NCBI GenBank assembly: GCA_003141315.1
Contig: PLLP01000023.1
Location: 31,701-95,700, forward strand
Direction of reading: 5' to 3'
Length of the DNA stretch: 64,000 nt
From: Phycisphaerales bacterium
GTDB lineage: Bacteria; Planctomycetota; Phycisphaerae; Sedimentisphaerales; Anaerobacaceae
Position 1 is the first letter of the stretch; each line of letters starts with the position of its first letter. The position numbers were made by a program, and so were the translations under genes. The notes beneath the pieces were generated by a model. That model ran no database searches. It worked only from the letters and a program-made list of their open reading frames with translations, and was not told the DNA's origin. Below, in pieces: positions 1 to 64,000 of this stretch.

Positions 1-260
1 CCAAAGGCGTCCCAGCCCATCGGGTGCAGGACGTTAAAGCCCTTCATCCGTTTGTAGCGTGCAACGATATCGCTGGCGGTATAACCTTCGGGGTGGCCGA
101 CGTGCAGCCCCTGACCCGATGGATAGGGGAACATATCGAGTACGTAAAATTTCGGCCTGGCGTCGTAATCAACGGCCTTAAAGGTCTTGCTGTCCTGCCA
201 GAATTTCTGCCATTTCTTCTCTACGCTGTTGAAGTCGTATCTGCCGTTTTTCTCAATCAT
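1..260 (-). CDS. leuS: leucyl-tRNA synthetase, N-terminal part (runs off left edge)
   Basis: Charges tRNA-Leu with leucine in the cytoplasm (class I aminoacyl-tRNA synthetase). Only the first ~86 codons are present; the rest lies beyond base 1. The visible part reads through the family's N-terminal block: [12 protein letters not shown], then HVGH at residues 53-56 (the class I HIGH signature), then [16 protein letters not shown] and [11 protein letters not shown]. The ATG at 258-260 is preferred because a further upstream ATG in another frame terminates at once. It is the last gene of a minus-strand run (priA, tRNA-Pro, FmdB-type protein), 71 bases after the FmdB gene, so cotranscription is possible. 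Identification is from motifs recognised by eye. Confidence 0.93.
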
Positions 261-331
261 TTTAACTTTTTAAACTCCATTTAAACCACCGCAGCTTTCT
301 GCGAAAGCAGAAGCGGGGGCTAAATATAATT

Positions 332-541
332 CTAATGCCCGGAATGCGGACAGGAATGGTCGCTGCATGTGTGGCACTTCTTCGATTGGCCTTCTTTGAC
401 TACGGCGCTGAATACCGAAATCTGCTTTACGACATTTTCGCTTCCGCAGTTAGGGCACTTCTTTTTGCCGGCATCAGAGGCTTTTTCGAGCAGCTCAAAA
501 TCGTTTCCACACTTTTGGCATTTATATTCAAAAATCGGCAT
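332..541 (-). CDS. FmdB-family zinc ribbon protein
   Basis: A 69-residue protein with the FmdB/CxxC_CXXC_SSSS zinc ribbon: start MPIFEYKCQKCG, with C8/C11 and C29/C32 as the two zinc-binding pairs. Family members are often labelled putative regulatory proteins after FmdB of methylotrophs, but their biochemical role is not established. Residues after ~55 form a Cys/His-rich tail (KKCHTCSDHSCPHSGH) that could bind more metal. The ATG at 541 follows an AGGA ribosome-binding site at good spacing. It lies between tRNA-Pro and leuS on the same strand. Confidence 0.85.
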   Translation of the reverse strand: MPIFEYKCQKCGNDFELLEKASDAGKKKCPNCGSENVVKQISVFSAVVKEGQSKKCHTCSDHSCPHSGH

Positions 542-605
542 ATCTTTTTCCTGTTCACCCCCCGCCTGTCCAAAAAAATAATTGCTCTATTCCGATGACT
601 CAAAA

Positions 606-680
606 TCGGGGCGAGTGGATTCGAACCACCGGCCTCTTGGTCCCGAACCAAGCGCTCTAGCCAAGCTGAGCTACGCCCCG
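606..680 (-). tRNA. tRNA-Pro (CGG)
   Basis: Cloverleaf read on the minus strand: seven-pair acceptor stem CGGGGCG/CGCCCCG, D arm GCTCAGC..., anticodon stem CTTGG/CCAAG around loop TTCGGGA (anticodon CGG), T loop TTCGAAT, and discriminator A at 606. No CCA is encoded. It sits between priA and the FmdB-type gene. Confidence 0.96.
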
Positions 681-758
681 AAAAAATTCCAAAAATCAAA
701 ACTTAAAAATCAAATTTATGGAAGGATTAAGTTTAACAAAAATTCTTATCTTTGCAAG

Positions 759-3119
759 CTATAATAAATTGGCGGGGTCGATGTCGATTGCGACCTGGAC
801 AGCGGGTTTTACAGGGCCGGCGGTACGCAGGATGCCAAACAACTGCTGCAAAACAGCGGCGTCAGGAGCCTGTATGATAATCTGCATTCGATGGAATCTC
901 TGGATTCTGCTGATAAGGGCAGGGGCGGGACCGCGAACAACCGCCTGCAAACGGTTCTGCTGAATAATCGCATCTATCAATTTTTTCATATTATTGCAGG
1001 CGGACTGAAGCTTATCGAAATGCATATCCCGCAGGATGATTGAAGCCATTCGCCAGAACGGCGGCAGATTACAGCTCTTTCGATGCTTCAATTCTTCTTT
1101 TATGAAGCCGTCAAAATCGTCCGCGAGCGCGTACTTTATCGCGGGCTGCTCCGGCAAAAATGTCTGGACAAAGACGACGCCTTTTTTTTCGCAGCGGCCC
1201 GCCCTGCCCGCAACCTGGCTTATCAGCTGAAAAGTCCTTTCATTGGAACGAAAATCCGGCAGGTAAAGGCTGGTATCCGCACTTATTATTCCGACAACGG
1301 TAACCAGCGGAAAATGCAGACCCTTTGCAAGCATTTGAGTGCCGGCGAGAATATCTATTTTGCCCTGGCCAAAATCGTTCAGAAGCTTGTAATAATCCTT
1401 TCCCGCCATAGAGTCGCTGTCAACCCTGGCAACGCGGGCGTGCGGGAATTTCGCCTTCAATTCTTCTTCGAGCCTCTGCGAACCCATACCAATCATAATA
1501 AACTGGCCGCCGCAAAGCGGACATCGTTGCGGCACAAGGGTTTTTGCCCCGCAATGGTGACAGACGGCGCTGCCGTAATTGAGATATGAACCTGTAATGG
1601 TTTTGAGGTTCCCTTTTTCCGCTGTCTCTTTTTTATGGAAGGTAAGCGTGACGTCGCAGTTGCGGCATTGCAGTATATGTTTGCAGGATGAGCAGAAGAC
1701 AAAATTGCTGTAGCCCCGCCTGTTTAACAAGAGGATTGCCTGCTCTTTTTTGTCAAGAATTTCCTTCAATGCCCGTGCCAATGGTGCGCTTAGCAGATTT
1801 ATGCCTTTATTTGACGACAATTCCTTACTCATATCAATAAGTTTCATTTCGGGTTTTGCGGCGTTGGCTACCCTTTTAGGCAGCCGGACGATTGTGAAAT
1901 ATTTTTTACTCTGACAATTATGAAGCGTTTCGAGGGAAGGGGTTGCGCTTCCTAAAATGCAGTGGGCGCCGGCTATTTGCGAGCGTTTTATCGCGACATC
2001 GCGGCCGTGATAACGCGGCGAATTATCCTGCTTGAAACTCGGCTCATGCTCCTCATCAACAATAACTATCCCAAGCCGCTCCAGCGGCGCAAAAATCGCA
2101 GAGCGTGCGCCGATAACCACGTCGGCATCGCCGTTTTTTATCTTGTGCCACTGGCTGTTGCGCTGGGCACTGGACAAGCCCGAATGCATAACAGCGATTC
2201 TTTCAAACCTGCTGCTGAACCTCTGGACAGTCTGGGCTGTAAGGGCTATCTCCGGCAGCAGCACGATTGCGGTTTTGCCCATCCGCAAAACAGATTCAAT
2301 TACCCTGATATAAACCTCAGTTTTTCCACTGTCGGTGACGCCATACAAAACCGTCACGCCGAATTTTTCACTGCTCAACTGCGCATTTATATGCTCCAGC
2401 GCTTTCTGCTGGTCATCATTGAGGACGATTCTGCCGGCTCCTGCAACCGGCGACCCGCCAATCGCAGGCAGGGTCGGTGCGACTTCTTTTTCGAATATCC
2501 TGATAACCTGCTGCTGTGCCAGTTTTTTTACCGGCGACATCGCAGCATCAAGTTCGGAAAGCAATTTTTGCAGTTCAATTGCAGAGGCAGCAACAAAGGC
2601 TGAGCGTTCTTTGAGGACAGAAACAATTTGGCGTTGTTTTTTGCCCTTAATATCGCCAATCAGCTTTTCAAAATCTTCAGCCAGATAAATAAATTTTTGT
2701 TTTTTAACACCGACACTTTTTTTAACCGCAGCCGGCACCATAGATGAAAGAACCTGGCCTAACGGGCAGACATAATAGCTGCTTATCCAGCGTGCCAGAG
2801 CCATCAGGCCGGCATCCAATAAAGGCTCTTTATCAACCACATCTGAAATAACTTTTAATCTTCCTCTGCCTTTTTGCGCGGCATACGATTTCGCAAAAGT
2901 AATATCCGTATCAACACAGAAGCCGGTTTGGGTTTTATTCCCCTGCCCGAAAGGCGCATCGACCCGCTGGCCGACGACGACCGGCCAAAGTTTGTCGGGA
3001 ACAAGGTAGTCAAATTCGGCGTCGACGCCTGCCTCGAACGCCACGCGAATGATATGATTAGATGGTGTTTTCTCTGCCGGGCCGGACGAAAATAGGGTTT
3101 CGGTATGATACCTGCTCAT
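759..3119 (-). CDS. priA: primosomal protein N' (PriA replication restart helicase)
   Basis: 3'-to-5' superfamily 2 DNA helicase that recognises stalled forks and reloads the replisome. The 786-residue length is normal for PriA. Domains in order: N-terminal DNA-binding region (~25-120), Walker A GVTDSGKT at 260-267, Walker B DEEH at 355-358, then a zinc-binding insert of paired cysteines (CSSC, CRNC, CHHC, CPLC) in the second half, followed by helicase motifs including GTQMLAKGLHFP and a QVAGRAGR motif. The conserved N-terminal fold begins at IIRVAFEAG (residue ~23), so a slightly later start cannot be excluded. It starts 12 bases after the stop of the upstream lipoprotein gene, suggesting one transcript. 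Confidence 0.97.
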   Translation of the reverse strand: MSRYHTETLFSSGPAEKTPSNHIIRVAFEAGVDAEFDYLVPDKLWPVVVGQRVDAPFGQGNKTQTGFCVDTDITFAKSYAAQKGRGRLKVISDVVDKEPLLDAGLMALARWISSYYVCPLGQVLSSMVPAAVKKSVGVKKQKFIYLAEDFEKLIGDIKGKKQRQIVSVLKERSAFVAASAIELQKLLSELDAAMSPVKKLAQQQVIRIFEKEVAPTLPAIGGSPVAGAGRIVLNDDQQKALEHINAQLSSEKFGVTVLYGVTDSGKTEVYIRVIESVLRMGKTAIVLLPEIALTAQTVQRFSSRFERIAVMHSGLSSAQRNSQWHKIKNGDADVVIGARSAIFAPLERLGIVIVDEEHEPSFKQDNSPRYHGRDVAIKRSQIAGAHCILGSATPSLETLHNCQSKKYFTIVRLPKRVANAAKPEMKLIDMSKELSSNKGINLLSAPLARALKEILDKKEQAILLLNRRGYSNFVFCSSCKHILQCRNCDVTLTFHKKETAEKGNLKTITGSYLNYGSAVCHHCGAKTLVPQRCPLCGGQFIMIGMGSQRLEEELKAKFPHARVARVDSDSMAGKDYYKLLNDFGQGKIDILAGTQMLAKGLHFPLVTVVGIISADTSLYLPDFRSNERTFQLISQVAGRAGRCEKKGVVFVQTFLPEQPAIKYALADDFDGFIKEELKHRKSCNLPPFWRMASIILRDMHFDKLQSACNNMKKLIDAIIQQNRLQAVVRGPAPALISRIQRFHRMQIIIQAPDAAVLQQLFGILRTAGPVKPAVQVAIDIDPANLL

Positions 3120-3131
3120 CAGACGAAATGC

Positions 3132-3680
3132 TCATTTGTCCAAATTTATACTACGGATTTTTTTCTCAATCTTTTTCATATTAAGGGATGTTCGCCAGGC
3201 AAAAAATGCCGCAAGCAACGCCCCAAACACAGCAACTATAACAGCCAAAACGGAAATCGTAATAGTCATCAGAACCCTTGAAGAAATTGAAGGCAATGAT
3301 ACCTGCAAAGGCGGCAGCTGGGAGCCTTCCGGGATATTGAGCTTTATAGACAAGGTGTTGATATCAGCGACAAAAGCCTTCATGAATTTTTCGAGACTAT
3401 CCCATCCTTCCACCTTGACGGGTATTACCTGCTTTTCTTTCGTGTCAATCTCCACGGAAAACTTCTTATCGGCAGGCATATTCAGCGAAACAGGTCCGCC
3501 TCCGGCGGATTCATTTTTAACCCGGACCTCGACAGGCAGCCCGTTTTCATTTTGCAGGCCGACCCTGACGGGCAAACCGGTAGCAGGCGGGCTGCTTTCT
3601 TTAGCCTGCTCGGCACAGCCGCTAAAAATTAAGGCAAAAATCAAAAAAATAACGCTTCTTTTAAAAACTTCTCTTGCCAT
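3132..3680 (-). CDS. hypothetical lipoprotein with C-terminal membrane segment
   Basis: Not recognised as a named family. The 182-residue protein starts with a lipoprotein signal ending in FSGC (C22 as the lipidated cysteine). The middle section is rich in polar residues and short beta-prone stretches. A hydrophobic helix lies near residues 136-160 (LMTITISVLAVIVAVFGALL), followed by a basic cytoplasm-type tail (KKIEKKIRS). Both ends may therefore be membrane-attached, with the middle outside the cytoplasm. It is immediately upstream of priA (12-base gap) and divergent from the patatin-like gene. No function is assigned. Confidence 0.7.
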   Translation of the reverse strand: MAREVFKRSVIFLIFALIFSGCAEQAKESSPPATGLPVRVGLQNENGLPVEVRVKNESAGGGPVSLNMPADKKFSVEIDTKEKQVIPVKVEGWDSLEKFMKAFVADINTLSIKLNIPEGSQLPPLQVSLPSISSRVLMTITISVLAVIVAVFGALLAAFFAWRTSLNMKKIEKKIRSINLDK

Positions 3681-3849
3681 AATAATCCCGCGAAATCACC
3701 AGCGAAAGACCTGATTTTCGCTGTTCAACAAATTATTGTCAAGGGCATACGAATCCCGCTGCCCAAATATTTAACAAATTCATATCTTTTTGACGAAATT
3801 AAACTTAAATTCCGCCGTTATTGTATTTATCGGCTTTCGGACGAAAAAA

Positions 3850-5466
3850 ATGTCGGACAAAATAAACAAAAGCTCAAACGCCGCCGTAAGCCCCGTTAGA
3901 GAATCCACCAGAAGGCGAACCGCAGGTAAGATTACAATATCAGCGGTTTTTTCCGCTTTGATTCTCATTTTTAGCGGCTGCACCACCCGCTACGCTCAAT
4001 CCAACATATATCCATACTGCGACAAGGCTTACCAGGAATGCACCGTGAACCTTAAAAATTACAAATCGCCGCAGCAGCGTATCGAACAGGATGCGAACCT
4101 CGCGCTTACAATAGCAATATCGGGCGGCGGATTCCGGGCGTCGAACTTTAGCGCCGGTGCCCTTGCCGGCCTGGAGGAGCTAAACGCCCCGCTGGCGGCA
4201 CAGGGCAACTGCCTTTCACAAGCCGATTACTTCTCGACCGTTTCCGGCGGCGGGTTCACCGCAGCCGCCTACATCTCCAGCCTTTATGACTATATGCAAT
4301 TCACCGGCTCAGCCGATGGCTACTCTTTCGCAAAGGTGCTGCAAAATACCGCCGAAAATCAAAAGCCGGCAAATACCTGCTGCCTCAGTAATATCCCGCT
4401 GCAAAATTATTCAACCGACCCCTGCATTAAAAGACACCTCCAGGGCTTTTACCCGGACGATATAAAACATCTTATATCCGATATTATATGCTGGTTCTTG
4501 CATGACACCAGGAAAGGCGGCAAATTCGAACAGATTATCGATGATACGTTTCTCGGCTGCCGATTCCGAAAACTGAAACTGCAATCTCTAAATCTGCAAA
4601 ACGGGAAAACAAGCCTCACCCTCGGCGATATTTTTATCCGTCTCGGTGATTCCAACGAAATAAGGCTGCCCTATTGGGTGCCGAATGCAACCGCTTATGA
4701 AAATGGCGCGATTTTTTCGTTCAGTCCAGACCACTTAAAACTCTACGACATTACCGAGTACAAACACCGCAACAAACGGTATCCATACGATTGCCAAAAA
4801 CAAAATTACGAAAATTTCCTTTATAATGTCCCCCTTGCGGTTGCGGTAATGGCCAGCGCCAATTTTCCCGGTGCGACGTATCCCACAACGCTGGGCAGCA
4901 AAATGGATCCGAAAAATCCGTATCTGCATTTATTTGACGGCGGTATGGCAGACAACCTGGCCGTTATAACCGCCGTTCGATTACTGGAAAACGAACAGCA
5001 AAAAGTGCAGCGAAAAGTCCTGCTCGTAATCGACGCATACCAGGGAACGTTTGCGCCATTTTCAAAGATTCGCTATCCCCCGCCGCTCGCCAACACCGCA
5101 CTGCGGGCAACGGCTATTTCTCTCGATTCGTGGAGAGGCAGATACCGCGAAATAATTTCTACCATTTGCGAAGGTAAAGATATAAAGGTAGTTTTCCTGA
5201 GTTTCGATGACCTCGCCGATATGGAAAGCTGCCGGCCTCTTGTCGAATTCGGCCTGACAGAAAACGAAATCCTGCAGCTCACCAAAAAATCGAAACTAAC
5301 AAGGCCTTTCGATTTGCTGCGGAAAATACCTACCGTCAAAACCGGAGACAAGGGATTGCTCACAACTGCCGAGCAAAACCTGCTAATCGCCGCGGGCAGA
5401 TACGTCATCTATGAAAAAAGAGAGCAAATCCTCGATGCCCTCGGCTGGTCCGCCAAGACGGATTGA
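3850..5466 (+). CDS. patatin-like phospholipase family lipoprotein
   Basis: Putative Ser-Asp dyad acyl hydrolase anchored as a lipoprotein. With the ATG at 3850 the protein has 538 residues: lipobox FSGC with Cys44, oxyanion-type SGGGFRAS near residues 91-98, nucleophile motif TVSGGG with Ser132, and the catalytic Asp in DGGMADN near residue 363. These are the three patatin signatures (glycine-rich loop, GxSxG-like elbow, DGG). A TTG 20 codons upstream is also open, but it gives an unlikely extension before the signal peptide. A C-terminal region of ~170 residues follows the patatin core. It is a single gene, divergent from the priA lipoprotein gene. Substrate unknown. Confidence 0.85.
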   Translation: MSDKINKSSNAAVSPVRESTRRRTAGKITISAVFSALILIFSGCTTRYAQSNIYPYCDKAYQECTVNLKNYKSPQQRIEQDANLALTIAISGGGFRASNFSAGALAGLEELNAPLAAQGNCLSQADYFSTVSGGGFTAAAYISSLYDYMQFTGSADGYSFAKVLQNTAENQKPANTCCLSNIPLQNYSTDPCIKRHLQGFYPDDIKHLISDIICWFLHDTRKGGKFEQIIDDTFLGCRFRKLKLQSLNLQNGKTSLTLGDIFIRLGDSNEIRLPYWVPNATAYENGAIFSFSPDHLKLYDITEYKHRNKRYPYDCQKQNYENFLYNVPLAVAVMASANFPGATYPTTLGSKMDPKNPYLHLFDGGMADNLAVITAVRLLENEQQKVQRKVLLVIDAYQGTFAPFSKIRYPPPLANTALRATAISLDSWRGRYREIISTICEGKDIKVVFLSFDDLADMESCRPLVEFGLTENEILQLTKKSKLTRPFDLLRKIPTVKTGDKGLLTTAEQNLLIAAGRYVIYEKREQILDALGWSAKTD

Positions 5467-5554
5467 TACCGACCTACAGAAAAAAACCCGCCGCTGGTTC
5501 TCTTTCGCGGAATAAATTCCAAAGTTCCTGAAAGATACTGAAGGTACGCATCTA

Positions 5555-5583
5555 TTGACAAAATACAGAGATTTAAATACAAT
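5555..5583 (+). promoter_or_regulatory. sigma-70 promoter of tRNA-Leu
   Basis: TTGACA at 5555-5560, exactly 17 bases, then TACAAT at 5578-5583. The predicted start falls a few bases before the tRNA-Leu 5' end at 5597. Confidence 0.85.
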
Positions 5584-5596
5584 CGCAGAAAATTTT

Positions 5597-5680
5597 GCCG
5601 AAGTGGCGGAACTGGCAGACGCGCAGGATTCAAAATCCTGTCCCCGTAAGGGGGTGAGGGTTCAATTCCCTCCTTCGGCA
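5597..5680 (+). tRNA. tRNA-Leu (CAA)
   Basis: Class II tRNA of 84 bases. Acceptor stem GCCGAAG/CTTCGGC, anticodon stem CAGGA/TCCTG around loop TTCAAAA (anticodon CAA), a long variable arm (CCCCGTAAGGGGG), T loop TTCAATT, and discriminator A at 5680. No CCA is encoded. A consensus promoter precedes it. Confidence 0.96.
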
Positions 5681-5722
5681 GTTCGATTTTTGCGAACAGA
5701 AAACAAAGGATATCTAATCAGG

Positions 5723-6340
5723 ATGAGAAAAGAAGTATTATTTAAGATTGCCAAGGCAAGGCTGGTTGTCTCACGTATTTTCGGTACTTTGATAATACTG
5801 CTTCTGCTTTTTACGAGTCATTCTTTCCAAAACGGCGGGGTTCTCGATATTTTACTGAAGATAACCGGCCTGATACTGCTTTCGATATGCAGTTTCGGCA
5901 GACTGTGGTCGCTTATTTATATAAACGGCTACAAGAGCAATACGCTGATTACCGAAGGGCCTTATTCAATGGTTAGAAACCCTTTATATTTTTTCAGTTC
6001 CATCGGCGCAATCGGCGCAGGAGTGGCAACCGGAAATATTCTTGTGCTGGCGCTGATAATACTCTTTTTTATTGTTTATTATCCCTTCACTATTCTTTAC
6101 GAGGAAACCAACCTGGCGGGGAAATTCGGCGATGCTTATGCAGAATACAAAAGACGTGTGCCGCTGTTCATACCGAAGCTGTCTCTGTACAAAGAGCCGG
6201 AAGTGTACAGTATAACGGTTAATAAATTGGTGCGGAATTTCGCCGAATCAATGCTGCTTTTGTGGATATTTATCCTGATACAAATTATCGCAATGCTCCA
6301 GGATAAAGGCATTCTGCGGGTTTTCCTGAAAGTGCCATAA
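5723..6340 (+). CDS. isoprenylcysteine carboxyl methyltransferase (ICMT)-like membrane protein
   Basis: 205-residue integral membrane protein with four to five hydrophobic segments and the ICMT/PEMT-type SAM-binding C-terminal block: GPYSMVRNPLYF near residues 84-95 and a later EETNLAGKFGDAYAEYKRRV segment, where the Glu and the YxxYxxxVP region are typical. In bacteria such proteins methylate unknown membrane or lipid substrates, so no substrate is assigned. The ATG at 5723 is chosen because the longer open frame runs back through tRNA-Leu; an AAAGGA lies ~11 bases upstream. It may be read through from the tRNA-Leu promoter. Confidence 0.75.
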   Translation: MRKEVLFKIAKARLVVSRIFGTLIILLLLFTSHSFQNGGVLDILLKITGLILLSICSFGRLWSLIYINGYKSNTLITEGPYSMVRNPLYFFSSIGAIGAGVATGNILVLALIILFFIVYYPFTILYEETNLAGKFGDAYAEYKRRVPLFIPKLSLYKEPEVYSITVNKLVRNFAESMLLLWIFILIQIIAMLQDKGILRVFLKVP

Positions 6341-6420
6341 CCCCGTTAGAGAGCCGCACAAATTCCAAAGAACCGAATGCGAATCGCACTAATCCTTCGA
6401 ATCGCAGCTTTCTAACGGGG
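6341..6420. terminator. long inverted repeat between convergent genes (probable bidirectional terminator)
   Basis: CCCCGTTAGAGAGC at 6341-6354 pairs with GCTTTCTAACGGGG at 6407-6420 (13 of 14 pairs), around a ~52-base loop that itself contains a small GCGAATCGC/GCGATTCG-type repeat. It fills the space between the ICMT-like gene (plus) and the ferritin-like gene (minus). There is no clear T-tract, so its terminator role is inferred from position. Confidence 0.5.
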
Positions 6421-6438
6421 TTCGCATCTCGAATTTAT

Positions 6439-6882
6439 TTATATGCCGAGCAGCAGAGAAAGCTCAACCACGTGCTCCTGCTCGTCAACAATCACGTGAC
6501 GAATCTCGTGCTCGAGCGTTTCAAACTGATACTGCAGGTCTTTTTTATTGTCCATCACCTTCTGGTAAATCTGCTTGTAGAAATCGATAGCGTCTTTTTC
6601 GCCCTTGAGATTGACTTCCAGGATTTTCTTAACGTCTTTGGCCTGGTGCGTTTCAGCAAGATTCATCGACGGCTCACCGCCAAGGTATGAGCCAACGAGA
6701 TTACGGAACTTTTCCTCGTGCTTCAGCTCATCCGATGCAATCTCCTTGAGCCTTTCAATAATGTCCTCGGCATTGATGCCACTGACTAATTCGGCGTGCG
6801 CAAGATACTGAATCCTTGCGGCGTGTTCCAATTCAAGGGCGCGATTCAGCATTGTTATCAATTCTTTTTTGATATCTGCCAT
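6439..6882 (-). CDS. ferritin-like di-iron protein (bacterioferritin type)
   Basis: 147-residue four-helix protein with the ferritin-like metal ligand pattern: E19 (ELEH), E52-x-x-H55 (DELKHEE), E94, and E134-x-x-H137 (DEQEH). This suggests a di-iron site for iron oxidation/storage or oxidative-stress protection; the exact subfamily cannot be settled by eye. The ATG at 6882 is preferred over an upstream extension because a strong AAGGAGG lies just before it. It is the last gene of the minus-strand group that begins with the Rrf2/Fe-S operon, a sensible neighbour for iron handling, although the 79-base gap allows its own promoter. Confidence 0.8.
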   Translation of the reverse strand: MADIKKELITMLNRALELEHAARIQYLAHAELVSGINAEDIIERLKEIASDELKHEEKFRNLVGSYLGGEPSMNLAETHQAKDVKKILEVNLKGEKDAIDFYKQIYQKVMDNKKDLQYQFETLEHEIRHVIVDEQEHVVELSLLLGI

Positions 6883-6961
6883 CTTAAGCCTCCTTAAACA
6901 CAAAACTTTTCTATCTTGCAATCAACAATAAAACCGATTATACACTTTTCAGACAGCGTGT

Positions 6962-7705
6962 CTATTTTAATTCGACGGAAGCGGCTGCATCGAAAGGATT
7001 CGTCCTTATCGCGAGCGAAAACAGATAAGGATATTTATTTTTCAAATGCTCCATATATCGCAGCCATTCCGTAATCAGCAAATCATAGACCCTGTTTATA
7101 TCCCCCGCAAGATGCTTGTAGTCGGCATCCGGCAAACCAGTCAGCCTGGACCTCTGGACAAGCTCATCGGTAAGGTGGAATGTCGCCCAGAGGAGATTGG
7201 TGAACGATTCGTGTTCCAGCAGATTGGGATTTTCCAGAAGGACGAGTAAAAATTGCCTTTTCACTTTCAGAAAGTCCTTGAGAGATTCGAGATTACCCTG
7301 CCTGCTGTCAATATCGCAATTGTGGGACTTTACGATTTTGAGAATTTTCAGGAAATCCTGATTCGACCAGTCATTAGTCACAACCAGCTGCTGCGTAATT
7401 TTGGAGGCATTCTTATCGAAAGCGGAAACCCTTTTCAATAGTTCCGTCCCGACCTCGCTGAAAAAAGTCCCTATCACCATATTTAATTTGTTCAGCATCG
7501 CCTTCTTTTCCCTGTACACCAGGAACTCTTCGAGCACCAGTGTCACCAGCAGCACCTGAATGAAAACAAAGGCAAGGTTGCTAATCAGATAAAAAACGAT
7601 GTTATGGAGGTCCCTGAAAATCAAATAGTGAATATAATATATAACAGCCGACAGACTTATAAGAAGCAGGCCGAACATAACCTGCCAGTTAAAGAACCGC
7701 TTCAT
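6962..7705 (-). CDS. hypothetical membrane protein
   Basis: Not recognised. With the ATG at 7705 the protein has 247 residues. Two N-terminal hydrophobic helices (MFGLLLISLSAVIYYIHYL, then IVFYLISNLAFVFIQVLLV) are followed by a ~180-residue soluble, helix-rich domain without obvious catalytic motifs. The arrangement suggests a small anchored cytoplasmic domain. Alternative ATGs 5 and 12 codons upstream have poorer ribosome-binding sites. It lies 77 bases after the MarC gene on the same strand. Confidence 0.6.
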   Translation of the reverse strand: MKRFFNWQVMFGLLLISLSAVIYYIHYLIFRDLHNIVFYLISNLAFVFIQVLLVTLVLEEFLVYREKKAMLNKLNMVIGTFFSEVGTELLKRVSAFDKNASKITQQLVVTNDWSNQDFLKILKIVKSHNCDIDSRQGNLESLKDFLKVKRQFLLVLLENPNLLEHESFTNLLWATFHLTDELVQRSRLTGLPDADYKHLAGDINRVYDLLITEWLRYMEHLKNKYPYLFSLAIRTNPFDAAASVELK

Positions 7706-7782
7706 TTTGATACCCCGCATTCTTTTAAGGGTTAACCGCACACCCGCATAAAATTTGAGAAATTATATAAAAATAACCGCAA

Positions 7783-8373
7783 TTACAACAGGATTTTCGA
7801 TTGTCGCAGGCCGTCAATAAACATCTGGACGGCGACAGCGGTCAAAAGCATTCCCATCAGTCTTTCGCACGCCAAAAGCCCCTTGGTGCCGAGAAGGCGA
7901 TTCAAATTGCTCGAGAAAAATAAAATCACGGAGGAAATCAGCCAGGCGCAGAAAAGAGCAAGAGCCCAAACCCACCATCGTGAAGGGTCTTTGCCCATAA
8001 TCAAAATTACGGTAGTCATCGCCGCGGGGCCGGCGGTCAGAGGAACAGCCAGCGGAAAAATCAAAGGCTCGCTCTCCCGTTCGACATTGAAGACCTCGCC
8101 GGAACTGCTGAAAATCATCCTGATGGCGATAAGCATCAGGATTACGCCGCCGGCAATACCAAGCGAAGATTCCGTGACATGCAGCGAGTCAAGGATGTAC
8201 CGGCCGGTAAAAAGAAAAATCATAAGAATAATAAGTGCGAAAAACGATTCGCGAATAATAATGGCTTTTCGCCTTTCGGGGGGAATATTCTGCAAAACAA
8301 AGAGGAACATTGGAACATTTCCCAAAGGGTCGAGAACTATAAAAATTAAAACTAAGGCGGATATAAAAGACAT
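7783..8373 (-). CDS. MarC family integral membrane protein
   Basis: 196 residues with six hydrophobic segments and typical MarC motifs: DPLGNVPMFL near residue 15, RESFFALIILMIFLFTG, GIAGGVILMLIAIRM, and PLAVPLTAGPAAMTT. MarC/UPF0056 proteins were first named for antibiotic resistance, but that link was withdrawn and their substrate is unknown. It starts 22 bases after the nifS stop, so it probably belongs to the Fe-S operon transcript. Confidence 0.88.
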   Translation of the reverse strand: MSFISALVLIFIVLDPLGNVPMFLFVLQNIPPERRKAIIIRESFFALIILMIFLFTGRYILDSLHVTESSLGIAGGVILMLIAIRMIFSSSGEVFNVERESEPLIFPLAVPLTAGPAAMTTVILIMGKDPSRWWVWALALFCAWLISSVILFFSSNLNRLLGTKGLLACERLMGMLLTAVAVQMFIDGLRQSKILL

Positions 8374-8395
8374 ACAGTCTCCTGAAAAAACGAAC

Positions 8396-9556
8396 CTATT
8401 TTTTATTCACAAAAGGTGAAAGCTGCCGCAGCCTGTTAATAATGGGCGGAAGCTTTTCGATTAAAAAATCGACTTCCTCTTCGGTATTGTATCTCGACAG
8501 GCTGAACCTGATAGAGCCGTGAGCTGCGGTAAAAGGAACTCCCATCGCCCGCATAACGTGCGAGGGTTCGAGCGAGCCTGAAGTGCAGGCGGAGCCGCTG
8601 GAGGCACAGATGCCGAATTTATCGAGCATAAGTAGAATGGCCTCGCCTTCGACAAACTCGAAACTGATATTCGTGGTATTCGGGAGGCGGTTTTTTTTGT
8701 CGCCGTTGAGTTTGCTGTCAGGACACGTTTTAAGAATTTCCTCTTCGAGTTTATCCCGCAGCTTTTTGACGCGGGTATTTTCGTCATCGAGGAATTTCGC
8801 GGCAAGCTCGCAGGCCTTTCCGATGCCAACGATGGCCGCGGTGTTTTCAGTGCCTGCCCTTTTTCCCGATTCCTGGTGCCCGCCCACGATAAAAGGCGAT
8901 ATTCTCGTTCCTTTTTTGATATAGAGGACGCCGATACCCTTCGGGCCGTGAAGCTTATGACCGGAAAGGCTGAGTAGGTCGATTTTGGATTTCGACAAAT
9001 TCAGCGGAATCTTGCCGACCGCCTGAACCGCATCGGTGTGTAAAACCGCCCCGCTGCCGCTGACGATTTCAGCGATTTTTTCCATGGGGAATATAACGCC
9101 GGTTTCGTTATTGGCATACATAATTGAAACAACAGCCGTATTGGCGTCAACCCGTTCTTTCAATTCATCGAGGTCGAGATTGCCCTGCCTGTCAACGCCG
9201 AGTTCTACAATGGTAAAGCCGAGCGTTTCAAGCTCGCGGCAGGTCGACAGGACGGCGGGATGCTCGACCCGCGTAGTGACAATTTTTCTTTTTTGCGGAT
9301 TCGCCTCGATGACGCCCTTTATCGCAGCGTTGTCGCTTTCTGTGCCGCCGCTTGTGAATATGATTTCGGAACTGTCGCAGCCTAACAAATCGGCGACCTG
9401 CTGCCGTGCCTTTTTAATCATTTGTGCAATCTGCCCGCCGAACGAATGCATGCTCGAAGGATTGCCGTAAAGCTCGGAGAAAAGAGGCAGCATCACTTCG
9501 AGAACCTCCGGTGCGACGCGGCTGGTGGCATTATTGTCAAAATAAATTGTCTTCAT
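8396..9556 (-). CDS. nifS: cysteine desulfurase (NifS type)
   Basis: PLP enzyme that takes sulfur from L-cysteine as an enzyme persulfide and passes it to the NifU scaffold for Fe-S cluster building. The 386 residues carry the expected active-site residues: H99 in RVEHPAV, D175 in HTDAVQA, the PLP lysine K201 in SGHKLHGPKG, and the persulfide cysteine C324 in SSGSACTSGS. The short loop SGSACTSG is the NifS/IscS (group I) form rather than SufS. Its ATG overlaps the nifU stop by 4 bases (ATGA), indicating translational coupling. No nitrogenase genes are present, so this is probably the general housekeeping system. Confidence 0.96.
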   Translation of the reverse strand: MKTIYFDNNATSRVAPEVLEVMLPLFSELYGNPSSMHSFGGQIAQMIKKARQQVADLLGCDSSEIIFTSGGTESDNAAIKGVIEANPQKRKIVTTRVEHPAVLSTCRELETLGFTIVELGVDRQGNLDLDELKERVDANTAVVSIMYANNETGVIFPMEKIAEIVSGSGAVLHTDAVQAVGKIPLNLSKSKIDLLSLSGHKLHGPKGIGVLYIKKGTRISPFIVGGHQESGKRAGTENTAAIVGIGKACELAAKFLDDENTRVKKLRDKLEEEILKTCPDSKLNGDKKNRLPNTTNISFEFVEGEAILLMLDKFGICASSGSACTSGSLEPSHVMRAMGVPFTAAHGSIRFSLSRYNTEEEVDFLIEKLPPIINRLRQLSPFVNKK

Positions 9557-10407
9557 TGGTTTTCCTTTTGTTCTTCAACAACTATATCATCACAGACGAA
9601 TTCTCTGAGCCTGGCTTCAACGACATCTTTCATTGTAAATTCAGCGGTTTTACATCCCGCACACATACCCCTGAGAGCAACGATAACCTTTTTGCCTTCG
9701 ACATCAACCAGCTCGATGTCGCCGCCGTCGGCTCGCAGAGCGGGCCTGATTTGCTCGTTTATGGTTCGTTCGATGAGGCTGATTTTCTGAATATTGGTAA
9801 GTTTTTGTCCTTTTTGCGGCATCTGGACGTGCTGTTTTTCTTTCTGCCCGCGGATACTATCGATAATCTCCTGGATTTTCGGTTTGCACCCGCCGCAGCC
9901 GCCGCCCGCCTTGGTGAAATTCGTAACCTGCTCGACGGTAGTAAGATTGTTTTCCTTTATAACCCTTTCGATTTCCTTGTCAGTGACGCCGAAACAGGTG
10001 CAGACTATCTTGCCTTCGAGCTGATGTTTCTTCGAGCCGCCCGTCTGGTAATTTTCGATGGCAGCTTCGAGCGCCTCCCTGCCCATAACCGAGCAGTGCA
10101 TTTTTTGTTCCGGCAGTCCGCCGAGATACTCGGCAATCTCCTTGTTGGTGACTTTGGAGGCCTCCGCGATGGTTTTCCCTTTGATTAGCTCCGTGAGTAC
10201 CGACGATGAGGCGATAGCGCTGGCGCATCCGAAAGTTTTGAATTTGACGTCTGCAATTTTGCCGTTTTTGTCGAGTTTGAAGGTAAGTTTCAGGGCGTCT
10301 CCGCAGGCAAGTGAGCCGACTTCGCCTGTACCGTCGGGATTTTCAACCTCGCCGACGTTTCTCGGATTCAAAAAATGGTCCATAACCTTATCAGTATATT
10401 CCCACAT
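9553..10407 (-). CDS. nifU: NifU three-domain Fe-S scaffold protein
   Basis: Scaffold on which [2Fe-2S]/[4Fe-4S] clusters form before transfer to target enzymes. All three NifU domains are present in 284 residues: an IscU-like domain (C35, C61, C105 with LACGD, FGCAS, HCSVMG), a central BFD-type [2Fe-2S] domain (C136, C138, C171, C174; GGGCGGC), and a C-terminal Nfu domain (C249, C252; CAGC). The full three-domain form is typical of anaerobes and epsilonproteobacteria that use NIF machinery instead of ISC or SUF. It is coupled to nifS by a 4-base overlap and lies 74 bases after nadA. Confidence 0.96.
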   Translation of the reverse strand: MWEYTDKVMDHFLNPRNVGEVENPDGTGEVGSLACGDALKLTFKLDKNGKIADVKFKTFGCASAIASSSVLTELIKGKTIAEASKVTNKEIAEYLGGLPEQKMHCSVMGREALEAAIENYQTGGSKKHQLEGKIVCTCFGVTDKEIERVIKENNLTTVEQVTNFTKAGGGCGGCKPKIQEIIDSIRGQKEKQHVQMPQKGQKLTNIQKISLIERTINEQIRPALRADGGDIELVDVEGKKVIVALRGMCAGCKTAEFTMKDVVEARLREFVCDDIVVEEQKENQ

Positions 10408-10481
10408 AATTTCTTACCTCGTAATTAGTTTATCATAACCGTATTTTTTATTTTCCGCTCACATACAATAACAGCAATTAC

Positions 10482-11402
10482 TTACACAGGCGATGGCAAA
10501 ACTTCAATCATTCTGTCGAGAGATTTTTTTGCCTTTAACCTTATATCCTGCGGGATAGTTATCTTAAATTTAAGGTCTTCGAGCGACCAGATTATTTTTT
10601 CGAGAGTGATTTTTTTCATATTTGGGCAAACGGCATTCTGCGAAGCCGGTATAAATTCGGCATCGGGTCTCTGCTTTTTCAAAGGATAAATTATGCCGAC
10701 CTCGGTTGCGATAATAAAACGTTTTGCGGCACTTTCCTTGACAAACTTCAGCATCCCTCCGGTGCTGATGACATAGTCGGCAATCTGCCTTACCGGTTCG
10801 GTGCATTCGGGGTGAGCAAGAACAATCGCATCGGGATATTTGGATTTTGCATTTTTTATATCCTCCTGCGTTATTATCACGTGCGACCTGCAGTAGCCGG
10901 GCCAGAGAATTAATTGTCTGCCGGTCTTCTGGGCGGTGAACTGCCCGAGATTCTGGTCCGGGACAAAAATAACAGGCTTGTCTTTCGGTAAAGACTGAAC
11001 GATTTCAACGGCGTTAGCGCTGGTGCAGCAGTAATCGCTTTCGGCCTTGACGTCGGCGGTACTGTTGACATAGCAGACAACGATGGCATCGGGATGTTTT
11101 CGCTTGAGCTGGCGCAACTGGTCTGCGGTAATCATATCGGCCATCGGGCAGCCGGCGTTTTTGTCCGGCAAAAGCACGGTCTTGCCCGGCGAAAGAATGG
11201 CGGCGGTTTCCGCCATAAACAGAACCCCGCAAAAGACTATTACATCAGCATCTGTTTTCGATGCGCTGATGCTAAGCCCCAGAGAGTCCCCCGTAAAATC
11301 CGCGACATCCTGAACTTCAGGCATCTGATAATTATGGGCAAGGATAACGGCGTTTCGCTGCTCCTTGAGATTTTTTATTTTCTCAATCAATTGTTCGTTC
11401 AC
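10482..11402 (-). CDS. nadA: quinolinate synthase
   Basis: Condenses iminoaspartate with dihydroxyacetone phosphate to quinolinate in de novo NAD synthesis; it needs an oxygen-sensitive [4Fe-4S] cluster. Family motifs visible: AHNYQMPEVQDVADFTGDSL at the N-terminus, VCYVNSTADVKAE, and the cysteines in FCGVLFMAET, SDYCCTSANA, HPECTEPV and NAVCPNMKKI, which include the three cluster ligands. The GTG at 11402 (306 residues) is chosen: it follows AGAGG at 7 bases, and a longer open frame would overlap cysE. It sits within the cysteine/Fe-S operon, consistent with its cluster requirement. No nadB or nadC is in the window. Confidence 0.95.
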   Translation of the reverse strand: MNEQLIEKIKNLKEQRNAVILAHNYQMPEVQDVADFTGDSLGLSISASKTDADVIVFCGVLFMAETAAILSPGKTVLLPDKNAGCPMADMITADQLRQLKRKHPDAIVVCYVNSTADVKAESDYCCTSANAVEIVQSLPKDKPVIFVPDQNLGQFTAQKTGRQLILWPGYCRSHVIITQEDIKNAKSKYPDAIVLAHPECTEPVRQIADYVISTGGMLKFVKESAAKRFIIATEVGIIYPLKKQRPDAEFIPASQNAVCPNMKKITLEKIIWSLEDLKFKITIPQDIRLKAKKSLDRMIEVLPSPV

Positions 11403-11424
11403 AATAAACCTCTGCAAACCCCTG

Positions 11425-12333
11425 CTATTTCTTCTCGCCTTTATAGACGAGGTCGGCGTGCGGGCTCGAAACAACTACCCCCGGCGGAACCGAATCGTGA
11501 ATCCAGACGTTTCCGCCGATAGTTGCGCCTTTTCCGATAACAATATCGCCAAGAATGGTTGCCTCGGCATATATAGTAACATCGTCTTCAATCGTTGGAT
11601 GACGCTTGGCGCCTTTTATGCTCTGTGCGTCTTTAGGAATACGCTTGGCAATCAATGAAACTCCCTGATAGAACCGAACATTGTTCCCGATAACGGCTGT
11701 TTCACCAATGACAACGCCTGTGCCGTGGTCGATAAAAAAGTTTCGGCCAATTGTGGCGCCAGGATGTATGTCAATACCGGTTTTTGAGTGGGCGCTTTCG
11801 GTCATTATCCGTGGAATCAGCGGCACCTGCTTTAAATATAGCTCGTGTGCAATTCGATAAGTCGCAATCGCTATTATACAGGGATAGCTGATAACAATTT
11901 CCTCGGAAGATTGCGCCGCGGGGTCGCCTTCCAGGGCAGCGGCAACATCGCTCTTGATATCTTCCCTGATTTGCGGAAGCTGGGTCAAAAGATGCAGCGT
12001 GGCATCGTCTGCCATTTTCCTGCAGTCGCCTGTCTGGCAATTCTCCATCCTGCAGCGATACCTGAAGGCCTTTTCAATCTGCTCGGATAATTCCGTATAT
12101 ATCTGGTAGAGAATGTCCACAACAACAAATTTGACATTCGCCTTTGTGACGGTTCTTTTGCCGGCATAGCCCGGGAAAAGCAACTCGTTCATCAGGTCAA
12201 GGCTCTGGAGGATTTTATCTCTTACAGGCAAATTGGCGATATCTACAAAGTTGATGCCGATATCGTCATCATAAGTCCGGCTGATACGCTCAACCAGCTT
12301 TTCAATAATTTCGTTTGTCAAATCGTTTGGCAT
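11425..12333 (-). CDS. cysE: serine O-acetyltransferase
   Basis: Makes O-acetylserine from serine and acetyl-CoA, the substrate of CysK. 302 residues: an N-terminal helical SAT region (to ~150) and a C-terminal left-handed beta-helix of hexapeptide repeats including DIHPGATIGRNFFIDHGTG, VVIGETAVIG and GNVWIHDSVPPG. The His/Asp in the DHGTG region are the usual catalytic residues. Of two in-frame ATGs, 12333 has the better spacing to AGAGG than 12339. It is 22 bases before the nadA start and 44 after the cysK stop. The long N-terminus resembles the EpsC/SATase class. Confidence 0.94.
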   Translation of the reverse strand: MPNDLTNEIIEKLVERISRTYDDDIGINFVDIANLPVRDKILQSLDLMNELLFPGYAGKRTVTKANVKFVVVDILYQIYTELSEQIEKAFRYRCRMENCQTGDCRKMADDATLHLLTQLPQIREDIKSDVAAALEGDPAAQSSEEIVISYPCIIAIATYRIAHELYLKQVPLIPRIMTESAHSKTGIDIHPGATIGRNFFIDHGTGVVIGETAVIGNNVRFYQGVSLIAKRIPKDAQSIKGAKRHPTIEDDVTIYAEATILGDIVIGKGATIGGNVWIHDSVPPGVVVSSPHADLVYKGEKK

Positions 12334-12377
12334 ATTCATTTCCTCTGCAACAGAAAAGCAATTCGCCTAAGGCGAAC

Positions 12378-13304
12378 TTACAACCCTTCAAACATCGCGG
12401 TCGAAATATATCTTTCGCCGGTATCCGGCAGCAAAACGACAATCGTCTTTCCTTTATTTTCAGCTTTTTCGGCAAGCTGAATAGCCGCCCACACAGCGGC
12501 GCCGGAGCTGATGCCGGCTAATATACCTTCCTTCGCGGCAAGCTGTCGAGCCGTCTGCAGGGCATCCTTGTTCGAGACCCGGATAATCTGGTCTATAATA
12601 TCTTTGTTCAGGACATTCGGGATAAAACCTGCGCCGATACCCTGTATAGCATGCCGGCCGGGTTTGCCGCCTGAAAGAACCGCGGAATCTTCCGGCTCCA
12701 CTGCAACCACCTTCAAATCCTTATTCCGGCTTTTGAGTACCTCGCCGCAGCCTGTGATAGTGCCGCCGGTGCCGACACCGGAAACAAAGATGTCAACTTT
12801 GCCGTCGGTATCCGCCCAGATTTCCTCGGCTGTGGTCTCCCTGTGAATCTGCGGATTGGCAGGATTGTTAAACTGCTGCGGCATAAAGGAGTCGGGATTT
12901 TCCGAAAGAAGCTGATTGGCCTTTTCGATTGCGCCCTTCATACCGAGTTCCGCCGGCGTAAGGACAATCTGCGCGCCAAACAAGGCAAGCAGCTTTCGCC
13001 TTTCGATACTCATAGAGTCAGGCATAGTTAAAACGAGCTTATAGCCCCTCGCGGCACAAACATAAGCGAGACCAATACCGGTATTGCCGCTGGTGGGCTC
13101 AATAATGAGAGTGTCTTTTTTAATAAGCCCCTGCTGCTCAGCGGTATTTATCATAGCAAGTGCTATCCTGTCCTTTACGCTGTGGCAGGGATTAAAAGAC
13201 TCCAGCTTTGCCAGGATGGTTGCATTCGGCGAGACTAACTTGTTAAGCTTCACCAAAGGCGTAAACCCGATAGCCTCGGTAATGTCTGAAAAAATCGCAC
13301 TCAT
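12378..13304 (-). CDS. cysK: cysteine synthase A (O-acetylserine sulfhydrylase)
   Basis: PLP enzyme that joins sulfide to O-acetylserine to give cysteine. 308 residues with the PLP lysine K44 in CHSVKDR, the substrate loop PTSGNTG at 70-76, the phosphate-binding GVGTGGT near 178, and [10 protein letters not shown], all typical of CysK. Directly upstream of cysE and downstream of the Rrf2 regulator (32 bases), so sulfide can flow to cysteine and then to Fe-S sulfur through NifS within one operon. Confidence 0.96.
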
Positions 13305-13336
13305 AATATCTAATCCCTAAAAAATGATTTAGTGTT

Positions 13337-13771
13337 CTATATCCGGTAATCCAAAATACCTTCTCTTTTAGTATTTTCAACCAAATCCTGGAGGGTCTTG
13401 GATTTAAGGACGTCTTCGATAACGTCGTTAACCTGTTTCCAGAGACCTTTAACCATGCAATCTGCAAAACGGCTGCAGCTTCCCTCGTCATAAACGCAAT
13501 CAACGAGAACAACCGGCCCTTCCAGCGGGCGAAAGCAATCGATAATCTTAATCTGGTCGGGCGGCTTAGCAAGCATATAGCCGCCAAGCGAGCCCCTGCT
13601 GCTCTTAACGATACCGGCGTTTTTCAGAATAACAATAACCCTTTCGAGATACTTTACAGAGACGCCCTGCCTTTGAGCAATAGTTTTCAGGGGCAGCGGC
13701 TTCTTTTCATAATTACAAGCCAGCTCCATAAGCGCCCTTAAACCATATCTTGTGCGAGTCGAAAGTCTCAT
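13337..13771 (-). CDS. Rrf2 family transcriptional regulator (IscR-like)
   Basis: 144-residue winged-helix regulator beginning MRLSTRTRYGLRAL, the Rrf2 signature, with the recognition region near QRQGVSVKYLERVI. Three cysteines at 92, 99 and 105 lie almost where IscR has its [2Fe-2S] ligands (92, 98, 104), so a cluster-sensing role is likely. The ATG at 13771 is chosen over an upstream extension because it begins the conserved fold and follows AGGA. It heads the cysK-cysE-nadA-nifU-nifS run. Spacing C-x6-C differs from IscR's C-x5-C, so it could also be a CymR-like cysteine regulator. Confidence 0.9.
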   Translation of the reverse strand: MRLSTRTRYGLRALMELACNYEKKPLPLKTIAQRQGVSVKYLERVIVILKNAGIVKSSRGSLGGYMLAKPPDQIKIIDCFRPLEGPVVLVDCVYDEGSCSRFADCMVKGLWKQVNDVIEDVLKSKTLQDLVENTKREGILDYRI

Positions 13772-13786
13772 AGGTTTTCCTATTAT

Positions 13787-13825
13787 TCCTACCTTTATAG
13801 TAGGATATACTAACCCAATAATCAA
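13787..13825 (-). promoter_or_regulatory. promoter and probable operator of the Rrf2-Fe-S operon
   Basis: On the minus strand TTGATT (13825-13820), 17 bases, then TACTAT (13802-13797). An inverted repeat TCCTAC-N7-GTAGGA (13787-13805) overlaps the -10 element, a good place for autorepression by the Rrf2 protein encoded just downstream. Operator function is inferred. Confidence 0.6.
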
Positions 13826-13991
13826 ATAGTTCAAGAAAAAAACGCCGGGAAGCAATTTTTTTACTATTCAAAGACCTCGCAGCCCCTGAATATCGTAAAA
13901 AACGCACAAACACACAACTTGTTGGGGGTTGATGGTCTAAAAATAGCTATATGTTGAGAATTAAAACCTCGTTAAAATTATTGGCATTTTC

Positions 13992-14020
13992 TTGACAGGG
14001 CCTGATTAAAAACCTACAAT
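13992..14020 (+). promoter_or_regulatory. sigma-70 promoter of the GT4 fusion gene
   Basis: TTGACA (13992-13997), 17 bases, TACAAT (14015-14020), about 38 bases before the ATG at 14059. Confidence 0.75.
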
Positions 14021-14058
14021 CAAATTGACTGGCGAGATAATCCAAGAAGGAAACCTTG

Positions 14059-16461
14059 ATGATGGGAAAAAGTGCCCGTAAAAAAATAGCATTTGTTTCC
14101 TCATATCCCCCAAGAAAATGTGGAATAGCGACTTTCACAAATGACCTCATCAGCAGTATCTCTTCAGCCGGCAGGGAAAATTTCGAACCGCTTATTGTGG
14201 CGATGCAGGCGGGAGACCAGAGCTACAATGAGCCGGTAAAATTCGAGATTCGCCAGGACATCAAAAATGATTATATCTGCGCCGCAGATTACATAAACTT
14301 CAGCCACGTGGACCTTGTGAGCATCCAGCACGAATTCGGCCTCTTCGGCGGCGACGCCGGTTCATATCTGAATCTGCTCATCGAGAGAATAAATGCACCG
14401 GTAATCACAACGCTTCATACAGTTCTGGAAGTGCCGGAACCGGCATATCATAAATCAACAGCAGCAGTCTGCAATGGCTCAAACAAGGTAATCGTAATGA
14501 ACGAGCGGGGAATTAGAATGCTGCGGGATATATACGGCATCGCGGAAAATAAAATAGAGCTGATTCCGCATGGGATACCGGACATCCCCTTCGTTGACAG
14601 CAGCTATTACAAACACAAATTCGGAATAGAAGGAAGAAAGACAATCCTTACATTCGGATTGCTCAATAAAAACAAGGGCATTGAAACGATGATCAGGGCA
14701 ATGCCGGCGATAATCAAGACTGAGCCAACGGTATTATATATAGTTTTGGGTATGACGCATCCGCAGGTACTAAAATATGACGGAGAAAGCTACCGGTTCA
14801 GCCTGCAGAGGCTGACGGAAGAGCTCGGGTGCAGCGACCATATTATGTTCGTCAACAGATTTGTAAGCGATGAGGAGCTGCATAATTTTTTGTGCGCTGC
14901 CGATGTATATACGACGCCCTACCAGAACGTGGAACAGCTTACCAGCGGGACACTGTCATTTGCCGTGGGGGCCGGCAAGGCGGTCGTATCCACGCCATAC
15001 TGGGCGGCAGAGGAACTGCTGGCGGACGGGCGAGGCAGATTAGTGAAATTCGCAGACCCGGCAAAGCTCGCTGAAGCCATTGTCGAAATTTTCAAAAATG
15101 ATTCGCTGTATTATTCGCTGCGAAGAAAGGCCTACGATTACGGCAGAAGCCGGATATGGCCTCAAATCGGCCAGGAATATTGGAGGATGTTCGGTGCAAT
15201 CGAGAGGCCGATTTATTCTAAAACGGAATTGTCGCCGGCCTGCGGCAGGTCGATTAAGGCTAAATCGAGTATAGAATTGCCGGAACCTTCGCTGATTCAT
15301 ATAAGAAGACTTACCGACGATACCGGGATATTTCAGCACGCCAGTTTCATTATACCGGAACGCAAAAACGGCTACTGCACGGATGACAACGCCCGCGCAG
15401 TGATGGCGATGACAAAGTACTATACGCAGTACGCGGACCCGCAGGCATTAAGGCTGCTGGAGACCTATCTCGCCTTCGTAATGCATTCTCAGAACAAGGA
15501 CGGCTTAGTCAGAAACCTGATGAGATTCGACAGGACATGGGCGGCGGATGAAGCCCTCAATGACGCCCACGGAAGGGTTTTATGGGCTTATGGAGTCGTT
15601 TTGGCAAATCCGCCCGCCAGCTCTTTGATACCGGTTCTAAAGGATTGTTTCGACAATTCCGCGCAGCATATCACCCCCGGCTTACCGGGGCACGGCCTTG
15701 CTTACTCGATACTGGGAATGGCAGATTATCTCAAACAATTCCCGGGCGCAAGCGAGATAAAACGGAAGATGGAATTCGCAGCGGAAAAACTCGTATCGCT
15801 ATATAAACAAAACTGCACAGATAACTGGCAGTGGTTCGACAACAAGCTCGTATATGACAACGCGGTTTTTCCATACGCATTATTCGTGGCAGGCCAGGTG
15901 CTCGGCAGCAAATACACGGAAATTGCGGACAAAACTTGTCGATTTTTACTATCGCAAATATATAACGGGAGCCGTTTCAGTTTTATCGGCAGTGAAGGAT
16001 GGTTCCCGAAAGGCGGGAAAAAGGCAAAATTCGACCAGCAGCCGATAGAGGTCGCCACTACAGTTATGATGTTAAAGGCAGCCTTCGAGGCGAGCGGCGA
16101 CAGCCATTTCCTGAAACTGCAGAAAAAAGCCTTCGACTGGTTCCTCGGAGAAAACGACCTCGGACTTGCGGTGTATGATTTCAAGACCCAGGGATGTCGC
16201 GATGGCCTGATGGAGTGCGGCGTTAATGAAAACGAGGGAGCGGAAAGCATATTAAGTTTTCTATTGAGCCTGCTCACTATATCCGAAAATTACACGCCTC
16301 CTGACAAATTAAAGAATGATAGAAGTGTAAGTGCAAAAGCACAGACCGCCAAACCATCCGGGGGAACTGAAAAGGAAATGCTCTTTCCGATTATTGATTT
16401 ACCGCCAAAGACTGTGGATGGAAATAATTCGATAACGAGGCCGACACAAAAAAGTTTTTAG
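14059..16461 (+). CDS. GT4 glycosyltransferase fused to an alpha/alpha-barrel domain
   Basis: 800-residue two-domain protein. Residues ~8-385 form a GT-B glycosyltransferase of family 4: N-terminal SSYPPRKCGIATFTNDL, SIQHEFGLFGG, IELIPHGIPD, and an EQLTSGTLSFAVGAGKAVVSTPY donor region. Residues ~410-750 are rich in Trp, helix pairs and segments such as YCTDDNARAV, which look like a six-hairpin alpha/alpha toroid of the kind found in glycosidases and epimerases. Relatives of this architecture often sit beside mannan-phosphorylase (GH130) genes, but none is here. Two ATGs (14059, 14062) follow AAGAAGG. It is transcribed alone from a consensus promoter; the glycan product is unknown. Confidence 0.8.
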   Translation: MMGKSARKKIAFVSSYPPRKCGIATFTNDLISSISSAGRENFEPLIVAMQAGDQSYNEPVKFEIRQDIKNDYICAADYINFSHVDLVSIQHEFGLFGGDAGSYLNLLIERINAPVITTLHTVLEVPEPAYHKSTAAVCNGSNKVIVMNERGIRMLRDIYGIAENKIELIPHGIPDIPFVDSSYYKHKFGIEGRKTILTFGLLNKNKGIETMIRAMPAIIKTEPTVLYIVLGMTHPQVLKYDGESYRFSLQRLTEELGCSDHIMFVNRFVSDEELHNFLCAADVYTTPYQNVEQLTSGTLSFAVGAGKAVVSTPYWAAEELLADGRGRLVKFADPAKLAEAIVEIFKNDSLYYSLRRKAYDYGRSRIWPQIGQEYWRMFGAIERPIYSKTELSPACGRSIKAKSSIELPEPSLIHIRRLTDDTGIFQHASFIIPERKNGYCTDDNARAVMAMTKYYTQYADPQALRLLETYLAFVMHSQNKDGLVRNLMRFDRTWAADEALNDAHGRVLWAYGVVLANPPASSLIPVLKDCFDNSAQHITPGLPGHGLAYSILGMADYLKQFPGASEIKRKMEFAAEKLVSLYKQNCTDNWQWFDNKLVYDNAVFPYALFVAGQVLGSKYTEIADKTCRFLLSQIYNGSRFSFIGSEGWFPKGGKKAKFDQQPIEVATTVMMLKAAFEASGDSHFLKLQKKAFDWFLGENDLGLAVYDFKTQGCRDGLMECGVNENEGAESILSFLLSLLTISENYTPPDKLKNDRSVSAKAQTAKPSGGTEKEMLFPIIDLPPKTVDGNNSITRPTQKSF

Positions 16462-16578
16462 CCGGTATTTGGGTTTAAAAGCAGCTGAAACCGCTTCGGC
16501 GAAGACAAATCGTCTTCAACGGCACAATAGACGAAGAAAACTTGAATCACGCAGCCCTGACGAAAAGAGCGTAATAAA

Positions 16579-16716
16579 TTATATGCCTTCAAGGATTTCA
16601 GCGCTCTTTTGGCCGGTCCACTTTATATCGCCGCCCACACCCTGAACAGTCTGACAGCTCGCCAGAACCAGAAGCAAAATGGCCAGAAGAATTATTAAGA
16701 GTAATTTTCTGAGCAT
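16579..16716 (-). CDS. entericidin-like small lipoprotein
   Basis: A 45-residue open frame, easy to miss: a hydrophobic signal (LLLIILLAILLLVLASC) with the lipobox cysteine at residue 21, then QTVQGVGGDIKWTGQ and a short tail. The mature part matches the EcnA/EcnB entericidin pattern (C-x-T-x-x-G-x-G-x-D-I), a family of tiny membrane lipoproteins; EcnB is described as a toxin and EcnA as its antidote in enterobacteria. Start ATG at 16716 follows AAAGGG. Only one member is seen, so a toxin/antidote pair is not supported. It is isolated between two plus-strand genes. The family call is by pattern only. Confidence 0.72.
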   Translation of the reverse strand: MLRKLLLIILLAILLLVLASCQTVQGVGGDIKWTGQKSAEILEGI

Positions 16717-16865
16717 CTTTGTGTATCCCTTTTACCTTCTGATAATATCATCTCTTAAAAGTACCGCACTTTTTTATCATAATGCGGTATTTCCTTTATC
16801 AGGCATATTTGTATAATATTATCGGCCAGGAAGCAGCAATTTCGATAGTCTAATCGGAGTAGATT

Positions 16866-17636
16866 ATGAAGGTGGCGAGCTTTAATGTGAACGGTCTGCG
16901 GGCAAGGCTTGATACAGTTATAGACTGGCTCGACAGAAGAAAGCCGGATATCCTCTGTGTTCAGGAAACGAAGGTGCAGGATAAGGACTTTCCGGGCCAG
17001 GCCTTTGAGGATACAGGGTATAAATATGTATTCAAGGGGCAAAAAAGCTACAACGGGGTGGCGATTTTCAGCAAAACCAAAGCTTCAAAGGTGCAAGCGG
17101 GGTTCGAGGACGAGCCTAAAGATGAAAGCCGTTTATTGAAGGCCCAAATCGACGGCATTATAGTCGTCAATACCTACGTGCCGCAGGGGTATCTGCCGGA
17201 TTCCGAGATGTTCGCTTACAAATTAAAATGGTTCGAGCGGCTGCGAAAATACTTCGAGAAAAATTTCAAGCCGACCGACCCGGTTATCTGGCTTGGCGAC
17301 TTCAATGTGGCGCCGGAGGATATCGATGTATATGACCCCGCAAGATTAACAGGGCACGTCTGCTTCAATCCACAGGTTAAAGAGGCACTGAAAAAGGTGT
17401 GCGACTGGGGCTTTGAGGATTTGTTCCGCAAGTACCACAAAGAGGGCGGCCACTATACATTCTGGGATTACCGTGAAAGAGGGGCGTTCTCCCGCAATCT
17501 CGGCTGGCGGTTAGACCATATAATGGCTACGGAAGTGCTGGCGAAAAAATGCAAGGGCTGCTATATAGACGCGAAGCCTCGTGAAGGTGAAAGGCCGAGC
17601 GACCATACGCCGGTCGTCGCGGAATTCGACATCTGA
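16866..17636 (+). CDS. xthA: exodeoxyribonuclease III
   Basis: AP endonuclease / 3'-phosphodiesterase of base-excision repair. 256 residues with the full ExoIII signature: MKVASFNVNGLRAR at the N-terminus, CVQETKVQD (Mg-binding Glu), WLGDFNVAPEDIDVYDP, a GWRLDHIMAT block, and the C-terminal SDHTPVVAEF with the catalytic His. Length is as expected. Single gene, convergent with the antiporter gene 55 bases away. Confidence 0.96.
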   Translation: MKVASFNVNGLRARLDTVIDWLDRRKPDILCVQETKVQDKDFPGQAFEDTGYKYVFKGQKSYNGVAIFSKTKASKVQAGFEDEPKDESRLLKAQIDGIIVVNTYVPQGYLPDSEMFAYKLKWFERLRKYFEKNFKPTDPVIWLGDFNVAPEDIDVYDPARLTGHVCFNPQVKEALKKVCDWGFEDLFRKYHKEGGHYTFWDYRERGAFSRNLGWRLDHIMATEVLAKKCKGCYIDAKPREGERPSDHTPVVAEFDI

Positions 17637-17691
17637 CCAGCCAAAACGTCAACCCGAATTAAAACACCTCCGAAGTCGGCGTTGCCGCTCG

Positions 17692-18849
17692 TTATTTTTC
17701 GGATTTAGAATCGAAATCGAGTATATCCTCTTCCTCAACAGGCATAAACCATTTCTGGGCAATGAACGTAGGTATCACGGCGCTTGCGATTACAACACCC
17801 ACAAGGACTGAATACTGCACCTGGTCAATGTAGCCGGCCGTCAATCCGAACACGCTCGATATCGTTCCGAAGGTAAGTCCGGTGCTCATCAATAATGTCG
17901 TGTATGTGCTGCCGTTACGAATATATTTCCTCGCGAGAAAATAGACGCCGATAAATTTGGTCGCCATTTTCAGCAGGAACAAAATAGTGAACAGCCCCCC
18001 TGCTGCGATTATCATAGGCATCGATATTTTAAGCCCGCCCACGATGAAAAATATGGGCGTTATAATAGCATAAGCAACAGTGCGCAGGCGGTCTCGAACC
18101 GCTTTATTGCCGGATGTCTCGCCGAAATGGCTGGACATCAAAAGCCCCAGCAGAAACGCCGGCAAAACCGCGTGCCCGCTGCCTAATTTTGCGAAGAACA
18201 TAAACGCAAGCAGAAGCACAAATACATATTTTATTTCCGGCTCAATCACCTTGTTCTTCAATGCCGGATTGTCAAATACCAGGTGCGAGAATTTCGTCGC
18301 AAAGAATATAACGATAACTGATGCAATCAAAAAAACCAGCGTGTAAACAGTTGGCTTTACAAACAAAATACTCAGGGCAAGGGCGGTTCCCATATCCGTA
18401 ATAAACGTCGAAGCCATAAGCAGTTTGCCTATTTCAGTCGAGGACAACCCCGTTTCAACAAGAACCGAATACACCACGGCAAGGGAAGTCGTCGATAGCG
18501 CCACACCAGCAATCAGGGCTGCCTGAAGAGACCAGCCCGCGACAAAATATGTATAAAGAAAGACACCCAGAAAAGGACACAGAAAAGAGAAGCCGCCTAT
18601 GAGCATACTCTCTTTGAATTTCTCCCGCATCAGACGTGTATCAATTTCCGTTCCTGCCAGATACGTCAGGAGGATACCGCCGAACCCGGCAAGATACATC
18701 ATCCATTCTTCCGGCTTAAGCCCAAAATACCCTCCGATTGCCCCGAAAAGTATTTCAATTATCGCTACCGAAAGCCCCAGTTTCAAAGACAGTAAGCTCG
18801 AAACAAAGACCAAACCTCCAACAACCAGCGGCACCAAATCAGCGTTCAT
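17692..18849 (-). CDS. CPA2-type cation/proton antiporter under a fluoride-riboswitch leader
   Basis: 385-residue membrane protein with about 11-12 hydrophobic segments and CPA2 (KefB/NapA-type) features: FGGILLTYLAGTEID in the N-terminal half, ALIAGVALSTTSLAVVYSVL, and MASTFITDMGTALALSILF, where the Asp (T-D-M) is the likely ion-coupling residue. There is no C-terminal RCK domain; the protein ends in a short acidic tail. Its leader carries a fluoride riboswitch-like aptamer with two terminators, which suggests a role in fluoride tolerance or the pH/cation stress that goes with it. Antiporters are a known minor class of genes under fluoride riboswitches. The ion exchanged cannot be told from sequence. 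Confidence 0.88.
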   Translation of the reverse strand: MNADLVPLVVGGLVFVSSLLSLKLGLSVAIIEILFGAIGGYFGLKPEEWMMYLAGFGGILLTYLAGTEIDTRLMREKFKESMLIGGFSFLCPFLGVFLYTYFVAGWSLQAALIAGVALSTTSLAVVYSVLVETGLSSTEIGKLLMASTFITDMGTALALSILFVKPTVYTLVFLIASVIVIFFATKFSHLVFDNPALKNKVIEPEIKYVFVLLLAFMFFAKLGSGHAVLPAFLLGLLMSSHFGETSGNKAVRDRLRTVAYAIITPIFFIVGGLKISMPMIIAAGGLFTILFLLKMATKFIGVYFLARKYIRNGSTYTTLLMSTGLTFGTISSVFGLTAGYIDQVQYSVLVGVVIASAVIPTFIAQKWFMPVEEEDILDFDSKSEK

Positions 18850-18867
18850 TGTTTTAATTCCTTAAAA

Positions 18868-18986
18868 AGAAAAAACCTCTATCAATCTTTCGATAGAGGC
18901 CTAAAAAAAGAACCTCTACCTTTTACCGGTAGAGGTTATCATCCCTATTTATGAGGGCGGTTTAAGGCGAACCTCATCGCCTTTGT
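18868..18986 (-). promoter_or_regulatory. fluoride riboswitch (crcB type) with two tandem intrinsic terminators
   Basis: Read on the minus strand, the leader has GGCGATGAGGTTCGCC (18981-18966), then TTAAACCG, a small CCCT/AGGG hairpin, TGAT, and AACCTCTACC (18920-18911 side). This order matches the fluoride aptamer consensus (GGCGAUGGnGUUCGCC, AUAAAC, hairpin, UAAUG, CUCCUAC). GAGGTT of the aptamer can pair with AACCTC, the 5' arm of the first terminator. Terminator 1: AACCTCTACC/GGTAGAGGTT, 10 perfect pairs, followed by T7. Terminator 2: CCTCTATC/GATAGAGG (18899-18876), 8 perfect pairs, followed by T6-C-T5. Fluoride binding should favour the pseudoknot and prevent termination, turning on the antiporter gene that starts 19 bases later. 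Confidence 0.88.
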
Positions 18987-19089
18987 ATATAAGAAAAAGG
19001 CCGCAATAAATTGAGCAGCAGAAAGTTGAGCAGAAAACCACAGGTAAGCATTTCCACCTGTTCTCCTGTTCAAATGCTCACCTGCTCTG

Positions 19090-19116
19090 TTTAATTCCGC
19101 CGTAGGCGGAATTAAA
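19090..19116. repeat. perfect 27-base palindrome next to tRNA-Gln
   Basis: TTTAATTCCGCC-GTA-GGCGGAATTAAA: 12 perfect pairs around a 3-base loop, abutting the tRNA-Gln 3' end at 19117. It may act as a 3' processing or termination hairpin, but no T-run follows. Related GC-rich cores (CCGC..GGCGG) recur at other intergenic spots such as 49980-50000 and 56840-56855. Confidence 0.7.
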
Positions 19117-19187
19117 CTGGGGTACTAGGATTCGAACCTAGACAAACTGATCCAGAGTCAGTTGTGCTACCATTACACTATACCCCA
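19117..19187 (-). tRNA. tRNA-Gln (CTG)
   Basis: Acceptor stem TGGGGTA/TACCCCA, D arm GTGTAATGGTAGCAC, anticodon stem ACTGA/TCAGT around loop CTCTGGA (anticodon CTG), T arm CTAGG-TTCGAAT-CCTAG, discriminator G. 71 bases; no CCA encoded. Upstream of the antiporter leader on the same strand. Confidence 0.95.
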
Positions 19188-19510
19188 AATAATAAAAGCA
19201 CAACAATACAGCCGGTTAAGGCCTTCAATCTTAGAGATTATAAACGAACAATTGGGGTTTTCAAGGGCAAAAAGGATAAAGTTTCTGAATCGGCCGGACG
19301 AAAAAACGTCCGGTAAAACACCGGCACGGCAAATAATAAGCGGAAAGCAGGCGTTAATAAGTCTTATAAATTAGAAAATATTTTTTTGTTCAGCGTCTCT
19401 TTTTTTCAGCCGATAAACCTGATAATTATTTGTGATCTCAATTAAAAAGAGAAGTCACAAAATGGGGATCAAAAAAACTTGTTAAAAAATTTTAATAGGG
19501 GGTTTTATTT
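19188..19510. other. gap between tRNA-Gln and the 405-residue secreted protein
   Basis: No gene is visible. It holds the tRNA-Gln promoter (19237-19264) on the minus strand and, on the plus strand, the leader of the gene at 19511, which ends in an AGGGGG ribosome-binding site. No confident promoter was found for that gene. Confidence 0.6.
19237..19264 (-). promoter_or_regulatory. sigma-70 promoter of tRNA-Gln
   Basis: On the minus strand TTGAAA (19264-19259), 16 bases, TATAAT (19242-19237), about 50 bases before the tRNA 5' end. Confidence 0.7.
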
Positions 19511-20728
19511 ATGAACAATTACAATGTAAAGATTAAAATTAAGGGAGAAAAAGTATTATTTGTGCTCGCGGTATGTGCAATGTGTCTGCTGTTCTTACAA
19601 GTGCCTGCAGCCGTCTACGGGGCAGCCAACGAACAGACATACAGCTTCAAAATGGTTTCAACGATTGAATACAGCGGAAAAGGACAATACAGAAGCCAGA
19701 CAGAAAACACATATACCGTGCAGAAAGAAAGCCTGCCAGACAACACAGTCAATTATACGATAAGCTCGAAAGACGATTGTATAGCACCTGAGTATAAGGG
19801 GCGGGTCCAGAACGCAATGGTTTTTGCCCTGGACAAAAATACCCATCAAATGCTGTCGCAAAATCCACAGCTGTCCTTCCTCGAGACAATAAACAATCAG
19901 TGCATCAAAAGCTACAACAAGCTCACAACGCAGGACATTGGAAGAAGCTGGGAACAGATTTTCAGTCTTTCGGTTCCAGGCTATCAGCTTCCGGAACAAA
20001 TAAAGTTCAGCCTGAACGCAACAGGACTGAAAACAAACCGCGGCGAAATGATTGCCGTCAGAGCGATATCGGAGCCGTTCACTGTAAATATCAGCGGCCC
20101 GAACGGCAAAGACGAAGCAGTCAAATGCAAAATCAACTCGGTGTATCTGTTTGATACCGACGTTGAACAGGTGTACCTGAGCATATCAGTGTTCGATGCC
20201 TCAACAAAGATGAACGGCTACGACGAGCAGCTGCACAACGAGGTTGCCACTTATATGCTCGACGTGGAAGGAAACCCCGTGAACCTGAGCGGCATAAGCA
20301 AGGATTTTGAAAAAATGGTACGCAAGCTCGGGCTAAAAAATGATGAGCTGAAGGTTACCCAAAAAGTGGAGTTGCCGCAATGGGTACGCACCTCGCTGGC
20401 AAACACAATAGAGGCATCCAATATATGTGCAGCAACAGCATGCGAAGGAGCGACAAATCCCGTTATTACGATTTGTGCGGCATCAACCCAGACATTCCAC
20501 CTTCAAAGCGCCGGCTATATGCTCTCGACAGGAGCTCCGATGACAGTAAGCAAAGCGCTTGTTCAGACAATACCCGGCATCGGCGGAATGAAGATAGCTA
20601 TGGCACCGGCCATTATGGGATTGAGCGCACAAACAGCAGGTGCAGCAGCAGGAGCAACAGCAGGAGGCGTAGCGATAGCCGCCGGCGGTTCGAGCGATAG
20701 TTCGAGCGCCCGCAGCCCGACTGAATAA
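19511..20728 (+). CDS. hypothetical secreted protein with glycine-zipper-like C-terminus
   Basis: Not recognised. 405 residues: an N-terminal signal segment (LFVLAVCAMCLLFLQVPAAV, cleavage likely after YGA), then ~290 residues of beta-prone, polar sequence without catalytic motifs, a small Cys cluster (NICAATACEGA, ICAAS), and a C-terminal 60-residue stretch dominated by Ala, Gly, Thr and Met that resembles a glycine-zipper or membrane-inserting segment (GIGGMKIAMAPAIMG, AGAAAGATAGGVAIAAGG). It ends in a Ser/Arg tail. A strong AGGGGG precedes the ATG. Probably exported and membrane- or envelope-associated; function unknown. Confidence 0.75.
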   Translation: MNNYNVKIKIKGEKVLFVLAVCAMCLLFLQVPAAVYGAANEQTYSFKMVSTIEYSGKGQYRSQTENTYTVQKESLPDNTVNYTISSKDDCIAPEYKGRVQNAMVFALDKNTHQMLSQNPQLSFLETINNQCIKSYNKLTTQDIGRSWEQIFSLSVPGYQLPEQIKFSLNATGLKTNRGEMIAVRAISEPFTVNISGPNGKDEAVKCKINSVYLFDTDVEQVYLSISVFDASTKMNGYDEQLHNEVATYMLDVEGNPVNLSGISKDFEKMVRKLGLKNDELKVTQKVELPQWVRTSLANTIEASNICAATACEGATNPVITICAASTQTFHLQSAGYMLSTGAPMTVSKALVQTIPGIGGMKIAMAPAIMGLSAQTAGAAAGATAGGVAIAAGGSSDSSSARSPTE

Positions 20729-20867
20729 AGAAAACGGTTTTGCAGCGGAATGATTTTTAATGCTAATAACGTATTGAAATCAAATTACTGCGATTAAAAA
20801 GTTAAAGGCAAAACAAGCCGTCAGGATTTTTTGTTCGCCGAAGGCGGGCAGAAAGTTTTGGCGGCTT

Positions 20868-21845
20868 TTAATTTTTTACCCACAAAAGGTTATTCTCGAA
20901 ATCGAGTGCAATAGCGGTATCAAAAAAATACTGCATCCCAAGCAAAGCCCCGCATTCATCAACAAGCGGACAATCATCAGCGAAAACCGAAACCATCGCG
21001 TTTTTAACGGCCCTGTTTCCAACCTGCAATTCAGGAATGACCGTTTTTTCGCAATTCAGACGGCCAATATACGGATAAACGTCATTGCCTTTTTTCATTC
21101 TGACAGAAGAGAAATTTGGACGAAGCTTCTGCCAAAGGGTCTGGCGGACAGCCAGGCCGTTGCCGCTGCCGGTATCGAACTGCACTTGCACCTTCTCGCC
21201 TGCTATAGGAAGCTCGACAAAGAGAAAAGCATTACCGCTTAAGTCTTCTTCAATGGTGATGGGATATTTTTGCCATAAATTATCCTGAATCGGCGCAAAG
21301 GATTTGTCGGAAGAAAATTCGACGTCTTTTTTGATGCTGTCAAAAACGATATATTTGAAATGCCGCAGCACCGGCAGGCCAACGATAATAGAATTGTCTT
21401 CGCCGGCCAACAAACCACACAGGCTGCCGCCCTTCCGCTCAAGATAAAAGGCCGGCCAGTCAACGATTTTTATTCCGCATAGGTTCAATTCCCGAATCAG
21501 GCAGTTTCTTACCCTGTAATCGTTTATTTCTTCTGCAACCGAATAACAGGGCAGCTGGTTTTGGCGAACGTGGGATTCTTTTACGAAAACCGACCGCGAT
21601 GCACCGGTATCGAGGACAACCGGATATTTTTTTGTGCTGCCCGAAAAGCCGCCTTCGACGACCATAAAGCGGGCGGTACTCCAGAGATTGTGATATTTTA
21701 TGTGCATCGTATCGGCTTGCACAATATGCCCTTCGATGCCGGCAGCAGGATTTTCATTGTCAGCGGCAGACTGCACCGGCAAGCCGGAACAGCCCAATAA
21801 AAATAAAAAGGGAAACAGCGCAACACTCAAAACAACCTTGTACAT
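20868..21845 (-). CDS. aspartyl protease-like lipoprotein (two DTG motifs)
   Basis: 325-residue lipoprotein (lipobox FLLGC, Cys19) with two retropepsin/pepsin-type active-site motifs in one chain: D79-TGAS in YPVVLDTGASRSVF and D224-TGSG in VQFDTGSGNG. Two tandem half-domains would make an internally dimeric aspartic peptidase, as in pepsins and the clan AA proteins of bacteria. Some bacterial relatives serve as surface peptidases; others have lost activity. Single gene, convergent with the unknown secreted protein gene. The substrate is unknown and no inhibitor or partner lies nearby. Confidence 0.78.
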   Translation of the reverse strand: MYKVVLSVALFPFLFLLGCSGLPVQSAADNENPAAGIEGHIVQADTMHIKYHNLWSTARFMVVEGGFSGSTKKYPVVLDTGASRSVFVKESHVRQNQLPCYSVAEEINDYRVRNCLIRELNLCGIKIVDWPAFYLERKGGSLCGLLAGEDNSIIVGLPVLRHFKYIVFDSIKKDVEFSSDKSFAPIQDNLWQKYPITIEEDLSGNAFLFVELPIAGEKVQVQFDTGSGNGLAVRQTLWQKLRPNFSSVRMKKGNDVYPYIGRLNCEKTVIPELQVGNRAVKNAMVSVFADDCPLVDECGALLGMQYFFDTAIALDFENNLLWVKN

Positions 21846-22308
21846 CTTAATCCTTCTAAACCAAACTAATAAACGAATATAGAGACTTAGAGAGCCTGTT
21901 TAACTTTCCGGTATGAAAATATTTTGAGGTGCAAAAACAAATTAGCCACCACCCTTACCCTTTATGGACATAATTGTATCACAATGAAATGCCGCTGTCA
22001 AGATAAACCTTTCGCCGGCGGTTCGTGATTCGTGAACAGGCATAAACGTCCGAAAATCAAACGGGGTAAAAAGGAATCAGGAATAGTTATCGGACGATAA
22101 CAACGAGGAGGAAAAAAACACCGGTAGGACAACCTGATTATCGGCAGAAAACCGGCTGTTCGAGCGACGGGTGAAATTTTTATCGGACGACAAAAACAAA
22201 TATTTTAGCATTAAACCGCCCTTTTAGAAATACCGAATAATCGGGTTGTATCAAGTAAGTCGGGTCTATGAACTATAAGAACTGTATGCATATTGTTGGG
22301 GGCATCAA
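21846..22308. other. 463-base gap upstream of the exopolysaccharide locus
   Basis: No gene is visible. The divergent leaders of the aspartyl protease (minus) and of the export lipoprotein (plus) lie here. The motif ATCGGACGA occurs twice (about 22088 and 22172), and a purine-rich GAGGAGGAAAAAAA run lies near 22109. The export gene has GGGGG 7 bases before its ATG. The locus promoter must lie here, but none matches consensus well. Confidence 0.5.
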
Positions 22309-23124
22309 ATGAAAGTGGAAAAAAACTTTCAGCGGTTCGGTTTACTAACGGCAAAAAAAATGCCGGCGCTTGTCCTTTTGTGCTGTCTGGCAGCGGCAAT
22401 ATCCGGATGCGATAACATGCAGGTGACAAGCGGCGAACAGCTCAAGGCCTTCGAGGATGCCGGCATGGGAAACACGGATGCGGAAAAAAAAGGGCTTGCA
22501 GAAAAGCCTGTGAAATTTAACGCATACAAAATCGCGGTCGGGGATATCCTCGAACTGCAGATGCCGATGGTTATTAAGGATGTGCTCGTTACGCAAAATT
22601 TGAACGACCCGTACTCATCCAGGGTAAATGAAGCAGGCAACGTGTGCCTGCCGATTATCGGCGAATTCAGCATAATAAACAAAACGCTTACAGAAGCCGA
22701 AAACGACATCACGAACGCGTATTATCCGAAGTATTTCAAGACGCCGCCCGCGGTGGTTTGCAGGGTAAAAGACCACATGGGCGAAAGGTCATTTACCGTG
22801 ACCGGCCTTGTCAAAAAGACGGGGGTCTTTCCATATCCGACAAACGTCAAATACAGCCTCGTAGATGCCCTTTCATTTTCAGAAGGAGTGGATGTAGTCA
22901 CAGACCCGCATTATGTAAAAATCTACAGGCGCAACGACGAAGGCAATATTGTGGCAGCGACATTCAAAATTGACAGCAAATCATTTTCCCAGGCCTCGAA
23001 TGTAATAATAAAACCCGGCGATGTAATATCGGTTCAGACCACCCCGAGAACACAAACCAATCGTTTCCTCGCGGACGTGCTGCGATTCAATTTCGGGGTT
23101 TATGTAAATCCTCAGAGCCTGTAA
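22309..23124 (+). CDS. polysaccharide export outer-membrane lipoprotein (Wza-like)
   Basis: Forms the outer-membrane channel for exopolysaccharide. 271 residues: lipobox AISGC (Cys34), a polysaccharide-export (Poly_export) domain at ~67-155 beginning YKIAVGDILELQMP with the usual VNEAGNVCLPIIGEF, and an SLBB domain at ~160-255 (FTVTGLVKKTGVFPYP, IIKPGDVISV). Shorter than E. coli Wza (379 residues), having only one SLBB, as in many Planctomycetota and Deltaproteobacteria. First gene of the exopolysaccharide locus; the kinase gene follows 43 bases later. Confidence 0.92.
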   Translation: MKVEKNFQRFGLLTAKKMPALVLLCCLAAAISGCDNMQVTSGEQLKAFEDAGMGNTDAEKKGLAEKPVKFNAYKIAVGDILELQMPMVIKDVLVTQNLNDPYSSRVNEAGNVCLPIIGEFSIINKTLTEAENDITNAYYPKYFKTPPAVVCRVKDHMGERSFTVTGLVKKTGVFPYPTNVKYSLVDALSFSEGVDVVTDPHYVKIYRRNDEGNIVAATFKIDSKSFSQASNVIIKPGDVISVQTTPRTQTNRFLADVLRFNFGVYVNPQSL

Positions 23125-23167
23125 GAAAACCCTCAAAAATTTGGACTTAAATAGTAAGGAAGCTGTT

Positions 23168-25717
23168 ATGGATAGAAATACAAACGGTCAGCCGGAAAAC
23201 GGGAACGCAATTCTGCCTGATACGAATAGAAAAGAAAATTCGGCAGGCGGATTATTCGAAATGGCGCTTCATCACCGCAAAATTATTCTGGCAACGATGA
23301 TACTCACAATGACCGTGGCGTTCATATATCTTCTATCCGCCACGCCAATATACACCAGCGCGGCAAAGATATACGCCGAGCAGACAGGCCCGAAGATGAT
23401 ATCCGATTACGAAGGCTTTATGACCGGTTCCAAAAATTACCTTTACACACAAAAAGAGCTGATTGTATCTACGCCTATTATAAGCGAAGCCGCAGACAAG
23501 CCGCAAATTAAAAATATGAAGACCTTCAAAGGAATTGATAACGCGGTAGCGTATATAAAAAATAGCCTGCAGGTATCGGTCGGCAAAAAGGATGATATAA
23601 TCACAGTGTCGTTCGATTCGCCCTATCCGAAGGAGGCGGCAGCGGTCATAAATTCCGTTTTGGACTCCTACATCGCATACCATTCCACGCATAAGCGCAG
23701 CACAGTGCTGGAGGTATTAAAAATACTGCAGAAGGAAAAAATCAAACGCGACGGCGAATTGTCTGACCAGGTAAAGGAGATGCTGGAATTCACCAAGAAA
23801 AACGGAATCATAACTTTCAGCAATAACAACGATGGGCAGGTCGTAATTCAAAGGCTGGCAAAAATCTCAGAGGCGCTCACGCAGGCACAGCTGGAAACGA
23901 TAAGCTCGAAAGCTAACTATGAAGCAACTTCGAATATGAAGGATGACCCGTTAAAAATCAAACAAATGGCAATGGCACAGCCGAATCCGATCGTTTCGCT
24001 TTTTTCGAGAGACAAGGAAATCGAACTGGAGTCGCAAATACGAAAACTCGAAGTCGAGATTGCAGACCTGAAGATTTTATATACCGCCTATCATCCAGCG
24101 GTTCTGACGGCACAGCAAAAGCTCGACCTCGCGAAGGAACAGCTTAAAGAATACAACAATACGTTCGCCGAGTCATATATTGAAATACAAAAACAAAGAT
24201 ATCTGATATCGCAGCAAACCGAGGAGCAGCTGTCAAAGTCATTAGACATTCAGCAAAAGGAAGCCCAGGAAGCGGGAAGCAAGAATGCGGAATACACGGT
24301 GCTATGCTCTGAAATGAAGCGAACTGAAAGGCTGTGCGAAATACTGGATGAGCGGATAAAACAGCTCAATGTCGATGAGGATACGGGTGCTCTCAACATA
24401 AACATACTCGAAGTGGCTCGTGTGCCGGACAGCCCATCGAAACCTCAAAAGGCAAAGGTGATGACAATGGCCTTTGTCCTCGGCCTGCTTTTAAGCGCCG
24501 GATTAGTAATCCTGCGGGAACAGTTCGATTGCAGGCTGCGTTCAGCCGAAGAGATTTCAGATTATCTCAGTGTGCCTATACTCGGAATCATTCCGACAAT
24601 TGCCCCGGATTTGATAAATGCGAACACCCTGCTGGAAAAATATACAGTAGTCAAAAATACCCTGATAAAAACCAGGCAGGTTGTCACATCCGCAATATTC
24701 AGAAAGCAAACCGGACAAGAAACTCGCGCAACTGCCGGCGGACATCGACATACAAAACACAAATTTACGCTGCACAGGCACGAGGAGAATATAACAGGTT
24801 CAGTGCCGGAATCTTCAACGGTCGCGGAGGAAGCTTATCAGCATACCGTTAAAGGCACGGCAGCGGCCGGCTCCGGCATCAGAACAGAACAAGGGTCAAA
24901 ATCACGGCCTTCAGTCAATGATGCCGACCGGGCAGCAAAAGATAAACTATACAGGCAAAGAGGTCAGGAGGTATTCCTCAAACCAAAGTCGATAGCATCC
25001 GAGGCATACAAAACAATTCGCACAGCAATATTCTTCGGCGTCCCCGCGGGCCAGGCAAAAACAATCCTTGTCACGTCGCCGATGCCCGGGGAAGGCAAAA
25101 GCACTTTGGCAAGCAATCTTGCCCTGGCAATTGCGCAGGCAGGACAGAAAACAATTATCCTCGACTGCGATTTCAGAAAGTCGGTGCAGCATAATATTTT
25201 CGGAGTGGACGGCAAGAGAGGCATTTCCAACGTGATTACGGGAAATATGACATTAAACGAGGCAATCCAGGCCGGGCCTGTTGAAAATCTCCATATCCTT
25301 ACCAGCGGAACGGATGTGCCCAACCCATCGGAGCTTTTGAACAGCACTGCATTCGAAAAACTGCTCAATGAACTCTGCCAGAAATACGACCGTGTCTTAA
25401 TAGATTCTCCGCCGGTTCTGCCTGTAGCAGACAGCCATATTCTGGGCGCGACCTGTGATATTTCGATTCTTGTTCTGCGGGCAGAAAAAACCACAAGGAA
25501 AGCAGGCCAGGCGGCCCGCGACATACTGATGAGCGTCGGTTCTCACTTGCTCGGAGCAGTAGTCAACAGTGTTGCGAGCAAACACGGCGGATACGGCTAT
25601 TACAATAGATATGGATACGGATATGGATACGGATACGGAAATGAATATGGTTATGGCAACAGAAAAGAGAAATCCGCCACACAGACGGCAGATAAAATGG
25701 AAAAGGCATACACCTAA
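23168..25717 (+). CDS. Wzc-like polysaccharide co-polymerase / bacterial tyrosine kinase
   Basis: Inner-membrane chain-length regulator with a C-terminal BY-kinase. 849 residues from the ATG at 23168 (AAGGA upstream): transmembrane helix ~42-62, periplasmic coiled-coil Wzz region with a long helix pair, second helix ~431-450 after the PxxP-type RVPDSPSKP, a ~130-residue linker, then the kinase with Walker A MPGEGKST (~637-644), Walker A' ILDCDF (~662) and Walker B VLIDSPP (~743). The C-terminus ends with a run of ~10 tyrosines in a Tyr-Gly repeat, the expected autophosphorylation cluster. Its phosphorylation cycle with the next gene's phosphatase should control polymer length and export. Confidence 0.93.
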   Translation: MDRNTNGQPENGNAILPDTNRKENSAGGLFEMALHHRKIILATMILTMTVAFIYLLSATPIYTSAAKIYAEQTGPKMISDYEGFMTGSKNYLYTQKELIVSTPIISEAADKPQIKNMKTFKGIDNAVAYIKNSLQVSVGKKDDIITVSFDSPYPKEAAAVINSVLDSYIAYHSTHKRSTVLEVLKILQKEKIKRDGELSDQVKEMLEFTKKNGIITFSNNNDGQVVIQRLAKISEALTQAQLETISSKANYEATSNMKDDPLKIKQMAMAQPNPIVSLFSRDKEIELESQIRKLEVEIADLKILYTAYHPAVLTAQQKLDLAKEQLKEYNNTFAESYIEIQKQRYLISQQTEEQLSKSLDIQQKEAQEAGSKNAEYTVLCSEMKRTERLCEILDERIKQLNVDEDTGALNINILEVARVPDSPSKPQKAKVMTMAFVLGLLLSAGLVILREQFDCRLRSAEEISDYLSVPILGIIPTIAPDLINANTLLEKYTVVKNTLIKTRQVVTSAIFRKQTGQETRATAGGHRHTKHKFTLHRHEENITGSVPESSTVAEEAYQHTVKGTAAAGSGIRTEQGSKSRPSVNDADRAAKDKLYRQRGQEVFLKPKSIASEAYKTIRTAIFFGVPAGQAKTILVTSPMPGEGKSTLASNLALAIAQAGQKTIILDCDFRKSVQHNIFGVDGKRGISNVITGNMTLNEAIQAGPVENLHILTSGTDVPNPSELLNSTAFEKLLNELCQKYDRVLIDSPPVLPVADSHILGATCDISILVLRAEKTTRKAGQAARDILMSVGSHLLGAVVNSVASKHGGYGYYNRYGYGYGYGYGNEYGYGNRKEKSATQTADKMEKAYT

Positions 25718-25753
25718 AACGCAGTGATGCAAACTAAATAAGGTTAAATAATT

Positions 25754-26632
25754 ATGGAATATATTGACAACAAATTGACAGGAAATGACAAGCCGGCAGA
25801 ATACCACCGCAGCATTTTTGTAGATATACATTGCCATTGCCTGCCGGGGATTGATGACGGACCTGCAACAATGGCAGAGGCAATTTCCCTGTGCCGGCTT
25901 CTGGTCAGGGATCGGATAGGCACCGTGATAGCGACACCGCACCAGCTCGGTCGTTTCGATACGAATAACAGTAATCAAAAAATTAAAGACAAGGTAAGCG
26001 AGCTGAACAAGCAATTACAGGCTGCCCAGATACAGCTGCGGGTGCTGCCGGGCGGCGACGTTCGAATCGACGAAAGAATCGTGCAGCTTATCAAGACAGG
26101 ATATGTGATGACCTCTGCGGACGGCGGCAAATATCTCCTCCTGGAACTGCCGGAAAATATACTTATCAACGTTGACCCTCTGGTAGAGGAACTGTCGTCT
26201 ATTGGAATTAAAACGCTTATTACGCATCCGGAAAGGCACCAGTTCCTTGCGATACAGCCGCAGATACTCTCACACCTGGTCCAAAAAGGGTGCGGCATCC
26301 AGATAACAGCAGGCAGCCTTCTCGGAAAATTCGGCTCGATAAGCCAAACAGCAGCGTGGCAGATTTTAAGTATGCCCATTCCGCTGATAGTAGCAACCGA
26401 TTCACACGGCACTTCAAACAGGTCGCCTTGTATGAGGGCGGCATTCGAGATGATTTGCAGACAATCAGGCGAGAACACGGCAAGATTGGTGTGCATCGAA
26501 AACCCGACAAGAGTTGTCGAGGGAAAAGAACTGCTGGAAATCACCGGCAGAAAACCAAAAGTGGGGGAATATGAAAGAATACAAGATACATCCGGAAAAC
26601 CGGCAACCGGGCAAAATCGATTTAATTATTGA
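25754..26632 (+). CDS. PHP-type tyrosine-protein phosphatase (CpsB/YwqE-like)
   Basis: Metal-dependent phosphatase that removes phosphate from the BY-kinase tail. 292 residues with the PHP motifs: DIHCHCLPGIDDGP (H26, H28, D34/D35), ATPH (H63), GGDVRID, THPERH (~157-162) and ATDSHG (~214), which bind the catalytic metal cluster. It takes the place of a low-molecular-weight Wzb phosphatase. It lies 36 bases after the kinase and overlaps the next gene by 62 bases. Confidence 0.92.
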   Translation: MEYIDNKLTGNDKPAEYHRSIFVDIHCHCLPGIDDGPATMAEAISLCRLLVRDRIGTVIATPHQLGRFDTNNSNQKIKDKVSELNKQLQAAQIQLRVLPGGDVRIDERIVQLIKTGYVMTSADGGKYLLLELPENILINVDPLVEELSSIGIKTLITHPERHQFLAIQPQILSHLVQKGCGIQITAGSLLGKFGSISQTAAWQILSMPIPLIVATDSHGTSNRSPCMRAAFEMICRQSGENTARLVCIENPTRVVEGKELLEITGRKPKVGEYERIQDTSGKPATGQNRFNY

Positions 26633-29087
26633 GTGCCTGCTCGGACTGCTGCTGGTTGTTTTGCCTTTGTCTCTGGGCGGCGTAAAGGCCTGGAGTAAAG
26701 AGCTCGCTGTCGTTATAGCCGGCGCAATAACCATTTGCTTCACACTTAAGCTCATCGTCTATCCGCAGACAAAACTGATTCGCTCATGGGCTTACGTGCC
26801 TGTTGTCATATTTATTCTTTTGGCAGTATTCCAAACAATAAATTTGCCCGCAGGATTTGTCGGCATAATTTCACCGAGCACGGCTTCGCTCCGCAATAAC
26901 CTGCTCAATGATTCGGAATACGCCGGCAGTCTGTCTTCAATGACGTTGAGCCTTTACCCGAATGCAACCAATCATGACTTGAGGCTCATTTTATCTGTAT
27001 TTGCGGTTTTCGTTGTTGTCGTCAATACGTTCAGAACCCTGCCGCAGATAAAACGGCTGCTTACGATAATTATAGCGACAGGCGGTTTTGTTGCGCTTAT
27101 CGCGATGGCACAGAATATCTTCGGAAACGACAAAATATCCTGGCTGAACCTTACAAAACCCGGCGCCTCATATTCAGGCACTTTTGTCAACCATAATCAC
27201 TACGGCCAGTTTATGAACCTGTCAATCGGCGCCGCAATCGCCCTGCTCTTGATAAAGATTAGCGAAGTTTTCGGCAAAAGAAAAATTACCGCACCGTCGA
27301 TTTTCGGATATTTAGGTTCATCAAAATCCAGATTTTTCTGGGTTCTTACTGCAATCATAAGCATCGGAGCGGCAACGATATTTCTCTCGCTTACGAGAGG
27401 CGGAATGGCAGCAATAATCGTCGCAATGATATTTACCGCGATGGTTATGGTTTCGAGAAAATCGCACAAGGGTCACGGCTGGATAATGGTAATCATTGCG
27501 CTTGTGGCATTTGCGTGTGTCCTCTATACCAGTTTCGATGCCGTCTGCAACAGGCTTTCGACTCTTCGGAATTTCACGACCTATGAAAACCGCTGGCAGG
27601 TGCTGAAGGACCTTACCGTTTGCTTCGGCCAGTTCCCGGTCTTTGGCACCGGGCTGGGGACTCACGCCGTTGTTTATCCGATGTATGACAGCTCCACAAT
27701 CGAGGCGATTGCCACTCACGCGGAAAATGAATACGCACAGGTTCTCGAAGAGACCGGCGTTATCGGCCTTATCCTGCTGGGAGCGTTCGGGGTAATAATA
27801 TGGAAAAAATATATTGAAAATATTTCAAGGACAAATTTGATTATCAGCGGCGCCGCTTACGGCCTGGGCTTCGGGCTTGCCGCGATACTCTTTCAAAGCC
27901 TGACGGATTTCGGCCAGCATATACCGGCAAACACATTTTTGTCGGCTATATTTTGCGCACTTATAATCGCGATAAACCAAAGAGAAGACAAGCAGGGTCA
28001 TCCAGCGACAAAAAGGCAATTGAATTGGCCGATAGCAATGCGAACGGCAACTCTTTGTGCCATCAGCGGCCTTTTTATATATGCAATTGCAGGGGCAGAT
28101 AATGCCAGAAGGGCCGACGCGGCGTGGAAAGATGTCCAAAAGGCAGAAAAGGTTCTCGCTGAAAAGGGCTGGCAGGCAAACGATGCGGAATATCAGGAAT
28201 TAATCAGCCGGGCATCGAAAGCGGTAAGTTATCAGTCTGACAATATAAATTACCGGTATTGGCTGAATGTCTATCGCTGGCGGTCGATAAGCAGGCAGAC
28301 AGATGAAGACGGGAGGGTAATTTTTCCGGAAGGTGCGGACCGGAAGGCTTACGCAATAGCCGGCGAACTCGATATGGCCCGCTTCCTGTGTCCCACGTTC
28401 GGACCGCCCTACTGCATACTCGGTCAGATTCAGAAGTTCGTCCTCGATAACCCCAAAGGGTCGCAAAACATAAAGCGGGGACTGCAGCTTGCGCCCTGTG
28501 ATGCCGTAGTATGCTTTGTCGCAGGGTTTAACGATATTATGGATGGAAATATAGCAGAATCTGTAGGCAAACTTAAAAAGGCGGTTGCGATTAACGGCGG
28601 GCTTTTCAAGGAGGTGGCGGCTCTTTACATCAGGCAGGCTGAACGACCCGACCTTGCAATAGCAATTGCCGGCGACGATATGGACAGGCTAAAAATAATT
28701 GCAAGTCTCATCGGCAGCAGCAGTGAGTATAAGCAATTACTAAACGAAATCAGAGAAAAATTAACATATTTACTCGAAAAAGAATGTGAAAACCCGGATG
28801 CGCCGCCGTCATTACTTGTTTCGCTGGCTAAAACATACAGTTCGAAAAAAGATGGAGAGCTGAAAGCCATAGAGCTTTACCAGCGGGCGCTTGCTTCGGA
28901 TTTCGGACAGGTAGATTGGCGGCTCAACCTGGCGAAGCTGCTTGCCAAGACAGGACAAAGCGATGATGCGATACATCAGGCAAGTATTTGTTTGAAGATT
29001 CAGCCGCATTTGGGAGAGGCGGAATCGCTGATAGGCGAGCTGTCTGTTCGCCGGAATAGTCTTGTCAAAGAATCGGAAAATCCGTAA
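26571..29087 (+). CDS. O-antigen ligase/polymerase family membrane protein with TPR C-terminus
   Basis: 838 residues. The N-terminal half has ~12 hydrophobic segments and the Wzy/WaaL-type periplasmic loop with the conserved His (THAENEYAQVLEETG near residue ~383), so it may polymerise or ligate undecaprenyl-linked repeat units. The C-terminal ~330 residues are soluble helical repeats of TPR type (LYQRALASDFGQVDWRLNLA, YSSKKDGELKAIELYQ). The ATG at 26571 follows GGGGGA and is chosen over an upstream in-frame ATG lying deeper in the PHP gene. The 62-base overlap suggests coupling. A second ligase-like protein is encoded at 33084, so the division of labour is unclear. Confidence 0.85.
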   Translation: MKEYKIHPENRQPGKIDLIIECLLGLLLVVLPLSLGGVKAWSKELAVVIAGAITICFTLKLIVYPQTKLIRSWAYVPVVIFILLAVFQTINLPAGFVGIISPSTASLRNNLLNDSEYAGSLSSMTLSLYPNATNHDLRLILSVFAVFVVVVNTFRTLPQIKRLLTIIIATGGFVALIAMAQNIFGNDKISWLNLTKPGASYSGTFVNHNHYGQFMNLSIGAAIALLLIKISEVFGKRKITAPSIFGYLGSSKSRFFWVLTAIISIGAATIFLSLTRGGMAAIIVAMIFTAMVMVSRKSHKGHGWIMVIIALVAFACVLYTSFDAVCNRLSTLRNFTTYENRWQVLKDLTVCFGQFPVFGTGLGTHAVVYPMYDSSTIEAIATHAENEYAQVLEETGVIGLILLGAFGVIIWKKYIENISRTNLIISGAAYGLGFGLAAILFQSLTDFGQHIPANTFLSAIFCALIIAINQREDKQGHPATKRQLNWPIAMRTATLCAISGLFIYAIAGADNARRADAAWKDVQKAEKVLAEKGWQANDAEYQELISRASKAVSYQSDNINYRYWLNVYRWRSISRQTDEDGRVIFPEGADRKAYAIAGELDMARFLCPTFGPPYCILGQIQKFVLDNPKGSQNIKRGLQLAPCDAVVCFVAGFNDIMDGNIAESVGKLKKAVAINGGLFKEVAALYIRQAERPDLAIAIAGDDMDRLKIIASLIGSSSEYKQLLNEIREKLTYLLEKECENPDAPPSLLVSLAKTYSSKKDGELKAIELYQRALASDFGQVDWRLNLAKLLAKTGQSDDAIHQASICLKIQPHLGEAESLIGELSVRRNSLVKESENP

Positions 29088-29167
29088 GGCACAAAACGAG
29101 GATGGTGGATGGATGAATCAGGAACAGTTTGCAAATATCAGTGAGTTATCTGAAAACCTTGTCGGTT

Positions 29168-29190
29168 CACTGACAGGGACGGAGTTTGCG
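29168..29190. repeat. short repeat GGGACGGAGTTTG, copy 1
   Basis: The 13-base word GGGACGGAGTTTG, in the context TGACAGGGACGGAGTTTG, recurs upstream of the flippase gene. It lies within a possible 29-codon open frame (29113-29202) just before the WecA-like gene. Confidence 0.5.
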
Positions 29191-29215
29191 CAAAAGACAT
29201 AATAAGCGATAAAAA

Positions 29216-30676
29216 ATGGCAAAATATCTACCAATATATTTAGTTTCGCTGCTGCTGGCGATGATTATCACGCCGTTGATAATCTACATTGCCCGCAGAT
29301 TTAACATGGTGGACAAACCCGACGTTCGCAGAGTTCACACAGCGCCTGTCGGACGAATCGGCGGACTGGCGATTTTCATTCCCGTTATGGCGGTGAACCT
29401 GTTTATATTTTTCAGGGACAGTATCGCCAGACCGGCAGACATCCAGGCGGGGAAAATCTGGGTGTTGTTTATTGCCGCCACATTTATATTTCTTGTCGGG
29501 CTGATTGACGACATCAGGCATTTGCGGGCGAAGGTTAAATTCCTTTGCCAGATTGCGGCAGCAGCAGCAATCTGCGCAGCCGGCTACCGCATCGGAACGG
29601 TATCGATAACCGAAAATTTGTCGGTTAATTTCGGAATTTTTTCGTGGCCATTGACAATTCTCTGGATAGTCGGCATCACCAATGCGGTCAATCTGATTGA
29701 CGGCCTCGACGGGCTCGCGGCAGGCTTAAGCGCTGTCGCCTGCGGCGTACTGGCGGTTCTCTCCATCTACTTCGGACAGCCTCTTATGACGGTTTTATCG
29801 TTATCGCTGCTCGGTGCGCTTACGGGCTTTTTGTATTTCAATTTCAATCCCGCTAAAGTTTTTATGGGAGACTGCGGCAGCCTGTTTCTGGGTTTCACAA
29901 TAGCTTCTGCCAGCATTATGTGCGCGGCGAAGACCCAGGCAGTAGTAAGTTTAGCCCTTCCGGTACTGGCGCTGGGTATCCCGATATTCGATACGCTTAT
30001 TTCGGTATTGCGCAGATTCCTTGAACGGCGTTCACTTTTCTCGCCGGACAAGGAACATTTTCATCACAGGCTTCTCGCGCTCGGCCTGAAACAACGCCAC
30101 GTAGTGCTCGGCGCATACCTGGTTACGCTTCTGGCAACCGGATTCGGAATGTTTATGATAGTGACACGAAGCTGGGGGACGATACTTATATTTGCCGGCA
30201 TTATAACTCTTTTAGGTCTGGTATTCCACGTATTCGGGCTAGTGAAGATGAAGCAAATTTTATCAACCTTAAGGCAAAAGTATCTCGTATCGAACATTAT
30301 GAGCCACGAAAAAGAAGGTTTCGAAAACGCCAGGCTTCATTTTGCCAATGCGAGGACTTTCGGGCAATGGTGGCAGTCAATATGCGTGGCCGCGGAGAAA
30401 ATGGATTTTACCGGAATTTCGCTTCCATTAACGCAGCGGAACGGCGAAAAACTTCTTTTAAAATGGGGCAATGAAACAGACCGCAAAGACTTAATGAAAA
30501 TGACGATTCCAGTACGCGACCGCAGGTCGGATTCGATGCTGGAACTGCAGGTGGGAATAAGGACAAACGGCTCGCTCGAATCGGCAGGAAGAAGGGTAAG
30601 GCTGTTCAATCGACTGATTGACGAGTACGGCATCGCAGAAATCGGGCAAAGAGAGGCTGAATTAGTCACCATCTGA
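29216..30676 (+). CDS. WecA/TagO-like undecaprenyl-phosphate sugar-1-phosphate transferase with C-terminal extension
   Basis: Starts polymer synthesis by moving a HexNAc-1-phosphate to undecaprenyl phosphate. The first ~350 residues hold ~11 membrane helices and the PNPT catalytic motifs: GLIDDIRHL (~98-106), NLIDGLDGLAAG (~160-171), FMGDCGSLFLGF (~219-230), and the HFHHRLLALGL loop, which is the sugar-specificity His motif. The C-terminal ~125 residues after KMKQIL are soluble and unusual for WecA; similar extensions are seen in some Planctomycetota. The start ATG has no strong ribosome-binding site. This is the probable initiating enzyme of the locus. Confidence 0.92.
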   Translation: MAKYLPIYLVSLLLAMIITPLIIYIARRFNMVDKPDVRRVHTAPVGRIGGLAIFIPVMAVNLFIFFRDSIARPADIQAGKIWVLFIAATFIFLVGLIDDIRHLRAKVKFLCQIAAAAAICAAGYRIGTVSITENLSVNFGIFSWPLTILWIVGITNAVNLIDGLDGLAAGLSAVACGVLAVLSIYFGQPLMTVLSLSLLGALTGFLYFNFNPAKVFMGDCGSLFLGFTIASASIMCAAKTQAVVSLALPVLALGIPIFDTLISVLRRFLERRSLFSPDKEHFHHRLLALGLKQRHVVLGAYLVTLLATGFGMFMIVTRSWGTILIFAGIITLLGLVFHVFGLVKMKQILSTLRQKYLVSNIMSHEKEGFENARLHFANARTFGQWWQSICVAAEKMDFTGISLPLTQRNGEKLLLKWGNETDRKDLMKMTIPVRDRRSDSMLELQVGIRTNGSLESAGRRVRLFNRLIDEYGIAEIGQREAELVTI

Positions 30677-30828
30677 AAAATCAGTTTCAGCAGATTCCGC
30701 ATACACACAAATTAAAGAAAAATGAGCATTTATTCCGATAAAAACATTACTAACAGTTGCAAATCGGGGCTGGGGTTTAGTCTTTATTCAAAAGATACCG
30801 CAAATTGTGAATGGAACCGTTGCGTCCT

Positions 30829-30850
30829 CACGGGGACGGAGTTTGTCAGG
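30829..30850. repeat. short repeat GGGACGGAGTTTG, copy 2
   Basis: Second copy of the 13-base word (context TCACGGGGACGGAGTTTG), ~35 bases before the flippase ATG, in a 204-base intergenic stretch that otherwise holds no gene. Confidence 0.5.
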
Positions 30851-30880
30851 TTCTGCTGCTGAGGAAATCGAAAAACTTTT

Positions 30881-32320
30881 ATGAAAGAGAACTCTTTGTC
30901 CCAAATCGACACACCTGAAACAGAAGATAAATTTACGGCTGCCGCTCAGGTCGATTCAAGGAGGTCTTTCCTGCCTTACGATTTGGCAGCACGCATGCGT
31001 GAATGGTTCAACGAAGCTTTTCCCGTAGATTCGTTGCGGAGACGATTCACAAAAGGCGCTATCTGGTCATTTATTGGAGTTGGAGTCTCACAAGGTTTTA
31101 ACCTGTTAGCTTTAATAGTGGCCGCTCGTATTCTGGGACAGACTCGTTTCGGCGAGTTCGGAATGATACAAAGCACTATCGGCATGTTCGGCGTATTCGC
31201 TGGCATGGGCATAGGAACGACCGCAACAAAACACGTAGCGGAATTTCTTTCAACGAATCCGACACGGGCGGGTCGTATAATCGGAACGACCCAAATGGTG
31301 GGACTTATTTCCGGCGGAGTAATTGCCGCGGTGGTGTTTCTGTTCTCATCGTACCTCACCAGCCATGTTATGAACGCACCGCATCTGCTGCTCGAGCTGA
31401 GATTGGCCTGCAGTCTGCTGTTTCTAAATGTTCTGTTCGGGGTCAACGTCGCTGCCCTGGCGGGTTTCGAAGCGTTCCGCACCACTGCCAAGGTTTACTT
31501 TTATTCGGGGGGGCTTACATTCCTGTTATTGATAGGCGGAACATATTTGTGGGGACTGCCTGGCGCTATCGGGGGAATTGTTGTTGCGACGATGTGTGCC
31601 GCCATTATAAGTTATATTGAACTTCACGGCAAAGCCCGCAAGGCAAATGTCCCGCTGTCTTATCGAGATTTCAAAGCCGACCTGAAGCTCCTCTGGACAT
31701 TTTCTCTGCCTGTTTTTATCAGCAGCGTGGTGATACTGCCTGCAGAATGGCTGCCCTACACGGTATTGGCTAATCACAAGGGTGGTTACGACCAAATAGC
31801 AATTTTCAGCATGGCCAAACAGTGGAGCCAGCTGATTCTATTTATACCGCTGGCAGCGTCCCAGGTTTTGCTGCCCATACTAAGCAGCCTGTGGGGAGAG
31901 AAACAGTTCAGGCAGTACAAGCGTGTCCTGGCAAAAAGCATTATTTTGTTTGCCAGCATAGCGAGTTTAATAGCTATTCCTGTAGCAATCGCATCACCAT
32001 GGATTGTAAAGGTGTACGGACAGGGTTTCTCTCAAGGCTCAATCGTGTTAATCTGGTTGTGCCTTTATAGTATTATATATGTGACGAATGTACCGATTGG
32101 TCTTGCAATATGGTCAATGGGCGCTGCCAGGGCAGGTATGCTTCTTGCGGTAGCATATGCTATATTTTTGCTCGGTATTTTCTATTTTTTCGCTTCCTGG
32201 GATGCTCTGGGTTTAAGTTTAACGTTCATGCTGACTCGATTACTCCAGACGATTTACTTAATCCCAATCATCTGGTGGTATGTGAAGCGAACCAGCCTTA
32301 ACGAAGAGTACACTAAATGA
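30881..32320 (+). CDS. Wzx-type polysaccharide flippase
   Basis: Moves undecaprenyl-linked repeat units across the inner membrane. 479 residues; after a ~60-residue polar N-terminus there are ~14 hydrophobic segments in the MATE/Polysacc_synt arrangement, with the family's first-helix sequence KGAIWSFIGVGVSQGFNLLA and RILGQTRFGEFGMIQS. Its TGA overlaps the next gene's ATG by 4 bases (ATGA). Substrate specificity is unknown. Confidence 0.9.
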   Translation: MKENSLSQIDTPETEDKFTAAAQVDSRRSFLPYDLAARMREWFNEAFPVDSLRRRFTKGAIWSFIGVGVSQGFNLLALIVAARILGQTRFGEFGMIQSTIGMFGVFAGMGIGTTATKHVAEFLSTNPTRAGRIIGTTQMVGLISGGVIAAVVFLFSSYLTSHVMNAPHLLLELRLACSLLFLNVLFGVNVAALAGFEAFRTTAKVYFYSGGLTFLLLIGGTYLWGLPGAIGGIVVATMCAAIISYIELHGKARKANVPLSYRDFKADLKLLWTFSLPVFISSVVILPAEWLPYTVLANHKGGYDQIAIFSMAKQWSQLILFIPLAASQVLLPILSSLWGEKQFRQYKRVLAKSIILFASIASLIAIPVAIASPWIVKVYGQGFSQGSIVLIWLCLYSIIYVTNVPIGLAIWSMGAARAGMLLAVAYAIFLLGIFYFFASWDALGLSLTFMLTRLLQTIYLIPIIWWYVKRTSLNEEYTK

Positions 32321-33030
32321 ACCTCACTAATCGGGAATTTTGGCGTACATATTGGGCAGACTTCGAACCGGGAATTGTAGCCGATGTCGGATTTTCGGAT
32401 TTGTTTGACAGGCTCCCCGGCCGGGCAAGCAAGTTTATTGAAATCGGCGGATTTCCCGGCAAGTTCTCAGTTTATTTTAACAAGTTTAAGGGATACGACG
32501 TAACACTTCTTGATTTTTATATCGATTCTGCGATTATTAAATTAGAAAAGATTAACTCATTAAAACCCGGAACAATCAAAACCATCGAAGCCGACTTTTT
32601 CAGCTTTAAATCTGAAACAAAGTATGACATTGTCTTCTCGTCTGGTTTCGTTGAACATTTTGAAGACACAAAGGATATTCTCAGGAGGCATTACGACCTT
32701 CTGGCGCCGGGCGGAATATTATTCGTTACTATGCCGAACTTCCGGGGTCTCAACGGGCTTGTTCAACGCCTGCTGCATCGCTCCAACTTTGATGCTCACA
32801 ATACCAGCGCAATGAATATCAAACTCATTAGAAAATACTGCTTGGAGCTTGGGCATAATCCTGAAATTTTCTACTATGGCCGGCCCTGCCTCTGGATTGA
32901 GCCGAAGGCAAAAGTTAGTCCTGTCATACGGAAGCTCGCGAGAATGTTGTCCATTGTTATCAGCCGAATACCTGCAAAGAACAGAATTCTTTCGCCGCAT
33001 ATCGTAATCTTTGACAAACTGCAATCATAA
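32317..33030 (+). CDS. class I SAM-dependent methyltransferase
   Basis: 237 residues with a Rossmann methyltransferase core: motif I KFIEIGGFPGKFS (~42-54), the acidic LLDFY at strand 2, DIVFSSGFVEHF (motif II, ~109-120) and PGGILFVTMPN (motif III, ~136-146). The DUF-like methyltransferase_11/23 pattern suggests methylation of a sugar or lipid-linked intermediate in this locus. Coupled to the flippase by a 4-base overlap. The methylated position cannot be predicted. Confidence 0.85.
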   Translation: MNLTNREFWRTYWADFEPGIVADVGFSDLFDRLPGRASKFIEIGGFPGKFSVYFNKFKGYDVTLLDFYIDSAIIKLEKINSLKPGTIKTIEADFFSFKSETKYDIVFSSGFVEHFEDTKDILRRHYDLLAPGGILFVTMPNFRGLNGLVQRLLHRSNFDAHNTSAMNIKLIRKYCLELGHNPEIFYYGRPCLWIEPKAKVSPVIRKLARMLSIVISRIPAKNRILSPHIVIFDKLQS

Positions 33031-33083
33031 AGAGTATTCCCTTGTCTTACGATTAGCCTGATGGTTGGAGCATTTGGTTTATT

Positions 33084-34370
33084 ATGCGTTTGACAGAATG
33101 GTACAGCCGGTTTTTGGAAGTTTGGAAACCCAGAGGACTTCTGGGGTGGGCATTATACTGCTTTATAGGCTATACGATTCTGTGGTCAATGACTGAATTC
33201 GAAGAGGAAACCCTCACTTACTCGAAAGTAATTTTAGGGTTTTTGCTTTGCCTGAGTATGTGTCTTTTACTGCTCGATGTCCTGCGGATAGTCACGCACG
33301 AGGGGCATTTGCCGTTTCCAATACAGGTTAAATTTCTCCTGTTATTTCTGATTCTATGGGGATTGTTCGTGATTTCACGCGGCTTCAGCGCCGATATCGT
33401 AAAGCTCAAGCTGTTATTTGGAGTTTCTTCTTTTGCATGGGCATGGCTTGTGCCCGCTGCGATGGTAATTGGCGCAAATGCATCTGTTTGGAAGCAATTA
33501 AACCGTGTATTTATAGCCCATACCTACATTGGAGTCATTGCCGTCTGCTTTGCTATTATAAATTTGTCCAAACTGTCCATATACGAATCCAGTCACGCCG
33601 GTGCATCACTTGCCACTTTATATGCAACAGGTTTCCTGCTGATGACCTGGCACGAGCAGGCAAAAAATGTAAGATTTATCTCAATTATATCAGTGTTGCT
33701 GATGGGCGCCGGAGCGGCGTTGATGGCCTCTCGGCATACTCTTGTCATAATAGCGTATAACCTCATATCCGCAGGTGGAATGTATATAGCATATTTTCAA
33801 GGCCGCGTACGAAGGATTAACGCCGTCATCAAGCTGGCTTTTGCATCTATTTTTTTGATAATTCTAATAACAGTTTTGAGTAATTGCACGTGGTCATACT
33901 TTTTGGATATGCGAATCGCACATTTTAGGGAGAAACTTCAGTCGCAGCACAGCGACCGAATGCTGTTATGGCAGGATTTTGTCGAGGAAACCAGCGTATC
34001 AGACGCCGTTGTTGGGAAAGGGGTATTCGGCACTTATGAGGGCTGGGCTTACGAGTGGATGGAAGGCGATGACCGTATGAATATCGAGTGCGGATACCTC
34101 CAGATAGTTCTTAAAGGCGGAATCGTGATGCTTGCGTTATTTCTCGCTTTAACCGTTCCTGCTGCCATTTTAGGTATATTTTACTCCAATAATTTTTTGG
34201 GCAGAGTTTGCGGCCTGGTGGTTCTCGGACGATTAGTGGATATGTTCCCGTACGGCGTCCCAGAGGCAGATATCAGTTATGTGTTTTTCTGGCTGGCTGT
34301 CGGCGCATGCTGGAATAAGAATTTAAGGCGATTGCCCGACTTCAGCTTCGCTGATTATAGCTGCAAATAA
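33084..34370 (+). CDS. O-antigen polymerase/ligase-like membrane protein (Wzy candidate)
   Basis: 428 residues with ~11 hydrophobic segments and a large outside loop before the last helices, the general Wzy/WaaL layout. Sequence in this group is poorly conserved, so the call rests on topology, on the NIECGYLQIVLKGG segment (the place of the conserved ligase motif) and on the position between a methyltransferase and glycosyltransferases. Probably the repeat-unit polymerase, with the TPR-containing protein at 26571 as the alternative. Confidence 0.7.
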   Translation: MRLTEWYSRFLEVWKPRGLLGWALYCFIGYTILWSMTEFEEETLTYSKVILGFLLCLSMCLLLLDVLRIVTHEGHLPFPIQVKFLLLFLILWGLFVISRGFSADIVKLKLLFGVSSFAWAWLVPAAMVIGANASVWKQLNRVFIAHTYIGVIAVCFAIINLSKLSIYESSHAGASLATLYATGFLLMTWHEQAKNVRFISIISVLLMGAGAALMASRHTLVIIAYNLISAGGMYIAYFQGRVRRINAVIKLAFASIFLIILITVLSNCTWSYFLDMRIAHFREKLQSQHSDRMLLWQDFVEETSVSDAVVGKGVFGTYEGWAYEWMEGDDRMNIECGYLQIVLKGGIVMLALFLALTVPAAILGIFYSNNFLGRVCGLVVLGRLVDMFPYGVPEADISYVFFWLAVGACWNKNLRRLPDFSFADYSCK

Positions 34371-34422
34371 GCTGCAACAAAACCTTGCAGAAAAAACAAA
34401 TTATAATAACAAGAAGATTTTT

Positions 34423-35697
34423 ATGAAAATCCTTTGGTTCACCCATATTCCTATGCCGGCTGTGAACAGGCATACAAGATACCCTGTCATTGGAACCGGC
34501 CACTGGATGCCTTCTCTGCTCACGAAGCTTTCCGGCCAAAATGGGATTGAGCTTGGTGTAGCGACAGCATCTCCCGGATTTGCCGATATGAATTTTCGAG
34601 ATGAAGGCGTTGAGTATTTCGTAGCAGGACAGGGAAAACGGAAACCTGTGTTCTGTTTCACAGACCTCGATGCCCGGAAAAGCAATATCAGCAAATGTGT
34701 TCACATCATAGAAAAGTGGAAACCCGATTTAGTACATATCCACGGCACAGAAAGATTTTACGGCTTGTTGAGCGCCAAAGGCTATATTAATGTGCCAACT
34801 ATTATCTCAATTCAGGGTTTGCTGGGACCCTGTTCTCAATGGTCGAATTTTTTCGGCGCTCTTTCGCATTGGGAAATTATAAAAAGTCATCGTTTTATTG
34901 CGCTACTGGCCGGCAGGGGTCTTATTTTGAATTACCAAAAATTCAAAAAAGATGCAAAGCGGGAATTGGATATCATTTCCGGCAACGACACTTTTGCAGG
35001 AAGAACGCTTTGGGACCAGGCACATATTCGAAGTATAAATCCTGATGCATCATATTTCCATGTCGGGGAAATCTTACGCGAGTCTTTTTACAAAGCAAAC
35101 TGGAGTTTAAGCAAATGCGACCGGCATAGCATCATCTTCACCAATGCCGGACATCCAATGCGAGGGGTAGAGACACTGCTTGAAGCTATAAGAATACTGC
35201 GAAATGAATTCCCGGACACAACTCTGCGCATAGCAGGAAACATTAGCCAAAGAGGCGGTTATGGCCGCTTCGTGCGAAGACGTATCGAGCAGATAGGACT
35301 TGGAAACTGCGTAAACTTACTTGGGTATATAGACGCCGAAACAATGGCAGGCAAATTATGCAAGTCGCATGTATTTGCCATCTCCTCATACATAGAAAAC
35401 AGTCCAAATAGTCTTTGTGAAGCTATGCTGGTGGGTATGCCCTGTGCAGCAAGTTATGCTGGTGGAATACCGAGCTTGGTAGAAGAAGGGAAAACCGGCC
35501 TTTTCTTTCCTCCCGGAGATGCGGCAGTCCTGGCAGGCAAAATCCGGCAAATCTTCCTCGATGACGACCTTGCTGTCCGGCTTGGCTCGCAGGCAAGGCT
35601 CGAAGCTATGAAACGACACTCACCCGAACAGGTTGTTAATCAACTCCTGACGGCTTACAGAAAAGTAATTGCAAATCATTCGATGCAAGGTTCGTAA
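34423..35697 (+). CDS. GT4 family glycosyltransferase
   Basis: 424 residues, GT-B fold: N-terminal MKILWFTHIPMP, a long acceptor half, and a C-terminal donor half with FTNAGHPMRGVETLLEAI (~239-256) and the E-x7-E region SPNSLCEAMLVGMPCAASYAG. The last ~20 residues match the family poorly. The stop is followed in the same frame by the end of an unrelated acyltransferase, so a deletion may have removed material here. A cytoplasmic sugar transfer onto the lipid-linked unit is expected. Confidence 0.87.
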   Translation: MKILWFTHIPMPAVNRHTRYPVIGTGHWMPSLLTKLSGQNGIELGVATASPGFADMNFRDEGVEYFVAGQGKRKPVFCFTDLDARKSNISKCVHIIEKWKPDLVHIHGTERFYGLLSAKGYINVPTIISIQGLLGPCSQWSNFFGALSHWEIIKSHRFIALLAGRGLILNYQKFKKDAKRELDIISGNDTFAGRTLWDQAHIRSINPDASYFHVGEILRESFYKANWSLSKCDRHSIIFTNAGHPMRGVETLLEAIRILRNEFPDTTLRIAGNISQRGGYGRFVRRRIEQIGLGNCVNLLGYIDAETMAGKLCKSHVFAISSYIENSPNSLCEAMLVGMPCAASYAGGIPSLVEEGKTGLFFPPGDAAVLAGKIRQIFLDDDLAVRLGSQARLEAMKRHSPEQVVNQLLTAYRKVIANHSMQGS

Positions 35698-35889
35698 GAA
35701 GGCCTCGCAGGAAACATCGGTTCAGTGCGTATAGGCCCGCACGCATTTGTCGGTGCAAATTGTGTGATTCTAAAAAATACCACGATTGGCGAAGACGCAG
35801 TTGTGGGGGCAGGCAGTGTTGTCACCAGGGACGTTCCGGCCGGTGAAATTTGGGCGGGTGCGCCTGCGAAATTCATACGCAAGGTTTAA
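35698..35889 (+). pseudogene. 3' remnant of a hexapeptide-repeat acyltransferase
   Basis: Translating the same frame past the glycosyltransferase stop gives ~63 codons with clear left-handed beta-helix repeats: VRIGPHAFVGANCVI, NTTIGEDAVVGAGSVV and the characteristic end VPAGEIWAGAPAKFIRKV. This is the C-terminal third of a WcaF/maltose-acetyltransferase-like protein. No start codon, ribosome-binding site or N-terminal part remains, so it is a broken gene. A sugar O-acetylation step was probably lost from this locus. Confidence 0.8.
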
Positions 35890-35892
35890 ATT

Positions 35893-37176
35893 ATGTGCGC
35901 GACAGGTTCTTCAACTGAAATAGAAAAGAAAGATGCCCGGCATTTGCCCGGTTATCCCGGCGATTCACGAATGCGGGTTATGCTGGTTACCCAAACGAGC
36001 TTTCCTAACTGGTTCGCTTCAGCGGACAGGATACACAAATATGCCATAGGATTGAAAGAGGCCGGTGCGGCGCCATTCGTTGTCGGATTTTGCAGCGGCA
36101 ATTCTTCTGAAAACCAGACCGGCTGGAATCATACCGAAGACGGGATACCCTATATAAATTTGCCCATGCCTTGCCGATGTGAATCTTCTACGCCCGCGAG
36201 GTATCGTTTCCTGAGAAGAAAGCTCGCAGCTATGTTCGATGATTTTCTCGCGAAAGAAAAGGTTGATGTCTTATTTCACTATCAGGATTCACATTTCATC
36301 TCCAGCCCGCTAATCAATATTTGCAGAAAAAATAACATACCGTATGTGGGCGAACTCAACGAATTGCTGCCCGCACAGGGCTACAAAGGTATGTACCTGA
36401 GCCCCTGGTTTTGGGACCGCCAATACTATCTTTGCCATACACTAAAACGGATAAGCGGGGTCGTTGCCATTTCATCTTTTTTAGAGAACTATCTGCAAAA
36501 GCGGCAAATCCCCGTCATTCGAGTTCCCGCTCTGGGCATGGATAAGGCGGATTGTCTGCCGGCCAAACCCAATTGCAAAAACCGAAATGACATTTTTACT
36601 GTTGTCTATACCGGTCTGTTAGCTCCGAGGGATATTCCTCTTACCTTATTGGAAAGCGTGCGGCGTGCAGTCCGGCTTGGTGTGCCGATGAAGCTGCTGA
36701 TAATAGGCATCGCAGACCATCTTAAATCAGGTCGTGTCGCCAAGAAAATCGTTGCTGACGATTCACTTTTGTCTTCGCACGTTAAGTTCACAGGCTGGGT
36801 TTCTGATTCAGAACTAAAACTCCAGATGGCAGAGGCGAATGCAATGGTCCTTGTCCGTGAGGATTCCAAACAAACGCGTGCGTGTTTTCCCACGAGATTG
36901 CCGCAGTATTTTCTTGCCGGCAAACCGGTAATCCTTTCTGCTGTCGGTGATATGCCCTTGTATTTTACCCATAAGCAAAACGCCTGGCTGGTGCCGGGTG
37001 GTAATCATCCGCAAGAGATTGCGGAGGCCTTTCATTATCTCTGGCAGCATCCGGCAGAGGCTGATGCAATTGGACAGCACGGCCGTGAGACAGCGCTTAC
37101 GCAATTTAGCTGCAAGCTGCACGGCAAACGGCTCTACGATTTTTTTACTACCCTGTCAGAGAAAGCCAGACGGTAA
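35893..37176 (+). CDS. GT4 family glycosyltransferase
   Basis: 427 residues with GT-B layout: MRVMLVTQTSFPNWFASADR near residue 27, an acceptor half containing HYQDSHF and VGELNELLPAQG, and a donor half beginning FTVVYTGLLAPRDIPLTLLE (~236-255). Later FPTRLPQYFLAGKPVILSA occupies the nucleotide-sugar binding site. The start at 35893 adds ~26 residues before the fold; the ATG at 35971 is a reasonable alternative. It begins 3 bases after the acyltransferase remnant ends. Confidence 0.82.
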   Translation: MCATGSSTEIEKKDARHLPGYPGDSRMRVMLVTQTSFPNWFASADRIHKYAIGLKEAGAAPFVVGFCSGNSSENQTGWNHTEDGIPYINLPMPCRCESSTPARYRFLRRKLAAMFDDFLAKEKVDVLFHYQDSHFISSPLINICRKNNIPYVGELNELLPAQGYKGMYLSPWFWDRQYYLCHTLKRISGVVAISSFLENYLQKRQIPVIRVPALGMDKADCLPAKPNCKNRNDIFTVVYTGLLAPRDIPLTLLESVRRAVRLGVPMKLLIIGIADHLKSGRVAKKIVADDSLLSSHVKFTGWVSDSELKLQMAEANAMVLVREDSKQTRACFPTRLPQYFLAGKPVILSAVGDMPLYFTHKQNAWLVPGGNHPQEIAEAFHYLWQHPAEADAIGQHGRETALTQFSCKLHGKRLYDFFTTLSEKARR

Positions 37177-37231
37177 TCCCATTTTTCCGGAAGGCATATA
37201 ATATTTTGTTATAAATTCAGGAGAATATGCA

Positions 37232-38098
37232 ATGTTAGCCTTTTCTAATATCAGCCAAAAAACTGTTTTAGGAAAACTTCTTCGGCTTCCTCTGAGGTTA
37301 TTGCCGCCAGAGATGCCGGTAATAATATTGCAGGGCAAATTAAAAGGGAAAAAGTGGATTGCCGGGTCATACAAGCACAGCTGCTGGCTTGGATGCTATG
37401 AATTTTATAATCAGCGTTTTGTCACCAGCGTCGTTAAGCCGGGAACCGTTTTCTTTGACCTCGGTGCGAACGTGGGGTTTTATACATTGCTCGCATCTGT
37501 CCTTGTCGGCGAAAAGGGACAGGTATTCGCATTTGAGCCATTGCCCAGGAATTTGAATTATCTCGAACGCCACCTGCGATTCAACAATGTAAAAAACGTC
37601 ACCGTCATAAAGGCAGCGGTTTCCGACCATTCAGGAAAGACCATTTTTTATGATATGGGCGAAGAAGGCGGTGGCGGCCAAATATCCTCGGCATTTAACA
37701 GTAAAGATAATGCAAATAATACAGGCAATCAAACGCCTTGCAAGGCTACACTCCCCATCGATTTGGTCCAGCTTGACAGCCTTGTCCTCGAAGGGAAATT
37801 GCCCGAACCGGATTATATGAAGATAGATGTAGAGGGCGCAGAAGCCGATGTTCTTATGGGGTCGCAGACCATTCTGAAGACAAAACATCCGATAATTTTT
37901 CTTTCCACTCATAACAGCGAAGTCCATCACAGGTGCCTGCGCATTCTGGATAATCTCGGCTACAAATGCGAACCACTATTCGACAAAGACCTGGATACCT
38001 GCAAGGAACTGGTCGCTGCGTATAACAAACCAGGCAATCCTTCGATAGAAAATGGTATGCTCGCTGAATCCGCACCATCTGTCAGCAGTATTGTATAA
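37232..38098 (+). CDS. FkbM family methyltransferase
   Basis: 288 residues. The FkbM signature is clear: FFDLGANVGFYTLLAS (~73-88, SAM motif I), VFAFEPLPRNLNYLERHL (~99-116), VTVIKAAVSDHSG, and DYMKIDVEGAEADVL (~192-206). Such enzymes O-methylate sugars or polyketides. A methylated sugar in the exopolysaccharide is the likely role. It stands between two glycosyltransferase genes. Confidence 0.9.
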   Translation: MLAFSNISQKTVLGKLLRLPLRLLPPEMPVIILQGKLKGKKWIAGSYKHSCWLGCYEFYNQRFVTSVVKPGTVFFDLGANVGFYTLLASVLVGEKGQVFAFEPLPRNLNYLERHLRFNNVKNVTVIKAAVSDHSGKTIFYDMGEEGGGGQISSAFNSKDNANNTGNQTPCKATLPIDLVQLDSLVLEGKLPEPDYMKIDVEGAEADVLMGSQTILKTKHPIIFLSTHNSEVHHRCLRILDNLGYKCEPLFDKDLDTCKELVAAYNKPGNPSIENGMLAESAPSVSSIV

Positions 38099-38172
38099 GA
38101 GCGCCGTCGGCACAATAAGGAATTTAAAAGTTTCGACTTAAATATCCTTTATCTAAAAACAGGAATAGAAAA

Positions 38173-39291
38173 ATGAAAACGCTTCTATTTTTCGGTTTCG
38201 ATAACGAGATTGGTCTTACGTATCACTTCGTTGACTGGGTGAACGCCCTGGGGAAGGCTTCGAACGGCAAACTAAAAATTATATTCCTTACGTTAAAGAA
38301 AGAACAAAATCAGGGGTTGCACGAAAAATTAAAAAAAATTCAATCGATTGATGTTGTCGTTATGGATAAACCCGACGATTTGGAGGGTCTCGAATTCCTC
38401 AAAGATGTGAACATTGTTCACTGCCAGGGATTCAGGCAGGCGGCACAATCACTCAAAATAAGGAAGAAAAACAAATTTCAATTTAAAATAGTTATGTCTT
38501 TACATTCCTTCAGGAACAGCAACTGGTACAAGCATATCTATGCAAATTTAGTGTCATTTCTTTATGTAAACAAGATAGACGTCATTAATTTTCTAAGTCA
38601 CAGCGCAAAAAATGAGTTCCTGAAACATAATATTTTTTACAGGCCTTCCAATCGTTCTTTTGTATTTCCTTTGGGATGCAACGAAGATGATTTCACAAGA
38701 GAAGAGCCAATTGAAGAGATGCCGTTTTATGACGAGATGGAAAGAGCCAGGAAAAACATCATATATCTGGCGGGATTTTCAAGGGGAAAACAGCACCTAT
38801 GGCTCCTGAAAACAATAAAGGATATCTTAATCAAAGAAGATGCGAAACTATGGCTGTTCGGCGGCGACGCCGGCCAGCGAGAAAAAACAAAACGATACGT
38901 TGATGAAAACGGGCTTGCACAATATGTGCGGATGCCGGGCAGAGTCGATAGAAAGTATATTCCTTCCATTCTCAGGCGGATGAATTTTGCCGTTTGCACA
39001 TCCAAATCGGAAAATTCGCCTCACGCAATTATGGAGCCGATGTTTTCGGGTATCCCGGTCGTCACATTCGATATTGGAACAGCAAGTTACCTGATAAGAG
39101 ATTTTTCAAACGGCTTTGTTATCAGGGGAAGGACAGAAAAGGAAAATTTCAGGAAAGCGGTGGAATTTTTATTAAGAAATAAGGAGGTTTCAGAATCGAT
39201 GGGCAGAAATAATAAAGAAATTGCTCATCGCTCGTTAACGTGGAACACAACAGCGGATAACTGCGTAAATATGTATCTTGGAATAATATGA
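38173..39291 (+). CDS. GT4 family glycosyltransferase
   Basis: 372 residues. N-terminal MKTLLFFGFDNEIGLTYHFV, a FSRGKQHLWLLKTIKDI donor-domain start (~202-218), then LWLFGGDAG, and SENSPHAIMEPMFSGIPVVT (~279-298), the E-x7-E nucleotide-sugar site of GT4. Slightly more A+T-rich and lysine-rich than its neighbours. The stop overlaps the next glycosyltransferase start by 4 bases. Confidence 0.88.
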   Translation: MKTLLFFGFDNEIGLTYHFVDWVNALGKASNGKLKIIFLTLKKEQNQGLHEKLKKIQSIDVVVMDKPDDLEGLEFLKDVNIVHCQGFRQAAQSLKIRKKNKFQFKIVMSLHSFRNSNWYKHIYANLVSFLYVNKIDVINFLSHSAKNEFLKHNIFYRPSNRSFVFPLGCNEDDFTREEPIEEMPFYDEMERARKNIIYLAGFSRGKQHLWLLKTIKDILIKEDAKLWLFGGDAGQREKTKRYVDENGLAQYVRMPGRVDRKYIPSILRRMNFAVCTSKSENSPHAIMEPMFSGIPVVTFDIGTASYLIRDFSNGFVIRGRTEKENFRKAVEFLLRNKEVSESMGRNNKEIAHRSLTWNTTADNCVNMYLGII

Positions 39292-40439
39292 AAAAATACA
39301 CAATAGCTGTAAATGCTCTTTCAGCCCTTCAGGGAGGCGGCCAGGTCTATATCTCCAACCTTCTGCGTTATGCAGATAAGTTTCCGGAGATTAAGGTATA
39401 TATTTTTGCCTCGCCGCAGCTTGCCCCTCTTTATGATTTTCACGGCGTCGAAATAATACCATGCAGCAGCTCGACCAAAGATGTGGTGGTTCGCACCCTT
39501 TGGGAGAAATTCAGGCTTCCCCATCTTTTACGAAAATTGAAAGCTGATATCGTGTTTTGTCCCGGCGGCACAATAAATTTTACGCCGCCCGCTGATTGCC
39601 TTACAGCCGTCACATTTCAGAATATGCTCATTTTCGACAATCGTACCCGCCGCAGATACTCATCGCCTTACGTACGGTTCAGACTTGCCCTGCTGGAGAA
39701 AATATCACGAAGCACTTTCGAAAAGGCAAATTTAGTTATATTTATTTCCGAACATGGAAAGAAAGTAGTCGATGAGAAAGTCCCTGACAGGAAAGGGTTA
39801 TCGATAGTAATACCCCACGGAGTAGAAGAGAGGTTCCTCAGCTGCAGGGACAAAAATATACCACGATTGAAACAATTACCCGACGGGCAATATTTACTTT
39901 ACGTATCTTATCTCGATGTTATTAAGGCGCAAATTGAAGTTGTTCACGCCTATAACACCTTGTGCCAGAAACGGTACACGACGGAGAAACTCCTCCTCGT
40001 TGGTACGAATCACAACGCATACAGTAAGCTTCTTAAAAAAGAAATTGAACAACTCGGCCTGCAGGATAAGGTTATCCTTACCGGCCCAATTCCGCATTCT
40101 GATATGCCGTCCGTATATCACCACGCAAAAGCGCACATTTTCGCATCGCGATGTGAAAACTGTCCTAATATAGTCTTGGAAAGCCTCGGTTCGGGTCGCC
40201 CGCTTTTTCTGTCCGGTAGAGCCCCGATGCCGGAACTGGCGGGAGATGCTGCGGTTTATTTTGAGCCTAATAATCCCGATGAGCTTGCTGGTTTGCTGCT
40301 GCAAAATCTTGACAAGCAGCAATGGATGAAAGAAATGGGCGAAAAGGCTTTTGAAAGGTCTTCTCTGTATAGCTGGGAGAAAACCGCAAAAGAAACTTTC
40401 AACGCATTCAAAGATTTGATTGAAACAAAAAAGCCCTGA
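39288..40439 (+). CDS. GT4 family glycosyltransferase
   Basis: 383 residues with a full GT4 set: VNALSALQGGGQVYISNLL at the N-terminus (glycine-rich loop), VIPHGVEERF (~165-174), YVSYLDVIKAQIEVVHAYN, VILTGPIPHSDMPSVYHHA and CENCPNIVLESLGSGRPLFLS (donor site). The GGG-x-Y start resembles mannosyl- and rhamnosyl-transferases of O-antigen loci. Translationally coupled to the previous gene by ATGA. Confidence 0.9.
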   Translation: MKKYTIAVNALSALQGGGQVYISNLLRYADKFPEIKVYIFASPQLAPLYDFHGVEIIPCSSSTKDVVVRTLWEKFRLPHLLRKLKADIVFCPGGTINFTPPADCLTAVTFQNMLIFDNRTRRRYSSPYVRFRLALLEKISRSTFEKANLVIFISEHGKKVVDEKVPDRKGLSIVIPHGVEERFLSCRDKNIPRLKQLPDGQYLLYVSYLDVIKAQIEVVHAYNTLCQKRYTTEKLLLVGTNHNAYSKLLKKEIEQLGLQDKVILTGPIPHSDMPSVYHHAKAHIFASRCENCPNIVLESLGSGRPLFLSGRAPMPELAGDAAVYFEPNNPDELAGLLLQNLDKQQWMKEMGEKAFERSSLYSWEKTAKETFNAFKDLIETKKP

Positions 40440-40461
40440 TATATTAAAGGAGTGTCTGGTA

Positions 40462-42402
40462 ATGTGCGGAATTGCCGGTATAGTTTATCCTCGAATTAAA
40501 CGTATAGACGAACTCCGTCAAAAAATTCGGCAGATGGGGCTGTGGCAGTTTCATCGCGGCCCGGATGAGTGGGGCGAATGGATTCGAGATGGAGTTGCTC
40601 TCGGGCACAATCGCCTTTCAATCATAGATGTCGAGTACGGCAAACAGCCGATGGCTTCGTATGATGGCCAAGTCCAGGTAATTTTCAACGGCGAAATTTA
40701 CAATTTTCAGCTGCTCTGGAAAGAATTAACCGGCAGAGGATACCAATTCAGAACGGACCATTCGGATACGGAAGTTATTGTCCATGGTTACTGCGAATGG
40801 GGCACGGGTGTTTTTGAACGGCTGGAAGGCATGTTCGCAATCGCCATCTGGGATAATAAAAAGCAACAGCTTATTTTAGCAAGAGACAGGGCGGGCATAA
40901 AACCTTTGTATTATTCGCAGCTGCCTGAAAACGGAATAGTTTTTGCGAGCGAACCCAAGACCATCCTTGCAAGCGGTCTGGTCAAGGCGGAACTAAGAAC
41001 CACATCGCTTGTGGATTATTTTATGTTTCGAGCATCAAGAGACCCTTACACTTTATTTGAAGGCATCTCAAAATTTCCGGCAGGATGCTGGAGCATTTAT
41101 AAACACAATTGCGGCCTGCAGCAGCCGGTTCGTTTCTGGCAGCCGGAAGTGAAACCGACAAAATATTCACTGGCAGAAGCTAAAGAGCAAATTGTTCAGC
41201 AGCTCGATGCCGCGGTGCTGTCGCATAGTGTTGCTGATGTGCCGATGGGTTTGTTTTTGTCCGGCGGAGTGGATTCCAGTTTAATTGCCGCACTTTCAAG
41301 CAAACATAACAAGCTGGATGCCTTTACTATCGGAACGGATAGTCCCTACGATGAAATTCCTTATGCCGTAAAGGTGGCTAATCATCTTGGCCTTACTTTG
41401 CATACACGCAAAGTCACAGCTAAAGATTTTTTAGATAAATTCGACGACTGGATGTATTTCAACGATGACCCGGTTTCCGACCCTTCAGCGCTGGCACTGA
41501 TGGTGCTGGCGGAATACGCACGAGAGCATGGAATGAAGGTTATGCTCGCAGGCGAAGGCGCTGACGAGCTTTTCGGCGGCTACAATTCCTATCTGCGTTA
41601 TGCTGCTTTTAATCGGATAGCCAAAATACCATTTGCACCCCTATTAGGTAAATTGCTGGCAAATGCCCCCCATACGCGAAACGCGGATTATCTCAATACG
41701 CTGGGCAATCTGCATTTTATGGGTACCGCTCATACGACCAACTTCCAAACGAGGAGGTCATTACTCAAGGGCGAACTGCTCAGCACAATCGAACAAATGG
41801 AACAAACCGGATTTTCGGAACGAATAGAAGGCGCAGGCAAAATACGTGAGGCTATGCTATTTGACCAGATTGTGCGGCTGCCTAACGATTCGCTGCCGCG
41901 AACCGACCGGGCAACAATGGGTGTCGCACTGGAAACACGGGTTCCTTTTTTGGATACCGGAGTGATAAATTTAGCCAACAGCCTTCCCGACAAGTGGTGT
42001 ATCAATCTGGGCCAGCGCAGCGGCAAGTGGCTGCTGAAACGTATCCTCTCAGAGCTGGTTCCGCCGGAAATAGTGTATCGGCCAAAGCGAGGGTTTGATT
42101 TGCCCTTGACAGGATGGCTGGCTGATGATTTTCAGGATATCATTATTCATTATTTAGCGGAGGAGGCTGTTCCCGGTATTGAGTATAACTTTGTGCGACA
42201 AATATATAATACACGCCCCAACATAGAACCTGTTTTGGTATCTTTGCTGTGGTCGTGGCTGGTGCTCGAAAAATGGTACCGTCTGTGGATACTCGGACAA
42301 GTTCAGCTTTACCGACCCAAATTAGCTAGAAATGACCTGGCGTATAATCAATTATTGCTCAGAAGTGAAGGTAATCGTTCTGTTGTATCAACAAAACACT
42401 GA
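40462..42402 (+). CDS. asnB: glutamine-dependent asparagine synthase (AsnB-like amidotransferase)
   Basis: 646 residues from the ATG at 40462 (AAGGAG upstream), which places the glutaminase nucleophile at Cys2 (MCGIAGIV). Glutaminase motifs HRGPDEWG (~31-38), HNRLSIID, FNGEIYN (~75-81), and the synthetase ATP loop SGGVDSS at 267-273 with AGEGADELFGGYN further on. In polysaccharide loci AsnB-like enzymes often amidate a sugar carboxylate (for example uronic acids) rather than free aspartate, which would fit the epimerase gene downstream; classical asparagine synthesis is the default alternative. Confidence 0.9.
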   Translation: MCGIAGIVYPRIKRIDELRQKIRQMGLWQFHRGPDEWGEWIRDGVALGHNRLSIIDVEYGKQPMASYDGQVQVIFNGEIYNFQLLWKELTGRGYQFRTDHSDTEVIVHGYCEWGTGVFERLEGMFAIAIWDNKKQQLILARDRAGIKPLYYSQLPENGIVFASEPKTILASGLVKAELRTTSLVDYFMFRASRDPYTLFEGISKFPAGCWSIYKHNCGLQQPVRFWQPEVKPTKYSLAEAKEQIVQQLDAAVLSHSVADVPMGLFLSGGVDSSLIAALSSKHNKLDAFTIGTDSPYDEIPYAVKVANHLGLTLHTRKVTAKDFLDKFDDWMYFNDDPVSDPSALALMVLAEYAREHGMKVMLAGEGADELFGGYNSYLRYAAFNRIAKIPFAPLLGKLLANAPHTRNADYLNTLGNLHFMGTAHTTNFQTRRSLLKGELLSTIEQMEQTGFSERIEGAGKIREAMLFDQIVRLPNDSLPRTDRATMGVALETRVPFLDTGVINLANSLPDKWCINLGQRSGKWLLKRILSELVPPEIVYRPKRGFDLPLTGWLADDFQDIIIHYLAEEAVPGIEYNFVRQIYNTRPNIEPVLVSLLWSWLVLEKWYRLWILGQVQLYRPKLARNDLAYNQLLLRSEGNRSVVSTKH

Positions 42403-42431
42403 TTTGTTAATTATAGCCGAATTACAAGTCT

Positions 42432-43838
42432 ATGAATTTTCTCGATATTGAATCAATATATCCGCATCTTCCTATTTTTGCCCAGAATGCCCTGTGCTAC
42501 GGTTACGGGCTAAAAGAGGCACGAGTAAGATTCGGCAAGGCCTTCCGCCGGAAGCTGGAAGAACTAACACTATCCGAACACTGGAGCGAGGGATGTATTG
42601 AGTCCTACCAGGACGAGAAAATCCGGGAACTTATAGAGTACGCATACGAAAATGTGCCGTATTACCATAATCTTATGAATAGTCTGAAACTTGTGCCGGC
42701 AGATATACGAGGCCGGAAAAATCTTTATAAGCTGCCTGTGCTTACTAAGGAAGATGTAAGGCAAAACTTCGATGGGCTCGTATCGAAAAAAATAAATAAA
42801 CGAAGATTAATTCTGAAGCATACCAGCGGCACAACGGGAAAGAGCCTTCATTTTTATATGCAGCCATCGGCTGTTGCGTTCCAGTGGGCAATCTGCTGGC
42901 GCCACCGAATGCGATTCGGAGTCGAAAGGAGCGACTGGCATGCAAACTTCACGGGCAAATTAGTTGTTCCGCCGGCCCAAACCAAACCGCCCTACTGGCG
43001 ATGGGCTTCGTCGATGCAACAGGCGCTTATCAATATGCACCATATTACACCCTCTAAGATAAAAGACATTATATGTTTTCTTAACCGGTATAACTTCAAG
43101 TTTTATACAGGGTATCCCTCCATAATTCACACACTGGCAGTTACCGGCAAGGATGCGGGGCTGACTATAAATTCTCCGCCGCGATTTGTTTTCACAGGGG
43201 CTGAAAATATCCTCGATTACCAGCGGCAAGATATACAGGACTATCTGGGTTCTATACTCACAGATACGTACGGATGCACGGAGGCGTGCGGCGGTGCGTC
43301 ACAATGCCCTGAATTCGTATATCACGAAGACTTCGAATTCGGGATAATGGAATGTGTTGACCCGTCACCTGCGGACAAAAACGGCAGAATAAAAGGCAAA
43401 ATAGTCTGCACCGGTTTTGCCAACCCGGCTTTTCCGTTTATTCGGTATGAAGTCGGCGACATCGGTATCTGGGAAGATGCCGCAAAAATGTGCAGATGCG
43501 GACGGAAGGCGCGTATGCTCGTTAATGTCGAAGGGCGCATCGACGATTATGTTATTACGCCGGAAAACCGCAAAATTATGCGTTTTGATTATATCTTCAA
43601 GGGCACAAAGAATGTGAAGGAGGCTCAAATTGTCCAGGAAAAACTCGGCGCTGTAAAGGTAAGGATTGTCAGAAGACCTCAATTCGGCGTTCAGGATGAG
43701 GATGATATCTCCCGGCAAATCGCAAAATGGATCAGCCCAAAATTAGAAGTCACCTTCGAATATGTTAATGAAATAGAACGGGGAAATTCCGGTAAATTTA
43801 GTGCTGTAGTTTCCAAAATCAAACGAGATGCCTTGTAA
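42432..43838 (+). CDS. PaaK/CapK-like adenylate-forming enzyme
   Basis: 468 residues of the phenylacetate-CoA ligase / coenzyme F390 synthetase group: AYENVPYYHNLM near 71-82, the phosphate loop HTSGTTGKS (130-138), FTGAENI (~256-262), DTYGCTEACGG (A5-type motif, ~277-287) and a C-terminal region with EGRIDDY. Several copies of this family (CapK) occur in capsule and exopolysaccharide loci, where the activated acid and acceptor are unknown. It may prepare an acyl or amino-acyl group for attachment to the glycan. Confidence 0.88.
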   Translation: MNFLDIESIYPHLPIFAQNALCYGYGLKEARVRFGKAFRRKLEELTLSEHWSEGCIESYQDEKIRELIEYAYENVPYYHNLMNSLKLVPADIRGRKNLYKLPVLTKEDVRQNFDGLVSKKINKRRLILKHTSGTTGKSLHFYMQPSAVAFQWAICWRHRMRFGVERSDWHANFTGKLVVPPAQTKPPYWRWASSMQQALINMHHITPSKIKDIICFLNRYNFKFYTGYPSIIHTLAVTGKDAGLTINSPPRFVFTGAENILDYQRQDIQDYLGSILTDTYGCTEACGGASQCPEFVYHEDFEFGIMECVDPSPADKNGRIKGKIVCTGFANPAFPFIRYEVGDIGIWEDAAKMCRCGRKARMLVNVEGRIDDYVITPENRKIMRFDYIFKGTKNVKEAQIVQEKLGAVKVRIVRRPQFGVQDEDDISRQIAKWISPKLEVTFEYVNEIERGNSGKFSAVVSKIKRDAL

Positions 43839-43880
43839 ATACGAACTGCTGAATCTGAAAAACCATATTCCGGCGGGATT

Positions 43881-44852
43881 ATGAATATTAATTATTACAA
43901 GAGAATTTTAATGGCTTATTTATTAAGCCCAGGCAGTAATCTGAGCTTCTGGCACACTGCCCTTAAAACAAACAGCGTGGCCGATTACGGCGCAATCGGC
44001 AGATATTATATGAATTTTGCCGACAAGACAAAATACGCCGGGCCTTTCGATGCCGACGGCATCCCCGTCCTCGACTACAAAGGGCCTCTTGGTCTTCAGT
44101 ATAATCCCAATGCCATCGCACAATACGCGCTTGGTTTATACGATTTATATCTGGATAAAAAAGAGCCGCAATATAAGGAATCATTTTTAAAACAGGCGGA
44201 TTGGTTCGTAAAGAACATACGAATAGTCGAGAACGGCGTCGGGCTTTGGGAATATAATTTCGATTTCGAATATCATAAAGGACTAAAAGCGCCGTGGCGG
44301 TCGGCGCTGGCACAGGGGCAGGGTATATCGGTACTGGCGCGGGCATACCAGATTACGAAAAATAATATTTACCTGAAAACCGCCTCGACGGCCTTCAAAG
44401 CATTCCAAAAGAAAATTGCCTTCCCCGGCGGCGTGGCATTTACCGACGACAAGGGATACGTCTGGTTCGAGGAGCTTATCTTTGACCCGCCCACGCACGT
44501 CCTGAACGGGTTTATCTGGGCGCTGTGGGGAGTTTATGATTATTATCTGCTTACAAAAAATCCGGCTGCACTGCAATTGTTTAACAATGCGGTTAAGACG
44601 TTGGAGGATAACATTCACAGATACGACATCGGTTTCTGGACGGTTTACCACCTGCTGCCGACAAGGCTGAAAATGGTCGCAAGCCCCTATTACCAGAGGC
44701 TGCACATAGTTCAGCTCGATGCGATGTACCGCCTGACAGGCAAACCCGTTTTCAAAAAATACAGCGACAAATGGCAGAAGTATTACTCGAACCCGCTATA
44801 CCGCTCGATAGCCGTATGCTGGAAATGCTTATTTAAACTCTTGTATTACTAA
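43881..44852 (+). CDS. D-glucuronyl C5-epimerase family protein
   Basis: 323 residues. The C-terminal 200 residues match the animal heparan/heparin glucuronyl C5-epimerase C-terminal domain: WRSALAQGQGISVLARAY (139-156), WFEE (195-198) followed by HVLNGFIWALWGVYDYY (206-222), YDIGFWTVYHL (248-258) and YYQRLHIVQLDAMYRLTG (270-287), with tyrosines 248, 256 and 270/271 in the places of the catalytic tyrosines. The family turns glucuronate into iduronate inside a polymer. No signal peptide is visible, so it may act on lipid-linked units in the cytoplasm. Exact specificity is inference. Confidence 0.88.
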   Translation: MNINYYKRILMAYLLSPGSNLSFWHTALKTNSVADYGAIGRYYMNFADKTKYAGPFDADGIPVLDYKGPLGLQYNPNAIAQYALGLYDLYLDKKEPQYKESFLKQADWFVKNIRIVENGVGLWEYNFDFEYHKGLKAPWRSALAQGQGISVLARAYQITKNNIYLKTASTAFKAFQKKIAFPGGVAFTDDKGYVWFEELIFDPPTHVLNGFIWALWGVYDYYLLTKNPAALQLFNNAVKTLEDNIHRYDIGFWTVYHLLPTRLKMVASPYYQRLHIVQLDAMYRLTGKPVFKKYSDKWQKYYSNPLYRSIAVCWKCLFKLLYY

Positions 44853-44869
44853 TTTTCAAAGGCACAAAA

Positions 44870-46321
44870 ATGAGCAAAATTGATGTATTGCTGATTTATC
44901 CCGAATACACGTATCCGAAAAAATCCCCGCCGCTCGGGCTTGCATACCTGGCAGCTGTTCTTGAGCAAAAAGGTTTGAGCGTAAGGATTGCCGATATGTC
45001 GGCGGCAGGTTTAAATCTCGCTGACATCCAGAAGCAGGTTTCTGAAGATACCCCCCGGCTCGTCGGCATATCTTTTATGACAAACCAGTACCAAAATGCC
45101 CTTAACGCCGCAAAAGCAGTTAAGCAGGTCAATAGCGATATTCCCGTAATTGCGGGCGGCCCGCACGTATCCGCCCTGCCGCAGGAAATCTTAAAAAGCG
45201 ATTCGGTTGACGTCGCCGTCACAGGCGAGGGCGAAATTACGATAACCGAACTTGCCGATTATTTTCTGAACGGGCAATCGAAGGACATAAGCAGCATTAA
45301 AGGCATCGTCTATAAAAAAGACGGGCGGATAATTGTCAATCAGCCGCAGGATTTAATTGACAACCTCGATTCGCTGCCCTTCCCTGCGTGGCATCTGCTG
45401 CCCGTCGATAAATACGCCGTTCCCGCCACGGGCGGAAATGCGACAGAAACCGTTTTTGCCGTAATATCAAGCAGGGGCTGTCCGAACCAGTGCATCTTCT
45501 GCGATTCGCACACCGTCTTCGGAAGAAATTTCAGGGCAAGAAGCGCAGAAAACATCTTCAAAGAGCTTATCTACCTGAAAGAAAATTTCGGAGTTTCGCA
45601 GTTCGATTTTGTCGATGACACGATAACCGTAAATAAAAAAAGGATACACCAGTTGTGCCGCCTGATGCTGGATAACCACTGCAATTTCAAATGGATGTGC
45701 AACGCCAGGGCCAATACTATCGATGCCGAAATGCTTTCGACAATGAAAAAAGCAGGCTGTGTAAGAGTCGAATTCGGAATAGAAAGCGGCGACCCGGAGG
45801 TTCTCAAAAACATAAAAAAAGCGGTGACAATCGAACAGATTAAAAACGCACACAAACTGGCTAAAGAGGCAGGGTTAAGTGTCGGCAGTTTTGTTATGGT
45901 CGGCAATATCGGCGAAAATTTCGAATCGGTTGTAAAAACAAAAAAACTGCTCGAACAAATCGATACCGACGACATCTACATTGCCATTGCCACGCCGTTT
46001 CCCGGCACAGAGCTTTACCAGATTACAAAAAATAACGGCTGGCTGCAAATCACCGATTGGTCCAGATATGTCACGGCGCCGACATACCTCGCGGGGTATC
46101 AGCCGATAATGAGAACAGATAAAATGAATCCGCAGGAAATACTGAAGGCGTTTTTCTATCTGCACTCGCAGTTCGCCCGAAAAAAATTCAGAACCAGGTA
46201 TGGCAGAAATTTCCTGCTGAAGGGAAAATTTTACAGAGATAATGTCCTGAATATTCGCAGCTTCAGGGATTTCAAACACAAGGCAAAAATCGCAAAGCAG
46301 CTTATAGCGAATTATCTATAA
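44870..46321 (+). CDS. B12-binding domain radical SAM protein
   Basis: 483 residues: an N-terminal cobalamin-binding-like domain (~1-140; the usual B12-binding His motif is not obvious) beginning KIDVLLIYPEYTYPKKSPPLGL, and a radical SAM core with the CxxxCxxC cluster loop at C204, C208, C211 (RGCPNQCIFC), then GVSQFDFVDDTITVNKKRI and VRVEFGIESGDPEVLKNIKK. Class B-type radical SAM methyltransferases and related enzymes have this order. It may methylate or otherwise modify a sugar or lipid carrier; the reaction cannot be named. Part of the exopolysaccharide transcript (17 bases after the epimerase). Confidence 0.9.
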   Translation: MSKIDVLLIYPEYTYPKKSPPLGLAYLAAVLEQKGLSVRIADMSAAGLNLADIQKQVSEDTPRLVGISFMTNQYQNALNAAKAVKQVNSDIPVIAGGPHVSALPQEILKSDSVDVAVTGEGEITITELADYFLNGQSKDISSIKGIVYKKDGRIIVNQPQDLIDNLDSLPFPAWHLLPVDKYAVPATGGNATETVFAVISSRGCPNQCIFCDSHTVFGRNFRARSAENIFKELIYLKENFGVSQFDFVDDTITVNKKRIHQLCRLMLDNHCNFKWMCNARANTIDAEMLSTMKKAGCVRVEFGIESGDPEVLKNIKKAVTIEQIKNAHKLAKEAGLSVGSFVMVGNIGENFESVVKTKKLLEQIDTDDIYIAIATPFPGTELYQITKNNGWLQITDWSRYVTAPTYLAGYQPIMRTDKMNPQEILKAFFYLHSQFARKKFRTRYGRNFLLKGKFYRDNVLNIRSFRDFKHKAKIAKQLIANYL

Positions 46322-46330
46322 GGGATAAAT

Positions 46331-47596
46331 ATGCACATCTTGTTTTTTTCGCATTATTTTCCGCCTGAAGGCAACGCACCGGCAGCCCGCACTTATGAAA
46401 ACTGCCGACAGTGGGCAAGACACGGTCATAAGGTGACGGTGATAACCTGTGCGCCGAACGTCCCATCCGGCATCGTTTATGACGGCTACAAAAACAGGCT
46501 CTTTTCCCGCGAATCGATGGACGGCATAAATGTTGTCCGAATATGGACTTACATCGCACCAAACGAAGGTGTCGTCCGGCGGATAATAAATTTCCTCTCT
46601 TATCTGACCAGTTCCGTTTTTGCATCTTTGTTTATTAAAAAACCCGATGTGATTATCGCCACGTCGCCACAATTTTTCTGCGGTTGGGCGGGTGTCATCG
46701 CAAGCCGACTGAAAAATGTCCCCTTCATTCTCGAGATTCGCGACATCTGGCCCGAATCAATCGCTGCGGTCGGTGCGATGAAAAACAAACGGCTGCTGCG
46801 CATTCTCGAACGGCTCGAAATCAAAATGTATGACGCCGCCGAACATATTATTACCGTCGGCGACGGCTACAAGCAGAAACTAATGGAAAAAAATGTAGCA
46901 GCGGAAAAAATCTCCGTCATACCAAACGGCATCGACCCCGACATTTTCTACCCGAGAGAGCCGGACGAAACAATAACGGAAAAATACGGCCTGAAAAATA
47001 AATTCGTCTGCTCATACATCGGAACAATCGGGATGGCCTGCGGACTCGACGTCGTAATCGAAGCGGCAGAAATATTAAAGAAAGATGGAATTCACAACAT
47101 CGTATTTCTGCTGGTTGGCGAAGGTGCGTCAAAAAAAGAGCTGGAGAAGAAATCAATCGATAAAAAACTCGATAACATAATCTTCGCAGGCAGGCAGGAT
47201 AAAAGTCTGATACCCGCATATCTGTCGGCGAGCGACGCATGCCTGGTTCACCTGAAAAAAACCAGCATTTTCGAGTCGGTTCTGCCTTCGAAGATTTTCG
47301 AGGCGGCATCGATGTCAAAACCGATAATACTCGGCGTAGAAGGCTTCGCTGCCGACCTTGTCAAAAAAGCAGACGCAGGAATTTGCATTGAGCCGGATAA
47401 CGCCGCCCAGCTCGCCGGGGCCGTAAAGAACCTCGCATCAACCCCCCTGCTATGCGAAAAGCTTGGCCGAAACGGTCTGGACTATGTATCAAAACACCAT
47501 AATAGAAATATATTAGCTCAAAAATATCTCGATACTATCACACGCATCTGCAGCCCCGATGTTGCAGAAGATGCTATTCTTGCCAATGAGAAATAA
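46331..47596 (+). CDS. GT4 family glycosyltransferase (WbuB-like)
   Basis: 421 residues; WbuB-type start MHILFFSHYFPPEGNAPAAR, RTYENCRQWARHGHKVTVIT, ILEIRDIWPESIAAVGA (~133-149), VIPNGIDPDIFYP (~195-207), CSYIGTIGMACGLDVVIEA and a donor E-x7-E segment near ESVLPSKIFEAASMSKPIIL. The WbuB group transfers sugars (often N-acetyl-fucosamine-type) to lipid-linked acceptors in O-antigen loci. It is the last clear gene of the exopolysaccharide locus. Confidence 0.91.
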   Translation: MHILFFSHYFPPEGNAPAARTYENCRQWARHGHKVTVITCAPNVPSGIVYDGYKNRLFSRESMDGINVVRIWTYIAPNEGVVRRIINFLSYLTSSVFASLFIKKPDVIIATSPQFFCGWAGVIASRLKNVPFILEIRDIWPESIAAVGAMKNKRLLRILERLEIKMYDAAEHIITVGDGYKQKLMEKNVAAEKISVIPNGIDPDIFYPREPDETITEKYGLKNKFVCSYIGTIGMACGLDVVIEAAEILKKDGIHNIVFLLVGEGASKKELEKKSIDKKLDNIIFAGRQDKSLIPAYLSASDACLVHLKKTSIFESVLPSKIFEAASMSKPIILGVEGFAADLVKKADAGICIEPDNAAQLAGAVKNLASTPLLCEKLGRNGLDYVSKHHNRNILAQKYLDTITRICSPDVAEDAILANEK

Positions 47597-47745
47597 TGAC
47601 CACCGATTAGTCCCAATTACACTTGGATAAACGGGATAAAATCCCGCAAATCATCATATCTCTCTCCTTTTTTTCTCCTTCATTTCCATTAACCGCTGAC
47701 ACCAGCCAATTGACATCAGCTTTCACGGGAGATACTCTATTATGG

Positions 47746-48540
47746 ATGAGCAGAATTTTTCTAATCGTATTTGGTTTAAATTTGGTTTTCCTCGCCGGCT
47801 GCACGCCGCATCACGAACCCGTCATGGAGACTTTGAAACTATCAGACCTGGCGCCGGCGGCAGGCACGCAGAGGCCTTCTCCGAAAATAAGCACAATAAG
47901 CATCCAGATACACGCCTTTGAAATCTCAGCGGAAAACGCCGAGAAACTCGACGAGATTTCGAAGTCGCTTTCACTTCAGCCTTTTCGATTCAGTCAATAC
48001 GACTCATTTACCGCCAACGGTTTCAAGGCGGGGTTCGGCAGGATAAGTTCCGGCGACCGCATAATTCAGCAGCTCAATGCCGCCGGCGGCCAAAAAACCG
48101 CCTCGGTATCGCTCCTGCTCGAAGACGGCCGGTCGGACTACGTCCCTGTCATAAGATTATCTGCGGCAAAAAACATTTTCTATACCGTAACCGAAGATAA
48201 AACCATTTCCAAAAGCATCGGGCCGGGCCAGCTTTCCCTCCGTATAACCGTGCAAAAAAGTCCGGTATTCAGGGGCGCCTATACCACAACTTTAGTCCCC
48301 GTGATACCGCCGGTGTTTGTTGTGCCGGGTATGCCGATGCCCGATGTCGCGAAGTCGGATGATGTTGTCTTTGACAGCTGCTCATTCAGCCTCCAGTTCA
48401 GCCCGGGCGATTTTATTTTTCTCCGGCCCGTCAAATATGCGGCTCACGGCAACTCGCTCGGCAGCCTGTTCTTCAGCCGGACCGGAATCAGGCCCGTTGT
48501 CCTGGCATTTCTGATTGTCTGCACCGATATAAGCGAATAA
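47746..48540 (+). CDS. hypothetical lipoprotein
   Basis: Not recognised. The ATG at 47746 gives 264 residues with a lipoprotein signal FLAGC (Cys19); an upstream TTG start would add 41 unlikely residues. The mature part is beta-prone and polar, with a Pro-rich bend (VPVIPPVFVVPGMPMP) near residues 177-192. The lipobox and distance after the glycosyltransferase suggest an envelope protein transcribed with, or just after, the exopolysaccharide genes. Function unknown. Confidence 0.68.
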   Translation: MSRIFLIVFGLNLVFLAGCTPHHEPVMETLKLSDLAPAAGTQRPSPKISTISIQIHAFEISAENAEKLDEISKSLSLQPFRFSQYDSFTANGFKAGFGRISSGDRIIQQLNAAGGQKTASVSLLLEDGRSDYVPVIRLSAAKNIFYTVTEDKTISKSIGPGQLSLRITVQKSPVFRGAYTTTLVPVIPPVFVVPGMPMPDVAKSDDVVFDSCSFSLQFSPGDFIFLRPVKYAAHGNSLGSLFFSRTGIRPVVLAFLIVCTDISE

Positions 48541-48546
48541 GGCAAT

Positions 48547-49503
48547 ATGAGAGCAAAAGTAATACTTACCCGATGCAATGATTACAGTGCGGAAAAGGTG
48601 TCGGCCTGCCTGGAAAAACAAATCGAGCTTTTAGGCGGACTCGATAAATTTATAAAAAAGGGAGACAGCGTTTTACTCAAGCCGAATTTTATCGCCCCGC
48701 GGCCGGCACAATTCGCCACGCAGACGAACCCTGCGGTAATAATCGAAATAGCAAAATTGGTAAAGGATTTCGGGGCAAGGCCGTTCGTTGCCGATTCGCC
48801 CGCCTGGGCGGATGTCAAAACCTGCGCCGGGGCGCTCGGCCTAATCGAGCCGCTCAGGAAACTGAATGTCCCCCTCAAATCACTCAATAGGCCCGTAAAA
48901 TGCCGGATAGACGAAAACGGCTATTGTCTTGGAATTAGTTCAGCCGCCCTCGATGCCGACGCCATAATAAACCTGCCGAAATTTAAATCGCATCAGCAGT
49001 TGGTTGCCACGTTTGCCGTAAAGAATATGTTCGGCCTTGTGAGCGGCAAAAGAAAAGCGATGCTGCACTTTGCAAAAGGGAAAAACGCCGGCAGCTTCTG
49101 CCAGATGCTAATAGATATATACAGATTCGCAAAACCTGTTTTTACCGTAATCGATGCGGTGGAGGTTATGGATAGCCAGGGGCCGATACAGGGCAGGACG
49201 AGGCCGCTGGGCTGGCTTATCGGGGGCGTTGACCCGATTGCCATTGAAACGGTCTGCTGCAAACTGATAAATATCGAACCGGAAATAGTGCTGATTATAA
49301 AACAGGCCCGGAAGATAAATTTCGGCTGCTCAGATTTCAGCCAAATCGAAATTGCGGGCGATGATTATGCCGGCTGTATCTGCACGGATTTTTTGCTGCC
49401 GCCGCCGATACCGATAAGATTTTCGCTGCCGCGGGTTTGTAAAAGCATTGCCAAACAGGCTATTCTGCTGTTTAAATCGGCTCTCGGCCACAAAAAGATA
49501 TAA
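48547..49503 (+). CDS. DUF362 domain-containing protein
   Basis: 318 residues with the DUF362 pattern: VLLKPNFI near 42-49, NPAVIIEIAKLVKDFGA, VADSPAW, IINLPKFKSHQQLVATFAVKN (~138-157) and DAVEVMDSQGP. The family is widespread in anaerobes, often fused to ferredoxin domains, which are absent here; its reaction is not known. Several cysteines (9, 21, 96, 119) are scattered. It starts 6 bases after the preceding lipoprotein gene, so the two are probably cotranscribed. Confidence 0.85.
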   Translation: MRAKVILTRCNDYSAEKVSACLEKQIELLGGLDKFIKKGDSVLLKPNFIAPRPAQFATQTNPAVIIEIAKLVKDFGARPFVADSPAWADVKTCAGALGLIEPLRKLNVPLKSLNRPVKCRIDENGYCLGISSAALDADAIINLPKFKSHQQLVATFAVKNMFGLVSGKRKAMLHFAKGKNAGSFCQMLIDIYRFAKPVFTVIDAVEVMDSQGPIQGRTRPLGWLIGGVDPIAIETVCCKLINIEPEIVLIIKQARKINFGCSDFSQIEIAGDDYAGCICTDFLLPPPIPIRFSLPRVCKSIAKQAILLFKSALGHKKI

Positions 49504-50202
49504 AAAATTTAACCGCAGATTCCTTCGACTTCGCTCAGGACAAGTGACACTGATTAACACGGATTATTTTTTAAAAATTAGTCGAAATATTTAAAAAATG
49601 GGGGATTTTTTAAATATTTTTGAGGAGTTTTTTGGGCGAATCGTGGTTTTTAAGAGAAAAATGAGGGTGGAAGGATTGCCTATTTTATCTATCGTTAATA
49701 TATTTCCCAGATTAAGCGCAAAATGACCCCACTTTTGGTCAGATTTGGGTCACTTTAGAGCACTTTCGGGTCGGTTTTGGGTGGTTTCGAGGTGAAATCG
49801 AGTGGTTTTTGGGTAGTTTTTGATGGCAAATTTTGATGTTAAGATTGGAGATTTTCCAATGTCAGAATAGGCAAGATGGTGAAAAGAGAGAATGCGTAAT
49901 ACAAAACTCATAATAAAATTCAGCCACAGATTTCACTGATTAACACTGATTCTTTTTATAACTAAATATCGAAGATCCGCTCCGCCGCAGGCGGATGGCG
50001 GACTAACAACCAAAAACTAACGACTAATCTTAGCCACAGATTGCACGGATTAACACAGATTTTTAGAACCACGAAGAATCCACCACAGGCGGACCTTCGG
50101 CGGAAACGAAGAAATTAGACACGGATTAACACGGGTTTCAGATTGACAAATAGTTGATTTGAAAAAATTTCACTTTTTCAACAGCCTCAACGTCCCCAAT
50201 AT
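49504..50202. other. 699-base gap with dispersed repeats
   Basis: No gene is visible. It holds imperfect copies of a CCACAGATT-CAC-GATTAACAC-GATT repeat near 49513-49563, 49924-49952, 50034-50062 and 50115-50140, one of them split by a separate short repeat, and a G/T-rich stretch (49740-49820) with repeated GGGT words. Near 49980-50000 is a GC-rich CCGCCGCAGGCGG palindrome. Confidence 0.6.
49522..49546. repeat. short dispersed repeat CCTTCGACTTCGCTCAGGACA, copy 1, nested in another repeat
   Basis: The 25-base segment lies inside a CCGCAGATT...ACACTGATTAACACGGATT repeat and splits it. A second copy (one base different in the first 20) occurs at 63321. The ends TCCT/AGGA can pair. Confidence 0.6.
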
Positions 50203-50769
50203 TCATTTCGGGATATCCGATTGCTCAACTTTATTGAAGGTAGTACCCTCAATAACACCTCGCACGATCTTCCATTTGCCATTCCTTTTCTCGCAGTTTA
50301 TCCCGAGAATCCTGCCACTGCCAAACTCTCCCGGCCTCCACGCCGACCAACTATTAGCTGGCTGGACAGGGTAGGAGTAATCACAATAGGAGCGCGCAGC
50401 CTCTGCACAAAGCCCCACGCTCCCTTGCCATTCTAACCCGTTAAGTTTATCCGCCTCGCTCAGGGAATCCGGATAGACAACAACGTTTGCTTTCCGGAGT
50501 TCAAATATCGTTTTCCTTATATCCGATTGTCCTTGGCGCAAGACTGGGTGAGATTCAATCTGGTTCACATAGTAGGAATCACCAAGTTTCGTCGGTTTCC
50601 ATAATTCCACGGCTTGTTCCGCCGCTTCGTAATCCAGCGGATTTAACGGCGTTTCGCGCGAAACACTTCGCACAGGAATTCCCGACGAGGAAGTTTTCTT
50701 CCCGCAACCGACCGACATAATAAGCACGGATAGCACAATGGCAACACTTAACCTTAACTGTGTTTTCAT
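50203..50769 (-). CDS. hypothetical lipoprotein
   Basis: Not recognised. 188 residues from the ATG at 50769, which follows AAGGAG at 8 bases; the frame extends to a TTG upstream. Lipobox MSVGC (Cys22), then a polar domain with a Cys-Cys pair (GLCAEAARSYC) and a C-terminal beta-prone stretch ending in IVRGVIEGTTFN. Single gene with long noncoding flanks. No function assigned. Confidence 0.68.
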   Translation of the reverse strand: MKTQLRLSVAIVLSVLIMSVGCGKKTSSSGIPVRSVSRETPLNPLDYEAAEQAVELWKPTKLGDSYYVNQIESHPVLRQGQSDIRKTIFELRKANVVVYPDSLSEADKLNGLEWQGSVGLCAEAARSYCDYSYPVQPANSWSAWRPGEFGSGRILGINCEKRNGKWKIVRGVIEGTTFNKVEQSDIPK

Positions 50770-50994
50770 GGTCGTTCTCCTTTTCAAACGTGGGTATAAT
50801 GGGTATAGCTACCATTTTTTGAATTTTCACTTTTAATATTTTATTATCAAAGATGATGTTTCCTCAAAAGTCGCATCCCTACCTTAAAGTAGCAGTATAT
50901 CCCCAACGGTTAATCAGGACAAGGAAATTCAGCTTTGCCCATGCTGAAATTCAACCTATTTGCATTTTCCAGTATTTTGGATTAAAATCGGATT

Positions 50995-52035
50995 ATGCAG
51001 ACGCAAGGCACAATTAACATATTGGGCATAGAGACAAGCTGTGATGAGACGGCGGCGGCGATTGTCGCAGACGGCAGTGTTGTAAAATCGTCCGTCGTGG
51101 CATCGCAGACGAAACTGCACGAAAAATACGGCGGGGTTGTGCCGGAAGTGGCTTCGCGAGCGCATATCGAGAAAATTTACCCGGTCATAAAAGAGGCGAT
51201 AGAGCAGGCGGGTATATCCAATGAGAAAATAGACGCTGTCGCGGTAGCCAACAGGCCGGGCCTTGCGATTGCATTGATTGTGGGCGTGACCGCTGCGAAG
51301 ACGCTAAGCTTTGCCTGGCAGAAACCTTTAATTTCAATAGACCATTTGCACGCCCATATTCAGGCGGCGGCGATGAACACGGAAAAAGTGGAGCTGCCGG
51401 CAATAGCGCTGATTGTTTCGGGCGGGCATACCAGCATTTACGATTACCGCTCGCCGTTAGAGCCGAAAATTTTAGGCAGGACTATCGACGACGCCGCGGG
51501 CGAGGCGTTCGATAAGGTGGCGACGATTCTTCACCTGCCATATCCGGGCGGGCCAGAAATCGAAAAAATCGCAAGACAGGGCAACCCGAAGGCGATTCGT
51601 TTCCCGCGAACGCTGCTCGACAAAGGCTCGCTCGATTTTTCATTCAGCGGACTCAAGACCGCAGTTCTGTATTATTGTCGCGGCCATGATATGAAGAGCA
51701 AAAGCAAGGTCGGCGAAATGTCGGCTGAACAGATTGCGGATATTGCGGCTTCGTTTCAGGCGGCGGTAATCGACGTGCTCGTTAAGAAAACAAAATTGGC
51801 AATCGAAAAGACCGGGGCAAAAACGGTTTTATTCGGCGGCGGCGTGGCGGCAAACGGCGCGATTCGCAGCGCACTGCAATCCGCATGCGACTCGATGAAG
51901 CCAGCCTGCAAACTGCTTGTGGCGGAAAAACGGTATTGCACGGACAACGCAGTTATGGTAGCCTCTTTAGGGTATCATAAATTCAAGGCAGGGTTGTTTG
52001 CAGACCTTTTGCTGGAACCTAAGGCCTCAAGTTAA
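50995..52035 (+). CDS. tsaD: tRNA N6-adenosine threonylcarbamoyltransferase
   Basis: Transfers the threonylcarbamoyl group to A37 of ANN-decoding tRNAs, with TsaB and TsaE. 346 residues with the ASKHA fold motifs: ILGIETSCDET (~8-18), DHLHAHIQAA (~116-125; Fe-binding His pair), LIVSGGHTS, DDAAGEAFDKVA (~163-174), YPGGPEIEKIA, and FGGGVAANGAIRSAL (~279-293). First of a run with a four-helix-bundle gene, larB, nnrD and an AhpD-like gene. Confidence 0.97.
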   Translation: MQTQGTINILGIETSCDETAAAIVADGSVVKSSVVASQTKLHEKYGGVVPEVASRAHIEKIYPVIKEAIEQAGISNEKIDAVAVANRPGLAIALIVGVTAAKTLSFAWQKPLISIDHLHAHIQAAAMNTEKVELPAIALIVSGGHTSIYDYRSPLEPKILGRTIDDAAGEAFDKVATILHLPYPGGPEIEKIARQGNPKAIRFPRTLLDKGSLDFSFSGLKTAVLYYCRGHDMKSKSKVGEMSAEQIADIAASFQAAVIDVLVKKTKLAIEKTGAKTVLFGGGVAANGAIRSALQSACDSMKPACKLLVAEKRYCTDNAVMVASLGYHKFKAGLFADLLLEPKASS

Positions 52036-52063
52036 TATAAAAAATTAAATTGCAAAAATAAAA

Positions 52064-52444
52064 ATGACAGAAATGCAACAAAACAAGGTAAATTTCAAGA
52101 ACGAGTTTAAGATACGGCTCTACGATTTCACATTAAAATTAATAAAATTTTTGGACAAATTGCCGAAAGATAATGTCTCAAGAAGAATCGGAGACCAGCT
52201 ACTTCGAAGCGGCACAAGTATTATCGGCAACTATATCGAAGGCCAGGCAGCAAGCAGCAAAAAAGACTTTGCCAACTTCTTCAATACCTCGCTTAAGTCA
52301 GCAAATGAAAGCAAGTTATGGTTTGCATTGCTCCGTGACAGCGGACGCACAAAACCGCAGGAAGTCGCCTGGTTTTTAAATGAACTCAATGAAATTGCGA
52401 ATATCTTCGCCGCAAGTATTTTGACGCTCAGAGGAAGAAGATAA
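52064..52444 (+). CDS. four-helix-bundle protein (23S rRNA intervening-sequence type)
   Basis: 126 residues of the TIGR02436 family: KIRLYDFTLKLIKFLDKLPK, SRRIGDQLLRSGTSIIGNYIEGQ, SKKDFANFFNTSLKSANESK. The family occurs as IVP genes inside 23S rRNA introns and as free genes; its role is unknown. It is framed by TGCAAAAAT (left) and ATTTTTGCA (right), followed by simple A/T-rich repeats, and seems inserted between tsaD and larB. Confidence 0.85.
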   Translation: MTEMQQNKVNFKNEFKIRLYDFTLKLIKFLDKLPKDNVSRRIGDQLLRSGTSIIGNYIEGQAASSKKDFANFFNTSLKSANESKLWFALLRDSGRTKPQEVAWFLNELNEIANIFAASILTLRGRR

Positions 52445-52516
52445 TTTTTGCATTTTGGTATGTAATTTTGATATTTGATTTTTGATGTTTAATTTTACGA
52501 TAATGGCAGGTGCATT

Positions 52517-53290
52517 ATTCAGTCCGAACAACTAAAAAAATTATTGGAGCAGGTTAAAAACGGCAAGCTTGGTGTGGCAGATGCGGTCGAGAAGCTGCGT
52601 CAGCTGCCATTCGAAGATATTGGGTTTGCGTGCATCGACCACCACCGGCAGCTTCGATGCGGACTGCCTGAGGTAATTTTCTGCCCCGGCAAGACAACCG
52701 AGCAGATAATCCAAATTTTTCAAAGGCTGGCGGAAAGAGGCGGCAACGTTTTGGCTACCCGTGCGGAACCGGCTGTCTTCGAGGCACTCTCGAAAAAAAT
52801 TCCGCAGGCACATTATGAACCGCTGGCCAGGGCGATTACATTAGAGCAAAAGAAAAGTGAACCATCGAAACATGCGATACCGATTATCACCGCGGGCACG
52901 GCGGATTTGCCGGTCGCAAGCGAGGCGAAGGTGACGGCGGAGATTATGGGGCAGCGGACGGAATTGATTTCGGATGTCGGGGTGGCGGGCCTGCACCGGT
53001 TGTTCGGCCACCTCCCGAAAATCCAAAACGCAAATTGCCTGATTGTCGTTGCGGGTATGGAAGGCGCACTGGCGAGCGTGGTCGGCGGTTTAGTGAGCTG
53101 TCCTGTCATAGCAGTGCCAACGAGCATCGGCTACGGGGCAAGTTTTAACGGCGTGGCGGCGCTACTAACGATGCTGAACTCCTGTGCCGCCAACGTATCC
53201 GTTGTCAATATCGACGCAGGTTTCTCCGCTGGCGTCGTGGCAACGCTGATAAACCAGAAAATCGAATCTGCCGAAAGCGGACTCAAGTAA
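52517..53290 (+). CDS. larB: nickel pincer cofactor biosynthesis protein LarB
   Basis: Carboxylates and hydrolyses nicotinic acid adenine dinucleotide in nickel-pincer cofactor synthesis for lactate racemase and related enzymes. Core motifs DIGFACIDHHRQLRCGLPEV and EVIFCPGKTTEQI, then a PurE-like AIR-carboxylase domain (TAGTADLPVASEA, GVAGLHRL, VVAGMEGALASVVGG, GYGASFNG). Homology continues upstream of the TTG at 52544 (SEQLKKLLEQVKNGKL), but no ATG/GTG lies in frame before the stop at 52490. An ATT at 52517, with AGG six bases before it, is the best start; TTG at 52544 is the alternative. LarC and LarE are not in the window. Confidence 0.88.
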   Translation: MQSEQLKKLLEQVKNGKLGVADAVEKLRQLPFEDIGFACIDHHRQLRCGLPEVIFCPGKTTEQIIQIFQRLAERGGNVLATRAEPAVFEALSKKIPQAHYEPLARAITLEQKKSEPSKHAIPIITAGTADLPVASEAKVTAEIMGQRTELISDVGVAGLHRLFGHLPKIQNANCLIVVAGMEGALASVVGGLVSCPVIAVPTSIGYGASFNGVAALLTMLNSCAANVSVVNIDAGFSAGVVATLINQKIESAESGLK

Positions 53291-53293
53291 AAT

Positions 53294-54157
53294 ATGAAAA
53301 TTGTAGAATATATTCCAATATTAAAACCAAGACCGGTTGACGCACACAAGGACGATTTCGGGAAGGTCTGCATAATCGCCGGCAGCGTAGGTTTCAGCGG
53401 CGCTGCGGCGCTGGCGGGCAAGGCTGCCCTTCGCAGCGGAGCGGGACTTGTAAGGGTAGCTGTTCCGAAAAGTATTTTGCCGATTGTCGCCTCGATTGAG
53501 CCGTCATATACGACGATACCGCTGGATGAAGACGCGGCAGGCAGAATTTCAAAAAAGGCGATGAATAAAATTCTCGATATCCTGCCGGAAAATGACTGCA
53601 TAGCCGTCGGCTGCGGTATCGGCACGAGCGGCGATTTAGGCTTAATGCTGCTTACGCTCATCGCACAGGAAAATTTGAAAATGGTTATCGACGCCGACGG
53701 CCTGAACAACCTCGCCGCGATACAAAACTGGCAAAATAACGCAAAGGCAAATATTATTTTGACACCGCATCCCGGCGAAATGAAAAGGCTGTGGCCTTCG
53801 GTTATGCGTGAGGCGATGCCGCCCGACCGTACGAGCCAGGCTGTTCAATTGGCGCAAAAAACCGGAACAATCGTCGTCCTGAAAGGAGCCGGCACAGTCG
53901 TAACCGATGGCAAATCGCTTTATATAAACAAGACGGGCAACCCCGGTATGGCGACCGCGGGAGCAGGCGACGTTTTGACAGGCTGTATTGCCGCGGCTCT
54001 CGGCCAGCAACTTTCATCGTTCGATGCCGCCGTCCTCGGCGTTTATATTCACGGGCTGGCAGGCGACATCGCCGCCCAGAGGTTCGGCCAGGTAAGTTTA
54101 ATCGCAACCGATATTATCGATTCTCTCGGACAGGCATTTATGAAACATTCCGGATAA
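53294..54157 (+). CDS. nnrD: ADP-dependent NAD(P)H-hydrate dehydratase
   Basis: Repairs damaged (hydrated) NAD(P)H using ADP. 287 residues, ribokinase-like fold: RPVDAHKDDFGKVCIIAGS (~14-32), GAAALAGKAALRSGAGLVRV (~38-57), VIDADGLNNLA, LTPHPGEMKRL, and the C-terminal NPGMATAGAGDVLTG (~217-231) whose GAGD holds the catalytic Asp. Only the dehydratase domain is present, without the YjeF epimerase half. It begins 4 bases after the larB stop. Confidence 0.94.
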   Translation: MKIVEYIPILKPRPVDAHKDDFGKVCIIAGSVGFSGAAALAGKAALRSGAGLVRVAVPKSILPIVASIEPSYTTIPLDEDAAGRISKKAMNKILDILPENDCIAVGCGIGTSGDLGLMLLTLIAQENLKMVIDADGLNNLAAIQNWQNNAKANIILTPHPGEMKRLWPSVMREAMPPDRTSQAVQLAQKTGTIVVLKGAGTVVTDGKSLYINKTGNPGMATAGAGDVLTGCIAAALGQQLSSFDAAVLGVYIHGLAGDIAAQRFGQVSLIATDIIDSLGQAFMKHSG

Positions 54158-54168
54158 GGATTACGACT

Positions 54169-54513
54169 ATGAGCAAAGCAAAACAATTTTTTGAAGACTA
54201 CCAGAGCAATTTCCCGAAGACGCAGAAAAGCTGCCCCGAAGCAGTGCAGGGTTTTTCATCTATGTTCGCTAAAGTGATGAAAGACGGGGCGTTATCGATG
54301 ATGCAAAAGGAGCTTATTATTGTCGGAATCGCCGTCGCAATCCGCTGCGAATCCTGCATCAGGCTGCACGTAAGAAAGGCTCTCGAAGCAGGCGCAAAAC
54401 CGGAACAGATTCTCGAAGCAGCATCTGTGGCGGTTGTTATGGGAGGCGGCCCGGCGACCACCTATCTGCCAATCGTAATCGACACCCTTGAGGCGCTGCA
54501 GGAACAGAAGTAA
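54169..54513 (+). CDS. carboxymuconolactone decarboxylase-like (AhpD-type) protein
   Basis: 114 residues with the CMD/AhpD core: QKELIIVGIAVAIRCESCIRL (~45-65) with the redox pair CxxC (ECSxC-like RCESC) and the His at the end of the helix (IRLHVRKAL), followed by GAKPEQILEAASVAVVMGGGPA. Probably a small alkylhydroperoxidase-type thiol reductase. It is downstream of nnrD by 11 bases and ends the tsaD run; function beyond the family is not known. Confidence 0.87.
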   Translation: MSKAKQFFEDYQSNFPKTQKSCPEAVQGFSSMFAKVMKDGALSMMQKELIIVGIAVAIRCESCIRLHVRKALEAGAKPEQILEAASVAVVMGGGPATTYLPIVIDTLEALQEQK

Positions 54514-54580
54514 AAAATCGAATATTTGAATTGGAACGTCAGGTCGCCCAGACATATCGGGATTTTATTTTGCTGAGGAC

Positions 54581-54598
54581 AAGAACGGAGAGAGCGGG
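54581..54598. repeat. partial copy of the tRNA-Ser 3' end
   Basis: AAGAACGGAGAGAGCGGG differs by one base from 54681-54698 (AAGAACGGAGAGGGCGGG), the last bases of tRNA-Ser, exactly 100 bases away. It may be a scar of an integration or of a local duplication. Confidence 0.45.
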
Positions 54599-54685
54599 CA
54601 CGACTACGCTGTCGCTTCGTCGGGTAAAATTCTTTTCCTTAAAGTCGTTTTTCCAGAGCTAAACCGTTCGTAGCGCAGCAAAGAA

Positions 54686-54772
54686 CGGAGAGGGCGGGAT
54701 TCGAACCCGCGGTACGGCAAGCCGCACACGGCCTTTCCAAGACCGCTCGATCAGCCACTCTGACACCTCTCC
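54686..54772 (-). tRNA. tRNA-Ser (GGA)
   Basis: Class II tRNA of 87 bases: acceptor GGAGAGG/CCTCTCC, anticodon stem CGGTC/GGCCG around loop TTGGAAA (anticodon GGA), a long variable arm, T loop TTCGAAT, discriminator G. No CCA encoded. Confidence 0.95.
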
Positions 54773-54786
54773 GGCATCAGCAAAGA

Positions 54787-54816
54787 TTTATAACATAAAA
54801 AGCCCTGTATCGTCAA
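54787..54816 (-). promoter_or_regulatory. sigma-70 promoter of tRNA-Ser
   Basis: On the minus strand TTGACG (54816-54811), 18 bases, TATAAA (54792-54787), some 14 bases before the tRNA. Confidence 0.7.
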
Positions 54817-54879
54817 GAAATACTGCAAAGAATACAGATTGGATTGCATTCGATATGTTTCGGCAAAAACAGCTGGCAA

Positions 54880-55377
54880 TTATTGATTTTTGTTTTCGAT
54901 TCGTCTTTTTTTGAAGAAGTCCTGCAGTAATTTACTGCACTGGTCCGCGAGCACGCCGCTGGTGACTTCTATTCTATGATTCAGCCGTTCATCTGTCACG
55001 ATATTATACAGACTCTTGATGGCACCGGCCTTCGGGTCGTCGCAGCCATAGACGAGCCGTTCAATTCTCGCCAGCACCAAGGCGCCGGCACACATCGTGC
55101 AGGGTTCGAGTGTCACGTAGATTGTGCAGCCCTCTAATCGCCAGGTTTCGAGCGCCGCAGCCGCCTGCGTAAGTGCGATTATCTCTGCGTGGGCGGTTGG
55201 GTCTTGCAATTGCTCCCGCTGGTTATAAGCCTTGCCGATGATTTGGCCGTTATGAACAATGACCGCCCCGATTGGCACATCGCCGTTCTCTTCTGCGATG
55301 CCCGCCTGCTCAATCGCAACCTGCATAAACCGGTTGTCTCTGTCTGCTTCTGTCGTATTTGAAATAGAGATATGCAT
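54880..55377 (-). CDS. tadA: tRNA-specific adenosine deaminase with replaced N-terminus
   Basis: Makes inosine at the wobble base of tRNA-Arg(ACG). Zinc-dependent deaminase: DPTAHAEIIALTQAA (H and Glu of HAE) and LEPCTMCAGALVLARI (PCxxC) are the metal/catalytic motifs; ERLVYGCDDPKAGA follows. 165 residues from the ATG at 55377; a GTG at 55389 is also possible. The first ~16 residues (ISISNTTEADRDNR) are not the usual TadA start. A second, 26-codon copy of the usual start (NNEQFMQLAIEQAG) lies at 56042-56122, beyond brnTA, so the 5' end was evidently replaced. The catalytic core looks intact. Confidence 0.92.
   Translation of the reverse strand: MHISISNTTEADRDNRFMQVAIEQAGIAEENGDVPIGAVIVHNGQIIGKAYNQREQLQDPTAHAEIIALTQAAAALETWRLEGCTIYVTLEPCTMCAGALVLARIERLVYGCDDPKAGAIKSLYNIVTDERLNHRIEVTSGVLADQCSKLLQDFFKKRRIENKNQ
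55274..55329. repeat. 56-base direct repeat, copy A (inside tadA)
   Basis: Matches 56052-56107 at 55 of 56 bases (one C/G difference). It covers tadA codons for FMQxAIEQAGIAEENGDVP. The two copies flank a ~780-base segment that holds the new tadA start and brnTA. Confidence 0.9.
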
Positions 55378-55410
55378 TTTTGTATGCACTTGTTTTTACA
55401 AAGGGATTGT

Positions 55411-55686
55411 TTATAAGGTCGAATGCTCTAATTCAGCTTCAATCCTTTCGGACAAAAACATTTTCAACAACGATTGATATGGCACATCTTTCTTGTTTGC
55501 CAAAAGCTTTAGTTCTTCGACCATCATTTCAGGCAGCCTGACTGAAATTGTTTTGACCGACGGCCTGAGTCTGGCCGGCACAATCCTTTTGCCTTTTTTC
55601 CAGTCAACAAAATCCGTTGAGTCATTTCTGCCCCAGAATTGCCTTTCGCTGTTTTCGTTTTTAAATTTAGGAATCTTTTGTTTCAT
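55411..55686 (-). CDS. brnA: BrnA-type antitoxin
   Basis: 91 residues. After a polar N-terminus the C-terminal part reads as a ribbon-helix-helix DNA-binding domain: TISVRLPEMMVEELKLLANK and QSLLKMFLSERI. Type II antitoxin that should bind its partner BrnT and repress their shared promoter. Its ATG overlaps the brnT stop by 4 bases, the usual brnTA order (toxin first). CopG-like family labels would also fit; the neighbour decides the call. Confidence 0.85.
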   Translation of the reverse strand: MKQKIPKFKNENSERQFWGRNDSTDFVDWKKGKRIVPARLRPSVKTISVRLPEMMVEELKLLANKKDVPYQSLLKMFLSERIEAELEHSTL

Positions 55687-55985
55687 AACGTTCTATAGAC
55701 CTGCCTTTCCTTTTTGCTCATATCTCTTGCTGAAATCACTCTGATAAGATTTTTACGAATCGCAAAAACAATAAAGAGCAATCTGTTGCTGTCTGTCTGA
55801 CCTAATACATAGTATCGGGTTTCTTTCTGCGAATGCTTTAAATCATCCTGGACCACCAAAGGTTGGTTGAAGAATACCTGTTCGCATTCAAACAGGCTTA
55901 CCTTGTGTTTGAGCCAGTTTTTTTCTATATTGTCCTGGTCCCAGTCAAAACCCGTGCAGTTCAATAATTTTTCCATCGCATCCAT
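55683..55985 (-). CDS. brnT: BrnT-type ribonuclease toxin
   Basis: 100 residues matching the BrnT family: FDWDQDNIEKNWLKHKVSLFE near 14-34, where the W-D-x-x-K-x-x-x-x-x-x-K-H block is typical, then EVFFNQPL-like, ETRYYVLGQTDSNRLLFIVF and IRVISARDMSKKERQVY at the C-terminus (the IISAR-type block). BrnT is a RelE-fold RNase. The ATG at 55985 lies only 9 bases after the predicted -10, implying a leaderless mRNA; the ATG at 55976 would give a ~10-base leader. Confidence 0.88.
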   Translation of the reverse strand: MDAMEKLLNCTGFDWDQDNIEKNWLKHKVSLFECEQVFFNQPLVVQDDLKHSQKETRYYVLGQTDSNRLLFIVFAIRKNLIRVISARDMSKKERQVYRTL

Positions 55986-55994
55986 ACTGTTTAA

Positions 55995-56023
55995 AGTATA
56001 TAATAGTTATATACACAAGTCAA
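55995..56023 (-). promoter_or_regulatory. brnTA promoter with palindromic operator
   Basis: On the minus strand TTGACT (56023-56018), 17 bases, TATACT (56000-55995). A perfect inverted repeat GTATATAA-TAG-TTATATAC (55996-56014) covers the -10 and half the spacer, an ideal site for autorepression by BrnA. Confidence 0.8.
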
Positions 56024-56041
56024 GATAAAAAAGCGTATTTT

Positions 56042-56122
56042 TTAACAAACCGGCACATCGCCGTTCTCTTCTGCGATGCCCGCCTGCTCAATCGCAAGCT
56101 GCATAAATTGTTCGTTGTTCAT
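56042..56122 (-). pseudogene. tadA: 5' remnant of tadA (original start)
   Basis: ATG at 56122 followed by NNEQFMQLAIEQAGIAEENGDVP, the usual TadA N-terminus, then VC and a TAA: 26 codons. It begins 9 bases after the AbiU2-like gene, so tadA probably once followed that gene directly. Codons 6-24 are nearly identical in DNA to the intact tadA copy (55 of 56 bases). Confidence 0.88.
56052..56107. repeat. 56-base direct repeat, copy B (in the tadA remnant)
   Basis: Second copy of the repeat at 55274-55329; see there. The sequences outside the repeat differ completely at both ends, marking the edges of the inserted or replaced segment. Confidence 0.9.
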
Positions 56123-56131
56123 ATTCCAATA

Positions 56132-56803
56132 TTACTCATCATCAAACTTGCTTTTTATATTGTCGATTCCGCATTTTTCCAACACAGCGCACATGCTTCT
56201 GACCACGCTTGTATCATTTTTCAATGGATGAGGAACAACCCCGTATGCTCTGTGAATGGCCGAATATATGTCTATGGCAAAAAATAAAAACTTTTCGAGT
56301 AAATCATAACTTTGTATGTCCTTTGGTCTCATGACATCTTCCATATATTCGGAATGTGCGACAACCTTATCCCGCACTTTTTTGATCCTACCATCCACAA
56401 AGTATTTTCGACAAAACATATCATATATTTTACCAACATCTGCGAGTAAATTATTTTCCGTAATTTCCTTTCGTTCGCCGAGCAAATCTCTATGCTCATT
56501 TATAAAATCAAGTAAAGGTCGTTCATTTTGGGGCTTATAGTGTTTCACGGTTTTCAGTATCGAAGGCAACGAGTTAAGTTCGCGATCTTTTTCTATTTCA
56601 AAGACTTTACAAATACCCAAAATATAAGAATCCAGACACAATTTTCGCATATGCGCAAAGAAATATTTCCCCCGACCTATTGCTCTAATCTCCGGAGCAT
56701 TTATTCTTAAAATTTTGTATAAATCAAGATTAGATTTTATCTCGAAAAGTGCTTTCTCCAATGCAATCAACTTTTCATCCAACTTGTTAAGTTCTGGTGT
56801 CAT
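56132..56803 (-). CDS. AbiU2-like HEPN domain protein
   Basis: 223 all-helical residues. FFAHMRKLCLDSYILGICKVFE (~48-69) and VRDKVVAHSEYM (~143-154) fit the HEPN_AbiU2 family; the latter contains R-x5-H (Arg144, His150), a HEPN RNase signature variant. AbiU2 relatives are linked to abortive infection in Lactococcus, so a defence role is plausible but not shown. No partner nucleotidyltransferase or other defence gene is adjacent. GGTGG lies before the ATG. It is the gene to which tadA was originally joined. Confidence 0.7.
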   Translation of the reverse strand: MTPELNKLDEKLIALEKALFEIKSNLDLYKILRINAPEIRAIGRGKYFFAHMRKLCLDSYILGICKVFEIEKDRELNSLPSILKTVKHYKPQNERPLLDFINEHRDLLGERKEITENNLLADVGKIYDMFCRKYFVDGRIKKVRDKVVAHSEYMEDVMRPKDIQSYDLLEKFLFFAIDIYSAIHRAYGVVPHPLKNDTSVVRSMCAVLEKCGIDNIKSKFDDE

Positions 56804-56880
56804 TGAGGATGTTCCACCTTTTCACCTGTTCCGCTGTTTCCGCCTTCGGCGGACTCTATTCTTTGCCTTCGGCAAAAAAA

Positions 56881-56953
56881 TACCCCCAAGGGGAGTCGAA
56901 CCCCTGTCACCGGGTTGAGAACCCGAAGTCCTGGGCCACTAGACGATGGGGGC
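56881..56953 (-). tRNA. tRNA-Glu (CTC)
   Basis: Acceptor stem GCCCCCA/TGGGGGT, anticodon stem TCGGG/CCCGG around loop TTCTCAA (anticodon CTC), T arm with loop TTCGACT, discriminator A at 56881. 73 bases; no CCA. Confidence 0.95.
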
Positions 56954-56955
56954 GG

Positions 56956-57083
56956 GTTAGTCGTTAGTATTTAGTATCCAGTATTTAGTATTTAGTCGTT
57001 AGTATATAGTATTTAGTATTCAGTATTTAGTCCGCCACACGAATGGCGGATCTTCGATATATAGTATTTAGACGTTAGTATTT
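56956..57083. repeat. A/T-rich simple repeats (TTAGTATTTAGTA type), left of the second four-helix-bundle gene
   Basis: Irregular copies of TTAGTATTTAG with variants (TTAGTCG, TTAGTATC), interrupted by a GC-rich CCGCC...GGCGG hairpin. The inverse form occurs at 57443-57488, on the other side of the gene at 57068. The repeats overlap the gene's last codons. Confidence 0.65.
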
Positions 57084-57433
57084 AACTTTTTAATTAAACT
57101 CATTGTCATCTTGCTAATTTGCTCGATTTCATCAATTAACCAATCAGCTTTCTTTTTTTCGATATAGCCCAACTTTTCAGCAATAATCAGCTGAGTGATA
57201 ACTTCGGAACAGCTTCCAAGAGATACATATAAAAACTGCTTGTATTCTCTGTTGTGCAACCTCGTAAAACCTTCAGCAATATTCGAAGGTATAGAGACAA
57301 CTGCTCTTCGCAACTGTGACGTCAATCCATACAATTCATCTTTAGGAAAATCGTTAGTTGCTTTATATACATATTCAGCCAAATCAACACTTCTCTTCCA
57401 GATTTCCAGCTCTCTGAAGTTTTTGATTGGCAT
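57068..57433 (-). CDS. four-helix-bundle protein (23S rRNA intervening-sequence type)
   Basis: Second member of the TIGR02436 family in this window: IKNFRELEIWKRSVDLAEYV, YGLTSQLRRAVVSIPSNIAEGF and SLGSCSEVITQLIIAEKLGYI. 121 residues from the ATG at 57433 (a second ATG 3 codons upstream). Only distantly similar to the gene at 52064, so not a recent copy. Placed between tRNA-Glu and tRNA-Met and bounded by inverted A/T-rich repeats. Confidence 0.88.
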   Translation of the reverse strand: MPIKNFRELEIWKRSVDLAEYVYKATNDFPKDELYGLTSQLRRAVVSIPSNIAEGFTRLHNREYKQFLYVSLGSCSEVITQLIIAEKLGYIEKKKADWLIDEIEQISKMTMSLIKKLNTNV

Positions 57434-57442
57434 ATTTTTCAC

Positions 57443-57488
57443 AAAATACTAAAAACTGAAAACTAAATACTAGATACTAAATACTAAT
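57443..57488. repeat. A/T-rich simple repeats (ATACTAAATACTA type), right of the second four-helix-bundle gene
   Basis: Inverse of the repeats at 56956-57083: AAATACTAAAAACTGAAAAC, then CTAAATACTAGATACTAAATAC. Together they frame the gene as imperfect inverted repeats. Confidence 0.6.
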
Positions 57489-57491
57489 CAG

Positions 57492-57565
57492 TGGCGGCGG
57501 TCGGAGTCGAACCGACGACCCTGGGCTTATGAATCCCATGCTCTAACCAGCTGAGCTACGCCGCC
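57492..57565 (-). tRNA. tRNA with CAT anticodon (elongator Met or Ile2)
   Basis: Acceptor GGCGGCG/CGCCGCC, D arm AGCTCAGCTGGTTAGAGC, anticodon loop TTCATAA (CAT) with one A-G mismatch next to the loop, T loop TTCGACT, discriminator A. 74 bases. Elongator Met is likely, but Ile2 (lysidine-modified CAT) cannot be excluded from the sequence. Confidence 0.9.
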
Positions 57566-57579
57566 AAAAAAGCGGTTTT

Positions 57580-57608
57580 ATAATAGCAGTTTATGAAGCC
57601 TGCGTCAA
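57580..57608 (-). promoter_or_regulatory. sigma-70 promoter of the CAT tRNA
   Basis: On the minus strand TTGACG (57608-57603), 17 bases, TATTAT (57585-57580), 14 bases before the tRNA 5' end. Confidence 0.75.
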
Positions 57609-57714
57609 TCATCTGGTTGGTTAGAAAAATCAGATGACAGATAACAGAAGACAGCTGGCGGAGGACAGCAACATACGCACAACGCATTACGCAATACGAT
57701 ATACCTGCGACGCA

Positions 57715-59073
57715 TCACGCATTCGCGAGCAGGCTGGCGGAAGTTTTAATGCCATTGATAAAATTATCGACTTTGAATTTCTCGTTGGTCGAATGTGCGC
57801 CGTCTGAATCAAGGCCGAACCCCATCAGGACAATCGGCTTTCGCAGCTCCTTCCAGAATGTGTTGACGACTGGAATTGAGCCGCCGGAACGGATAAAAAC
57901 AGGCTCGGCGTTAAAACCCGCCTTAAGGGCATTCATACCCGCCTGAATCATTTTATCCTTAACATCGAAGATTACCGGCTCCGCAGCGGAGAGCGGGCCC
58001 GCGACCTCGACATCGGCAAAATCGGGACAGACGGACTTGATAAATTTCGCGACAGCATCGGCCATTTTTTGCGGGTTCTGGTCAGGCACAAGCCGGATTG
58101 TAATCTTTGCGGTCGAGCGGTATGGAATAACCGTCTTCATACCTTCGCCCGTGTATCCGCCGAACATCCCGTTGACATCGAGCGACGAACTTGCCCAAAG
58201 TCTTTCGAGAATCGCCCTGCTGGGTTCGCCGAAGGTTCGCTTTGCGCCGGTCTCTTTGAGAAAAGCCTTCTCGTTGAGCGCCAGTTTTGCAAAATTCTTT
58301 TTCTCCCAGTCTTCGAGCGGCCTGATGCCGTCGTAAAAACCCTGAATTTGAATCCGGCCGTCGAGGCCGATACATTTTGAAATAATATGAGCAAGTGCGG
58401 TGTTGGCATTTGCGACCGCCCCGCCGTAGACGCCCGAATGCAAATCTGCGGCGGCGGTTTTGACGGTAATTTCCATCGCCACGATACCGCGCAGGCCGTA
58501 AGTAATTGCAGGCGTTTTCTCATCATACATCGAGGTGTCGGAAACTATAACCGCATCGCATGCGAGATTTTTCTTTTCTTTCCTGATATAATCTTCAAGT
58601 GCGTTTCCGCCGCATTCTTCTTCGCCTTCGATTAGGAAAATAACATCTCCGGGCAGTTTGCCTGTGGTTTTGAGCAGGGTTTCGACGGCTTTGACATGCG
58701 CGAATATCTGGCCCTTGTCATCGGTTGAGCCGCGGGCATAAATGAAACCATCGCGAATGTTCGGTGCAAAAGGCGGCGTAGTCCACTTGTCAATGGGGTC
58801 TGGCGGCTGGACATCGTAATGGCCGTAAAGGAGGAGCTTTTTTCCGCTGCCGCCTTTGCCGGATGCTCGCACAATCGGGTGGCCCTTGGTTTCGACAACC
58901 TGTGCATCCAGGCCGATACTCTTGAGGTGATTTGCGAGCCATTTGGCGCAATTTATCAGGTCGTTTTTGTATTTCGGGTCGGCACTAACGGATGGGATTT
59001 TCAAAAAGTCAAAAAGCTCATCCATGAAACGCTCTTTGTTTTGATTTATGAAATCAAAAATTTTATCAGCCAT
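57715..59073 (-). CDS. M20 family dipeptidase
   Basis: 452-residue metallopeptidase of the carnosinase/CNDP-like M20 group: LLYGHYDVQPPDP (~81-93) supplies the first metal His/Asp, DGFIYARGSTDDKGQ (~108-122) the bridging Asp, and FLIEGEEECGG (~147-157) the general-base Glu pair; the dimerisation lid lies in the middle. Hydrolyses dipeptides or N-acylated amino acids in the cytoplasm; no signal peptide is present. Single minus-strand gene before the cohesin/dockerin genes. Confidence 0.92.
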   Translation of the reverse strand: MADKIFDFINQNKERFMDELFDFLKIPSVSADPKYKNDLINCAKWLANHLKSIGLDAQVVETKGHPIVRASGKGGSGKKLLLYGHYDVQPPDPIDKWTTPPFAPNIRDGFIYARGSTDDKGQIFAHVKAVETLLKTTGKLPGDVIFLIEGEEECGGNALEDYIRKEKKNLACDAVIVSDTSMYDEKTPAITYGLRGIVAMEITVKTAAADLHSGVYGGAVANANTALAHIISKCIGLDGRIQIQGFYDGIRPLEDWEKKNFAKLALNEKAFLKETGAKRTFGEPSRAILERLWASSSLDVNGMFGGYTGEGMKTVIPYRSTAKITIRLVPDQNPQKMADAVAKFIKSVCPDFADVEVAGPLSAAEPVIFDVKDKMIQAGMNALKAGFNAEPVFIRSGGSIPVVNTFWKELRKPIVLMGFGLDSDGAHSTNEKFKVDNFINGIKTSASLLANA

Positions 59074-59177
59074 AATATAAACACCTTAAAAGAAGTTTGT
59101 TGCGTTAAACAGAAAACAAGTTTGTATTGATTCTAACCGTATTGCCGTTTCTTTCAAGCGATTGTTTGGCAGGTTTT

Positions 59178-59222
59178 TAAAAAATAAAAAGGGGCACCGA
59201 TGATAATTTGTCGATGCCCCTT
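59178..59222 (-). terminator. intrinsic terminator of the first cohesin/dockerin gene
   Basis: Stem AAGGGGCA/TGCCCCTT plus CGA/TCG with one bulged pair and a 10-base loop, followed on the minus strand by T5-A-T6. Located 9 bases after the stop codon. A closely similar hairpin follows the second gene. Confidence 0.85.
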
Positions 59223-59230
59223 GAACCTTT

Positions 59231-61132
59231 TTATTCAAGTACACAAGCAGGATTGAGAGGATCTGTCTGGCAATCGATTAACCAGTTATTAGCCATAACG
59301 GCCAAGTCGTGGAAATTAACCGCATTATCTCCGCCGGACGGCCAGATATCGGCAGAAGGCAATGCCGGCGGCTGGAGCCATTGTTCGCACAAAATTTTCA
59401 GGTCCGCAGCATCCACTTTGCAGTCATTGTTCAGGTCGCCGACTAACTGCATCGCAATAAAGTTGACCTGTCCGACATTTGCACTGGTCAGCCTGATGCT
59501 CAATCCATCCACCAGCCCCGTGAATCCATTCGCCCAGGCGGAGCCGGTTTGAATGGAAAACAAAAGAATCTGCTGATTTTTATAGGCTGGATTGCCGGTC
59601 AGATCAGACAAAAACCCGTCGGTGTAGCTGCCGAAATAATTATTGGTTGAATCGAAAAATCGCAGTCTGTTATTTTGGCCTGCTTCGGTAACCCACTGGT
59701 TCCATGTGTTGCACGGGTCAACGAGGTTTTCCGAAAAATAAGGCTCACTGCCGATACGATTGCCGTACCATGAGCCGTGGACGGGCAGATTAGAATCGGG
59801 TTTGGTGTATATATTAATGTACCAATCTGCTGCATCTTCAGTATGAGTCGTATTTTTCATGGTAAAGTAGCTTATGTCTGAAAGTTCCCCGATGGTCACA
59901 TCTCGCCCGAATAACATCTGGGGGCTTACATAATATTCGGATTTTTCTCCGGCCACTGTGGCATTTGCCTGCCAGCTTCCCGGCGCAAACCCCGTGGCAT
60001 ATTCGGCAGAACCTGTCGAATTCGCAACGGGTAATGCGCAAACCGTCATTGGAGCCGGCGCGGGAATGATATTGATAGAAGTGCCGATAGTATTGGAATC
60101 CGGCACAATAATGTCAACAAAATCGGCATCTCCATAGTCGAAACCCGCAGTAGCGTTGTCATATCCGTCGTACACTCCCCAGGTCAGAGCGGAAAGTCCC
60201 GTGGGAGCATCTGCCTTCACCTTAAGAGTGAAGGTGAACAACGTTCCAGACCCCTCCGCAAGAGACTCATACCCGGGATCCCAGTTCAAGTCGATGCCGC
60301 CGATTCTCAAAAAGCCTGCGGCGTATTCGTTGCCATATAGCTCCCAATCGTGCGTGAGTAAACCACCTTTCACTACGACCGAGTTCGCGTCGTAGGTGAA
60401 CACATTGGAATCGCACAAGATGTTCGTGCTAATGGCGGCCATGGTGATGGGCGACAAGACAGTCATATTAACCGACACGTTCACCGTCGAACCCTGAGCT
60501 GCGTTCAGCGCATCGGGCACCAATGTTACGGTCGGCGGCGGTTCGGGAACTACGGTCGCCACGACCATAGTATCACGCGATCCAGGAATGGGAACAGTAA
60601 AAGGGGTAGCATCATGGTTCGAAGCGAAACGAGGAGCAAGTGATATCTTTTCATTACTACATGCAACTCCCGAATAGCCTGCCCAGTTCATACTGCCCAG
60701 CCATGGATCGCCGGGCGTGTACCACTGCATAATGGCGGAGTCGTCGGGTGCACTCAGCCCTGTCGAGCCGTACAAGCGGAGGTCCCCGTAGTTCAGGGGA
60801 TTAGAGGGATTATTCGGAGTCACCAGGATTTCTGTTGGGGTGACATGGATGTAATAAGCTGGACCGCTTGTTGGATCGCCGGTTAAGGCCGAGACGACTG
60901 TGTAGGAGGCCCCACCGTCCCCCGCCGTGATGGTGAATGAGGCGGAAGCAATGACACCCGTCGCCGGATCTGCGGTAATCGTACCCGACACATGGTCAAC
61001 AAGACCCGTCCTCCTATCAATCTGGTAGTCCGGGTAGTCAACTATGGCGTAAGTTTTATTTGCCGCCTGCGTCACGCCACTGACAGCTAACATCATTATT
61101 ACTACCGCACAAATTGTAATTACTTTTTTCAT
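59231..61132 (-). CDS. secreted protein with cohesin-like and C-terminal dockerin type I domains
   Basis: 633 residues from the ATG at 61132 (best spacing to GGAGG; an ATG two codons earlier is too close). Signal peptide to ~24, an N-terminal PEP-CTERM-like beta-sandwich region (~25-195), a cohesin-like domain at ~200-350 (VTLVPDALNAAQGSTVNVSV, SALTWGVYDGYDNATAGFDY), another beta region, and a dockerin at the end with two calcium-loop repeats (DLNNDCKVDAADLKILCEQW; NAVNFHDLAVMANNWL). Likely a cell-surface or biofilm-matrix protein. Paralogous to the next gene. No catalytic domain was seen. Confidence 0.82.
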   Translation of the reverse strand: MKKVITICAVVIMMLAVSGVTQAANKTYAIVDYPDYQIDRRTGLVDHVSGTITADPATGVIASASFTITAGDGGASYTVVSALTGDPTSGPAYYIHVTPTEILVTPNNPSNPLNYGDLRLYGSTGLSAPDDSAIMQWYTPGDPWLGSMNWAGYSGVACSNEKISLAPRFASNHDATPFTVPIPGSRDTMVVATVVPEPPPTVTLVPDALNAAQGSTVNVSVNMTVLSPITMAAISTNILCDSNVFTYDANSVVVKGGLLTHDWELYGNEYAAGFLRIGGIDLNWDPGYESLAEGSGTLFTFTLKVKADAPTGLSALTWGVYDGYDNATAGFDYGDADFVDIIVPDSNTIGTSINIIPAPAPMTVCALPVANSTGSAEYATGFAPGSWQANATVAGEKSEYYVSPQMLFGRDVTIGELSDISYFTMKNTTHTEDAADWYINIYTKPDSNLPVHGSWYGNRIGSEPYFSENLVDPCNTWNQWVTEAGQNNRLRFFDSTNNYFGSYTDGFLSDLTGNPAYKNQQILLFSIQTGSAWANGFTGLVDGLSIRLTSANVGQVNFIAMQLVGDLNNDCKVDAADLKILCEQWLQPPALPSADIWPSGGDNAVNFHDLAVMANNWLIDCQTDPLNPACVLE

Positions 61133-61222
61133 CACCATTTTCCTCCGAAACTTACTTTTCAGTTTGCCTGTTGTGGATAACCCACAACAATAGCAATATT
61201 AAACTTTTCAAAAACTTTTATG

Positions 61223-61252
61223 GGGGCGCCGATGACAATTTATCGACGCCCC
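61223..61252 (-). terminator. hairpin after the second cohesin/dockerin gene
   Basis: GGGGCG/CGCCCC plus CGAT/ATCG with one mismatch and an 8-base loop. Its sequence is nearly the same as the hairpin at 59189-59222, showing that the duplication included the 3' end. The T-run is weak (CATAAAAGTTTTTG). Confidence 0.65.
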
Positions 61253-61312
61253 TTGAGCAGACAGATGAAAACATCCGTATGACAGCTGAATATCTAATCT
61301 TTTTAACCAACC

Positions 61313-62746
61313 TTATGTGCCGACGAGCCAGTTCCCTGCCAGAATCGCCAAGTCGTGGAAATCAACATCGCAATCGCCATCGAGGTCGCCTGCCGGACAA
61401 ACGCCGACGCTAATCGAAGCGCCGGACATCGCTTCCAAAGGCAGGATAACGTCGATAAAGTCTTTATCTCCGTAGTCGAAGCCCGCAGTGGCGTTATCAT
61501 ATCCGTTGTACACTCCCCAGGTCAGAGCGGAAGGTCCCCTGGGCGCATCTTCCTTCGCCTTCAGAGAGAAGGTGAACAACTTTCCAGACCCCGCCGCAAG
61601 AGTCTCGAAGTACTCTGGGTATATACCTAAGTCGATTCCGCCGACTCTCAACTCGCCTGCGGCAGGACTGCCGGCAGCAAGATCCCAGAAGTTCGTGAGC
61701 AAATTACCTTTCACCACGCCCGAATTGGGGTCGTAGGTAAACACATTGGGATCGTACAAGATTCTCGTGCTGATGGCGGCCATGGTGATGGGCGACGAAA
61801 CAGTCATATTAACCGACACGGTCACCGTCGCACCAGGATTTACGTACAACGCATTGGGCACCAATGCTACGGTCGGCGGTTCGGAAACGGCAGTCAAGCC
61901 ACTCAACGATTCAATATTAGAGGGTAGTTGAGACTGGATGTTGAAGATCGCCGTCGGGTTCCCGGTCGATAAATTGATTTTGTACACGTTGAAATCGGAG
62001 TACCAACTGACGCCGAGCAGATCGCCATCAGCTTCGAAGTCCCAGCCGTCGAAGTACCCAATAGGCTCGGTATGGAGAGTGGCTGTGAAATTAGTGTTCA
62101 TGATATCCGTGGTTGTCTTGATCCAACTGGAAGCGTGGGGAGCATCGTCTCTCCAATCAGAGGCATACCACGTGCCGTCTCTATAGGCCAGTGCGCCGTC
62201 TGGTGCCGGATAGCCGCCAATATAGGCACCCAAGGTCGCGGAGATAGGGTCGCCGCTGCCGTTCAGGCCAACCTCGTAGATGTAACCTCGTTTGGCGTAG
62301 GCGCTTCCTGTATCACCTATACGGTCGTTTGTCCAGCAGTTCTCCACGGCGTAGAGCTTGCCATCGTGGTATTCGAGCGCGTTCCATTGGGGCTCGTCCG
62401 TCCCGGTCAAATCCTTTATTAACGTGTCCGAAAGTACCGCTCCGGTGGCCGCATCCACCTTTGCAAGTTTGAAATTGTAGAAATTGTCAAGCGAACCTGT
62501 TGTATTATGCACGGCGTAAAGGATGTGGCCTGGGGCGTAGGTGACATCCATGATTATGTTCCAATCCGAATACGTGTAGGTCGTCCCGACCGTTCCGGTG
62601 GCAGTATCCAGCTTGAACAGCACCGGGCCGGTGAGGGTGGTACTCTGCGGTACACTTGCAGAGCCCCAGAACTGGTCGGCCTTCGCCAGATTTGTAGCGG
62701 CAAGAACAATTAATGCCGTTATAAGAATTTTTATTACTTTTTTCAT
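61313..62746 (-). CDS. secreted protein with beta-propeller-like, cohesin-like and dockerin repeat domains
   Basis: 477 residues from the ATG at 62746 (GGAGG at good spacing). Signal peptide to ~24, then ~250 residues with repeated short beta units (GTVGTTYTYSDW, ALEYHDGKLYAVENCW, GALAYRDGTWYASDW) that suggest a beta-propeller, then a cohesin-like domain (~295-440) closely related to that of the preceding paralogue, and one dockerin calcium repeat at the end (GDLDGDCDVDFHDLAILAGN). Only a single repeat is present, so dockerin binding may be lost. Surface or matrix protein; ligand unknown. Confidence 0.8.
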   Translation of the reverse strand: MKKVIKILITALIVLAATNLAKADQFWGSASVPQSTTLTGPVLFKLDTATGTVGTTYTYSDWNIIMDVTYAPGHILYAVHNTTGSLDNFYNFKLAKVDAATGAVLSDTLIKDLTGTDEPQWNALEYHDGKLYAVENCWTNDRIGDTGSAYAKRGYIYEVGLNGSGDPISATLGAYIGGYPAPDGALAYRDGTWYASDWRDDAPHASSWIKTTTDIMNTNFTATLHTEPIGYFDGWDFEADGDLLGVSWYSDFNVYKINLSTGNPTAIFNIQSQLPSNIESLSGLTAVSEPPTVALVPNALYVNPGATVTVSVNMTVSSPITMAAISTRILYDPNVFTYDPNSGVVKGNLLTNFWDLAAGSPAAGELRVGGIDLGIYPEYFETLAAGSGKLFTFSLKAKEDAPRGPSALTWGVYNGYDNATAGFDYGDKDFIDVILPLEAMSGASISVGVCPAGDLDGDCDVDFHDLAILAGNWLVGT

Positions 62747-63127
62747 CACCATTTTCCTCCGAAAATAATTATTACTTACACTATTTTTTTCGATGTGGAA
62801 CGCTCACATCAATTTTAAAATCTATCTCCAATAAGTACATCCTTTCCCCCGCTGTACCGACTGCAATTCCTTAATTAGCGGATTATTTTGACAAACAATA
62901 AATGACCAGATGCAAAAGTGAATATATTTACAGGTAGAATTGAACGTAATATCGATAACGATATCCCTGAACAGCTGAAATGTTCTACTAACACCACTCC
63001 TCATCGTAATCCCTTGTTTCTCTTTGCGGCAACTGCTCCATTCCGATAAACATCAAAGCCGGAAAAGCCTCACGTATATCGCTGTCGCTTCTTATAGCCC
63101 ATGGTTTCCTTTTGAGGTGTAATTTAT

Positions 63128-63156
63128 ATAATATGCACTTGCACTTAAAAAATCAA
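63128..63156 (-). promoter_or_regulatory. sigma-70 promoter upstream of the cohesin/dockerin genes
   Basis: On the minus strand TTGATT (63156-63151), 17 bases, TATTAT (63133-63128). The nearest likely gene starts at 62746, so the 5' leader would be ~375 bases. Confidence 0.65.
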
Positions 63157-63320
63157 GAGAAAAGTCCTAAAATAATGCCCTTTATTAACGTTTGAAAGGG
63201 GTTTTGAAGAAAATTTCCGAAATAAGCAATCAAACAGGAAAATTGTTTTATGAAAGCGATGGCGATTACAAAAATCGAAATGGCCAAAGACGGGGAGCTG
63301 CGGTGTTAAGAGTGGCTCGT

Positions 63321-63345
63321 CCTTCGACTCCGCTCAGGACAGGTC
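63321..63345. repeat. short dispersed repeat CCTTCGACTCCGCTCAGGACA, copy 2
   Basis: Second copy of the repeat at 49522, here flanked on both sides by GCTCGT (63315-63320 and 63346-63350 region), which may be a target-site duplication. Confidence 0.55.
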
Positions 63346-63416
63346 GCTCGTGACTCGATGCTCGAGGCTCGATGAATATGAAAAGGAAACCTTTTTTATT
63401 GTAATACCGGATTTAC

Positions 63417-64000
63417 TCAGAACTTTAACTGCAGTCTGACGAAAAATGTCCGAGCCGGCGTTTCCAAACCAGTGAAATTATTAAAGTCAGATGCGGCGGG
63501 AGAAGTCTTATTAAAGACATCGGCCACACCTATCATAAACTCACCACTACCTTTATTGAATTTGCGGCTTAACGTCAAATCAAGACGGTTAATCACCTGC
63601 GTTTTGTTGAACGGGCTGAATTGTATATCGCCCACGCTGGAAGTATCATAAGCTCTGCTAACGCCCATATAACTGTAATTTGTATTAAAGACCCAATTCT
63701 CATCCACAAACCGTCGATACGTCAGACCTGCTTCGTGCCTTGCAGGGATAAAGGACCTGATAATCTGTGTGTAATGTTCCAAAGCCAGATTGTGATAAGT
63801 GTACCAGGCGGAAAGATTACTCTTGTTATCAATCTTTGTCTTAAGTTCCACCTCAGCGCCATAGCAATTCGCCCCGCCGGTATTTACAAAAGTGCTCGTG
63901 GTAACAGGAACATACCCTATTATGTCCACTCTATTAACAGCCCCTATCAGACGTTCCATTCTCTGATAAAATGTATTCAGACTTAATGATAAATTTTCCG
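63417..64000 (-). CDS. TonB-dependent receptor, C-terminal part (runs off right edge)
   Basis: At least 194 residues of an outer-membrane beta-barrel; the frame stays open to base 64000, so the start lies outside. Alternating polar/aromatic strands (SNLSAWYTYHNLALEHY, HEAGLTYRRFVDENWVFNTN), LDLTLSRKFNKGSGEFMIG, and the terminal VRLQLKF ending in Phe are typical of TonB-dependent transporters (last strand recognised by the BAM machinery). The ligand cannot be told. It may be cotranscribed with upstream genes beyond the window. Confidence 0.85.
   Translation of the reverse strand, partial: ENLSLSLNTFYQRMERLIGAVNRVDIIGYVPVTTSTFVNTGGANCYGAEVELKTKIDNKSNLSAWYTYHNLALEHYTQIIRSFIPARHEAGLTYRRFVDENWVFNTNYSYMGVSRAYDTSSVGDIQFSPFNKTQVINRLDLTLSRKFNKGSGEFMIGVADVFNKTSPAASDFNNFTGLETPARTFFVRLQLKF

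Follow-up and report, generated by a model that had tools for sequence, protein, structure and literature searches.

A fluoride riboswitch followed by two predicted terminators upstream of a CPA2-type antiporter, a candidate fluoride defence

The leader and the gene it precedes

The window analysed here is a stretch of 64,000 nucleotides, in which a fluoride riboswitch leader on the minus strand precedes a gene for a CPA2-type antiporter. The features of the locus, in the order in which they would be transcribed, are as follows.

18923-18990, minus strand: fluoride riboswitch aptamer, RF01734 (cmscan)
18970-18975, minus strand: 5' strand of the pseudoknot, GAGGTT, in the loop of P1 (sequence reading)
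18932-18937, minus strand: 3' strand of the pseudoknot, AACCTC, which is also the base of the T1 5' arm (sequence reading; the T1 stem starts at 18937)
18911-18937, minus strand: predicted terminator T1, hairpin AACCTCTACC-GGTAAAA-GGTAGAGGTT, then CTTTTTTT (10 pairs, loop of 7, U-tract)
18911-18920, minus strand: T1 3' arm GGTAGAGGTT (RNA GGUAGAGGU), the proposed relay strand (duplex energy, folding)
18873-18902, minus strand: predicted terminator T2, hairpin AGGCCTCTATCGA-AAGA-TTGATAGAGGTTT, then TTTCTTTTT (13 pairs, loop of 4, U-tract; about -15.4 kcal/mol)
18890-18902, minus strand: T2 5' arm AGGCCTCTATCGA (RNA GCCUCUAUC), the proposed relay target, with its core GCCTCTATC at 18900-18892 (duplex energy, folding)
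18859-18863, minus strand: Shine-Dalgarno-like AAGGA, outside both hairpins and 9 nt before the ATG at 18849 (sequence reading)
17692-18849, minus strand: CPA2/NapA-like antiporter of 385 aa with its ATG at 18849, a member of a fluoride-riboswitch-linked subfamily (PF00999; AlphaFold)

The results from cmscan indicate a match to RF01734 at 18923-18990 (52.1 bits, E value 1.4e-11; gathering cut-off 34), which covers all 64 positions of the model and is the sole match in the 2.35 Mb genome. The first-pass annotation had listed the elements of a fluoride aptamer in order, had named no strand, and had suggested the Infernal search whose full-length match is given here. On the minus strand the elements follow one another as described, i.e., GGCGATGAGGTTCGCC, AAAC, a small hairpin CCCT/AGGG, and TGATAACCTCTACC, and the positions it gave hold for every element save the ends of the aptamer match. 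A pseudoknot of 6 bp is predicted from the complementarity between GAGGTT (18975-18970) and AACCTC (18937-18932). The leader of 133 nt folds better than all 200 of 200 shuffled sequences (z -5.2). Based on sequence analysis, it is a fluoride riboswitch of known kind and would be expected to bind fluoride.

The best promoter match, TTGAAA-16-TATAAT (19264-19237, minus strand), precedes a tRNA gene at 19117-19187, which lies on the same strand 126 nt upstream of the aptamer; the leader may therefore be transcribed from there. The sequence TATATA at 18991-18986, just before the aptamer, was considered as a -10 box and rejected, because its start site would fall inside P1.

The sole Pfam match of the gene product is PF00999 (Na_H_Exchanger; 125.6 bits, cut-off 26.2), which agrees with the earlier description of the controlled gene as a CPA2-type antiporter; with PF00999 as the only match, the Fluc (PF02537) and CLC (PF00654) domains are absent from the protein. 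Against the NCBIfam model TIGR00932 (CPA2) it scores 92.0 bits, under the cut-off of 238.3, and it is therefore named CPA2-type rather than a member of that model. The AlphaFold model (pLDDT 86) has NapA (5bz2) as its closest structure (Z 39.1, rmsd 4.0, 366 residues aligned, 20% identity). The two proteins share the fold and a Lys at the place of NapA K305, which is invariant in the subfamily, but they differ in the core. At the position of NapA D156, 54 of 55 homologues have Thr, so that the Asp-Asp core pair is not kept; at that of D157, 46 have Asp, 8 Asn, and one Glu. All eight sequences bearing Asn carry a Glu instead of Thr in TM4, and a ninth sequence with the TM4 Glu (L133) has both acids. 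In TM11, the PRGE of NapA is replaced by an invariant MSTGLTFG stretch. These substitutions suggest that the protein works with a single carboxylate in its core and is not a classical electrogenic Na+/H+ antiporter. At other loci, the antiporter of genome G336 stands in frame behind a PepSY/FTP-like domain of about 270 aa (L099, 129-2126, minus strand), and in L064 (1874-2296, plus strand) and L063 (2005-2427, plus strand) the gene immediately after the antiporter encodes a universal-stress-like protein of 140 aa.

Association of the antiporter with fluoride riboswitches and with the lack of CrcB

A scan of genome contigs yielded 80 homologues of the antiporter, at 48-80% identity, spread over many lineages of bacteria and some of archaea. 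Their upstream regions were searched with a covariance model derived from 43 aptamers of planctomycetes. Of the 77 homologues whose upstream sequence was long enough, 63 have an aptamer of at least 20 bits within 350 nt; when weak or missed aptamers were rechecked with Rfam, 18 of 20 passed the cut-off. Na+/H+ antiporters are the commonest class linked to fluoride riboswitches after the exporters (PMC11139923). The association is thus ordinary in kind and unusually tight in this subfamily, and the emphasis of the first-pass annotation, which had called control of an antiporter less common, was misplaced. Roughly counted, 30 of 65 leaders carry a terminator beside the aptamer, and 29 carry instead a GGAG that could be masked by the 3' strand of the aptamer.

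Neither CrcB nor CLC was found in the genome of the window. Among 56 genomes drawn from the homologue search and from the window's family, CrcB is present in 6 at an E value of at most 0.001 (5 above the family cut-off) and CLC in 8, but since this count has no matched background, the weight rests on a sample of the phylum, i.e., 392 Planctomycetota genomes that were searched together for both the antiporter and CrcB. Close homologues of the antiporter (at least 39% identity) occur in 16 of these genomes, which belong to 16 different families. CrcB is found in one of the 16, compared with 235 of the 376 others (Fisher P 6.8e-6). A fluoride riboswitch is present in 14 of the 16, and the remaining two have the gene solely at the end of a contig. 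The window's own family shows a trend in the same direction, at 1 of 8 versus 27 of 81, which is not significant (P 0.43).

Fluc (CrcB) and CLC-F reportedly do not normally occur in one cell (PMC13397282). Mutual avoidance is therefore what a third exporter would show, although it does not prove transport. The window antiporter resembles Fluc and CLC-F in its riboswitch control and in likewise avoiding CrcB, and differs from them in belonging to an unrelated protein family and in being a putative fluoride transporter only. Taken on the distribution of the genes, the subfamily is a good candidate for the main fluoride defence of these cells, in which role it would lower internal fluoride, and it possibly represents a third kind of exporter for fluoride.

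Two predicted terminators and their complementarity

The 5' arm of T1 begins at the AACCTC strand of the pseudoknot, which is the terminator overlap of a transcriptional platform, and T1 is present in the unconstrained minimum free energy (MFE) structure of the leader. The sharing of AACCTC between pseudoknot and T1 base bears out the competition between the two that had been described previously. Also as described, a second predicted terminator with a related CCTCTA arm, T2, follows; the MFE structure of the full leader contains it whether the pseudoknot strands are free or blocked. By their sequences, T1 and T2 look like the products of a tandem duplication.

A simple scan of 158 distinct fluoride leaders found T1 in 81 and T1 together with T2 in 37. 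One of the latter, L174, is spurious, as its second hairpin lies inside a gene and lacks complementarity. Upstream of this antiporter, twin terminators were found in the window, in G024 (antiporter 85% identical to that of the window) and L113 (Phycisphaerales), in L111 (Omnitrophota) and, in weaker form, in L183 (Chloroflexi). A second hairpin could also be aligned in 34 of 41 leaders of family f50, which stand mostly before dynamin-like GTPases and have arm sequences different from those of the window.

The first-pass annotation had overlooked that the two hairpins can pair with each other: the related CCTCTA arm would pair the freed 3' arm of T1 with T2, and this predicted cross-pairing would put both terminators under the control of one aptamer. 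In the window the duplex between the T1 3' arm and the T2 5' arm has an energy of -14.9 kcal/mol, a value reached by 0 of 2000 shuffles of the T2 arm. The corresponding values are -17.1 kcal/mol in G024, -14.2 in L113, and -17.3 in L111; in all four, the shuffle means are near -5 kcal/mol and at most 0.05% of shuffles are as good. The f50 leaders were likewise scored by duplex energies, a fixed 12-nt register having misaligned several of them. Their mean with their own arms is -17.0 kcal/mol (n = 34), compared with -5.8 for shuffled arms and -15.9 for arms exchanged at random among the leaders (equalled in 2 of 20000 permutations), a test which overstates independence because related leaders inherit both arms by descent. 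Moreover, duplicated hairpins cross-pair by construction, which makes the complementarity weaker as evidence for a relay. Changes on both sides that preserve the pairing were found in genus g153 (C-G to U-A) and in one L093 leader, which has CTTCAATAGGAG with CTCCTGTTGAAG (CTTCAA with TTGAAG).

The fluoride-bound state was represented in folding by keeping the pseudoknot strands unpaired, the energies of the pseudoknot and of Mg/fluoride being outside the folding model. Under this constraint the relay helix is the predicted MFE structure in 12 of 12 leaders, until the exposed RNA reaches to within 5 nt of the start of the T2 U-tract or past it; in this set the 5' pseudoknot strand was shifted by a single base in most leaders and wrongly positioned in L083 and L097, in every case outside the relay helix. 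In the window, T2 overtakes the relay helix only once its 3' arm is fully out. For the finished leader the energies are -15.4 kcal/mol for T2 versus -13.6 for the relay helix, with a computed barrier of about 7.6 kcal/mol, and the relay could therefore act only kinetically. The folding results make it a plausible kinetic antiterminator, which would perhaps give partial protection.

Proposed mechanism and alternative readings

We propose, with a probability of about 0.6, that the leader is a transcriptional ON fluoride riboswitch in which one aptamer governs two terminators by a relay, upstream of an antiporter that is probably the main fluoride defence. When fluoride is absent, AACCUC would leave the aptamer and form T1, and any polymerase leaking past T1 would meet T2. 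When fluoride is bound, the pseudoknot would hold AACCUC, so that T1 is blocked and its 3' arm GGUAGAGGU stays free to pair with the T2 5' arm, GCCUCUAUC, the moment the latter is synthesised. The formation of T2 would thereby be delayed until its U-tract has been passed, and the polymerase would continue into the antiporter gene. If true, the relay would allow one small aptamer to open two terminators, so that the OFF state is tighter with no need of a second sensor, and would illustrate how a regulated terminator can arise by duplication.

T2 might instead be a fail-safe terminator that is independent of fluoride and reduces expression whether or not fluoride is present, its resemblance to T1 being the functionless remnant of a duplication. 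The strength of T2 as a hairpin on its own, its place in the full-leader MFE in both states, and the copy-like appearance of the two hairpins all speak for this reading, as does G023, whose antiporter is 90% identical to that of the window and whose leader has a single terminator, so that T2 is not needed. However, a hairpin of 13 bp with a U-tract that fluoride did not release would largely cancel an ON switch. Moreover, cross-complementarity exceeds that of shuffles in two unrelated sequence settings, pairing is kept through changes on both sides, and most f50 leaders have retained twin terminators; we consider the fail-safe reading possible rather than probable. That the T2 hairpin acts as a 5' stabiliser of the read-through mRNA, not as a terminator, would suit its location, which is immediately ahead of the ribosome site and would put it at the 5' end of a processed message or close to it, but the U run that directly follows its stem, in the window and likewise in G024, L113, and L111, makes this very improbable.

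As for the protein, there is an about even chance that it is an ordinary Na+(K+)/H+ exchanger, which moves no fluoride and restores the cytoplasmic pH after entry of HF. NapA, the best structural match, is itself a Na+/H+ antiporter, and a review interprets the riboswitch link as pH homeostasis (PMC11139923). Against this stand the loss of the NapA Asp pair, with the Glu gained in TM4 where D157 is Asn, and the genomic distribution, as one would expect to find such an exchanger together with CrcB or CLC-F, whereas most of these genomes are without CrcB. Beyond the proposed role in the window, we tentatively extend the reading to a family of CPA2 proteins linked to fluoride riboswitches that would be a third exporter family of bacteria and archaea and take the place of Fluc and CLC-F, with a relay that opens two terminators in some lineages; this wider claim is more doubtful than not. 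The matter bears on the open question of how cells without CrcB or CLC-F survive fluoride, which the near-absence of CrcB alongside the antiporter makes directly testable, and it is of relevance for the engineering of microbes that degrade fluorinated chemicals.

The literature search, which covered few subscription papers, returned no description of a CPA2 fluoride exporter and none of tandem or second terminators after a fluoride aptamer; judged by that literature, an expression platform in which a relay links two terminators would be a variant without earlier description. The transcriptional RF01734 riboswitch of crcB in Bacillus cereus is like that of the window in its aptamer, its pseudoknot, and a terminator whose base overlaps the 3' strand of the pseudoknot (PMC11077080), whereas the window has two terminators for one aptamer and a T1 3' arm complementary to the T2 5' arm. 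In a study of 2026 on covariation across entire fluoride riboswitches, the aligned part of validated terminators after the aptamer was limited to 5-40 nt (PMC13273304). The rimP leader of Gammaproteobacteria likewise has tandem terminators and a possible anti-terminator (PMC2965389), but it has no aptamer and its sequence is unrelated. The Na+-I/c-di-AMP tandem riboswitch also places T1 and T2 in series (PMC9337991); it has two aptamers, each with its own terminator, in contrast to the single aptamer of the window.

At the f50 loci (e.g., L047 and L091-L100; 11 genera), most fluoride riboswitches stand before genes for dynamin-like GTPases or for proteins that resemble the C-terminal part of these, and no paper naming a fluoride riboswitch and dynamin together was returned by the literature search. 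In G024 (L070, contig C31), two divergent fluoride riboswitches lie 107 nt apart (2911-2972, minus strand; 3080-3149, plus strand), one serving the antiporter, with twin terminators, and the other a dynamin-like GTPase (PF00350, 105.5 bits).

Fluoride was listed in a 2022 survey among the riboswitch classes never found in tandem (PMC9481103). In L099 (G336), one leader holds two aptamers, at 3086-3149 and 2963-3023 on the minus strand, 62 nt apart and with a terminator between them, the first of which is weak (33.9 bits). In L144 (Methanoregula), four fluoride aptamers lie within 3.2 kb on the plus strand (at 1337, 2708, 2905, and 4457); two of the four, separated by 132 nt, stand ahead of the archaeal antiporter. 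In L071 (G026:C22:149000-159000), fluoride riboswitches at 4075-4143, 5352-5420, and 6597-6665 on the minus strand are spaced by about 1.25 kb; two of the three precede only a C-terminal scrap of the antiporter, and each now stands before other genes. Judged by this arrangement, L071 is a riboswitch-antiporter unit that has multiplied and decayed.
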